Of a DNA stretch of 39,597 nucleotides, positions 1 to 39,597 are shown piece by piece. The translations under genes were made by a program, and so were the position numbers. The DNA lies in IMG/VR virus record IMGVR_UViG_3300025886_000070, positions 1 through 39,597 of that record; one strand, written 5' to 3'. The DNA is from a virus. The notes beneath the pieces are model-generated. The model was not told the DNA's origin. It ran no database searches and saw only the letters and a list, made by a program, of their open reading frames with translations. Numbering within the stretch: the first letter of the stretch is position 1; every line of letters starts with the position of its first letter.

Positions 1-37
1 TTCGCATCGTCTTCCTTTTTTATTAAATCAATCAACA

Positions 38-601
38 ATGGCAAAAGTAAAAACAATTACAGTAAATGGTAAAGCTTCTGAGTATGATGTTACATATACT
101 AAAGCGTATGTAGCAAAAATCATCTCAGCTCAATCAGACTTATACCAAGAATTAATTCCAGGCGAACTTCCATACAATGCAATAAAAGAAATTTATGTAG
201 ATGGGTTTTTAAATGCTGAATTAGTAGGAAGTAGTTTATTATATGTTAAGGAAAAACGCAGAGACATTACTACACATGACCCTTACGTAGATCGCCAAGA
301 ACCACAGACTCCCCTAACCGCAGGTATGGGTAGATATAAAGGTCATACAGTTCCAGAAGAGTTTGATGAATCACATGCATTAGACATGGTTTTAAATGAT
401 ATGATTGAATCTATGACCGAAGAAGAGTTAGCGGAATTTTATAAGAATGAAGATACACCTGAACCGTTTGCAACCGATGTAGAGTTAGCGGAGATGAAAG
501 ATGAATCTGAAGGTATTTACTTGCAGAGTGTTACCTCACCGCCCCCTTATTGGGTTTCTGATACTACAGCAGGAGATTTAGATATAACCTACACTAACTA
601 A
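38..601 (+). CDS. Hypothetical phage protein, acidic C-terminal half
   Basis: Encodes 187 residues. I do not recognise a family. The first half (about residues 1-75) is mixed and basic, beginning KVKTITVNGKASEYDV, which looks like a small beta-rich domain. Residues 100-160 are strongly acidic (EEELAEF, ELAEMKDESEG), and the tail ends in a Pro/Tyr/Thr-rich stretch. There are no membrane segments and no signal peptide. The start is preceded by AATCAATCAACA, with no Shine-Dalgarno sequence. It lies 25 bases before the beta-helix gene, and its stop codon is part of the inverted repeat controlling that gene. A virion or head-associated role is possible but not shown. Confidence 0.7.
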   Translation: MAKVKTITVNGKASEYDVTYTKAYVAKIISAQSDLYQELIPGELPYNAIKEIYVDGFLNAELVGSSLLYVKEKRRDITTHDPYVDRQEPQTPLTAGMGRYKGHTVPEEFDESHALDMVLNDMIESMTEEELAEFYKNEDTPEPFATDVELAEMKDESEGIYLQSVTSPPPYWVSDTTAGDLDITYTN

Positions 602-622
602 ATATATAAAAAAATTAATTAG
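594..622 (+). promoter_or_regulatory. Promoter-like element inside a start-occluding hairpin, upstream of 627
   Basis: Arms 594-602 and 614-622 pair with a single mismatch (C598/A618) around an 11-base loop. The element AATATATAAAAAAATTA (601-617) lies 26 bases before the ATG at 627, the spacing seen at other copies. The right arm ends 4 bases before the ATG, and the left arm overlaps the stop codon of the preceding gene. The arms are AT-rich, so this is one of the weaker members of the hairpin family. Confidence 0.4.
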
Positions 623-626
623 AAAT

Positions 627-1073
627 ATGTTAAACGTTTATTATACACCAGGTAATGATTGGTATACAAAAATTGTATCTTTGATGCCTAAAAACTCTTA
701 CCAATTATTTGATAAAGATAACTATCCACAAGCAGGTGATGGTGATTGGGTTATTGCTTTAGAATCTGGAGATGACAGATTATCAGTTATGAATATTGAA
801 TTAAGTGGTGCTTCTATGAATACATTTTTTAAAGGCTGCAATAATTTAGATGATGTAAAGGTTGGAAAAGGATTAACTGTTGGGTGCTGTTCATTAGTTA
901 GACCAGGCACCTTAATAGGAGACCAGGTTTATATTGGAGCTGGTTCTATTATTGATATTAATTGTAATATTGGTGATGGTGTAACAATAGGAGATAATGT
1001 AACTGTTCATGAAGGTGTTACTATCCCGGCTAATACTAACATACCATCAGGGTCTGTTGTACATAGTGAATAA
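627..1073 (+). CDS. Left-handed beta-helix (hexapeptide-repeat) protein
   Basis: Encodes 148 residues. The C-terminal half (about residues 75-146) is a run of hexapeptide repeats of the [LIV]-G-x-x-x-x type (VKVGKG, TLIGDQVYIGAGS, CNIGDGVTIGDNVTV), the signature of the left-handed parallel beta-helix found in acyltransferases and related trimers. Residues 1-70 are a small alpha/beta region with several aromatic residues. The helix is short, and I cannot identify a reliable catalytic histidine loop, so either a small sugar O-acyltransferase or a non-catalytic trimeric virion protein is possible. It is followed by a clear terminator at 1104-1136, so it ends a transcription unit with the gene at 38. 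Confidence 0.75.
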   Translation: MLNVYYTPGNDWYTKIVSLMPKNSYQLFDKDNYPQAGDGDWVIALESGDDRLSVMNIELSGASMNTFFKGCNNLDDVKVGKGLTVGCCSLVRPGTLIGDQVYIGAGSIIDINCNIGDGVTIGDNVTVHEGVTIPANTNIPSGSVVHSE

Positions 1074-1103
1074 TAAATAACTTTAAATAGTAAATATTAC
1101 ATT

Positions 1104-1136
1104 AAGGACTGGTTTATGCCAGTCTTTTTTGTTTTT
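1104..1136 (+). terminator. Rho-independent terminator
   Basis: A GACTGG (1107-1112) / CCAGTC (1119-1124) stem with a 6-base loop, extended by AAG/TTT-type pairs, is followed by six T and then GTTTTTG. It lies 31 bases after the stop of the beta-helix gene and before the promoter element of the next gene. Confidence 0.85.
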
Positions 1137-1179
1137 GTAAAGATTTAAGAAATTTCTCTCAAAAAATCCTTATCTTTAA

Positions 1180-1197
1180 AATAAATACTAAAAATAG
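1180..1197 (+). promoter_or_regulatory. Putative late promoter for the outer-membrane protein gene
   Basis: AATAAATACTAAAAATAG shares the 13-base core ATACTAAAAATAG exactly with copies at 12421-12433 and 19593-19605. It sits 28 bases before the ATG at 1208, just after a terminator. This is inferred from repetition and fixed spacing; no transcript data are available. Confidence 0.6.
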
Positions 1198-1207
1198 TTC
1201 TAACTTT

Positions 1208-2416
1208 ATGAAACACTTAATTAGCATTTTAATTGGATTAGTTATGTTAACATCAACTAATGCGAGTGCTCAAAATGATTCTTTCTTTTCAAATTTATAC
1301 CAAGACTTTTTAAAGTATGGTACTATCTATGGAGGAGGGGATATAAACAATTCTATTGAGGCAGCTGAGCCTACATATTTTTTACGAACTAATCCAGACG
1401 GTAGTATATACTCAATTCCTGATGTTGTTGATAATACTCCAATTTATCCATTTGATTATAGATACGGTTTTGGTATTAGAAAGTTAGCAAGATTTAATTA
1501 TGAAAGAAAGCCAAAAAATTATTATGACGGTACCGAAAATCAATTAACATTTGGTGCACCTTCATCTGCTATACCTGGTTTGGAATATCAATTTCATTTT
1601 GAAAAGGAAAGATGGCGAGGTGAAGATTTTACTAACTATAGATTCTTTATAAAGCATACCGGTAAATATCATATTGCAAAAGTTCAAGCTAGAGAAGTTG
1701 GTAAAATTAATCTTAATTATAATTCAGCTGAACTTAGAGGAAGATTACCAATAGGCAAAAAGTTTAGTATATCTGCTGGGGCTATATTAAGAGGTCATGA
1801 AAGAGCTTATGGTTATAACCCTGTGGAAATTTGGCTAAACGAAACTAACGATAGTGGTCAAGCTATAAATCAATGGTATCAATTAGGATATGAATATGGT
1901 TACCAAGATGTTTTTTATACACAAACCAGTACAGATCCAAATACAGGTCAACCGGTAACCACACAAGATTGGTGTTGGGTAGATGCTGATGGTAATGAAG
2001 TAGCTCACTCAGATTTAGATTTTAGAGAAACGATAATGCCTGGTTTAATGAATCGTTTCAATGGTGAAGCCTGGGACTTATTAGATCCATGGATGGAGGT
2101 AGCCCCTATAGTAGGCATTGATTTTTATCATTATGAAAATAGATTCTGGGTACATGCTTACGCTAATTATATTTTACCACTTCATACATACATTGCTGGA
2201 GAAGAAGAATTTAGTTATCTTAACCGAAACAATTGGGGTCTAGGTGGATTAAGAGAAGATTCTGAACCGGAACAATGGTCTGATTATTCCTTTGGAACTT
2301 CATTAGGTTTTAAAGTAAATAAAAATCTTGGAGTATTTATTGAAGGTGAATATTCTAAAATGTGGGATAGCAAACTATACCAAACTATGTTTGGATTAAA
2401 TTATACTTTTAAATAA
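1208..2416 (+). CDS. Secreted outer-membrane beta-barrel-like protein
   Basis: Encodes 402 residues. Residues 1-22 form a Sec signal peptide (MKHLISILIGLVMLTSTNASA) with likely cleavage before Gln (ASA/QND), the Bacteroidetes Q-rule. The mature part alternates short amphipathic aromatic strands with turns (YRFFIKHTGKYHIAKVQAREV, KFSISAGAILRG, FWVHAYANYILPL, SFGTSLGFKV, LGVFIEGEYSK) and ends LNYTFK, typical of an outer-membrane barrel with a terminal aromatic strand. No enzyme motif is visible. It has its own promoter element after a terminator and heads a cluster with a membrane/coiled-coil protein and a secreted thioredoxin-fold protein. A role in altering the host surface, such as superinfection exclusion, is an inference only. 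Confidence 0.75.
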   Translation: MKHLISILIGLVMLTSTNASAQNDSFFSNLYQDFLKYGTIYGGGDINNSIEAAEPTYFLRTNPDGSIYSIPDVVDNTPIYPFDYRYGFGIRKLARFNYERKPKNYYDGTENQLTFGAPSSAIPGLEYQFHFEKERWRGEDFTNYRFFIKHTGKYHIAKVQAREVGKINLNYNSAELRGRLPIGKKFSISAGAILRGHERAYGYNPVEIWLNETNDSGQAINQWYQLGYEYGYQDVFYTQTSTDPNTGQPVTTQDWCWVDADGNEVAHSDLDFRETIMPGLMNRFNGEAWDLLDPWMEVAPIVGIDFYHYENRFWVHAYANYILPLHTYIAGEEEFSYLNRNNWGLGGLREDSEPEQWSDYSFGTSLGFKVNKNLGVFIEGEYSKMWDSKLYQTMFGLNYTFK

Positions 2417-2428
2417 GAATAGATTAAA

Positions 2429-2713
2429 ATGGCAAAAGAGTTAAATGAAGATATTGGATTTAAGGTTAGTATTAAAACTTTATTAGCAATAGGTGCAGCA
2501 ATGGCAACAGTAATCAGTATGTGGTTTGTATTACAAGCTGATATAGATGATGCAAAGAAATTACCTAAACCTGTAATTGAAAGAATGGAATTTGATATGA
2601 AGGATGAATTAATCAGACAAACTATTATGGATACGCAAGAAGATGTTGAGGAAATGAAAGAGCAACTGAAGAAGATTGATGAACGCCTTTATGAATTACA
2701 ACAAAGAAGATAA
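2429..2713 (+). CDS. Small membrane protein with C-terminal coiled coil
   Basis: Encodes 94 residues. A single transmembrane helix at about residues 15-35 (IKTLLAIGAAMATVISMWFVL) is followed by a charged region and a heptad-rich coiled coil from about residue 60 to the end (EDVEEMKEQLKKIDERLYEL). This layout resembles small phage envelope proteins such as XhlA-type or spanin-like lysis accessories, but the domain order differs and no specific family is recognised. The stop TAA is separated by one base from the ATG of the next gene, implying translational coupling. Confidence 0.7.
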   Translation: MAKELNEDIGFKVSIKTLLAIGAAMATVISMWFVLQADIDDAKKLPKPVIERMEFDMKDELIRQTIMDTQEDVEEMKEQLKKIDERLYELQQRR

Positions 2714-2714
2714 T

Positions 2715-3152
2715 ATGAAAAAGATTTTAGTAATAATATTTTTACTAGCAAACATATTTGCATCTGCACAGAACCAAAGACATTTTTTAAATTGGGTATC
2801 TGATAAAACTTTTGATGAAAAAGTTACAGGATATGGTGCTTATGAAGATCACGATGATCATGATGTAATAGTTGTAGAATTTTACGCAGAGTTTAATAAA
2901 GATAATGCATTTAAAGATTGGGCAAAGGTTGATAAATTGGATGGGGTTAAATACTATAGATGTGATATTTCTAATTCACCCCAATTAAAAAAGGATCTTA
3001 AAATTAGAATGGCACCTACTATCTTACTTTATATTAGAGGAGATGCATATATTAAATTTACAGCTAAGGCTGGTTTGGATCTTAAATGCCCAGTTGATTA
3101 TGATAAGTTAGTTAGAGCAATAGAAGTAGTAAAAATAGAATCTCAATATTAA
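2715..3152 (+). CDS. Secreted thioredoxin-fold protein lacking the CxxC active site
   Basis: Encodes 145 residues from the ATG at 2715, chosen over an in-frame ATG 39 bases upstream because only this start gives a signal peptide at the N-terminus (MKKILVIIFLLANIFASA/Q, a Q-rule site). The mature protein carries thioredoxin-fold landmarks. VIVVEFYAEF matches the strand before the active site, YYRCDISNSPQLKKDLKI matches the following strand and helix, and MAPTILLY contains the conserved cis-proline loop. The position of WCGPC is replaced by EFNKDNAF, so the redox cysteines are gone. It is probably a periplasmic binding or chaperone-like protein rather than an oxidoreductase. Two other cysteines (CDIS and KCPVD) remain. 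Confidence 0.75.
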   Translation: MKKILVIIFLLANIFASAQNQRHFLNWVSDKTFDEKVTGYGAYEDHDDHDVIVVEFYAEFNKDNAFKDWAKVDKLDGVKYYRCDISNSPQLKKDLKIRMAPTILLYIRGDAYIKFTAKAGLDLKCPVDYDKLVRAIEVVKIESQY

Positions 3153-3174
3153 TTCTGAAACAAATTTATTAAAT

Positions 3175-3193
3175 GCTATATAATTAATATAAC
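3175..3193 (+). promoter_or_regulatory. Possible promoter with an unusually long leader
   Basis: GCTATATAATTAATATAAC resembles the AATATATAnTAAAAA family. It lies about 169 bases before the ATG at 3344, unlike the 22-28 bases seen elsewhere. If it is used, the mRNA would carry a leader of about 150 bases. Confidence 0.3.
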
Positions 3194-3241
3194 AAAAAAC
3201 ATTAAGAAAACTGTGGGCACTTCTGTTCACGGCTACTCATT

Positions 3242-3261
3242 TGAAAATTTATGAAAATTTA
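3242..3261 (+). repeat. Tandem 10-bp repeat in the leader upstream of 3344
   Basis: TGAAAATTTA occurs twice head to tail (3242-3251 and 3252-3261) in the 191-base gap 3153-3343. The gap contains no convincing gene. It also holds a weak hairpin, CTGTG/CACGG, around 3211-3233. Confidence 0.5.
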
Positions 3262-3343
3262 ATTACTAGATTCATTCTCATGAAATTCAAGTGTTTTAAA
3301 AAGTGACAATAATTAATAATAATAACAAAAACAAATTTTAAAA

Positions 3344-3760
3344 ATGAAAAATTTAATTTTAACTTTCGCTCTAACAATCCTAGTAGGTTTCGGAGCAAAC
3401 GCGCAAAATGCAAAAGGTGATTGGTACGTAGGTACTAGTGATTTTACTAATACTGCATGGACTGAATTATCAATCCAACCAACAATCGGATACGCATTCT
3501 CTGATAAGTACATGGTCGGCATGAGTCTTTCTCAAGCTGATTCAACAGAGGACATGACATTAGGTCTAGAAGGAAGATATTTCCACAAAGGATTTTTTGG
3601 ATATGTTGCACTAAATGATTTTGATTTTGATCAAGCTCAATTAGGTGTAGGTAGAATGTTTGAATTCCACAAAGGATCTATGTTTGTAGACCCTAAGATC
3701 GTTTATGATCTAGGAATGGAAACAACTAACTTACAGATTGGATTTGGATTAAAATTCTAA
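3344..3760 (+). CDS. Small secreted outer-membrane beta-barrel-like protein
   Basis: Encodes 138 residues. The signal peptide MKNLILTFALTILVGFGANA is followed by Gln (Q-rule cleavage ANA/QNA). The mature protein of about 118 residues consists of alternating strands (TELSIQPTIGYAFSDKYMVGMSLSQ, MTLGLEGRYFHKGFFGYVAL, QLGVGRMFEF, SMFVDPKIVYDL) and ends LQIGFGLKF, a typical terminal strand with a C-terminal Phe. It fits an eight-stranded barrel like small OmpW/OprF-type porins. It is followed by a strong terminator and preceded by a long leader, so it looks monocistronic. The codon pattern is slightly less AT-rich than its neighbours. Function in infection is unknown. Confidence 0.75.
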   Translation: MKNLILTFALTILVGFGANAQNAKGDWYVGTSDFTNTAWTELSIQPTIGYAFSDKYMVGMSLSQADSTEDMTLGLEGRYFHKGFFGYVALNDFDFDQAQLGVGRMFEFHKGSMFVDPKIVYDLGMETTNLQIGFGLKF

Positions 3761-3780
3761 ACCAACTTTATATTAATATT

Positions 3781-3812
3781 AAAACCCAGGATTCTAGGAC
3801 CCTGGGTTTTTT
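3781..3812 (+). terminator. Rho-independent terminator
   Basis: AAAACCCAGG (3781-3790) pairs perfectly with CCTGGGTTTT (3801-3810) across a 10-base loop, with a T-rich 3' end. It lies 20 bases after the stop of the small barrel gene. Confidence 0.9.
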
Positions 3813-3835
3813 ATGCTTAAACTATTCATCATTTA

Positions 3836-3852
3836 GGTATATAATAATAAAT
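3836..3852 (+). promoter_or_regulatory. Promoter-like element upstream of 3890
   Basis: GGTATATAATAATAAAT resembles the shared AT-rich element. It follows a terminator and lies 54 bases before the ATG at 3890, so a promoter is needed here to transcribe the tRNA/bS21 region. Confidence 0.4.
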
Positions 3853-3889
3853 AAGGAATGAACTTTATTTTGTAAAAACAAACAAACAA

Positions 3890-4234
3890 ATGGAAATATT
3901 TTATTACACTTTAGGTATACTATCGGTTCTTGTAGTCATTGGGATTTTTGGTATGGTTAAGGTTTGGAACAAAATTTCAGAAATTGAATTTTCTGGTAAT
4001 GACATGGAAGATTACATTGGTGATACTGCTGATGATTTTTCTGATGAGTTAGAAAAATTGCATGCTCTCACTCAAGATGAAGTTGACAGGCTTGATCGTG
4101 AATTCAGAGAAGAATCTAATGAGTTAGGTAAACTAATTGATTCAAGATTTGACAAATATGATAATCTAATCAATAAGAGATTTGAACAATTAGAAGGTAC
4201 TATTGCAAGGTTAATAGTAAAAGAAAATAGGTAA
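3890..4234 (+). CDS. Membrane-anchored coiled-coil protein
   Basis: Encodes 114 residues. One transmembrane helix occupies residues 5-25 (YYTLGILSVLVVIGIFGMV). It is followed by an acidic linker (NDMEDYIGDTADDFSDELE) and a long charged coiled coil from about residue 60 to the end (DEVDRLDREFREE, RFDKYDNLINKRFEQLEGTIARL). It lies 10 bases before the tRNA and may be co-transcribed with it. No family is recognised. The layout matches small phage envelope or spanin-like proteins, but there is no lipobox. Confidence 0.65.
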   Translation: MEIFYYTLGILSVLVVIGIFGMVKVWNKISEIEFSGNDMEDYIGDTADDFSDELEKLHALTQDEVDRLDREFREESNELGKLIDSRFDKYDNLINKRFEQLEGTIARLIVKENR

Positions 4235-4244
4235 GTAATTACCG

Positions 4245-4317
4245 TGTGCTGTGGTGTAACTGGCAACACGTCTGTTTTTGGTACAGAAGAGTCGGGGTTC
4301 GAGCCCCTGCGGCACAA
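4245..4317 (+). tRNA. trnQ: tRNA-Gln (anticodon UUG)
   Basis: A full cloverleaf can be drawn. The acceptor is TGTGCTG/CGGCACA with the U1-A72 pair typical of tRNA-Gln. U8 is present. The D-stem is GTGT/ACAC with loop AACTGGCA, the anticodon stem is TCTGT/ACAGA with loop TTTTGGT and anticodon TTG at 4278-4280, the variable loop is AGAGT, and the T-stem is CGGGG/CCCTG with loop TTCGAGC. The discriminator is A4317, followed by CAA, so CCA is not encoded and must be added by the host enzyme. It reads CAA (and CAG by wobble). It sits directly before the bS21 gene. Confidence 0.95.
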
Positions 4318-4331
4318 CAAATATATACTAT

Positions 4332-4532
4332 ATGATAATTATAAAGCGCAATGAAAAAGAATCTATTGATAGAATGCTTAAGAGGTATAAGATAAAGCAA
4401 AAAAGAACTAAGCTAAGAACTCAACTTAAGGATAGAAAACATTTTACAAAACCGTCCGAGGCTAAAAGACTTCAAAAACAAAAGGCTATTTATATACAGA
4501 GTCTTAGATCTGATGAAGAAAAAAGATCTTAA
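4332..4532 (+). CDS. rpsU: Phage-encoded ribosomal protein bS21
   Basis: Encodes 66 residues from the ATG at 4332; a longer reading would start inside the tRNA and is rejected. The sequence matches the bacterial small-subunit protein bS21 of the Bacteroidetes type along its whole length: MIIIKRNEKESIDRMLKRYK, then KRTKLRTQLKDRKHFTKPSE, then AKRLQKQKAIYIQSLR. Tyr54 falls in the AIYIQ motif. In flavobacterial ribosomes bS21, with bS18 and bS6, has been reported to hold the 16S 3' end (anti-Shine-Dalgarno), with Tyr54 contributing. The protein could replace host bS21 in ribosomes during infection. The start lies 14 bases after the tRNA, has no Shine-Dalgarno sequence, and overlaps an AATATATACTATATG stretch resembling the phage promoter element. 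Confidence 0.92.
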   Translation: MIIIKRNEKESIDRMLKRYKIKQKRTKLRTQLKDRKHFTKPSEAKRLQKQKAIYIQSLRSDEEKRS

Positions 4533-4584
4533 AAAACTTTCACTTTACAGGTAGATTTGTTATATTTAAATAAATTAATAAATT

Positions 4585-5094
4585 ATGGAAATTAAATTAG
4601 ACATTAACGAATTTGAATTAGACGGTACAGCTAATACTGTTATCTTTGATTTGGATGGTACTTTGGCTGACATTGAAGAAAGACGAGAATTGTCTACAAA
4701 GGAAGACGGTAAAATGGATTGGGATAAATTCTTTGATCCTAATAACATTAGTTTAGATAAACCAAACTGGCCAGTTATTCACATGGCTAAAATACTTAAA
4801 GCTGCCGGTCATCATATTGTAATTTTCAGTGGGAGAAGTAAAGCTACTAAAGATACTACTAAAGAATGGTTAAATAAATTTGATGTTCCATTTGACGTAT
4901 TGAAAATGAGACCTACTGGTCATCCATTTAAGTGGATGCCAGATGATAAGCTAAAGAAGCACTGGTTGGATTTATTATTTGAAGGTGAAAAGAAAAGTGA
5001 TATTCTTTGTGTCTTTGATGATAGAGAAAAGGTAGTTAAGATGTGGAGAGAAAACGGGCTTGATTGTTTTCAGGTTGCTGAAGGTAAATTTTAA
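4585..5094 (+). CDS. Polynucleotide 3'-phosphatase (HAD family, T4 Pnk C-terminal-domain type)
   Basis: Encodes 169 residues. HAD motifs are in order: motif I VIFDLDGTLADI (Asp22 nucleophile, Asp24), motif II FSGR (Ser82), and motif IV VFDDREKVVKMW (Asp145, Asp146). The stretch LKMRPTGHPF and the ending CFQVAEGKF closely follow the 3'-phosphatase domain of T4 polynucleotide kinase, which removes 3'-phosphates or 2',3'-cyclic phosphates from nucleic acid ends. The N-terminal P-loop kinase domain is absent, so this is a stand-alone phosphatase. It probably cleans ends for ligation; the phage ligase lies 5 kb downstream. RNA rather than DNA ends cannot be excluded. Confidence 0.88.
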   Translation: MEIKLDINEFELDGTANTVIFDLDGTLADIEERRELSTKEDGKMDWDKFFDPNNISLDKPNWPVIHMAKILKAAGHHIVIFSGRSKATKDTTKEWLNKFDVPFDVLKMRPTGHPFKWMPDDKLKKHWLDLLFEGEKKSDILCVFDDREKVVKMWRENGLDCFQVAEGKF

Positions 5095-5103
5095 AAATTA
5101 AAA

Positions 5104-5274
5104 ATGACAAATAAATTATACAGAGGAGACGGATACATCGGAGGTGTATGCCAAGGGCTTGGTGAGTGGTCAGGATTACCTTCTATTTTATGGAGGGTTG
5201 CTTTTCTATTTTTTATACCTGCAGCATTCTGGGTATACATAGTATTATGGATAGCTTTATCTAAAGAATTATGA
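5104..5274 (+). CDS. PspC-domain miniprotein
   Basis: Encodes 56 residues. YRGDGYIGGVCQGLGEWSG followed by LPSILWRVAFLFF is the core of the PspC family (YRs..dr.igGVCgGLAeyfgid..lvRl), and one or two membrane segments follow (AFLFFIPAAFWVYIVLWIAL). In bacteria PspC-like proteins sense or respond to inner-membrane stress. It starts 9 bases after the phosphatase stop and overlaps the next small membrane gene by ATGA. Its position just before the endolysin suggests an envelope role during infection or lysis timing, which is inference. Confidence 0.8.
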   Translation: MTNKLYRGDGYIGGVCQGLGEWSGLPSILWRVAFLFFIPAAFWVYIVLWIALSKEL

Positions 5275-5363
5275 AAAGATTTTTAACTAAATTAGAATCA
5301 ATAGATATTTTTCTAATTATAGCATTGGGGTATTTTTCTCTAATGCTTATTTGTTTAACTTAA
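5271..5363 (+). CDS. Tiny single-pass membrane protein
   Basis: Encodes 30 residues, MKRFLTKLESIDIFLIIALG then YFSLMLICLT: a short basic N-terminus and one hydrophobic helix. The ATG overlaps the stop of the PspC-like gene (ATGA), and the stop is followed 9 bases later by the endolysin gene. This tight coupling supports a real gene. It may be a holin or holin accessory because of its neighbour, but the sequence alone cannot show this. Confidence 0.55.
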   Translation: MKRFLTKLESIDIFLIIALGYFSLMLICLT

Positions 5364-5372
5364 AAAAAGTAT

Positions 5373-5942
5373 ATGATATTTAAATACGACAAGGATCAAT
5401 TAAAGTATAGCAAAGTATGTATTAAAACTTGGGTTCTTTATCTTTTATCAATTTTATTATTAATTTCTATTGTTGGATTTTCTATTGGGAGAACCACCGC
5501 AAAGGAGGTTATTATTGAAAATTTACAAGAAGGTGAAACTCAAATTTTTATTGCTCAAGTAGATACTTTCTCTCAAGATAAATTAATATCAATGTTAAGT
5601 GATCTTAATGTTGACTACCCCCACATAGTAATGGCACAATCTATTTTAGAAACTGGTCATTTTAAAAGTGATATCTTTTTGGAAAACCATAACCTCTTCG
5701 GTATGAAACAGGCAAGACGTAGAATTACAACAGCAGAAGGTACTAGTAGGAATCATGCTTACTATAATCATTGGAGAGAATCGGTATATGATTATGCCTT
5801 TTATCAGTGTAGGTATTTAAGTAAGCTAGATTCTGAAGAAGATTATTTTGAATACTTAGGTGCAAGTTATGCAGAAGCAACAAACTATGTTAAGATGCTT
5901 AAACAAGTAATTAAGAAAAATGACCTTGAAAAATTATTTTAA
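5373..5942 (+). CDS. Endolysin, GH73 glucosaminidase with N-terminal signal anchor
   Basis: Encodes 189 residues. A basic N-terminus and one transmembrane helix at about residues 19-38 (TWVLYLLSILLLISIVGFSI) form a signal anchor. The C-terminal domain (about residues 65-185) is of the FlgJ/Bax glucosaminidase family: PHIVMAQSILETGHFKSDI contains the catalytic Glu93, and ENHNLFGMKQ and the later YDYAFYQCRYLS match the family. It would cleave the glycan backbone of peptidoglycan. The uncleaved anchor suggests a SAR-type endolysin exported by the host Sec system and released on membrane depolarisation. The spike protein in this window has no lysozyme domain, so this is the visible muralytic enzyme. 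Confidence 0.85.
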   Translation: MIFKYDKDQLKYSKVCIKTWVLYLLSILLLISIVGFSIGRTTAKEVIIENLQEGETQIFIAQVDTFSQDKLISMLSDLNVDYPHIVMAQSILETGHFKSDIFLENHNLFGMKQARRRITTAEGTSRNHAYYNHWRESVYDYAFYQCRYLSKLDSEEDYFEYLGASYAEATNYVKMLKQVIKKNDLEKLF

Positions 5943-5948
5943 TAAACT

Positions 5949-6545
5949 ATGATAGCTGTATTTGACAATTTTATAAAAGACCAATCTTTATTAGATGAAA
6001 TAAAGAATGATGAATTATTCTTTAGTGATCCAGGCGTGTATAAGTACTGGAAAGGTTGGTGGAATAAAGATGCTGTTAATTTAAAACAAAGACTTGCTAA
6101 GTATATCTTTAGTGAAAATTTTCCATTACAAGAAACATTTGAAATAGACGGTTTTGAATATTGGACCGGTTTACAGGAAGCTGTAGGTAATCATGAAGAT
6201 GATGTAGTTTTTAAAGATAATTTAGAAATGCACTATGATGATGATGTTGCCTATAGAAAAGAAAACAAAGATTATGATGGTATACCTCTTAAACCAGTTT
6301 TAGGTTGTGTATATTATCCTGAAGGATTTGACTTTACTGGTGGTGATCTTTTGATCTATACTGATGGAGAAGATAAAACACCAGAGGTAATAAAAACCAG
6401 ACCTAACCGATTAGTAATATTTAATCCTGGTGATGTCGCACATTGTGTGTCACTTGTAACTGCAGGTAGGCGAGGTGCTATTGCAATTAACCTTTGGGCC
6501 GAAGAACCTTGGTCAGTTGCCAATGGATTTATTAAATTACAATAA
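5949..6545 (+). CDS. 2-oxoglutarate/Fe(II)-dependent oxygenase
   Basis: Encodes 198 residues. The double-stranded beta-helix signature of prolyl-4-hydroxylase-type oxygenases is visible: iron ligands H95-Y-D97 in LEMHYDDD, distal His165 in PGDVAHCVSLV, and Arg174/175 in AGRRGAIAINLW to bind 2-oxoglutarate. FTGGDLLIY matches the usual GGeL strand. The substrate (protein, nucleic acid or small molecule) cannot be told. Such enzymes are common in marine T4-like phages. The gene starts 6 bases after the endolysin stop and ends at a terminator that faces the minus-strand cassette. Confidence 0.85.
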   Translation: MIAVFDNFIKDQSLLDEIKNDELFFSDPGVYKYWKGWWNKDAVNLKQRLAKYIFSENFPLQETFEIDGFEYWTGLQEAVGNHEDDVVFKDNLEMHYDDDVAYRKENKDYDGIPLKPVLGCVYYPEGFDFTGGDLLIYTDGEDKTPEVIKTRPNRLVIFNPGDVAHCVSLVTAGRRGAIAINLWAEEPWSVANGFIKLQ

Positions 6546-6559
6546 AAGCTATAAGACTA

Positions 6560-6590
6560 AAAATCCACTCATAGAGTGGTCTTTTTTAGT
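6560..6590 (+). terminator. Terminator between convergent transcription units
   Basis: CCACTC (6565-6570) / GAGTGG (6574-6579) with a 3-base loop is followed by TCTTTTTTAG. It lies 20 bases after the oxygenase stop and just beyond the end of the minus-strand cassette. On the minus strand the run after the stem is ATTTTTAGTC, so it may work in both directions. Confidence 0.85.
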
Positions 6591-6600
6591 TTGTATGTAA

Positions 6601-6819
6601 TTATATTCCTAAGTCTTTGTGAAGAACTTTCATAAAAGGTCCGAAGTTATGTTTTCCATAATCTTCTCTTAAGATTTTCCCAACAGCTAAAGCAAAATCC
6701 GTATAAGACATATTTTCATCTATCTTAATCATTGCTTTATCCATTGCTTTTGCTAATGCATCAGATTCTTTAGATTCAAATAAATCAAATTTTGTTATGT
6801 GAGTTTTATCTGCTTTCAT
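6601..6819 (-). CDS. Small protein with capsid-targeting-like N-terminus
   Basis: Encodes 72 residues from the ATG at 6819, chosen because it follows the previous stop as TAA-T-ATG, the same spacing as other coupled pairs here; a start at 6843 would add eight residues by overlap. The N-terminus MKADKTHITKFDLFESKE contains L-F-E, matching the L-x-E cleavage rule of T4 prohead protease. The rest is a small helical domain (AMDKAMIKIDENMSYTDFAL, GPFMKVLHKDLGI). No family is recognised. It is last in the minus-strand cassette. Confidence 0.7.
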   Translation of the reverse strand: MKADKTHITKFDLFESKESDALAKAMDKAMIKIDENMSYTDFALAVGKILREDYGKHNFGPFMKVLHKDLGI

Positions 6820-6820
6820 A

Positions 6821-7246
6821 TTACCTTTCCATTCTAATTGCAATTCTCATTAAGTTGCCTAATGCATTACCTAAGATTCTTACCTCTCTAGGATTTAACT
6901 TTTTAAATAACTTATGGTCTTTCATAGTAGGCTCAATCTTATTATAATTTGTAATAGTCATGCCTTTTTCAAATCCTACAAGATCTTGTAAATCTCTGTA
7001 GATTTCCATCCCTTCCTTTCCTAAACCATCTGTAGTTTTACCTTCAGTTACATTTGAAGTTTTCCAGTGTTCACTATCATTAGCACCACGAGTAGGGTGT
7101 ACATTATTAAACCCTTGGTATTCTGGTGTACCAAATGCATTAGTTTCAGTTCCAGCCATTTCATCCCAGTAATTTTTAAAATCTTTTACTGTACCTTTAT
7201 AGTGGCGTATTTTACTTAAGTCTTCTCGTTCTTGGTTATTTTCCAT
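6821..7246 (-). CDS. Hypothetical protein of the minus-strand cassette
   Basis: Encodes 141 residues. The first 80 residues are polar and Asn/Gly/Thr-rich with little predicted secondary structure (TETNAFGTPEYQGFNNVHPT). The last 60 are helical (NPREVRILGNALGNLMRIAI). Unlike its three neighbours it lacks an L-x-E site near the N-terminus. The start overlaps the previous stop by one base (TAATG). No family is recognised. Confidence 0.7.
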   Translation of the reverse strand: MENNQEREDLSKIRHYKGTVKDFKNYWDEMAGTETNAFGTPEYQGFNNVHPTRGANDSEHWKTSNVTEGKTTDGLGKEGMEIYRDLQDLVGFEKGMTITNYNKIEPTMKDHKLFKKLNPREVRILGNALGNLMRIAIRMER

Positions 7247-7491
7247 TACTTTCCATTCTTTTGTTTTAGTTGATGAATAGCGGTTTGTACCTTTAATCCT
7301 TCTAGATCAATTTTATCCATTTTAATTTTTAGCTCATATAATTCAATTGCATAATTATCTCCTCTATCTTGAGCAGCTCTATACCTTTGTATGTTTTCTT
7401 TTTCTCTGTCCTTTAATCTTCTTGCAGCTTCATTAGGATTAAATTCATAATCAGAAGCTTCATTTAAATAGTTTTCAAATTTTGGTATCAT
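7246..7491 (-). CDS. Small helical protein with capsid-targeting-like N-terminus
   Basis: Encodes 81 residues. The N-terminus MIPKFENYLNEASDYEF resembles the T4 internal-protein targeting peptide (MKTYQEFIAEA): a basic residue, aromatic-acidic-x-aromatic, then L-N-E followed by Ala. Cleavage after that Glu by a gp21-type protease would release a 70-residue basic, alpha-helical product (RRLKDREKENIQRYRAAQDR). That fits a DNA-packed internal head protein, an inference. One base separates its ATG from the stop of the gene before it. Confidence 0.7.
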   Translation of the reverse strand: MIPKFENYLNEASDYEFNPNEAARRLKDREKENIQRYRAAQDRGDNYAIELYELKIKMDKIDLEGLKVQTAIHQLKQKNGK

Positions 7492-7492
7492 A

Positions 7493-7999
7493 TTATACTT
7501 TATAGTTTTTAAGAAGATCCTTTAATTCCACAATATCAGCAGGATTTAATTGAACATAATTTCTTCCTATGTTTATTTGCATACATTTTCTACCTAAGCC
7601 AAAATCTTCAATATCCTTAGGTCCAGCAAAAGTAGTTATCTGAGCATTATCAGAGCCTTTAATTCCAGCCTGATTCCATGAACTAATATCAGTCCCTTCG
7701 TTAACCGTTGATTCCTCCATAGCCCCAGCTGCATAGTTTTCGCATGCTTCGTCTATCTTATCGTTTATATGTTTCTTTGCTTCTTTAATATATGCTTCTG
7801 CTGTATGTTCAGCATTATCATTTGATTCATAACTGTTAGCTTGTTCAGCTACATGGTTAGAACATTGTTCAACTGGACCAACTATAGCATTCATATCATA
7901 ACCAGTTTCTTTGTAGCCACCACCTAAACCGTAGTTAGCTGCATTACTTCCTCCAAACCCCACCGGGACAAAATCTTCAAATAAAGGTACCTTTTTCAT
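7493..7999 (-). CDS. Hypothetical protein, first gene of the minus-strand cassette
   Basis: Encodes 168 residues. The N-terminus MKKVPLFEDFVPVGFGG contains L-F-E and the aromatic-acidic-x-aromatic pattern shared with the next genes. A Gly/Asn-rich stretch follows (SNAANYGLGGGYKETGY), then a helical acidic part with several Ala and Glu (AEAYIKEAKKHINDKIDEAC), then a C-terminal beta-rich part (CMQINIGRNYVQLNPADIVEL). No family is recognised. A promoter element on the minus strand lies exactly 25 bases before its ATG. Confidence 0.7.
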   Translation of the reverse strand: MKKVPLFEDFVPVGFGGSNAANYGLGGGYKETGYDMNAIVGPVEQCSNHVAEQANSYESNDNAEHTAEAYIKEAKKHINDKIDEACENYAAGAMEESTVNEGTDISSWNQAGIKGSDNAQITTFAGPKDIEDFGLGRKCMQINIGRNYVQLNPADIVELKDLLKNYKV

Positions 8000-8005
8000 A
8001 TTGTT

Positions 8006-8024
8006 GTTATTTTGATTATATATT
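8006..8024 (-). promoter_or_regulatory. Putative late promoter, minus strand
   Basis: Read on the minus strand, AATATATAATCAAAATAAC begins 25 bases before the ATG at 7999. This is the same element and spacing as on the plus strand, which argues that it is not a by-product of plus-strand base composition. Confidence 0.6.
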
Positions 8025-8045
8025 CATAAAACTAAGTCGCATTTT

Positions 8046-8062
8046 TGCATATAAAAATAAAC
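8046..8062 (+). promoter_or_regulatory. Possible promoter for the 8071 gene cluster
   Basis: TGCATATAAAAATAAAC places its ATATA at the same distance (register 25 bases) from the ATG at 8071 as other copies of the element. The match is weaker, but a plus-strand promoter is required here because the upstream genes run the other way. Confidence 0.45.
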
Positions 8063-8070
8063 AACTTATT

Positions 8071-8256
8071 ATGTCAGAATTTTTAAGAACAGGTATTGGT
8101 CGTAAATTATTGGAAAAGGATATTCCAAAACTAACATCAGTACTAGAAAGAATTGCTAATCAATTAGAAATAGCAAACAAATTAGATGAAAAGAAATTTG
8201 TATTGGAAGAAAGGATCCATAAGATTGCAATAAAAGAAGCGAACCAAAATGGCTGA
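8071..8256 (+). CDS. Small helical protein
   Basis: Encodes 61 residues, nearly all helical with heptad character (IPKLTSVLERIANQLEIANKL, EERIHKIAIKEANQ). It probably forms a short coiled coil. No family is recognised. It is the first gene of a five-gene overlapping run; its last eight bases overlap the next gene (ATGGCTGA), implying coupled translation. Confidence 0.65.
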   Translation: MSEFLRTGIGRKLLEKDIPKLTSVLERIANQLEIANKLDEKKFVLEERIHKIAIKEANQNG

Positions 8257-8515
8257 TAAAGATATTACATATAAACAATTTATTGCCCACATGGATAAAG
8301 GCAATAAAGTTTATATGAAAAAACCTAGGTCATGGCAAAAGGTATGGTTTTGGTGGGAGAGTAAAAAAGAGAAATGGTTTTTAAATAAAGCGTTTGATAA
8401 AAGAGAAGATGGTGTCGTAAAACCAGAACCTTCTGTATGGATAACAGCAAAGCAAATGGAATCTCACATGGACCACATGGTTAGGATGGGTTATAAATAT
8501 TATATAAATGAATAA
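8249..8515 (+). CDS. Small basic, tryptophan-rich protein
   Basis: Encodes 88 residues, basic, with a Trp-rich centre (RSWQKVWFWWESKKEKWFLN), and a C-terminal helical segment with Met/His (KQMESHMDHMVRMGYKYY). No signal peptide, membrane helix or known domain is visible. It overlaps both neighbours by eight bases. It could bind nucleic acid or a protein partner; the function is unknown. Confidence 0.65.
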   Translation: MADKDITYKQFIAHMDKGNKVYMKKPRSWQKVWFWWESKKEKWFLNKAFDKREDGVVKPEPSVWITAKQMESHMDHMVRMGYKYYINE

Positions 8516-8852
8516 GTTAATTTTAGCATTTTTATTGTTCTTCTTAGGGCAATCAGCAATATGGTTTCAAACTAATGGTCAATTTGTATGGCCATGGTTT
8601 AAAAAGAATCCTTTTATAGTATCATTAACATTTGGAACTATAATAAGTTACATTTTAATTTTTGGTACAAGATTTATTGTAGAATACTATGATGGTCTTT
8701 TATGGCCAGGAAGATTCATTGCATTTGGATCAGGAATTATCTCATTTACTTTTTTAACATGGTATTTTCTTGGAGAAGGTATTACCACAAAAACAATAGT
8801 ATCATTATGTCTGGCATGTAGTCTTATAGGCATACAGTTATTTTGGAAATGA
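8508..8852 (+). CDS. Small polytopic membrane protein
   Basis: Encodes 114 residues with four likely transmembrane helices: about 3-18 (KLILAFLLFFLGQSAIW), 37-54 (FIVSLTFGTIISYILIFG), 70-88 (FIAFGSGIISFTFLTWYFL) and 95-112 (TKTIVSLCLACSLIGIQLF). The size and layout resemble small multidrug-resistance or EamA-half transporters, but no signature residues are clear. The stop overlaps the DnaJ start (ATGA). Confidence 0.7.
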   Translation: MNKLILAFLLFFLGQSAIWFQTNGQFVWPWFKKNPFIVSLTFGTIISYILIFGTRFIVEYYDGLLWPGRFIAFGSGIISFTFLTWYFLGEGITTKTIVSLCLACSLIGIQLFWK

Positions 8853-9673
8853 AAGACCCATATAAATCATTAGGTGTAAATAAAGGAGCCACTGAAAATG
8901 AAGTGAAGAAGGCGTACCGAAAGTTAGCCAAAGAATATCACCCAGATAAATCTTCAGGTAATGAAGAGAGGTTTAAGGAAATAGCAGATGCATACGAAAC
9001 ACTTAGTGATCCTAAAAAGAAAGCACAATACGATCAAATAACCAGTGATCCATTTAGAGGTGGGTTTAATGAAGGGTACTTTGATGACTTTATTAGAACA
9101 GGAGGATTTAACAATCCAGGATATGGTGGTGGCTTTAGAGGTAATTCTGGATTTAGCACAAGAGGCGCAAACGTTGATTCTAAAGTTTACATTTCATTAC
9201 AAGATGCATACTATGGATGTTTACGAGAAATACGATTAGGTACAAGAACAATTAATATTGACATTAAGCCTGGTGTGAAGCATGGGCAAAGAATGAGGTT
9301 AAAAGGATTAGGCCAACGTGGAATGACAGAAGACCAAAATGGCGATCTTATTTTAACTGTATTAATTCAAGATGATCCAAATTTTTATTTAGACAAAAAA
9401 GGTTTACATACGATACGACATATTGATATGTATGATGCTCTTTTAGGAGGTAAAGGTACTATAGATGTTTTTGATAAAAAGATTACATATACAATTCCTA
9501 AATGCGTAAGGAATGGTACAATGTTAAGAATACGAGGAAAAGGATTCCCTGCATATAATAACCCAAATGTACTTGGGGATTTTTATATAAATATATTTGT
9601 TGATTTACCTGAATCTCTTACTGATGAGCAGGAGGATTTAATTAGAAAAATAAAGGAAATAGAAAATGGATAA
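8849..9673 (+). CDS. DnaJ/CbpA-type cochaperone (type II J-domain protein)
   Basis: Encodes 274 residues from the ATG at 8849, which overlaps the previous stop as ATGA; an in-frame TTG six bases earlier is less likely. The J-domain covers residues 3-64 (DPYKSLGVNKGATENEVKKA, with HPD at 31-33), followed by a Gly/Phe-rich linker (RGGFNEGYFDD, NPGYGGGFRG). The two C-terminal beta-barrel substrate-binding domains (VYISLQDAYYGC, INIDIKPGVKHGQRMRLKG, GDFYINIFVDLPESLTDEQ) are complete. The zinc-finger domain of DnaJ is absent, as in CbpA. It would stimulate host DnaK and could direct it to virion or replication proteins. Confidence 0.92.
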   Translation: MKDPYKSLGVNKGATENEVKKAYRKLAKEYHPDKSSGNEERFKEIADAYETLSDPKKKAQYDQITSDPFRGGFNEGYFDDFIRTGGFNNPGYGGGFRGNSGFSTRGANVDSKVYISLQDAYYGCLREIRLGTRTINIDIKPGVKHGQRMRLKGLGQRGMTEDQNGDLILTVLIQDDPNFYLDKKGLHTIRHIDMYDALLGGKGTIDVFDKKITYTIPKCVRNGTMLRIRGKGFPAYNNPNVLGDFYINIFVDLPESLTDEQEDLIRKIKEIENG

Positions 9674-9917
9674 TAGTGAAGAGGAATTTATGAAGAGGCT
9701 CCTGGATAGTTTAGAACATACAAGCTGGGATGAGTATATGAATTTATGTTATACAGTAATAGCAATGTTTCCTGATCAAGTTTTAAGGTATGATGAAAAA
9801 ACTGCCAAACATAGAATACATAGTTTAGATGCTATCCTATTACATTTTGAAGAAAAGGAAGATTATGAAAAATGCGCTAGGCTTAAGGATATACAGGATC
9901 AGTTGAAAAATTGTTAA
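9666..9917 (+). CDS. Small acidic protein with UVR-like motif
   Basis: Encodes 83 residues. The C-terminal part (about residues 55-82), DAILLHFEEKEDYEKCARLK, resembles the UVR helical-hairpin motif of UvrB/UvrC and ClpC-type adaptors (x-A-x-x-E-x-F-E-x-A-A-x-L-R-D). The N-terminal part is acidic and helical. It overlaps the DnaJ gene by eight bases and ends the run; the short gap after it holds AT-rich sequence and the ligase promoter region. A protein-adaptor role next to a chaperone is plausible but unproven. Confidence 0.65.
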   Translation: MDNSEEEFMKRLLDSLEHTSWDEYMNLCYTVIAMFPDQVLRYDEKTAKHRIHSLDAILLHFEEKEDYEKCARLKDIQDQLKNC

Positions 9918-9978
9918 TAACTTTTTGAAAAAAGTCTCCCAAAAATTTTCAATTCCCAATTAAATTGATTATATTTAT

Positions 9979-9995
9979 AATATAATTAAATAAAC
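9979..9995 (+). promoter_or_regulatory. Possible promoter upstream of the ligase gene
   Basis: AATATAATTAAATAAAC lies 22 bases before the ATG at 10001 and resembles the shared element with a two-base shorter ATATA run. The 83-base gap 9918-10000 is otherwise AT-rich with weak inverted repeats. Confidence 0.35.
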
Positions 9996-10000
9996 GGAAT

Positions 10001-11323
10001 ATGACTGAATACACAAACCTTACTTATCTACAATCCTTCTTGGATGAAATGCGATCTTCCTCTTCAGGAAATCACAAAATTGCAACTATTAAAAAGTATG
10101 CTGATAACTCTGATGAAAACTCTGATAGAGAATTCTTACAGAAGGTTTTCTTCTATACCTATAATCCTTATTTTAAATATAATGTAACTCCCAGGAATTG
10201 CAAAAAGAATTCAGATTTACTAGGTCACCCAAATACATACGGTAGTATCTTTACCTTATTGGATGATTTAAGAAATAGGGTATGTACCGGTCATACAGCA
10301 ATTGCAAATGTAAATAGATTCGTCCTAGAGAATAAACAATGGGAAGATATTATTTACTATATGCTAAACCGAGACCTTAATATGGGATGTGGTACTACCT
10401 CTATTAATAAGGCAATCCATCCAGATTTAATTCCAACATTTAAAGTCGCTTTAGCAAATGCATATAATCCTAAGAGAGTGGATTTTCAAAGTGGAGAATG
10501 GTATGGATCCAGAAAATTGGATGGAGTAAGATGTATCTGTAGAAAAGAAATGAATACTGTAACATTCTTTTCAAGGAACGGTAAAGAATTTACTACTTTA
10601 GGTAATTTGGAAAATGAAATTTCTAAGATAGGTGGAGACTTTATTTTAGATGGAGAAATCTGTATGGTGGATAAAGATGGTAACGAAGACTTCCAAGGAA
10701 TTATGAAACAAATCCGAAAGAAGGACCATCAAATTGAAAATCCTAAATTCTTTGTATTTGATTATTTAACTTTAGAGGAATTTGATAACAAGACTGGAAA
10801 TACGCCACTTACTGAAAGACTTAAGAATGGTTATGATATTCTTCCAGAAAATATTAACTCTTCTATGTTGGAATTCTTACCACAAGAACAACTAACTACC
10901 GAAGAACAATTTACTGAAATGGCAAAAGAAGCTGAAGAGGCTGGGTTTGAAGGAATCATGGTTAGAAAGAATATCGGCTATGAAGGTAAAAGAAGCCATA
11001 ATCTTCTAAAGGTTAAAAAATTCCATGATGCTGAATACACGGTATTGGAATGTGTTAACGGTACAATGCGATGGACAGAAAATGGAAAACAAGTTGAGAA
11101 GGAAGGTTTAAGTAATATTATAATTGAACATAAAGGTAATAAGGTAAGTGTAGGATCTGGATTCTCCAAAGAACAAAGAGAACATTACCTCAGTAATCAT
11201 AATGAACTAATCGGTAAAACTATAACCGTTCAATATTTTGAAGAAAGTCAAAATCAGAATGGTGGATATTCACTAAGGTTTCCGGTGGTGAAACACATAT
11301 ATGAGAATGGAAGAAATTGTTAA
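10001..11323 (+). CDS. 30: ATP-dependent DNA ligase (T4 gp30-like)
   Basis: Encodes 440 residues. Motif I RKLDGVR carries the adenylated Lys172. Motif III lies in FILDGEI, IIIa in FFVFDYL, IV in EGIMVRK (317-323), and V in LLKVKKF (335-341). Residues 1-160 form the helical DNA-binding domain seen in T4 gp30, and residues 345-435 form the OB-fold domain (VSVGSGFSKEQRE, TVQYFEESQNQNGGYSLRFP). It seals nicks during phage replication and repair. The length is close to that of T4 ligase (487). The gene stands alone between an AT-rich gap and a 59-base gap before the HAD gene. Confidence 0.95.
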   Translation: MTEYTNLTYLQSFLDEMRSSSSGNHKIATIKKYADNSDENSDREFLQKVFFYTYNPYFKYNVTPRNCKKNSDLLGHPNTYGSIFTLLDDLRNRVCTGHTAIANVNRFVLENKQWEDIIYYMLNRDLNMGCGTTSINKAIHPDLIPTFKVALANAYNPKRVDFQSGEWYGSRKLDGVRCICRKEMNTVTFFSRNGKEFTTLGNLENEISKIGGDFILDGEICMVDKDGNEDFQGIMKQIRKKDHQIENPKFFVFDYLTLEEFDNKTGNTPLTERLKNGYDILPENINSSMLEFLPQEQLTTEEQFTEMAKEAEEAGFEGIMVRKNIGYEGKRSHNLLKVKKFHDAEYTVLECVNGTMRWTENGKQVEKEGLSNIIIEHKGNKVSVGSGFSKEQREHYLSNHNELIGKTITVQYFEESQNQNGGYSLRFPVVKHIYENGRNC

Positions 11324-11382
11324 TGTATCCATTCCATATCTCACCTGTGGTGAAGTAACCGGAATTAACTAATATATATTGT

Positions 11383-11973
11383 ATGGAATTATTTGAAAAG
11401 TATAGAAAATGGGGGAAAGACATAACTGTCTTTGACGTTGACGATACTTTGATTGTAACCAAAAGTAAAATCAAAGTATTTAATCCAAAAACAGGATACG
11501 AGATTGATCTTACTCCACAAGAATTTAATACATTTAAAACTAAGCCACATGATGAGTTTGATTTTAATGACTTCAGAGATTTAGAAATTCTTAAGGCTGG
11601 TAAAATAATTGATTGGGTTTTTAAAATACTTAAAAGAACAATTGCAAAAGGTACCGCTGTAGGTATTATTACTGCGAGAGATGATTCAAAACTTATCTAT
11701 GATTTTCTGATGCATAACGGTGTTGATGTTAATCCTGATTTTATCTTTGCAATCAATGATCCTTCTTTAGGATTCACTGGCTCTACTGCGCAAAAGAAAA
11801 AGGATGCCTTTATGAAATTCGTACAAATGGGTTTTAGAAATTTTCAATTCTTTGATGATGATAAAGAAAACATAAGAATTGCAAACAGTCTTAATAAAGA
11901 TTTACCTGAGGTAAGAATGAAAGCTACTTTAATTAAACAAAAATGGATCCCAAACTTCAGCGACTTCAAATAA
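11383..11973 (+). CDS. HAD-superfamily phosphatase
   Basis: Encodes 196 residues. Motif I ITVFDVDDTLIV (Asp18, Asp20), motif II GIITARDD, a lysine around QKKKDAF, and motif IV FFDDDKENI are all present, so it should be an active HAD phosphohydrolase. A small cap or insertion (residues 28-65) separates motifs I and II. The substrate is unknown; a nucleotide or nucleic-acid end is plausible because it lies between the ligase and dCMP deaminase. It is distinct from the 3'-phosphatase at 4585. It overlaps the deaminase gene by 31 bases in another frame. Upstream, a small TCACC/GGTGA hairpin (11341-11353) and AATATATATT (11371) are visible. Confidence 0.85.
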   Translation: MELFEKYRKWGKDITVFDVDDTLIVTKSKIKVFNPKTGYEIDLTPQEFNTFKTKPHDEFDFNDFRDLEILKAGKIIDWVFKILKRTIAKGTAVGIITARDDSKLIYDFLMHNGVDVNPDFIFAINDPSLGFTGSTAQKKKDAFMKFVQMGFRNFQFFDDDKENIRIANSLNKDLPEVRMKATLIKQKWIPNFSDFK

Positions 11974-12416
11974 AACTAAAAGCATTCACTAATATTTTAT
12001 TAAGTATTAGAGATCTTTCAAATTCTTCTACTACTAAGGTTGGTTGTATGGCCTTAAAAAAAGACTTTAGTAAAATAGCAAGCTTTGGATATAATGGCTC
12101 TTATAGTGGAGCTGAATCTAACAGTGATACTGGAACTGAAGAAGATTCTTTAACACCAGGAGAAAGTGGATTTATTCATGCTGAGGTAAATATGATTGCT
12201 AAGTTTCAAGAATACGATCCACAAAATTATATAATACTCTTAACTTTATCACCATGTAAAATGTGTACTAAAATTCTGGTTAATGCAGGATTTAAGCATG
12301 TTTATTGGATGCAAGATTATAGAGATACTGAACACCTTCAAATTTTTAATGAATGTAATGTGACACACGGTAAAATTTTCAACCTATTAAATGACTACCG
12401 CATAATAAAGGACTGA
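11943..12416 (+). CDS. dCMP/cytidine deaminase family protein
   Basis: Encodes 157 residues. The zinc-binding signature is complete: H79-A-E81 (FIHAEVNMI) and P104-C105-K-M-C108 (SPCKMCTKIL). The N-terminal TTKVGCMAL and FGYNGSYSGAE match the nucleotide-binding part of dCMP deaminases, which convert dCMP to dUMP for thymidylate synthesis. T4 gene cd has the same role. The start overlaps the HAD gene by 31 bases. The stop TGA lies in the inverted repeat and promoter element of the next gene. Confidence 0.9.
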   Translation: MDPKLQRLQIKLKAFTNILLSIRDLSNSSTTKVGCMALKKDFSKIASFGYNGSYSGAESNSDTGTEEDSLTPGESGFIHAEVNMIAKFQEYDPQNYIILLTLSPCKMCTKILVNAGFKHVYWMQDYRDTEHLQIFNECNVTHGKIFNLLNDYRIIKD

Positions 12417-12441
12417 ATATATACTAAAAATAGCAAGTCCT
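12409..12441 (+). promoter_or_regulatory. Promoter element inside a start-occluding hairpin, upstream of 12443
   Basis: AGGACT (12409-12414) and AGTCCT (12436-12441) are perfect inverted arms. The 21-base spacer carries AATATATACTAAAAATAG (12416-12433). The right arm ends one base before the TTG at 12443. The copy at 19588 shares 21 identical bases including the preceding CTG. Transcripts starting after the element would lose the left arm. Confidence 0.6.
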
Positions 12442-12442
12442 C

Positions 12443-13024
12443 TTGGTTGTAGAAGCATTAACATTTAAACTTTCCTTAGACTTTTTTGTTTACTTAAAAA
12501 AGTACAAGATAGTAGTGTCAAAAATCCGTATTGGGTTTTTTGATGTTGCTGAAAATAAATCAACATACACTGATTTTAGTAGCATTGATGAAATGGAATT
12601 ATTTTACCAGACTAATTATGTACCATTTGATCCATGTTTTGTTGGAGACTTAGTATCTATACAGGTATTTATAGGTGAAAGTAATTTATATGAATTTACC
12701 ACAGAATACCGAGCGGAGAATATTACAAAAGTTTTTAAGCTTACTTCTGGTTCATCATTTGATATACAAAGAAATAAGCAGAGAGAAATTTTAACTAATA
12801 GACAAATAGGGTTTATAAACAGAGCGGTTGAAGATTATAGAAAATTCTGGAATGAAATTAATAGAATATATACAACAGGCATTTATTCTATATGCTATGC
12901 AGAACCAGGATGGTCAGAAGGTACTTGGTATTTAGACCAATTAAGATTAGCATTTACAGAAAAAAATGATGTGGCGGAATTCCCATATGATGACGTAAAT
13001 ATTATTCCTGAACCACCTGAATAA
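12443..13024 (+). CDS. Hypothetical protein before the collagen-like fibre, TTG start
   Basis: Encodes 193 residues if begun at the TTG at 12443. This start is chosen because an in-frame TAG lies at 12431-12433, no ATG occurs until far downstream, and the promoter element has its usual 27-base spacing from this TTG. The protein mixes beta strands with one long helix (LTNRQIGFINRAVEDYRKFW) and ends acidic and Pro-rich. No known domain is seen. Its position directly upstream of the fibre suggests a fibre- or baseplate-attachment protein, an inference from order only. Confidence 0.65.
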   Translation: MVVEALTFKLSLDFFVYLKKYKIVVSKIRIGFFDVAENKSTYTDFSSIDEMELFYQTNYVPFDPCFVGDLVSIQVFIGESNLYEFTTEYRAENITKVFKLTSGSSFDIQRNKQREILTNRQIGFINRAVEDYRKFWNEINRIYTTGIYSICYAEPGWSEGTWYLDQLRLAFTEKNDVAEFPYDDVNIIPEPPE

Positions 13025-13044
13025 ATAAAAAAAGAATAGGTTAA

Positions 13045-16000
13045 ATGGCATTCAATCTAAAAGAATATATCATCTACAGAAATGAAATTAAAAGGGAACT
13101 TTTTAATGGTGAGGTAGATGAAAATTTTAAAGCAGTAGCTAATCCGTGGGTAGATAATAGAACATATGACACTGGGCATATTGTATATCACCCAGTAGAA
13201 GTATTAGAACCTACCGGTAGTACAAGTGTAGTAACAGAAACTCTAGTTTGGTGGAGAGCAAATAAACGAACTACCCAAGGGGTGTTTGTAACAGCTGAAT
13301 GGGATATCATTGGTGGTATTGGAACTGGTGACGTGACAGTAGGTTCATCAAATGGTTATGGTAAAATAGTTGTTAATTATACAGGTGCTACACCTTCATT
13401 AGCAGCAGCAAATGATTTTACTTTAAATTCTACAATTGCAAATGATACATTTAGATTAATAGCCGGTGACGGTGTTCAATTACAATATGATAGTACTGTT
13501 AATGCAATTAAATTAATTAACTCTTCTGCTGGTGGTGAAATAAATCAAGGATTAAATATAGGTATAGGTGCCGGTGTAGAGAATGTGTTTGGTGGAATGA
13601 GTGGTACTACTTTAACCTTTAGAGGTCTTAATGCGTCTAATACATATAGTACATTAGGTGAACCTTTAGCATTAGCTTTTAATTCACCTAACCAATCTGT
13701 TGTTTATAATTTTGACTCTTCTTTAATTGACTTAGCAACTCTTAATAATAACAGTACCGATATTAATAGCCTAGGAAATGTTAAGGCATCTGCAGCAGCA
13801 ACTTCTGAATTTTTACAATATGATGGGAGTGATTGGGTAAATGTAACGGCAGCAGCTGCTGGTTTACTTGGAAGTCAGGGTGTAACCGGGACTCAAGGTT
13901 TACAAGGTTTACAAGGTAATGATGGTTTCGGTTTACAAGGTACTATAGGTGCACAAGGTATACAAGGAACTCTAGGTATTCAAGGTTTACAGGGAGTTGA
14001 AGGTTTTGGTTTACAAGGTACGCAAGGTGTACAAGGAGAAGCATCAACCATATCAGGACCTCCTGGTACGCAAGGAACACAGGGTGTAGGATTACAAGGT
14101 GCTGATGGTGGTACCGGTTTACAAGGGTTTGTAGGTACACAAGGAACTAAAGGAGATCAAGGTGGTTTTGGTGGTGCATCGTTTGATTATAATTTTAATA
14201 TACAAACATCTGTGGCTGATCCAGGCTTTAGTTATGTTTCTGTAAATAATACAGATCAATATTTAGCTAACATAATGGCTATTAACGACTTTGGTGTTAC
14301 AGGAAATAACATATCAACCTTTTTAGAAACTATAAGAAGTTCCACATCAATACCTAAAGGTCATGTAAGGATTACATCGCAAAGCGATGCTAATGAATTT
14401 ATACTTTGGCAAATAACAGAAGTGTATGATAGACCTTCTTCTGGTGGAACATGGTGGGAATTAGATGTTGTACCAGTTGCTTATACAGAAAATGCTCCAT
14501 TTATAATGGACGAAGACGTTCTAGTATCATTTGTTGTGACAGGTGATAGAGGAGCTCAAGGTACTGAAGGAAGTGGTACACAAGGAACAATAGGTTTACA
14601 AGGAACTGATGGTTCTCAAGGAACTTTAGGTACTCAAGGTATCCAAGGTTTACAAGGTGTTCAAGGTTTACAAGGAACTGATGGCTTACAAGGAATCCAA
14701 GGTTTACAAGGAACTCAAGGTTTACAAGGAACTCAAGGTTTACAAGGTTTACAAGGATCAGGTTCCCAAGGAGTTCAAGGTTTACAAGGTTTACAGGGAG
14801 CTCTAGGTTTGCAAGGGATAACTGGTGAAGGTACTCAAGGAACCCAAGGTTTACAAGGTATCGATGGTTCAGGTTCACAAGGTGTACAAGGTTTATCTGG
14901 TTCTATAAGTGGATCCGTTGCATACGGTTCTATGATATTAGATAGCTCAGCACCAGCAATAACATTAACAAATTCTTATGAAGGTTTACTATTAGCGTCT
15001 GGTGAAATAAATCAAATGGCATATGTTCCTTCAGGTGGAAGCCCACAAGGTAATGTACTAAGTATTGATGCTAATGAAGCCGGTAATTATGAAATTAACT
15101 TTACTCTTAGTGGAGTAGCCGCATCAACTGTCGGTATTTTTGCTGAAATATTTGTTAATGGTAATCCATACAGTGGAAGTGGTACTACTGAAATCCGATC
15201 AACTTTTAATGGAAACGATTATAATAGCATGTCTACTGTAGATATATTGGATCTTAATGGCGGTGATCAAGTTGAGGTTAGAATTAAGGACTCAGCAGGT
15301 ACTTCTATAATTTTCACAGTAGCAAATATTTCACTTACATTAGTTAAACTTGTTGGTAATGGAGATCCTGGCACGCAAGGAACACAAGGTTTACAAGGTA
15401 TTTCTGGTTCAGGTAGCCAAGGTACATTAGGAGCCCAGGGAATAGATGGTTCGCAAGGAATTCAAGGATTAGATGGTTCACAAGGAATACAAGGTTTACA
15501 AGGATTAGAAGGTTCACAAGGAATACAAGGTTTACAAGGATTAGATGGTTCACAAGGAATACAAGGTTTACAAGGATTAGAAGGTTCACAAGGAATACAA
15601 GGTTTACAAGGATTAGACGGTTCACAAGGAATACAAGGTGCACTTGGTGTACAAGGTGTACAAGGTTTACAAGGAACTGTAGGAAACACCGGTTCACAAG
15701 GAACTATAGGAACCGAAGGATTAGGTTCTGGCTGTATCTCCGGTATGCAATTTGGTTGGACTAGTGTGGTCAATGTTTTAACTCCTGGTTCGGCAAATGA
15801 GATTCAGCTAAATTCTGTTAATACCAATAATGTTAATACAATTTATATAGGTACTAATATTATTCACCCGGTTGCCCTTAATGTAGGTGACACTATTGCA
15901 TTAAATGTATCCCAAACTGGTACACTGGCATTATATACAGTAAACAGTATTACCGGTAATATTGGATATGATGCCTTAGGTGTTACATTCCAAACTGGAA

Positions 16001-17376
16001 ATTATGTTATAGGGCCAGCTGGTGGTGCCGGTAATATATTTGAAGCCTATACATATTGTATATACCCTGCATCTGTGGCAGGTTCGCAAGGAACACAAGG
16101 ATTACAAGGATTAGATGGTTCACAAGGAACACAAGGATTACAAGGATTAGATGGTTCACAAGGAATACAAGGTTTACAAGGATTAGAAGGTTCACAAGGA
16201 ATACAAGGTTTACAAGGATTAGATGGTTCACAAGGAACACAAGGATTACAAGGTTTACTCGGTGTACAAGGTGTACAAGGTTTACAAGGAACTAATGGCC
16301 TAGATAATGGATGTGCTGAAATACTAGGATCAAATTATGTCTCACAGACTCCATTAAATGCAGGCACTTTTACTTCATCTGATGTTGGTGTTAATGTAGC
16401 AGATGGTGGATTCACTAGTAATATTACCGAGATATTTTTAGGTTTGGCTAGTGGCGTTCCACAGCCGAGCACAGGTTTACCAATAGGCAGTACAATAACA
16501 ATATCAGAATCACCTGCAAATACTACTACATCAGTGTATACTGTAACTAATGCTACTGTACAAGGATTTATTGGATATGTATATGATGTTACTTATGTTA
16601 CCGGCTTAGATATTAGTAATACTGCAACAGCTCATCGAGTATGTGCTTCAACTGCAGGTATACAAGGTACTTTAGGTACACAAGGTGTACTCGGCGTACA
16701 AGGTGTACAAGGTTTACTCGGTTTACAGGGAACTAACGGTACTGATCTTGCTGGAGAAATAGTAAAATCATCATTTAGAGCTAAGTTTGGTTTACCTAGG
16801 TATATACCCGGCGATGCAGCAAACAGTTCATTTAGAATAGGCGGACCTGATCTTGCTAACGGGTTTGATGGTGGTGGATGGAATTCTGCGTATTGGGGTG
16901 ATAACACGGTAGGCAATGGCGGAACTGTTAGTGGTGTTGGTGGATTCCAAGACCAATTCACATTAATGGGTAATAGTATTGTCTCATCAAAGAGTTATAT
17001 TGTTGGCGATAAAATATCCTTTAGAGGAGTATTTGTCGGTAGAAGAGCAAGTGGAGCATATTCGGCACCTTCAAAGATCGGTATTAATTTATATAAACTA
17101 AAATGTGGTATTCTTGGCGATGGAACCAACGAATGGCAAACTATAGCTAGTACAATTATAGAGTCAAATAATGTTGTATTCGAAACGACTAGTGAAGGTG
17201 AAGGTAGAGGTAGAGTTTGTGTTAATGGAGAATTTACTCTTGATAAAACTGTTAATAGATTTTCTGAATATTTAGCGGTAGGGTTTGCTGCAAGTACTGA
17301 CGGTGAGGAAAGTTTTGGTGGAAACGACATGATTGTATCTTATCTATTATTTAACGGTAGTGATCCACAGCCTTAA
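13045..17376 (+). CDS. Giant collagen-like tail fibre / receptor-binding protein
   Basis: Encodes 1443 residues. Residues 30-95 ([38 protein letters not shown]) resemble a CBM5/12-type carbohydrate-binding fold. Five collagen-like Gly-X-Y segments follow at about 276-374, 503-619, 773-892, 1013-1088 and 1205-1232, nearly always with Gln in Y (GLQGTQGIQG) and almost no Pro. Between them lie globular modules. Residues 620-770 look like a C1q/TNF-type jelly roll ([22 protein letters not shown]). The modules at about 895-1010 and 1090-1200 are similar to each other ([20 protein letters not shown]). A 210-residue C-terminal domain ends the protein. It is probably trimeric and host-binding. Confidence 0.85.
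15475..15618 (+). repeat. Four tandem 36-bp repeats in the fibre gene
   Basis: Four 36-base units (starting GGTTCACAAGGAATACAAGG) are identical except for the last codon, which alternates GAA, GAT, GAA, GAC. They encode [11 protein letters not shown] followed by E or D. Partial units flank both sides (15448-15474 and from 15619). Confidence 0.95.
16081..16260 (+). repeat. Five tandem 36-bp repeats, second array in the fibre gene
   Basis: Five in-frame 36-base units encode GSQG[IT]QGLQGL plus D, D, E, D, L. Units three and four (16153-16224) are identical or nearly so to units of the array at 15475, so recombination between arrays could delete or duplicate the module between them. Confidence 0.93.
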
Positions 17377-17432
17377 CATTTAATTAAACAATTTTCTTTT
17401 TCCAAGTATAATAATTATAAAATGATACAAGT

Positions 17433-17924
17433 ATGGAAAATACAGAAGAAGTAAACCTACAGTGGATAAAGGGAGATAAGTTCGGTTCAGTGGAAACAGT
17501 TGAAAGTACTGAAGGTGAATGGACGATATTTAAAAACGGTGGTAGGATAGCGACAAGCTTACTTAGCGAATTTTTAGAACCAATAGATGGGGAGCCATTA
17601 GATTTTAGTCCTCCTACACCAGCATTAATAAAAGCAGCTGAGGTCTATAAAGAAAAGGTGACACCGCAAAAAGCTATTACATCTCCAATAAGAACCCTCT
17701 TTGATAAACAGAAAAAGAATGATAAAGTAAAACTGAATCTTTCATTTCCAATAGACGTTCCTAAAAAGGCTATATATGAAATTATTAGTTCTTCATTTGA
17801 TAGCGAAGAAGTAAATGATGAATTAGAAGTCTTTATTAAAAATCAAATATCTGAAGACTTAATTTTAGATAGTCTTTTTGATAGCATTAAAGAATTAATT
17901 AAAACTAGATACGGTATTGACTAG
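17433..17924 (+). CDS. Hypothetical protein with possible SH3-like N-terminus
   Basis: Encodes 163 residues. Residues 8-50 (WIKGDKFGSVETVESTEGEW, then FKNGGRIATSLLSEFLEPI) look like a small beta-barrel of SH3 type. A Pro-rich linker and a helical C-terminal domain (YEIISSSFDSEEVNDELEVF, LDSLFDSIKELIKTRYG) follow. No family is recognised. It starts 56 bases after the fibre stop behind an AAGTATAATAATTATAAAATG stretch 29 bases before its ATG. It may be an assembly factor or structural protein; only gene order supports that. Confidence 0.65.
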   Translation: MENTEEVNLQWIKGDKFGSVETVESTEGEWTIFKNGGRIATSLLSEFLEPIDGEPLDFSPPTPALIKAAEVYKEKVTPQKAITSPIRTLFDKQKKNDKVKLNLSFPIDVPKKAIYEIISSSFDSEEVNDELEVFIKNQISEDLILDSLFDSIKELIKTRYGID

Positions 17925-17938
17925 GCAATTTAACTTAT

Positions 17939-17955
17939 AATATATAATAAAATCA
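17939..17955 (+). promoter_or_regulatory. Putative late promoter upstream of 17961
   Basis: AATATATAATAAAATCA lies 22 bases before the ATG at 17961, between two genes. It matches the shared element well. Confidence 0.5.
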
Positions 17956-17960
17956 ATCAT

Positions 17961-18335
17961 ATGACACAAGCACCAAATAGAAGACAGAGAAGATTAGCGA
18001 TGAAGTACCAAGGACTTCTTAAAGCAAAGAGTAAATTACCATTTCATAAGTGGATGGAAGTTACTATGGAAAATATTAAACAAGGGAAAGAGTTACATGC
18101 TGCAACTGTTGATGCTCAGGATAAAAGACTAACCGAGCAATTAGAAAGTATAGAAGAAAGAAAGATAGAGGCATGGAAGGATACTGGGTATAATGATAAG
18201 GAGATTGAAATGTTAAGAGAAGCTAATGCTATATTATCCGTTAAAGATAAGGAGACTTGGCATACTGATAAGAAGGTGGCTAGAAAATTAATGAAAGAAG
18301 CTAGGGAATCTTTAAATAAAAGACTAAATGATTAA
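17961..18335 (+). CDS. Highly charged helical protein
   Basis: Encodes 124 residues, basic at the N-terminus (NRRQRRLAMKYQGLLKAKSK) and mostly helical and charged throughout (LTEQLESIEERKIEAWKD, KVARKLMKEARESLNKRL). No membrane helix or known domain is seen. It overlaps the next gene by eight bases, as in the other coupled runs. Tail-assembly chaperone or scaffold-like function is conceivable; there is no direct evidence. Confidence 0.65.
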   Translation: MTQAPNRRQRRLAMKYQGLLKAKSKLPFHKWMEVTMENIKQGKELHAATVDAQDKRLTEQLESIEERKIEAWKDTGYNDKEIEMLREANAILSVKDKETWHTDKKVARKLMKEARESLNKRLND

Positions 18336-18657
18336 AATTGTTTTAGAGCCTGCCAGAAATGGAGTAATAAAAAGAGTGATTAATGATAATCATGGTGGTG
18401 GGAAAGAACAGTGGACCTCAACCGATGTATTTGAATCTAATGAAGATCATAGGAATAAGTTTGAATATATTATGAGATTCTTTTATGAGCTTACCGACGA
18501 TTTAGGTTTAGAGTGTGGTAATAAATTTGAAAAACAAGTTTTAACAATTGGCACTGAATGGGGAACTCATTATGAACCTAATCAAAAGGAAATAGAAAGT
18601 AAAATAAAAGAACTCCAAGCTGAGATCGATTTATTATCTGAATGGAAACAAACATAG
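18328..18657 (+). CDS. Hypothetical protein with C-terminal coiled coil
   Basis: Encodes 109 residues. An alpha/beta N-terminal part (IKIVLEPARNGVIKRVINDN, FEYIMRFFYELTDDLG) is followed by a short C-terminal coiled coil (KEIESKIKELQAEIDLLSEW). The N-terminal Gly-rich GGGKEQW and paired strands do not match a family I know. It overlaps both neighbours (8 bases before, 16 bases after). Confidence 0.65.
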   Translation: MIKIVLEPARNGVIKRVINDNHGGGKEQWTSTDVFESNEDHRNKFEYIMRFFYELTDDLGLECGNKFEKQVLTIGTEWGTHYEPNQKEIESKIKELQAEIDLLSEWKQT

Positions 18658-19028
18658 AATTTAATTTCATATATTCAAAAGACGCAGTAAAAGTAAAATC
18701 GTTTTTAGGAAATGTACCAAGAAATATTGAGTGTATCAATTATATGGACATTTTTAATAAGCTAACGAAAAATGACTTTTATCAATTTGAGCCATCTGAT
18801 GCTGTTGTATCTTCATACCTAATGAAGCAACTACAAACGGTATTTGATAGAAATGCTGTATCTATTTTTTATGTGTTAGGTAATTTAAATGAGCCTACTG
18901 TTACAGGAATAAAAACTTATGTGGAATCTTTAACTAATAATGAAATCACATATAACATATATCATTCACCTGACATTAATGTAAATGGTAGCGCCAAGCT
19001 ATTTGAAAATGTCATTGAGTTTGAATGA
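18642..19028 (+). CDS. Hypothetical alpha/beta protein
   Basis: Encodes 128 residues with alternating strands and helices (IEFNFIYSKDAVKVKSFLG, AVSIFYVLGNLNEPTVTG, ITYNIYHSPDINVNG). No catalytic motif is visible. It overlaps the preceding gene by 16 bases and the next by four (ATGA), so the four genes 17961-19588 form one coupled unit leading into the baseplate block. Confidence 0.65.
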   Translation: METNIEFNFIYSKDAVKVKSFLGNVPRNIECINYMDIFNKLTKNDFYQFEPSDAVVSSYLMKQLQTVFDRNAVSIFYVLGNLNEPTVTGIKTYVESLTNNEITYNIYHSPDINVNGSAKLFENVIEFE

Positions 19029-19588
19029 AAGCACACAGAATATTTACCAAAGGACAAATCGTATATTGCCTACTATCCTCTTTTAGTAGGCCTAATGTTT
19101 TGTTGCCAGTAAAAGGACTTATTGTAGATACACAGTGGGATCCTATTAACCCTCTTTATCAAATTCGTATTATTAAGATGTATGATAATATGAAATATCT
19201 TAAGTCTCATTTTTTTGATATGAACTTTAAATATGAGTTTAACAATAGGGCTAGAAAAATGCCTATTAAAAAAGAAGACTTTAAAAATGTAAAATCATTA
19301 GAAGATAGGTTTGATGAAATTGATAGAGATAGGTTATATGTAATTGTAGAATCTGTTATGTGTAAGAAAACTAAAAATGATTTGCAAGGTTTATTTGAAA
19401 AAGTTCAATTTTATATAATATCAAAAAACCTAAAAGAAATAAGAGATATATCATCAAGGCCGTTTTTTAAAGGTTCTCTTTCTACTGATAGCTCACAAGA
19501 GTTTAATGTTAGGTTTAAAAAAGGATGGGTGGATAAATTCCAAAAAGGAGATATTGACATTGATAAGTATCTCAACAGCTTAGGCTGA
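19025..19588 (+). CDS. Hypothetical protein with beta-rich N-terminus
   Basis: Encodes 187 residues. Residues 1-60 (FTKGQIVYCLLSS, VLLPVKGLIVDTQWDPINPL, YQIRIIKMYDN) look like a small beta-barrel. The rest is basic and helical with a polar C-terminus (FQKGDIDIDKYLNSLG). No family is recognised. Its stop codon TGA lies inside the promoter/hairpin region of the next gene, so read-through from it would produce the occluded form of the 19615 start. Confidence 0.65.
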   Translation: MKAHRIFTKGQIVYCLLSSFSRPNVLLPVKGLIVDTQWDPINPLYQIRIIKMYDNMKYLKSHFFDMNFKYEFNNRARKMPIKKEDFKNVKSLEDRFDEIDRDRLYVIVESVMCKKTKNDLQGLFEKVQFYIISKNLKEIRDISSRPFFKGSLSTDSSQEFNVRFKKGWVDKFQKGDIDIDKYLNSLG

Positions 19589-19609
19589 ATATATACTAAA
19601 AATAGTCTA
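19581..19609 (+). promoter_or_regulatory. Promoter element inside a possible start-occluding hairpin, upstream of 19615
   Basis: TAGGCTG (19581-19587) pairs with TAGTCTA (19603-19609) through seven pairs, two of them G-U. The 15-base loop holds most of AATATATACTAAAAATAG (19588-19605). The element starts 27 bases before the ATG at 19615, and the right arm ends 5 bases before it. Confidence 0.5.
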
Positions 19610-19614
19610 TCTAT

Positions 19615-21402
19615 ATGTCCACAACAACAACAGGAAGTAACAGTAGTGTAAATGATAACACATCACCTAATCCTAATTCATCATCGCCTAATAGGTTAGG
19701 TGTTTTTGGCGGTGAATCCACGGGCTTTGCCCACGGTGTTGAAACTGAAATGGCTAAATCCTTTTATTCTAATGGAGCAATACCAGATCAATTTGGTGTA
19801 GCTACAGGTATGAACGCTGTTGTACCTAGATCCATATTTAACAGATATGCTTTATTTAATTTTAGAGGTTTGCATGGTGGACTAACTGGTGGAAAACCTT
19901 TTACTGATTTTAAGGATAGTCCTGATAATGCTACTATGGGTGGTTCGGATTCAAAGAATGTTTCCATTGCCAAACTTATAGATTATTTTAATACCAATTA
20001 TCCTAGGATATCATATACTGCTCAAGATTTCTTATATTGTAAATATTATAAACAAATACCAGTGAATCACCTTGTTACTTTAAGGCGTTTCCCAACACCA
20101 GTAAATGATAACATATTTGATTTAAAAATGGATATAGCAGGAAAAGATCCTGATACACCTAGGGCTGCAGAAAATGTAGATGCTACACAAACCGCTGGTG
20201 TTACTGCCATTACATATTTAGGTGAAAAGGCAGGAAACAAATTAGACGACATATTAACAATGTCTTATGGTTTAAACTATAAGGAAGTTAAATCTGAAAT
20301 GGAAGATATTAGTAGTGGTGACGGTGGTTATACCTCTCAGCCTTTCTATTCTAAGATGGGTGGTGTAGGTAAAGCAACCGCTGATGCATTTAAAGGAATT
20401 AGCTCAAGACAAAAATTTGCCAAACAAAATATGTCTACTGGTGATCAGCTAGGAACCACTTATGCTAACTTTGTAATAGGACCTGTTAATGTTATTGATT
20501 CAACACAGATTAGAGATCGTGGTATGAAATTCTCAAATGACTTAAAACTTAATTTTGAATACGAGCTTAAATCTCTTAGTTATGTTAATCCTAAAATTGC
20601 TATGATTGACATTATTAGTAATATGTTAACTATGACTTATAATAATGGACAATTCTTTGGCGGTGGTCAAAGGTACTATGGTAGTGCTGGTGCTGTTGCT
20701 AGTCAATTTGGAGATATTAATAAATTAAAGCAAGGAGACTTCAGTGGTTATATAGGAAGTGTAGTTACTGATGTTGAAACTGGATTTAAAAGTGTATTTG
20801 GGGATGCTAATGGTAATGTAAATGCTGAGAGTGGAATTGAAGGATTACTTAAGGTTGGTAAAACTATGTTAGGTAATATGCTAGGTGGATTCTTAAGTGA
20901 TAATGTTGGAGCAGTTTCAGGTACCCAAGCATCTAAAGCTTTAATAAGCGCAGAGCCTACTGGTGATTGGCATGTAACTGTAGGTAATCCACTTAACCCA
21001 ATTGTTACAATGGGTAATATGTATTGTGATAATTCAACAATGACATTAGGGCAAGGTTTAGGTTATGATGATTTTCCAATGGAGGTTAAATTTGAAATTG
21101 ATCTAAAACATGGTAAGCCTAGAGATAAGGGTGATATAGAAAATATGTTTAATGCAGGTCGTGGTAGAATTTACGCATCTGCTCAAGGTGAAGAAGATAT
21201 TTTAAATTTAGCAGGATTAGATGTTGCTACTTATGGTGCAGTTAAAGCAGGTAAGAGTAACACACAAGCTACACAAGGTGCACGTGCTGGTAATACTAAA
21301 AGTAGTCAAATATCCAATATAAAAGATAATCCTAATAAACAAGCAACTAGTGATAGTGCCGAGTATATTTCTAATACGGTAAGTATGTTTATTGATTCTT
21401 AA
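19615..21402 (+). CDS. Large baseplate / tail-tube structural protein
   Basis: Encodes 595 residues. The N-terminal 30 residues are Ser/Thr/Asn-rich and probably disordered. The rest is Gly/Asn-rich and beta-rich. The C-terminal segment GDWHVTVGNPLNPIVTMGNM, then PMEVKFEIDLKHGKPRDKGD and IENMFNAGRGRIY, has the look of T4-type baseplate proteins at the tube-baseplate junction (gp48/gp54 class), but I cannot assign one. It heads the baseplate operon: 14 bases later comes the gp53-like gene, followed by hub and spike genes. It has its own late-promoter element. Confidence 0.7.
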   Translation: MSTTTTGSNSSVNDNTSPNPNSSSPNRLGVFGGESTGFAHGVETEMAKSFYSNGAIPDQFGVATGMNAVVPRSIFNRYALFNFRGLHGGLTGGKPFTDFKDSPDNATMGGSDSKNVSIAKLIDYFNTNYPRISYTAQDFLYCKYYKQIPVNHLVTLRRFPTPVNDNIFDLKMDIAGKDPDTPRAAENVDATQTAGVTAITYLGEKAGNKLDDILTMSYGLNYKEVKSEMEDISSGDGGYTSQPFYSKMGGVGKATADAFKGISSRQKFAKQNMSTGDQLGTTYANFVIGPVNVIDSTQIRDRGMKFSNDLKLNFEYELKSLSYVNPKIAMIDIISNMLTMTYNNGQFFGGGQRYYGSAGAVASQFGDINKLKQGDFSGYIGSVVTDVETGFKSVFGDANGNVNAESGIEGLLKVGKTMLGNMLGGFLSDNVGAVSGTQASKALISAEPTGDWHVTVGNPLNPIVTMGNMYCDNSTMTLGQGLGYDDFPMEVKFEIDLKHGKPRDKGDIENMFNAGRGRIYASAQGEEDILNLAGLDVATYGAVKAGKSNTQATQGARAGNTKSSQISNIKDNPNKQATSDSAEYISNTVSMFIDS

Positions 21403-21416
21403 TATAATTATTAAAT

Positions 21417-21968
21417 ATGAATGTAAAATCATTAACTTTAAAAAATAAATTGACATTAGATAAAACAGGTGAAGGTTATTGGGACCTTACTGCGCCTTCG
21501 TTTATTTATGATGCTGATCTTGGTGTTAGAGCATTACATTATGTTACACAAGATCAAGTAGGTAGGATAGATAAGATATCAGAAGTGTATTTTGGTAGTG
21601 GTGAATTTATAGATGCTATCTGTGTAGTTAATAATATCTTTAATCCTTTTAGTGTTAATGAAGGTGATATTTTAATAATACCTAATTTAAAGAGGAAGGA
21701 TATAGTTTATAAGAAACCTAACCCAGCAGTAACTCCATCTGCTCCACAAGAGGCTTACGTAGATACGGGCAGACAGAGTGAAAAGGATCAAGGAAGAATG
21801 CAAAGATTAATAGAAAAGGCTAAGAGTAGTGAAGCTGGTGTAAAACAACCAATGCCACCTAATATGTTACAACCAGGCCAAGAATCAAAAACCTATAGCG
21901 GTGGTAAAATACAACTAGGAACTAATTTAAAAAGTAAAAGTACTTTAAAGAAATCACAAACTAATTAA
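21417..21968 (+). CDS. 53: gp53-like baseplate wedge protein with LysM-type domain
   Basis: Encodes 183 residues. Residues 40-92 (HYVTQDQVGRIDKISEVYFG, FIDAICVVNNIFNPFSVNEG, DILIIPN) match the LysM-like fold of the T4 gp53 family: Y-V-x-x-x-x-x-R-I-D-x-I followed by N-x-I-x-N-P and G-D-I-L-x-I-P. The C-terminal half is Pro/Lys/Ser-rich and probably extended, perhaps wrapping partners. In T4, gp53 joins wedges into the baseplate. It is only two bases from the hub gene. An AT-only TTAATA/TATTAA palindrome (21399-21414) precedes the start. Confidence 0.8.
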   Translation: MNVKSLTLKNKLTLDKTGEGYWDLTAPSFIYDADLGVRALHYVTQDQVGRIDKISEVYFGSGEFIDAICVVNNIFNPFSVNEGDILIIPNLKRKDIVYKKPNPAVTPSAPQEAYVDTGRQSEKDQGRMQRLIEKAKSSEAGVKQPMPPNMLQPGQESKTYSGGKIQLGTNLKSKSTLKKSQTN

Positions 21969-21970
21969 AT

Positions 21971-23470
21971 ATGTCTGCAGTAGAAAGAAATATATTAACT
22001 GTGGTAGAACCTACCATTGTACTTGATGAATTAGAAATAACTGATGTTGAAAGTGGTACTGAAAACTCAGATGGTGAAACTATGAAAGAAAAACCATCAA
22101 AGTTTTCTACTATGATACCTCTTATCAAGATTAACAATTATGAAGTACAAGGAGATAGATTAGAAATGTTTGAACTTGTATGTACAGGGTTTTATCCTAC
22201 GTGCAGATTTAGTTTCTTTGATAGGGATGGAATGTTTACTGCTAGATTTTTCCCTAAAGATGGGGACTTAATTCAGTTGTACATTAGATCACAAGGTGAT
22301 GAAACTACATTTAAGCCAATAAGAATAGATTTTACCGTTGAAAATATTAAACCGCTAGGTGGTGGTGGTGCAACAGATACCTCATCGCAGTTAATGGTCG
22401 AAGGAAGAATGAATGTACCTAACTTATTTACAGAGAAGGTACAGTTTCAAGATAATACAAGTTGGAATTCTTTACTAGCAATAGCGGAAGGGTTAAAATT
22501 AGGGTATGCTTCAAATGTAGAAGATACTGCAGATCAACAGATTTGGACTAACCCATATGATACTTCTGAAAAATTCATACAGGATATTACTTCAAATTCA
22601 TATTTAAATGATGAGTCATTTTTTACTGCTTACATTGATCCTTACTATTACTTAACTTTTGTTGATGCTAATAAATTTTTTGGACAGGAAGATGATCTTG
22701 AAGTTAGTCAGATGTTTCAACAGAATGCAATGGATACAATGGGTAGTGGTGATCAGGCTGAAACTAATAATGAGTTTCCTAATCTGTTAAGTAATCAATT
22801 AGATTTTCAAGGAACTGCCAGATACATATCTAAATATCAACAGGTAAATAATAGCGGTAAGATTAGCAAAAATAATGGCTATAAAAGATATACACAATAT
22901 TGGGATTTGACTGCAAAAGAATTTGTGAGTGAGTTTGTAGATCCTTTAACTACTGATACTGAAGGAATGGTACCGGTCACTAAAGGTAGGGTAACACCAG
23001 AAGGTGAAGTAGAAGGTCCTAGAGAAGAACAGGTTAAGTTTAAATTTTTAGGTACACAAGGAGATAATGTACATGAGAATTATTATTATGCATCTATACA
23101 AAATTTTCAGAATCTTGCAGAAATAAATAAGTTAGGAATGACTATTGAATTAGACACGGTTAATCCTGCTATATTAAGGTATAGTAGAATTTATTGTCAT
23201 ATGATGGAAACTGCTCAGATGGTAAAGGGTGTTTTAACTGCTACTGAAAATGATGAGAATGCACCAACCGATACACAAAGAAGAAAGGAAACACCTGATA
23301 ACGCAGGGAGTGATACATCAAATGAGTTTGGTGTTATTAACGAATACCTTTCTGGTTTTTATGTTATCACAGGTATTGAATATTTTATGACAAAAGGCCC
23401 TCAGCCAGGTGGAGCTGGAATAAGACAGAGATTACATTTACGTAGAAGAGAGGTTACTCCTACAACATAA
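21971..23470 (+). CDS. Baseplate hub protein (gp27/gpD-like)
   Basis: Encodes 499 residues. The beta-rich N-terminal part (MIPLIKINNYEVQGDRLEMF, CRFSFFDRDGMFTARFFPKD, GDLIQLYIRS) fits the tube-like barrel of gp27/gpD/VgrG hubs. The region after it, SWNSLLAIAEGLKLGYASNV, then YLNDESFFTAYIDPYYYLTF, matches the late-control gpD pattern. The C-terminus ends RLHLRRREV. The acidic N-terminal 40 residues look disordered. The gene order gp53-hub-unknown-spike supports the hub role: a trimeric ring that carries the spike. Confidence 0.8.
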   Translation: MSAVERNILTVVEPTIVLDELEITDVESGTENSDGETMKEKPSKFSTMIPLIKINNYEVQGDRLEMFELVCTGFYPTCRFSFFDRDGMFTARFFPKDGDLIQLYIRSQGDETTFKPIRIDFTVENIKPLGGGGATDTSSQLMVEGRMNVPNLFTEKVQFQDNTSWNSLLAIAEGLKLGYASNVEDTADQQIWTNPYDTSEKFIQDITSNSYLNDESFFTAYIDPYYYLTFVDANKFFGQEDDLEVSQMFQQNAMDTMGSGDQAETNNEFPNLLSNQLDFQGTARYISKYQQVNNSGKISKNNGYKRYTQYWDLTAKEFVSEFVDPLTTDTEGMVPVTKGRVTPEGEVEGPREEQVKFKFLGTQGDNVHENYYYASIQNFQNLAEINKLGMTIELDTVNPAILRYSRIYCHMMETAQMVKGVLTATENDENAPTDTQRRKETPDNAGSDTSNEFGVINEYLSGFYVITGIEYFMTKGPQPGGAGIRQRLHLRRREVTPTT

Positions 23471-23492
23471 AGAATAAATAAAAAAAATTTAT

Positions 23493-24884
23493 ATGCCTAA
23501 ACTCGAGTTATATAATCCGTTAGACCCTAGGGGTGTTCCTGAAGATTACTTAAATGCTGATAAGCTAGGTAATTTGACAGGTCAGTTCCCAAGTTCTTAC
23601 GATTTTGCAAAATCGTTTGTCACACCAAGCTTTAGTGCTCTCGGTGGAGGGAACGGTGTTACTGCTTTAGATGATCCAACTTATTTAGGATTTAATATTA
23701 GATTTGATATTATGAGTCCTTTATTTAATGGAGGAACCACAGGTGCACCACAGCAACCTAGACCAGGTGGTAGTGATGCGGTTGCAGCTGAGCCTAATGC
23801 TCATTCAGGTACGCCTACTCATCCAGGTGGAGAATCCGCTGTTGGATATTTAGAATCTATTGGGGAAACTACTAGAGCTGGGTATTTAAAAGCATTCATT
23901 CAAGGTATAAGAGAGATAGAAATAAAAAGGCCATATTATTTTCAGACCATCGAAGGTGTAACGGAAGCATATAATAAGACAATGGATATGACTCCTTATG
24001 GTGGATCTGCTGAAGGTGAAGGTATTACTGTAGGATTATTAGAAGCTATTGATTTAAAGATGTCTGCATTATTTAGTTTATATAAAGCTGCATGTTATGA
24101 TGTTAAGTATAGAAGAAACATTATTCCGATTAATTTAAGATATTTTAATTGCTATGTTGATATACTAGAAATTAGGAAATTTAAATCTGTTGCAAAAGCT
24201 ACAACTGCAGGTAATCCTAACTCACCAGAAAATGACATAACCAAGCTTGTAAACAACAATACCTCAACTATTACATTTAGATTTGAGGAGTGTGTTTGGG
24301 ATCCTACTGCAAGTGGCCAGGTATTTGCAAATGTTGCAAACGATGGGAGTAGTTCATGGGCTACATCATCAATGAAATGGAGTTATGGAAGATGTGAAAT
24401 GGAATCTCAATTTTCTGGATATGATTCAGCCATAAAAGATCAAGCTAGATTACAACCATCCTCGATAAACGGTGAAACTAATTTACAGAATAGAATGTTA
24501 GAAAAACAGAAGTTTAGTGACATTGTTGCAGGTAAGGCAGACGCATTTAAAGATGGTCTTATAAAAGGAGCTACTAATCTTGCAGAGAGAACTATTAATT
24601 CCTTTACACAAGGTTTAGTATTTGGTAATGTGTTTGGTTTAAGAAATAATTTAGTAGGAGCTATTAATAACCCACAAGGTTTAATTAATTCTTTAGCTGG
24701 CGCAGCAGTACAGGAATTAGCAGGTAGCGCTGCTCGAGGTATAAATCAAAGTATAGATGATAATATATTTTCGGGCCAAGTACCTCCTGCTAGTGGAGAT
24801 GATTTAAGTGGAACAGAAAACATATTTGGAGCCGGACCATCAGGACCAGGTGGTAATTTTAGCGGTGGTAATATTTTTGAATAA
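23493..24884 (+). CDS. Baseplate structural protein between hub and spike
   Basis: Encodes 463 residues. The signature DDPTYLGFNIRFDI, then YLESIGETTRAGYLKAFIQG, RPYYFQTIEGVTEAY and MSALFSLYKAACYDVKYRRN is followed by a beta domain (TITFRFEECVWDP, ATSSMKWSYGRCEMESQFSG). The last 130 residues are Gly/Ala/Asn-rich and helical, then disordered. This pattern fits T4-like tube-baseplate junction proteins, but I cannot name the exact homologue. Its stop overlaps the start of the spike gene (TAATGG), implying coupled synthesis. Confidence 0.7.
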   Translation: MPKLELYNPLDPRGVPEDYLNADKLGNLTGQFPSSYDFAKSFVTPSFSALGGGNGVTALDDPTYLGFNIRFDIMSPLFNGGTTGAPQQPRPGGSDAVAAEPNAHSGTPTHPGGESAVGYLESIGETTRAGYLKAFIQGIREIEIKRPYYFQTIEGVTEAYNKTMDMTPYGGSAEGEGITVGLLEAIDLKMSALFSLYKAACYDVKYRRNIIPINLRYFNCYVDILEIRKFKSVAKATTAGNPNSPENDITKLVNNNTSTITFRFEECVWDPTASGQVFANVANDGSSSWATSSMKWSYGRCEMESQFSGYDSAIKDQARLQPSSINGETNLQNRMLEKQKFSDIVAGKADAFKDGLIKGATNLAERTINSFTQGLVFGNVFGLRNNLVGAINNPQGLINSLAGAAVQELAGSAARGINQSIDDNIFSGQVPPASGDDLSGTENIFGAGPSGPGGNFSGGNIFE

Positions 24885-25780
24885 TGGGAAAACTAACAAC
24901 AAAGGATTTAAAAGATGATAATCTTAAAGGTACTCAATGGATAGGAATTGTTGAAGATACTGAAGATGATTTATTTGAAGGGAGATGTAGAGTTAGAGTC
25001 TACGGAAAAATGGATCAAAGAGAAGATCCTGAAGATCCTGGGAGTGCATACCTTATGCCTACTGAATCTTTGCCGTGGTCAAGACCATCCGTATCATCTT
25101 CAGGTGGAAGTAATACTGGGAGCGGTACTTTTTCAGTACCTAAACTTGGTACTATATTAAGAATAAGTTTTGATAATGGAAATTATTATTCACCAGTATA
25201 CCACGAATCTCTATACCCTTCTGATGAGACTAAGGCGGAGATAGAAGCAGCATATCCTAATTCACATGTATTAATATATGACACGGCATTTGGGTTAACT
25301 GGTGATTTACAATCCGGTAGCACAGATGTAACAAACGAAAGAGATGGTGAACATATTAAAGTTTTCTTTACAGAGGAGAAAGGTTTAATGATGGACTATA
25401 CTACAACCGAAGGCCCAACTACAGTCAATATAAAGCCTGATAACTCGGTTGAAATAATAAATGCAAACGGAGATTCTATTGTAATGCTTAATGATGGTAA
25501 TATAACATTTACACATTCTGCTCAGTTTACAATTAACAGTGGAGCTAATACCGAAATAAATTGTACAGATGCAATTGTTAACTGTGAAAATACAATCATT
25601 AATCATGCATCATCTATTGAGTTAGGTCAAGGCGCTGAAGAAAAGATTGTATTAGGTGATTCTTTTATGGCATATTTTAATGGACATAATCATGTTGGTA
25701 ATTTAGGAGCTCCAACAAGTCCACCTATATCCCCAATGACACCTTCACTATTAAGCCAGAAAGAGGTAAAATCTTTGTAA
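24884..25780 (+). CDS. 5: Baseplate central spike protein (gp5/gpV-like), no lysozyme domain
   Basis: Encodes 298 residues. Residues 15-110 form the gp5-type OB-fold (WIGIVEDTEDDLFEGRCRVR, PWSRPSV, VPKLGTILRISFDNGNYYSP). Residues 155-255 are short beta repeats of a triple-stranded helix (VEIINANGDSIVMLNDGNIT). The tail has GHNHVGNLGAPTSPP, whose H-x-H (268, 270) matches the metal-binding tip of gpV-type spikes. The lysozyme domain between OB-fold and helix in T4 gp5 is missing. It forms the membrane-puncturing needle of the contractile tail. Confidence 0.9.
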   Translation: MGKLTTKDLKDDNLKGTQWIGIVEDTEDDLFEGRCRVRVYGKMDQREDPEDPGSAYLMPTESLPWSRPSVSSSGGSNTGSGTFSVPKLGTILRISFDNGNYYSPVYHESLYPSDETKAEIEAAYPNSHVLIYDTAFGLTGDLQSGSTDVTNERDGEHIKVFFTEEKGLMMDYTTTEGPTTVNIKPDNSVEIINANGDSIVMLNDGNITFTHSAQFTINSGANTEINCTDAIVNCENTIINHASSIELGQGAEEKIVLGDSFMAYFNGHNHVGNLGAPTSPPISPMTPSLLSQKEVKSL

Positions 25781-25796
25781 ATATATAAACTATAAA
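25780..25796 (+). promoter_or_regulatory. Promoter-like element upstream of 25812
   Basis: AATATATAAACTATAAA begins 32 bases before the ATG at 25812, right at the spike stop codon. It is similar to the shared element but has slightly longer spacing. Confidence 0.4.
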
Positions 25797-25811
25797 TTAA
25801 AACTTTAAACT

Positions 25812-26105
25812 ATGCCTTTAGTACCACCAGTAATTATATCAGGAATGGATGCTGCCTTTGTTGCAGGGATGCAAGCTATGACAGCCTTTTCAACTGGAGA
25901 TGATCCAGCCAGAGAAGTTACTCAAGATCAAGTTATCGCCGCTGGTGCAGCTGCCTTTGCTGCTGTAGCTGGACCATCAATAGATGCTTACATAAGATCA
26001 CAAGTTATAATTTTGCCACCTGGGCAACTAGTTGCAACCGCGGGATCACCTGCAGCACAGGTTGGGGCAACAACTGCACCTTCACCACCAGCTATTATTG
26101 CATAA
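25812..26105 (+). CDS. Small Ala/Pro-rich protein following the spike, possible spike-tip cap
   Basis: Encodes 97 residues rich in Ala, Gly and Pro. An Ala-rich helix (VIAAGAAAFAAVAGPSIDAY) is followed by VIILPPGQLVATAGSPAAQV, then GATTAPSPPAIIA. The C-terminal pattern of Gly turns between short strands recalls spike-tip or PAAR-like caps, and the gene follows the spike directly, as PAAR genes do. The metal-binding His/Cys set of true PAAR proteins is absent, so this is only a candidate. Confidence 0.6.
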   Translation: MPLVPPVIISGMDAAFVAGMQAMTAFSTGDDPAREVTQDQVIAAGAAAFAAVAGPSIDAYIRSQVIILPPGQLVATAGSPAAQVGATTAPSPPAIIA

Positions 26106-26155
26106 TCTTAAACTATTAGATATTCTAAAGTATAATAATTAAATCTAAGACAGGT

Positions 26156-26173
26156 AATATATAATCTATAATA
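26156..26173 (+). promoter_or_regulatory. Promoter-like element upstream of the S1-like gene
   Basis: AATATATAATCTATAATA begins 37 bases before the ATG at 26193. A second AT-rich stretch, AAGTATAATAATTAAATC, lies at 26128-26145 and is similar to the sequence before 17433. The 87-base gap suggests independent expression of the S1-like gene. Confidence 0.4.
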
Positions 26174-26192
26174 ACACTTTAATAAAAAAATA

Positions 26193-27365
26193 ATGATTGA
26201 ACAAGAAATCACAGTTATGAATGGTGATGATCCATTTGATACTACTACGATAAAAGTAATGGTTCCTAAAGGTACTAAATTAATGAGTACTGAGGCTTAT
26301 GCCGCTGATGTAATGGCAATGTATGATTTAGCTGATGATGAAGCCAAAAAACTACAAATGTCCGAGGAGAGTACCAATTATATTACACAAGGTGAAATTG
26401 TTTATATTAAAACTGAGATTCAAAATATAGATGGTGAAGATACTGAAGTTAAGATAGAAGCATTAGTAGATATATCAAGAAAGAATACAGCTGTTTGTAA
26501 TTTACAAAAAGAACCTAAAGAAATTGTTGACCAATTAGAAAAAGGTATGATTGTTGATATTAAAGTCAAGGATCACAAGCAAGGAACAATGTATGCTTCT
26601 ATCAGTGATGCAATGGATGAAGTTAAACGTAATGAAATTTATAATGCCATTGGAAATAAGTCAATCGGTTTTACTGGTAAAGTTAAAGAATTAATCCACG
26701 GAGGATATTGGGTTGAAGTTGGTGGAGTTCAATGTTTTATGCCAGGTTCGTTAGGCGGATTAAATAAGCTACATAATTTTGAGGCTATAGTAGGAAAAGA
26801 ATTAATTGTTATGCCTATTACATATTCAAATGAAAAACAAACTATTGTCGTTTCACATAGGGAGTATTTAAGAACTATGATCCCAACGGCAGTAGAAAAT
26901 CTTAGAGAAAATATTAAAGAACCTATTATAGGAATAGTAACCGGTACAACTAAGTTTGGTGTATTTGCTGAATTTAATGAATCTTTAACTGGGCTTATAC
27001 CTAAAAATGAATTGGATGAATCTACTTTACAATTATTTGATAATAGAAGTATAAGGCCAGGTGACGAGATTAATTTCTGGGCAAAGGAAATTATTTCAGA
27101 AAGAAAAATTATTTTAAGCCAAGCCGGTCCTAAAATTGATTTATGGGATGGTGCTGATGAAAAATATAAACCAATGATGATCACTGAAGGTAAAGTTACT
27201 AAAGTTACAAAGTATGGTGCATTTGTAGAATTAGAAAAAGGTATCAGTGGACTTATTCATAAAACTAAGTTAAAGAATACTGAAGTTTCAAAGGGTGATG
27301 TTGTTAATGTTAAAATCGGCAGTGTTAATACCAGTGATCGTAAGATTACTATGAACTTAGTATAA
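26193..27365 (+). CDS. S1-domain RNA-binding protein (ribosomal protein bS1-like)
   Basis: Encodes 390 residues with about four S1/OB repeats: a divergent one at about 65-140, then 148-217 (GFTGKVKELIHGGYWVEVGG), 240-312 (IIGIVTGTTKFGVFAEFNES, GLIPKNEL, KIILSQ) and 325-390 (EGKVTKVTKYGAFVELEKG, GLIHKTKL, KITMNLV). The last two are canonical. bS1 binds mRNA on the 30S subunit and helps start translation where Shine-Dalgarno pairing is weak or absent. Host bS1 usually has six repeats, so this shorter form could replace or compete with it. It sits inside the baseplate block with its own promoter-like element, which is unusual. Confidence 0.85.
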   Translation: MIEQEITVMNGDDPFDTTTIKVMVPKGTKLMSTEAYAADVMAMYDLADDEAKKLQMSEESTNYITQGEIVYIKTEIQNIDGEDTEVKIEALVDISRKNTAVCNLQKEPKEIVDQLEKGMIVDIKVKDHKQGTMYASISDAMDEVKRNEIYNAIGNKSIGFTGKVKELIHGGYWVEVGGVQCFMPGSLGGLNKLHNFEAIVGKELIVMPITYSNEKQTIVVSHREYLRTMIPTAVENLRENIKEPIIGIVTGTTKFGVFAEFNESLTGLIPKNELDESTLQLFDNRSIRPGDEINFWAKEIISERKIILSQAGPKIDLWDGADEKYKPMMITEGKVTKVTKYGAFVELEKGISGLIHKTKLKNTEVSKGDVVNVKIGSVNTSDRKITMNLV

Positions 27366-27367
27366 CC

Positions 27368-27406
27368 TTTATCCTGGTTTAGAATATATAAACAAATCAG
27401 GATAAA
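27368..27406 (+). promoter_or_regulatory. Promoter element in the loop of a 13-bp start-occluding hairpin, upstream of 27408
   Basis: TTTATCCTGGTTT (27368-27380) pairs with AAATCAGGATAAA (27394-27406) over 13 pairs, one of them G-U. The 13-base loop AGAATATATAAAC holds the promoter core, which begins 25 bases before the ATG at 27408. The stem ends one base before the ATG and starts two bases after the S1-like stop. Read-through mRNA would bury the start; mRNA begun at the element would lack the left arm. There is no T-run, so it is not a terminator. Confidence 0.7.
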
Positions 27407-27407
27407 T

Positions 27408-28706
27408 ATGTATTCTAACGAACAACTTAATGCTATACATTCTTCAAAGATAGGTTTTGAATTTGAGTTTTTTTCAAATGAAAATTTAGACCTTACTAAA
27501 GACGGTTTAGCACAAACCTTAAACAAGGCAATTAGAGTAGAAGAAAAAGCTCATAGTGACTTTGCGCCTACTCAAGATATCTTTAAATTAGAACCAGATA
27601 ATTCCGGTGGTACTGGGATGATAGAGCTGGTAACTGGACCTCTGCCATTTGTTGAAGCTAAACTAATTATGGCTAAAACTTTAAAATGGATTAGAGAAAA
27701 CGGAAAGACTAATGAAAGATGTTCAATCCATGTTAATATTGCATTTGATGGAAAAAAGCTAGGGCCTATTGTTAATATGTCTAAATTAGATGTAGGTAAA
27801 TTTGTACTTAACTTTGATGAAAACAAAGTATATGAAGCCTTTCCAAATAGAAGAGATTCTGTTTATGCAAAATCTATAAAGTTTATTGTACCTTTAAGTG
27901 GTATGACTCAACCATCACCAGAAAAAAATCTTTGGAAAAACTATATGTTTGTCAAAGAAAAGTATTATGGCATTAATTTTGAAAAGTTACAAAAAGGCTA
28001 TATTGAATTTAGATATCTTGGTGGTGCCGATTATGAAAAGAAGTATTCTACAATACTTTCAATGACCGAACATTTTATTACTTCATTGTATGAAACTTTG
28101 GTTAATCCACAATATAATGAATCTGACTTAAAAGTTTTAGATAAGATTTTAGAAAAACATAAAACTGTTGTTGAATCTTATCGAACTTATTCTTCGTTTA
28201 AAGAAAAATTTCCAAATGTTCATTTAATGATTGATCTAAAAACATATGATCAAATTGTTGAAATGTATTACCCTAAAATTAGAGAAAAGATTTTTGATTT
28301 AATTACCAGAGCTGATATGAACGAAGGTTTAATTAATTATGATAGTGATACTGGAAGAATACAAATCAAAGATGCTAAGCTAATGAGATGTTTTGAAATA
28401 AGCGGTGTTGATATTGTTGATTCAGTTATTCAAGGAAATATAGTTAATTGTGATATCTTTGGATGTGACCTTAAAAATGCATCAGTATTTGAATCTAACT
28501 TATTTGGTGCGACTGTGGCAGAAGGCTGTAAAATAGAAGAATCGTATGTTAGTAGAAATGTAATATGCGAGGAAAGTTATGTATTTGGAAAAAGGGGAGT
28601 GTTTAGTGGAGAAATGGTTGGAGGTATTTTTAGACAAGGTAGAGCAACCCCTCTTGCAAGATTTGGAGATAATACTGAAGTAATAGAAATAGAAAAAATT
28701 AAGTAA
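27408..28706 (+). CDS. Amidoligase-like protein with C-terminal beta-helix repeats
   Basis: Encodes 432 residues. The N-terminal 270 residues carry the pattern of the COOH-NH2 amidoligase family (glutamine-synthetase/GCS fold): KIGFEFEFFS, then GMIELVTGPLPF, then CSIHVNIAFDG, then KFVLNFDENKVYEAFPNRR and YIEFRYLGG. Such enzymes join amino groups to carboxylates using ATP. Residues 340-405 form pentapeptide-like beta-helix turns (SVIQGNIVNCDIFGCDLKNA, SVFESNLFGATVAEG). The combination suggests modification or capping of a virion or host peptide; the substrate is unknown. It is controlled by the strongest hairpin in the window. Confidence 0.7.
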   Translation: MYSNEQLNAIHSSKIGFEFEFFSNENLDLTKDGLAQTLNKAIRVEEKAHSDFAPTQDIFKLEPDNSGGTGMIELVTGPLPFVEAKLIMAKTLKWIRENGKTNERCSIHVNIAFDGKKLGPIVNMSKLDVGKFVLNFDENKVYEAFPNRRDSVYAKSIKFIVPLSGMTQPSPEKNLWKNYMFVKEKYYGINFEKLQKGYIEFRYLGGADYEKKYSTILSMTEHFITSLYETLVNPQYNESDLKVLDKILEKHKTVVESYRTYSSFKEKFPNVHLMIDLKTYDQIVEMYYPKIREKIFDLITRADMNEGLINYDSDTGRIQIKDAKLMRCFEISGVDIVDSVIQGNIVNCDIFGCDLKNASVFESNLFGATVAEGCKIEESYVSRNVICEESYVFGKRGVFSGEMVGGIFRQGRATPLARFGDNTEVIEIEKIK

Positions 28707-28710
28707 GAAT

Positions 28711-29577
28711 ATGGCTAGGAATAAAAGCTGGTGTAACCCAGATAACCAAGAATGTTTAGACGCACTCATAAAGGAAATTAATGATGATTTAACTGTAGGT
28801 TGTCAAATACCTTTTACTGTGCCTAAAAAAGAGTTGGCTCATATTATAACTAGAGCTAAAGATTATTTTTATAAAATATATGAGGATAGTGTAGAAGAAA
28901 TGTTTATTGCATTACCAAGGTCTGCTTGGGGTGAAGCTGAGTTTAGACAAGGTATTAGTCATAACAGTACAACTGGAGCTAATCCTAATAAGTTAACAGA
29001 GAAGGATGTGAATAATCCTAGAGGTGTTGTAAAAATGCCTTCTACTGTTTGGGCAGTTAATAATGTATTCCAAATAAATGGATTCTCTGGTGAGGATGGT
29101 GGATTTGGAGATAGTTCATTTTCCGCAGGTGACCCTGATTTTTCATTAGATAAATTTATATACTCTGATGTATATGGGGCTGGAATTGGCTCAGAGGATT
29201 TAATGTACTATGTAATTAATTCAAAATTTATAGATAATGCAAGACAAGTGTTACAAGCTCAAATATCATATAACTATAATAGGTTAACTAAGAAGTTTAG
29301 ATTTATGGGGGAGTTACCTAAAAATGGCGCATGTATATTTCAGGTTTATAATACCATTCCTGATTGCGATCTTTTTCAAGATGAAGCATTTATAAGATAC
29401 TGTTGTGGTATGGCTAAAATTCAATTAGCTAGAATCGTAGGAACCTTTCAATTTAACTTACCAGGTAATATTACTATTAATTATGATTTAATTTCTGGTG
29501 AAGGAAGAGAAGAGGTTGATAGAATAGTAGAAGAGATAAAGGGCGACGAAGGAGTAGATTACTTTTTCACTGGATAA
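28711..29577 (+). CDS. T4-like virion structural protein (neck/baseplate type)
   Basis: Encodes 288 residues. The region DLMYYVINSKFIDNARQVLQ, then ISYNYNRLTKKFRFMGELPK, then DEAFIRYCCGMAKIQLARIV and GTFQFNLPGNITINYDLI matches a family common in marine T4-like phages, in which a strand-rich core is followed by a helix with K-x-Q and a L-P-G-x-x-x-N motif. I recall it only as a structural or neck protein and cannot name the T4 counterpart. It starts four bases after the amidoligase-like gene and precedes gp25 by 57 bases. Confidence 0.65.
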   Translation: MARNKSWCNPDNQECLDALIKEINDDLTVGCQIPFTVPKKELAHIITRAKDYFYKIYEDSVEEMFIALPRSAWGEAEFRQGISHNSTTGANPNKLTEKDVNNPRGVVKMPSTVWAVNNVFQINGFSGEDGGFGDSSFSAGDPDFSLDKFIYSDVYGAGIGSEDLMYYVINSKFIDNARQVLQAQISYNYNRLTKKFRFMGELPKNGACIFQVYNTIPDCDLFQDEAFIRYCCGMAKIQLARIVGTFQFNLPGNITINYDLISGEGREEVDRIVEEIKGDEGVDYFFTG

Positions 29578-29606
29578 AATATAATCTAAGACCCTCAAAA
29601 AATGTA

Positions 29607-29633
29607 GAGAATATATAATAAAAGAATATTCTC
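29607..29633 (+). promoter_or_regulatory. Promoter element with start-occluding inverted repeat, upstream of gp25
   Basis: GAGAATAT (29607-29614) and ATATTCTC (29626-29633) are perfect 8-base inverted arms with an 11-base loop. The element AATATATAATAAAAGAA (29610-29626) overlaps the left arm and loop and begins 25 bases before the ATG at 29635. The right arm ends one base before the ATG. Confidence 0.6.
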
Positions 29634-29634
29634 A

Positions 29635-30000
29635 ATGATAAAAGAAATATACAGTAGAGACATAGATGCACCGAAGTACAATGATGATGTAATCGAGGTG
29701 ACAGATCAATTACAACAGCTTATTCTTAAGATTGAGAATTGTTTGTTTACAAGGCAAGGTGATGTTTTAGGTTCTCCTAACATGGGATGTAATTTAGATG
29801 ATCTTGTCTTTTCTTTGGTATTAAATGAATCGGTTATTTCCCAAAGGATTAGTAACCAAATTCAGTCATATTGCTTAAACAGTAGTAGTTCTGCCTTTGG
29901 TTTAGATGTAAGAGTACAATTTTACAGCACAGTGGATAGAAACGGTTGTTTAGTTGATATTTATATAAATGAAGAGAGAGTCATAGGGGCTTTATTTTAA
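29635..30000 (+). CDS. 25: Baseplate wedge protein gp25
   Basis: Encodes 121 residues of the GPW/gp25 family. The hallmark is FTRQGDVLGSPNMGCNLDDL, followed by VFSLVLNESVISQRISNQIQ and the strand pair LDVRVQFYSTVDRNGCLVDI. gp25 is one of the most conserved baseplate proteins. It sits at the sheath-baseplate contact and helps start sheath assembly with gp6 and gp53. The gp6-like gene follows after 14 bases, as in other contractile systems. Confidence 0.92.
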   Translation: MIKEIYSRDIDAPKYNDDVIEVTDQLQQLILKIENCLFTRQGDVLGSPNMGCNLDDLVFSLVLNESVISQRISNQIQSYCLNSSSSAFGLDVRVQFYSTVDRNGCLVDIYINEERVIGALF

Positions 30001-30014
30001 AAATAAAATAGTTA

Positions 30015-31871
30015 ATGTCATTTTTTAGTAAAACAAGAATAAAGGCAACAGAGTTATTCTTTGATGCATTTCAATATTTACAACGTCAGTATGACCAAGC
30101 TGGTGAGGTGTTTACTCCTGCTTCTCCATTTGGACAAATACTTACAGTGGTTGCAAACCTAGGTGAGCTAATTTTATTTTATATTGAAGCAGTAGCAACT
30201 GAGCTTAATATTAGTAGGGCTAGAAATATTGAATCAATATATGGATTATCAAGATTAACCGGTCATGATCCTACTAGAGGTATATCTTCACAAGGTATAA
30301 TTGGATTAAGATTAAACACATCTGCCGCAAGTCTTGTTGAAGGTGATTTTGTTCAAATACTAAATTACGTAGAATTAGAAGTTGGTCAAAACAATCTATC
30401 TTACTTTTTAAAATTTGATAGTGATTATATTAGATTAGAAAAAACTACAAGCTCGTTTGTAAATGTACAATTAATTCAAGGTGAAAGAGAAGATCAAAAA
30501 TTTACTGGTACCGGGTTAGATTTACAGAGTTACAATTTAACTACTAAAGATCCAACTGACCAATATATGGTTAGTGTACATGTTGATGGTAAGCTATGGA
30601 AAAATGTAAATTCATTATATGACATGAATAACGGTGAGGAATCTGTTATGGTAAAAACAAGCGTAAATGGTGGAATAACAATTTTCTTTGGAAATAAGCA
30701 ATTTGGACAACCGCCTGCTTTAGGATCTATTATAAAAGTTACATATGTAAAAACTAGAGGATCTGCAGGTAATATAGGAGGTTTAAATTTAGATTTAAAA
30801 TTTAAAGACCCCGGTACTGATTCACAAGGGAACGAGGTTAATTTAGATGAAGTGTTATCATTAAATATTGTAAGAAATCCTATGTTCGGTTCTGATAGTG
30901 AAGATCCACAGTTTACAAGGTTGATTGCACCATACCAAAGTAATTCATTTGTTTTAGCTAATCCTAATAATTACATTTACTATTTAAGTAAGTATGACTT
31001 CTTTTCTTTCGTGGATGCATATAATACTAAAGATGACCAGTATTTAGATGATGACAATATTATTTACTTATTTTTAATACCTGATATTGCTAAAAAGATA
31101 ACAAGTGACAAGGATTATTTTAATGTTCCTGTTGAAGAGTTTTCAATGACACCAGCCGAAAAGGAAATGGTGTATGAAATATTAAATGAAAGCGGTAGGC
31201 AAATTGTTACTGCTGAGGTTAGAATTAATGATCCTGTAATTAAAAGATATGCAATGAATATTGTTATAAGATACGTGGAAGGTTTTGATAAAGACGAAAT
31301 ACATGCATCTATAAGAGAACAGCTTAGTACATATTTTATATACATAAACAGAAGAGACAGAATTCCTAGATCAGATATTATTTCAATTATTGAAAATGTA
31401 GATGGTGTAGATTCTGTAAATGTATTCTTTATTTCTGAAGAGAATGAAAAAGCAATAAGAGATGGGTTTTATGAAGTACCTGTTTATGGTACAGATCCGG
31501 TAACCGACCAAAGGGTATTAATAGAAACTAATAAAATTACCATTAGAGGTGATGAGGATCCACAATTAGGGTTAGATGAGTTTGGTGATGTTGTTATTGG
31601 ACCTGAGGATTTAGCAATCATAAGAGGTGGATGGGATGATAGGAATGGAACGTTCTATGAAGCAACACCTAACAAGAATGCACTAAGTTCACTTAACATA
31701 TTCTTTAAAGGTAGCATACCTAATAACCTTTATAATAAAACTCAGCAAGCTAAGTTTAATGATCTTAAGAGAAATAGAGGAACTACGATTGCAACATCAG
31801 GTAACTCAAGAAGCACTAACACTGGAAGATTACAAGATAATCCTGCATTAAAAGCAATAAGAGGAAAATAA
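30015..31871 (+). CDS. 6: Baseplate wedge protein gp6 (baseplate J family)
   Basis: Encodes 618 residues. N-terminal helices (TELFFDAFQYLQRQYDQAGE, LGELILFYIEAVATELNISR) lead to IESIYGLSRLTGHDPTRG, the conserved start of gp6/gpJ proteins. The central part has strand-rich domains (VNGGITIFFGNKQFGQPPALG, IIKVTYVKTRGSAGNIGG). The C-terminal gpJ dimerisation-type domain contains VTAEVRINDPVIKRYAMNIV and REQLSTYFIYINRRDRIPRS, then IISIIENVDGVDSVNVFF. It forms the baseplate wedge ring with gp7 and gp53. One base separates it from the next gene. Confidence 0.92.
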   Translation: MSFFSKTRIKATELFFDAFQYLQRQYDQAGEVFTPASPFGQILTVVANLGELILFYIEAVATELNISRARNIESIYGLSRLTGHDPTRGISSQGIIGLRLNTSAASLVEGDFVQILNYVELEVGQNNLSYFLKFDSDYIRLEKTTSSFVNVQLIQGEREDQKFTGTGLDLQSYNLTTKDPTDQYMVSVHVDGKLWKNVNSLYDMNNGEESVMVKTSVNGGITIFFGNKQFGQPPALGSIIKVTYVKTRGSAGNIGGLNLDLKFKDPGTDSQGNEVNLDEVLSLNIVRNPMFGSDSEDPQFTRLIAPYQSNSFVLANPNNYIYYLSKYDFFSFVDAYNTKDDQYLDDDNIIYLFLIPDIAKKITSDKDYFNVPVEEFSMTPAEKEMVYEILNESGRQIVTAEVRINDPVIKRYAMNIVIRYVEGFDKDEIHASIREQLSTYFIYINRRDRIPRSDIISIIENVDGVDSVNVFFISEENEKAIRDGFYEVPVYGTDPVTDQRVLIETNKITIRGDEDPQLGLDEFGDVVIGPEDLAIIRGGWDDRNGTFYEATPNKNALSSLNIFFKGSIPNNLYNKTQQAKFNDLKRNRGTTIATSGNSRSTNTGRLQDNPALKAIRGK

Positions 31872-31872
31872 T

Positions 31873-32142
31873 ATGAATAGAGCCACAGAGAAAAGAACCG
31901 GTATGCCTAGTGTTTATAAAGCTACTTATGAAGAAGGTTGGGAGTTAAAAAACCTAGGTAATGACTATAATGAAAATTTAATGAGAAATTCATTTTCAAA
32001 TTATATGTTTAGAAATGAAAGACTTTCAACCTTTTTAGATTCTTACTTAAAGCCTATTATGACATTTTGGATTAATAAAGTAAAATACCTTAGAATCTAT
32101 TATAACTTTGGTGTGCCTAAAGATTACCAAAAAATAAATTAA
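31873..32142 (+). CDS. Small protein between gp6 and gp7-like genes
   Basis: Encodes 89 residues, basic and aromatic (NYMFRNERLSTFLDSYLKPI, WINKVKYLRIYYNFGVPKDY). No family is recognised. It has one base on each side to its neighbours and is locked between gp6 and the gp7-like gene, which suggests a small wedge component made in equal amounts. It could also be a split N-terminal piece of the gp7-like protein. Confidence 0.7.
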   Translation: MNRATEKRTGMPSVYKATYEEGWELKNLGNDYNENLMRNSFSNYMFRNERLSTFLDSYLKPIMTFWINKVKYLRIYYNFGVPKDYQKIN

Positions 32143-32143
32143 G

Positions 32144-35100
32144 ATGGTTAATAACTGGAAACATTTAAATTTCTTTGATAAAGGTGGTAAGTATCTTAAT
32201 TTTGATTATGACCCATCAGAAGATAAATGGTCAGGTACTATGTACTTGCCTGAGGTGTCTATAGGCTTATTTGAAGTTGGTCAAATTTTTATATTAGAAG
32301 AGTTTGTAAATAAAAATACTAATCTAAAAGAGTTCGGTTTTCCTCATGGTATTGAAGTTGCAACAGGTACCACTGGGTCTACTGGTGGAGTTTGTGAATG
32401 GACTGCTGAATGGGAAACGACAGATCCTAATGAAATATTCTTATTTCAATTTGACATGGATTTTAATACCGGTACACAGACTTCTTTAGAGATGGAGGCT
32501 GATGGTCCACCTTTAGAAGTTATAACAGAATTAGAAATATCATTAAATTCGGATCCTACTGAAACTATTGATCCTCAAGGATATACTGTTACTGATGTAA
32601 TTAACCCTGAAGCATTACAGCTTAATATTGCAATAAGATCAGAAAAAGAAAATACATTTAAAAGAACCTTATACATAAAGGATAGCTGCAAAGATAAAAT
32701 TATTGCAGAAATATTAATATATGGTGAGACTACTGGCGAAGATGAAAGATTAAGAGTTATGACTCAGAATATGGGCTATAACATTCTAGAATCAGATAGT
32801 GAAATATTTAGAAATACAAATATAAAAGAACTGCTTCCTGACTTTGATGAGGTTAATTTGAAGAGAAAAGAAATTATGATGGAAGGTTATAATATCTATC
32901 CGTTCATCGGTTCTTATAAAGGTTTAATAAATGCAATAAAGTTTTTTGGATATGATACTTTAAAGGTTAGAGAATTCTGGAAAAATGTTGATGCTAATTC
33001 ACCGATGTTTGGTAAGTACATTATGAGTAATGATATTTCCGTATTTGAACCATCTGTACAATTAAATGATAAAACTATAACATTACCTAATAAAAAGTTT
33101 AGAAAAACTAGTTTGTTTAGTTTAGTTTATAGAATTAATAACATTGTACCTAATAGATTTGATGAAGAGTCATTACCTATAACTGAGGAGAATTATGATT
33201 TTACTATTGAAGAAATTTTAATTAAGTTATTTGGATTAAAGAAAAAATTAGAAAATGAATTTTTACCACTTAATGCTAGAATTAAAGATATAACAGGTGA
33301 GGCTGATTTTTTCGGATTACTTGAAGTTGTTAATACTATAAGTAGAAATGATAAAAGAGAAATTGTAGCGGGTATAAATACTAACTTTAAATTGTCAACT
33401 GAAGATTGTATATACATGGAGGACTTAAGATCATTTAGTTCATTCTGTCTAGCATCAGAAGGAATAGTTGATGAAGCTATTGTTAATTTTTGTAATGCTT
33501 ACATTGCACCACTCTCACCAGTTAATGCAATAGGTAGAAATTTATTGTTAGGTCCGACTACACCAGGACAGGTTTACCCACCATCACCGATAGGGCCAGA
33601 TTTTAATGGGCCTATGGGAATCCCATATGATGGAAGTAATGTTACAATAGCAGGGTTAGCTGATGCGTTTTTAGCATACTTTACTAGATATGCGCCGGAT
33701 TTAAATAAGGTTGGAGTATGGCCTGATGGGGAGTCTTCATATTATCTACCAGATAAACCAGGTATACCGGTTGGTGCAATGACAATTTTAGAAAACGATT
33801 CTTTTAATAATATAACTTGGGATAATGTTGATTCTACTTGGAACCAGTTAAATGATGCCAATAAATTCTTTACATTTGATATAGATCCACAGGGCGTTGT
33901 TGCAGGTGATGTATTTACAATCAACGACCCAGATACTAACACGGGAGCTACATATACTGCTGTGCTTGGTGATACTGATACTGATGTAAGAAATGCTTTG
34001 TATAATCAACTCATAGCATTAAATAATTTATTTAACCAACCTTGGATCTGGTGGGATATTACAAAAGAGACTGGTGTAACTGGGGATGTCGTTAGATTAT
34101 TTGGGCAAAACGTTGACAGATTGAAAGTATCATGTGAATCAATTTATGGATCACAATTATTATTTAACCAATTACCTGGTGAAACATTATTTACATGGGA
34201 TGGCATTGAACGCGGAAATTTTGAAGAAATAGAATGGACAATTTATAAAGAAGAAACTGATATTTCACCATCATACTACAAGGTATTTAGAGGACCTCTA
34301 TCACAGTATAATAAATTGCCAATAATACTACCGTATGTTGGGACATATAGTGTAGAGATGAAGCTATTTGATCTGTATAACAATATATCATCTAATGTAA
34401 AGACTGATTTTATTTGTGTAGAAAATAGAGAAGTTGAATATTCAGGCTGGTACCAAGCAAGGGAAGCTAACTATAGCTGGAACAGTGAGGCTAAAGAAGT
34501 TTGGAATAATTATGGTTCATTGTGGAATTTACCTATTACACCTAGTGTTACATGGGATGAAGAAAGTCCTAGCTTATATGAATCACTTGATAGGGTTAAT
34601 GCTATTCTTAATAACTTTGGTTTAGGTGCTTCACCAGACTTTCAATTATTAAATTACCAAGATGATGGTAAAGCTAGTTTTAGTGGTCCATACAGATGGG
34701 ATAATTTAACAACCGGAGGTTGGGACGATACTTATCATTTATGGTGGGATATGACTAGTACATCTGGTGATACCCCTGCATTCTTTCAGTTTAAAGAAGT
34801 TCAACCAGAAACATATTTAAAAATTACAGCATTAAACGGAGATACGGCAGAACATTATTTTGACTCTTCCATAACTACATTGGCTGAAGCAGCCGCTGAT
34901 TTAAATGTAAGTACTAATACTATTATTAATAAGTATGTATACAATGTTGTATATGACGTATCTAATAATCAGATGTTTGTACAGGCAGTTTGTAGATATT
35001 TTGGGTTACATGGAGATTTTAAAACTGTGGATATGGTATATGCAGATGGCGATAATGTTTGCCCATCTACTGGAACAGGTTCACCGTGGCCAACTGGGGA

Positions 35101-35431
35101 TGACGATTGCCCTAGTTTAATTTATAGAAAAGGGCAAAGTGTAGCAAGCAACCCAACATGGAACACTGCTAAGTTTATAAATAATGGAAAGACTCTACCA
35201 AAAATGACTTGGGTCATGTTTGTTTATGATAAATGTAAGATACCTGGTAAAGGTAAGCCTAGATGGATAATTAAGAATACAACTAACTCCAGCATGGCTG
35301 ATATATATTTTGAGAGTAAATACTTAACTTATTTGTTTAAGAATTCAGGGAAATATGAAATCACCCTTGAACTTACTGATACGAATGGGAATAAATATAA
35401 AAAGAATAGAAATATTCTAGTAATTAAATAA
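32144..35431 (+). CDS. Very large baseplate wedge protein (gp7-like by position)
   Basis: Encodes 1095 residues, close to T4 gp7 (1032), and follows gp6 as gene 7 does in T4. The mid part has KELLPDFDEVNLKRKEIMME, then YPFIGSYKGLINAIKFFGYD, then a helical segment (EEILIKLFGLKKKLENEFLP). That part also contains LNARIKDITGEADFFG, a pattern seen in gp7-like proteins. Two PKD/Ig-like strand sets are visible near residues 690-750 (GTYSVEMKLFDLYNNIS) and at the end (SGKYEITLELTDTNGNKY). A Trp-rich region (about 765-900) may bind carbohydrate or partners. The gp7 assignment is by size, order and partial pattern only. Confidence 0.75.
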   Translation: MVNNWKHLNFFDKGGKYLNFDYDPSEDKWSGTMYLPEVSIGLFEVGQIFILEEFVNKNTNLKEFGFPHGIEVATGTTGSTGGVCEWTAEWETTDPNEIFLFQFDMDFNTGTQTSLEMEADGPPLEVITELEISLNSDPTETIDPQGYTVTDVINPEALQLNIAIRSEKENTFKRTLYIKDSCKDKIIAEILIYGETTGEDERLRVMTQNMGYNILESDSEIFRNTNIKELLPDFDEVNLKRKEIMMEGYNIYPFIGSYKGLINAIKFFGYDTLKVREFWKNVDANSPMFGKYIMSNDISVFEPSVQLNDKTITLPNKKFRKTSLFSLVYRINNIVPNRFDEESLPITEENYDFTIEEILIKLFGLKKKLENEFLPLNARIKDITGEADFFGLLEVVNTISRNDKREIVAGINTNFKLSTEDCIYMEDLRSFSSFCLASEGIVDEAIVNFCNAYIAPLSPVNAIGRNLLLGPTTPGQVYPPSPIGPDFNGPMGIPYDGSNVTIAGLADAFLAYFTRYAPDLNKVGVWPDGESSYYLPDKPGIPVGAMTILENDSFNNITWDNVDSTWNQLNDANKFFTFDIDPQGVVAGDVFTINDPDTNTGATYTAVLGDTDTDVRNALYNQLIALNNLFNQPWIWWDITKETGVTGDVVRLFGQNVDRLKVSCESIYGSQLLFNQLPGETLFTWDGIERGNFEEIEWTIYKEETDISPSYYKVFRGPLSQYNKLPIILPYVGTYSVEMKLFDLYNNISSNVKTDFICVENREVEYSGWYQAREANYSWNSEAKEVWNNYGSLWNLPITPSVTWDEESPSLYESLDRVNAILNNFGLGASPDFQLLNYQDDGKASFSGPYRWDNLTTGGWDDTYHLWWDMTSTSGDTPAFFQFKEVQPETYLKITALNGDTAEHYFDSSITTLAEAAADLNVSTNTIINKYVYNVVYDVSNNQMFVQAVCRYFGLHGDFKTVDMVYADGDNVCPSTGTGSPWPTGDDDCPSLIYRKGQSVASNPTWNTAKFINNGKTLPKMTWVMFVYDKCKIPGKGKPRWIIKNTTNSSMADIYFESKYLTYLFKNSGKYEITLELTDTNGNKYKKNRNILVIK

Positions 35432-35440
35432 AGAAAAGAA

Positions 35441-36085
35441 ATGGCAATTAGCGTAACAGAAATTCTTGGAACAGATTCGTTATCCGGATCCAGACTGGTA
35501 TTGAATGATAACTTCAATATCTTGACTAGTGAAATTAATGCAATGGAGGTTTATTTTAATCCTACCGCAGGAACACTCAGTAATCTACAAAACGTGCAAA
35601 CAGAAGCACTAAGAGTAGGTTTAAGTACTGTTCTATTAGACATTAATGCTTCTACATTTGATGTATTAACAAATGTTAATATGACAGGTAATCTTAACCT
35701 TAATGGTGGAGGATTATTTAGAAATGATGTAGATCCACAAACATTAAACGACGGTTTTGCAACAGGAGCACCTGGTGTAATTACTGTTGGTACAAGTACA
35801 GCAATACCACCGTACACAGTGGAGAGAGTTGGAAACAGTACCGGTACAGTAGTAACTATACAGCTTAATGATGGTGCAATTGGTCAAGAATTATTTTTTG
35901 TATACTCCGAAGCACAGACAGGATTGATCACTATCCAAGGTGCATCTACACCTTTAGTACTACCAGGTGGTACTAAAATTGATTTAGATGCGCAAGGTAA
36001 AACTGCTCACCTACTTTGTGTAGACGACGGTACAGGAAATGGAGTTTGGTTCTTAGTAGGTGGAACTGGTTATACAATAAGTTAA
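35441..36085 (+). CDS. Short fibre-like trimeric protein
   Basis: Encodes 214 residues. The N-terminal helix and hinge (SLSGSRLVLNDNFNILTSEI, NAMEVYF) leads into beta-rich repeats (ILLDI-like turns, MTGNLNLNGGGLF) and a compact C-terminal beta domain (TVVTIQLNDGAIGQELFFVY, GVWFLVGGTGYTIS). This matches small trimeric baseplate or fibre adaptors that follow wedge genes. It lies nine bases after the gp7-like gene. The specific partner is unknown. Confidence 0.65.
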   Translation: MAISVTEILGTDSLSGSRLVLNDNFNILTSEINAMEVYFNPTAGTLSNLQNVQTEALRVGLSTVLLDINASTFDVLTNVNMTGNLNLNGGGLFRNDVDPQTLNDGFATGAPGVITVGTSTAIPPYTVERVGNSTGTVVTIQLNDGAIGQELFFVYSEAQTGLITIQGASTPLVLPGGTKIDLDAQGKTAHLLCVDDGTGNGVWFLVGGTGYTIS

Positions 36086-36103
36086 TAAAAAGAAAAACGA
36101 TAC

Positions 36104-38221
36104 ATGGCAACGACGCCTTTAATTAAAACGCCGCAGGCAGATGGGGGTACATTTTATACCTTCTCTTCTTCTGCAAGAGATCTATCAAAGACCCTTAACA
36201 ATGATGAGCTTAAGTTGGTCTTTTCTAAGTTTGTGCTTTTAAATATACCGGATTTTGATAAGCTTAATCCTGTTACATTTGATAGTTATGAAAACTATAT
36301 GCAATTTGATACTATAGATGGTATGATTGCAAGTGGTGGTTTAAAGGGTGATCCTAATGTTAACTTTACCGAAAGTCTTCAGAATTACGCGCTGAACTTA
36401 GAAGAGTTAATTATTAGTGATTCATCATATGATAATACCACACAGAGATCTGTAGCTGAAAGAGTATTCTTTAAATGGATGAAAGAGACAGGGGCAATGA
36501 GATTTAGGCCTGCTACTAATTTAGAGAAAAATCCTGGAGTAACTAGACCTTTATTTGTGGAGGAGGATACTCAAGAGACAGGTGATTATCAGTACAGGAG
36601 AGTTGTAAAATATGTAGGTGATATTGATATTGTAAATAATGTAGATAAAGCAGGCGAGGCTTACACTGAACTTTATATTAATGTACCAACTGAAGTAGGA
36701 GGTACACCAACTATTTTATTTGACTCTATTTCAGATACAAACTATCAACCTAGTTTAAGAATACAAGGTAAGGACGAATTTATTTTAGGTCGTGGTCCTA
36801 GTACAGTACAACCACAAGGATTAAGTATTAATGCATTTTATGATTATGATGATCCATTGCTTGGTGATCCTGCAAACGGTGGTTATACTGACCCTAATGC
36901 TAATTGGATGTTAGAACCTAATCCGCCAACATCTAAAGAATCTTATTTTACTGAACCTAATACATTTACTAATACTGCCAATATTAATATAAGAAAATAT
37001 CCGGCTGATTATGGTAGTCCCGTAGGGTTTAATGGTTCTGCTTATGTTAGGAATCAGTTAGATGGAATTTCTGTAGATTTTACACCTAATGATTACGAGC
37101 AGATTATAACAGATCCAACAATTGCAACAATACCTCAATTTAATGGAACTGATTTAGCAAGTACATTTGAATTTAACGCTGTGTTAGTTTATTATGACAT
37201 GGTAGATACTAGTAACACTGCAAATACTGTTACTAATCTTTATGGTATTTTATTAGTGGATAATATTACGCCAACAACAGATGGTGGCTATATTCAAAGA
37301 TACCCTAAATATAAACCTAATAAAGTAACAGGACAAAATGGAAACAGTTATGGATTTAAAATTAATTTACGATTCGATGCTTCACCAGGAACGGCCGGTA
37401 TCGACACAATCGTTAATGACTATAATACATTTTCAATGCAGCTCTTCAGTGAAGCGACTGCACAGCTACAGGAATCAGCTAAAATATTCCAATCTCAGCA
37501 ATTAGAAATTTCTGAATTAGATCAAAAGGTTCAAACTTTAGAAAATCAAATAACTAATGTAGCAGATGTTACTTCTCTACAAGCACAGATCACAAGTGTG
37601 CAAGATCAATTAGATAATGCTAACTTGGCATTTGCCAATGATACTGTTTTATTAGATCTTATTGCTAAAAATTCTGATGAGATACAAGGTTTAGCAAATG
37701 GAAATGTACCGGTATCTTTACAATATAACACAGACGTAGTAAGACAGGGTACTGGTATAAGTGTAGACACTAATACACCTAATTTAATAACTGTATCATT
37801 AGCTACCCAAGAATACTCGTTTGTAATTCCTTTTAATTCAAGTGAAACTGTTATAGATACATTAAATCCATTAAATCTAAACACGGCAGTACCACAGGTG
37901 TTTACTGAATTGGTAACCTATACAAATATGCTAAGATTGGATACGGTTAATGAAGCCGGTGGTGATTTAAATATTTACATAGATGATACTATGATACAGT
38001 GGAAAACTGGCCAAACTTTTAGATTAGCATTTAATAATAATTTAAATATAGGCTCAAGAAATATAAGGGTATGGACCGATGCACCTAGCAGACTTAATAA
38101 TGGTTCATTTGGAGTTTCAATGGGAGTGATTCCAAATTCTGAGATTACTAATAGGCCTATAATAGAATTTATATGTACAGAGCAAGGTATTTTAAATTTT
38201 GTGTTTGATATCATTAAATAA
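36104..38221 (+). CDS. Large structural protein with central coiled coil
   Basis: Encodes 705 residues. The N-terminal 150 residues (GGTFYTFSSSARDLSKTLNN, ELKLVFSKFVLLNIP, AERVFFKWMKETGAMRF) look like a baseplate-binding head. A beta-rich middle follows. A coiled coil runs at about 445-530 (LFSEATAQLQESAKIFQSQQ, LEISELDQKVQTLENQ, LQAQITSVQDQL). A 150-residue beta domain ends the protein (LNIYIDDTMIQWKTGQTFRL, GILNFVFDII). This is the layout of a trimeric baseplate or fibre protein. No exact family is recognised. It is followed by a partial gene of similar style. Confidence 0.7.
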   Translation: MATTPLIKTPQADGGTFYTFSSSARDLSKTLNNDELKLVFSKFVLLNIPDFDKLNPVTFDSYENYMQFDTIDGMIASGGLKGDPNVNFTESLQNYALNLEELIISDSSYDNTTQRSVAERVFFKWMKETGAMRFRPATNLEKNPGVTRPLFVEEDTQETGDYQYRRVVKYVGDIDIVNNVDKAGEAYTELYINVPTEVGGTPTILFDSISDTNYQPSLRIQGKDEFILGRGPSTVQPQGLSINAFYDYDDPLLGDPANGGYTDPNANWMLEPNPPTSKESYFTEPNTFTNTANINIRKYPADYGSPVGFNGSAYVRNQLDGISVDFTPNDYEQIITDPTIATIPQFNGTDLASTFEFNAVLVYYDMVDTSNTANTVTNLYGILLVDNITPTTDGGYIQRYPKYKPNKVTGQNGNSYGFKINLRFDASPGTAGIDTIVNDYNTFSMQLFSEATAQLQESAKIFQSQQLEISELDQKVQTLENQITNVADVTSLQAQITSVQDQLDNANLAFANDTVLLDLIAKNSDEIQGLANGNVPVSLQYNTDVVRQGTGISVDTNTPNLITVSLATQEYSFVIPFNSSETVIDTLNPLNLNTAVPQVFTELVTYTNMLRLDTVNEAGGDLNIYIDDTMIQWKTGQTFRLAFNNNLNIGSRNIRVWTDAPSRLNNGSFGVSMGVIPNSEITNRPIIEFICTEQGILNFVFDIIK

Positions 38222-38246
38222 ATAATAAAAGAAAGAAGAAAAATAA

Positions 38247-39597
38247 ATGGCTGAAAATAATTCAATATCAACAATGCTCCCAGAGCTTCTTAGACTTTTT
38301 AATAATTCTTTAGAAAGCTTTGAGAAGGTTAATCAGGCCATAACATCTAGTAATGAGTCGGTAACTATTAACATTCAAAACAATGACGGTACTAACTCAA
38401 GAGTAACTATTCCTAGCTTTGGTTTTCTAAAAAATTCAGTAGATAGGCTACAGAATAATATTGATACTATTACAAATGTTGGTGGGCAAAACAGTTCAAT
38501 TAGATTATCTGATGGTACCTTTAGAAAATTAGTATTAGCTAAACTACCAACAGAAGCAACAGACTTAACTTCAATTAATTCGATTGAGAATTTTAATATT
38601 AAACCTAATTGGTTTTTTGAAGAATTAATTAATCCTCTTCTTTACGTATCATTTGATTTAACTGGGCAGGTTCCTATAGACACAGAAAGAGCAATAATCC
38701 AAAGGTACATATTAAATACAAATACTCAGAGTAAGATTAACTTTTTTAATAATACTTATAACGGTAGAGCAGATTTAAACTATGATGAGTTTTTACAGCA
38801 AATAGTTGAACGAAATATTTCATATGTATTAGATGAAGATGTGGTAGATTTACCACCAAGAGTTAAAAGATATACTGGAAACTTTAGTGTACTTAGGGTA
38901 TCAGATGTTACTTCTACTGATGTAATAAATGGTGCTACTGTAACAACACAACGCAAACAATATAAATTAAATAAGATTTTTTATACTGATATAGAGGCTG
39001 ACTTTGATGACACAATACAGCTTTCAGTAGGAGATAGCCTTGAGGTTATTTCTAATCCAATAAGTACAAGATATAAAGTAACTAATGTTGACTCCAGTAC
39101 AAACACAGTTATTGTAGAATTGGTCGAGGGATCGGATCCAATTAGAATAGGTGCAGATCAGTTAAAAATTGCATCTACATTAGAAGATAATGTCCAAGTT
39201 GATGTTACAGTAGGATTCAATGAGAGATGTATTACTTTTGTAAAACCTATTGATCCTGATTCAAAAATACCTGCAGTAAATTGGTCTCCAGGTAGTGGGT
39301 ATTATACCAATACATTGACAACCATTAATGCTGATGGCGTTGAGCAAACATTAGCAGAGTATTACCAACAGAGCGCAATTGATTTTGGATCAATGTTACT
39401 TTCTTTTGCTGATGATAAAATACCAACAACTAGAGAAGGTGTTAAACCTAACTCACCTGTTTTAAATGATAGTGATTTTTCAGTTAAATTAATTAATGCG
39501 CAAGTGAGTGATTCATCTTCGATAGTTGAACTTACTGATCTTAATAACCAGAAAAATACAATAGAAGCTACATTAAAAGAATTGGATGGTGCAATTG
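38247..39597 (+). CDS. Structural protein, truncated by the window edge
   Basis: At least 450 residues, open to the right end. It starts MAENNSISTMLPELLRLFNN with an amphipathic helix, then SLESFEKVNQAITSSNESVT and a short coiled segment (FLKNSVDRLQNNIDTI). The rest is beta-rich with FRKLVLAKLP, WFFEELINPLLYVSFDLTG and PPRVKRYTGNFSVLRV. It lies 25 bases after the preceding gene with AATAAATAATAAAAG 30 bases before the ATG. It is probably another virion protein of the baseplate/fibre block. No family is recognised, and the C-terminus is not visible. Confidence 0.75.
   Translation, partial: MAENNSISTMLPELLRLFNNSLESFEKVNQAITSSNESVTINIQNNDGTNSRVTIPSFGFLKNSVDRLQNNIDTITNVGGQNSSIRLSDGTFRKLVLAKLPTEATDLTSINSIENFNIKPNWFFEELINPLLYVSFDLTGQVPIDTERAIIQRYILNTNTQSKINFFNNTYNGRADLNYDEFLQQIVERNISYVLDEDVVDLPPRVKRYTGNFSVLRVSDVTSTDVINGATVTTQRKQYKLNKIFYTDIEADFDDTIQLSVGDSLEVISNPISTRYKVTNVDSSTNTVIVELVEGSDPIRIGADQLKIASTLEDNVQVDVTVGFNERCITFVKPIDPDSKIPAVNWSPGSGYYTNTLTTINADGVEQTLAEYYQQSAIDFGSMLLSFADDKIPTTREGVKPNSPVLNDSDFSVKLINAQVSDSSSIVELTDLNNQKNTIEATLKELDGAI

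Follow-up and report, generated by a model that had tools for sequence, protein, structure and literature searches.

The closest described systems are found in phage T4 and its relatives. In T4 gene e, a late promoter lies within a hairpin, between its two arms, the hairpin extending to the ATG, and the late RNA is described as lacking the 5' portion of the structure (PMC3014915); for T4 I-TevI and segB and for mobE of phage Aeh1, the structure forms on read-through transcripts, and the late promoter is placed such that the late RNA cannot fold (PMC2988022). Genes e, soc, I-TevI, segB and mobE have been reviewed as controlled by structures of this kind (PMC3014915, PMC2988022). In T4 gene 25, a conserved stem in the leader of the baseplate gene improves initiation by shortening the distance between the Shine-Dalgarno sequence and the AUG (PMC3014915), i.e. 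it aids initiation, unlike the start-blocking that is proposed below for a hairpin ahead of a ligase gene. Among the top matches listed in a search of the open-licence literature, there was no report of such an arrangement in phages of the type analyzed here.

The locus belongs to a 39.6-kb virus record with T4-like baseplate genes, the whole of which (39,597 nucleotides) is referred to here as the window. On the plus strand, between a gene with S1 RNA-binding domains and a gene for an amidoligase-like protein, reading of the sequence and folding identified a hairpin with the 5' arm TTTATCCTGGTTT (27368 to 27380), the loop AGAATATATAAAC (27381 to 27393) and the 3' arm AAATCAGGATAAA (27394 to 27406). 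The stem comprises 13 pairs, one of them G-U (27377 with 27397), and a single base, 27407, separates it from the ATG at 27408, so that the coordinates of the original prediction were reproduced. Because the S1-domain open reading frame stops at 27365, the hairpin takes up almost all of the 42-nt junction. The promoter-like motif AATATATAA (27383 to 27391, plus strand), of a class that is placed before gene starts, lies in the loop. A terminator scan of positions 27200 to 27600 found no terminator-like site, i.e. no G+C-rich stem followed by a T-run, in agreement with the absence of a T-run noted in the original prediction. When folded alone (27340 to 27440; MFE −16.7, z = −2.49, with 6 of 200 shuffles as good), this single site is only moderately unusual.

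The layout seen in T4 gene e, with a promoter inside a start-covering hairpin, was upheld for the window and its relatives by prediction and comparison. As in gene e, the hairpin is predicted to cover the start region on the longer RNA, and the motif is placed so that RNA begun at the promoter would lose the 5' arm; the likeness extends to I-TevI, segB and mobE, in which the structure forms on read-through RNA and the promoter RNA escapes, as is predicted here. However, T4 gene e hides a Shine-Dalgarno site, whereas here the start region is covered and there is no Shine-Dalgarno signal; T4 gene e follows early genes, whereas the S1 gene that precedes the ligase gene carries the late-type motif too; and the gene that would be locked encodes a ligase of the glutamine synthetase (GS) fold rather than a lysozyme. 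I-TevI, segB and mobE differ from the ligase case in being homing endonuclease genes with a sequestered ribosome-binding site. When the same script was applied to the three T4 precedents named in the original prediction, gene e, with TATAAATA between the arms and a stem that reaches the ATG, gave a signal (z = −3.21, p = 0.007; opening cost 16.1 vs. 2.0 kcal/mol), soc gave none (p = 0.88), and gene 49 had no motif match within the stretch taken.

For comparison with relatives, 235 ligase-gene starts were examined, five matches without the N-terminus (L039, L059, L160, L179 and L183) having been excluded before counting; 210 starts had the motif, here defined as [A/G]ATATATA, in range, 21 did not, and four had too little upstream sequence. 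The 210 starts fell into 44 clusters at 85% junction identity, and because many loci share contigs, clusters rather than loci were taken as the unit; the cluster statistics treat clusters as independent, which is true only in part. In our reading of the predicted folds, 40 of the 44 clusters (all but L173, L189, L190 and L193) have a stem that encloses the motif or uses it as the 5' strand, and whose end falls on, close to or within the start codon; the likely start codon of L055 is a TTG at the stem end. The letters of the 5' arm differ by lineage, e.g. TTTATCCTGGTTT in the window, GCCCGGTTTAT in L054, ACATACCAGGTTTAA in L049, ATTCTGCCTGAAT in L052 and TAGACTGATATA in L188. The start codon also has an alternative partner, read from the sequence: TTAGAATATAT (27379 to 27389, plus strand) can pair with ATGTATTCTAA (27408 to 27418) over 11 pairs, one of them G-U, a competing fold that is not the predicted best in the window; in clusters L041, L133 and L140, pairing of the promoter strand with the start codon region is the predicted fold.

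When only the 25 nt before the motif were shuffled, 32 of the 44 clusters reached p < 0.05 and 18 reached p < 0.01 (median z = −2.83). The 12 clusters that missed p < 0.05 were L041, L045, L051, L055, L133, L173, L175, L189, L190, L193, L215 and L258, including the four without a hairpin. Exchange of 5' arms between clusters raised the mean folding energy from −12.46 (own arm) to −7.24 kcal/mol (swapped arm); the permutation test was significant for all 44 clusters and also within each of two clades (p = 2 × 10−4), and the four poorest ranks over the 44 were those of L173, L189, L190 and L193. RNAalifold found no pairs on ordinary alignments of either clade, which we think is due to sliding stems; the evidence thus consists in the turnover of whole stems, not in column-by-column covariation. 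In the window's own cluster (65 sequences, 11 haplotypes), the inner eight pairs hold in 9 of the 11 haplotypes and are shifted by one base in the remaining two (5 sequences), whereas the outer pairs vary uncompensated. The expected compensation of the arms was therefore observed across clusters and for the inner pairs among close relatives, but not for the outer pairs. The hairpin in the window is real and is maintained by selection; that it exceeds chance follows from the shuffle and arm-swap comparisons of relatives and not from the window site alone.

The motif in the loop recurs before other genes. Of all 8-mers upstream of genes in the window and 13 related contigs, AATATATA showed the strongest enrichment (present in 76 of 641 non-redundant leaders vs. 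14.4 expected), and 81 of the 112 copies of AATATATAA on both strands of these 14 contigs lie 12 to 45 nt upstream of a start on their own strand, compared to approximately 2.0 expected. The shared promoter core of the original prediction is thus borne out as a motif with a specific position, and by its placement AATATATAA behaves like a one-element promoter. In the window alone, a looser motif with 2 mismatches was not enriched (47 found vs. 38.6 expected). T4 late promoters are described as having a −10-like element and no conserved −35 element (PMC7892883), so that at a promoter of this kind the upstream flank would be free to form an arm; by analogy, transcripts from the ligase gene's own promoter would start at 27393 to 27401 on the plus strand. 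The T4 late sigma factor gp55 matches the PHROG family phrog_234, and members of this family were found in 11 of 20 related records: each of the 11 that reach 103 kb or more has one, and each of the 9 that are 81 kb or shorter, possibly fragments, has none. The family phrog_12791 yielded only marginal matches, in 5 of the 20, and was set aside. The presence of phrog_234 together with the lone motif fits a late promoter but does not prove one. Two leaders in the window (about 12400 to 12443 and 19575 to 19615) share CTGAATATATACTAAAAATAG, a motif variant flanked by a short palindrome.

The strong pairing is largely specific to the ligase gene. Among 71 non-redundant motif sites in the 14 contigs, p ≤ 0.05 in the shuffle test was reached by 6 of 8 ligase genes and by 2 of 63 other genes (in G008 the S1 gene, in G006 the gp25-like gene); of these 63 control genes, 42 were less structured than their own shuffles. 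In the two long contigs G021 and G024, with 22 motif genes tested in each, 3 of 22 and 3 of 22 reached p < 0.05, the ligase gene ranking first and second. Further motif genes show pairing between the 5' flank and the leader at p < 0.05 (G024 at 113733 and 171937, G021 at 156532 and 121644, and G008 at 17548) and, judging from sequence, are possibly locked in the same way.

The median cost of opening the region from −12 to +6 in the 44 clusters was 9.8 kcal/mol on the read-through RNA and 2.7 kcal/mol on the promoter RNA, with the higher cost on the longer RNA in 44 of 44 clusters; for the 63 control motif genes, the corresponding values were 2.9 and 1.8 kcal/mol. In a scan of 5' ends, the median opening cost was 3.9 at the motif start and at most 3.2 from +2 onward, so transcripts beginning roughly at the motif start or beyond it are predicted to have the start region free. 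Averaged over the AUG triplet alone, the probability of being unpaired was not uniformly lower on the longer RNA. Thus, of the occlusion that had been predicted for the AUG region, coverage of the start region from −12 to +6 stands as a prediction, but the AUG triplet is not uniformly more paired.

The ligase gene (27408 to 28706, plus strand) was assigned from Pfam, a structure model and structural alignment. Its match to Amidoligase_2 (PF12224; 20.9 bits) falls under the gathering cut-off of 22, and 6 of 10 relatives match the family at E ≤ 0.01. The structure model (pLDDT 91.5) aligned best, among glutamine synthetases, with 4bax_A (Z = 12.5, rmsd 3.2, 181 residues aligned); a Foldseek search gave E = 7.4 × 10−5 but a TM score of only about 0.28, and the C-terminal part is strand-rich with a weak match to pentapeptide-repeat proteins. 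As modelled, the protein has the GS catalytic-domain fold and is a putative ligase. The upstream gene (26193 to 27365, plus strand; PF00575, 72.7 bits), the proposed source of read-through RNA, precedes the ligase gene in 43 of the 44 clusters, lying 247 to 624 nt away in 3 of these 43 (the 44th cluster has only 52 nt of upstream sequence), as well as in 21 of 21 motif-less relatives. On two long contigs (G021 and G024; L376-L393), one strand carries 205 of the 209 and 194 of the 201 genes called, so that read-through would be pervasive.

The hosts are likely Bacteroidota, as judged from 36 phage records that match the baseplate protein: 15 are of Prevotella, 5 of Tenacibaculum, 2 of Chryseobacterium and 1 of Flavobacterium, the others being of Rhizobium (5), Sphingomonas (2) or uncultured (6). 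A scan of genome contigs gave two distant relatives in bins and no host clue. The Shine-Dalgarno signal was absent from 571 leaders (27 vs. 26.3 in shuffled sequences), as had been predicted for this phage, and the leaders are A-rich with a peak at −13. Flavobacterium johnsoniae has been reported to lack Shine-Dalgarno sequences and to tune translation by structure and upstream nucleotides (PMC6847099).

Three of the four hairpin-less clusters (L173, L189 and L193) have a clear terminator-like stem and T-run between the upstream gene and the promoter; L190 gave a weak match in one terminator scan that was missed by a stricter one, and has a longer stem by eye. With equal upstream stretches for clusters and controls and the looser setting, terminators were found in 3 of the 4 hairpin-less clusters, 1 of the 40 others (L051) and 3 of the 63 control motif genes (p = 0.001, Fisher test, for 3/4 vs. 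1/40), L189 and L193 being alike, which leaves few independent cases. Of the 21 relatives without the motif (35 to 40% identical), one (L061) has a terminator, and 14, as judged by eye, begin with a TTG overlapping a TGA, a layout that suggests coupling to the preceding gene and not insulation. A terminator has apparently replaced the hairpin in a few clusters, and with one device or the other the ligase gene looks shielded from read-through.

These results can be set against explanations in which the start codon plays no part. The hairpin could be a terminator or stabilizer at the 3' end of the S1 transcript that is near the start codon only incidentally: the S1 gene stops just ahead of it, a T-run follows the stem in cluster L048, and the hairpin-less clusters have terminators at the same junction. 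However, the terminator scan was empty at the window hairpin, the best stems end between −7 and +6 of the start codon in 40 of the 44 clusters, and a stem with such a role need not wrap a promoter; we regard this role as quite unlikely. Strong repeats on the reverse strand in many clusters (median z = −1.95) would be expected of a DNA palindrome, either bound by a dimeric regulator or forming a cruciform that assists promoter opening, but most other motif genes are without a repeat, and this explanation is made very unlikely by the turnover of arm sequences between lineages and by the excess of G-U pairs. The best ungapped stems contain 458 Watson-Crick, 45 G-U, 18 C-A and 28 other pairs; the G-U share is greater than in shuffled stems (p = 0.002), and the preponderance of G-U over C-A points to sense-strand RNA. 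Sense-strand z values were also more negative than reverse-strand values (p = 0.003, Wilcoxon test). Chance pairing in A+T-rich DNA, for which the modest z of the window site might speak, is scarcely credible given the shuffle and arm-swap tests over 44 clusters.

The best-supported reading, and one that we hold with considerable confidence, is a lock on read-through RNA of the T4 gene e kind. On RNA that continues from the S1 gene, the junction would fold and hide the ligase start region, and ribosomes would load poorly; RNA begun at the gene's own late-type promoter inside the hairpin would be without the 5' arm, open and translated, and this promoter would be the main source of the ligase. 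Of this scheme, the start of the transcript, the repression and the purpose are what we infer. The original prediction had assigned the same mechanism a narrower purpose, a timing switch that would keep the gene silent on early read-through RNA, by means of the hairpin, and express it late from the late promoter. T4 gene e is described as working so (PMC3014915), long relatives have a late sigma factor, and non-structural genes such as those for DnaJ and a DNA ligase precede the locus in the same orientation in the window, making early read-through conceivable. The adjacent S1 gene, however, has the same motif (26156 to 26164, plus strand) without a hairpin (z = +1.40 in the shuffle test), so the read-through RNA may itself be late. 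The switch is thus not supported as stated, and insulation is a safer reading than a clock: delay until late infection is a possible purpose, with the balance leaning against it, and the most likely one is to insulate the gene against read-through where almost every gene of a genome has the same orientation. A two-gene circuit, in which the S1-domain protein would bind or melt the A+U-rich ligase junction and its level would decide whether read-through RNA is translated, would explain the constant presence of the S1 gene upstream, including in the motif-less relatives, but seems unlikely.

A read-through lock at this locus would extend the T4 gene e design to large phages that do not use Shine-Dalgarno pairing, with selection seen across dozens of clusters in which the letters of the stem have been replaced. 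With it, one can test directly whether structure by itself suffices to close a start codon in translation of the Bacteroidota type, and it offers a signature by which to recognize, in sequence, the genes whose expression from read-through a phage must avoid; for the GS-fold ligase, leaky expression seems to be avoided.

Some other features of the window were observed. An Rfam search of the window returned one tRNA only (RF00005, 4245 to 4317). An inverted repeat, AAAACCCAGGATTCT / AGGACCCTGGGTTTT, followed by T's at 3781 to 3810 is terminator-like, and positions 13045 to 17376 encode a 1443-aa protein with collagen triple-helix repeats (PF01391), probably a fibre. A weaker second hairpin of 8 pairs (29607 to 29614 with 29626 to 29633), with the promoter motif in its 5' arm, lies immediately upstream of a gp25-like baseplate gene (29635; PF04965, E = 0.045); the leader of T4 gene 25 likewise has a conserved stem. 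Hairpins related to it were folded in 80 loci and fell into 6 types, with MFE from −2.2 to −7.7.
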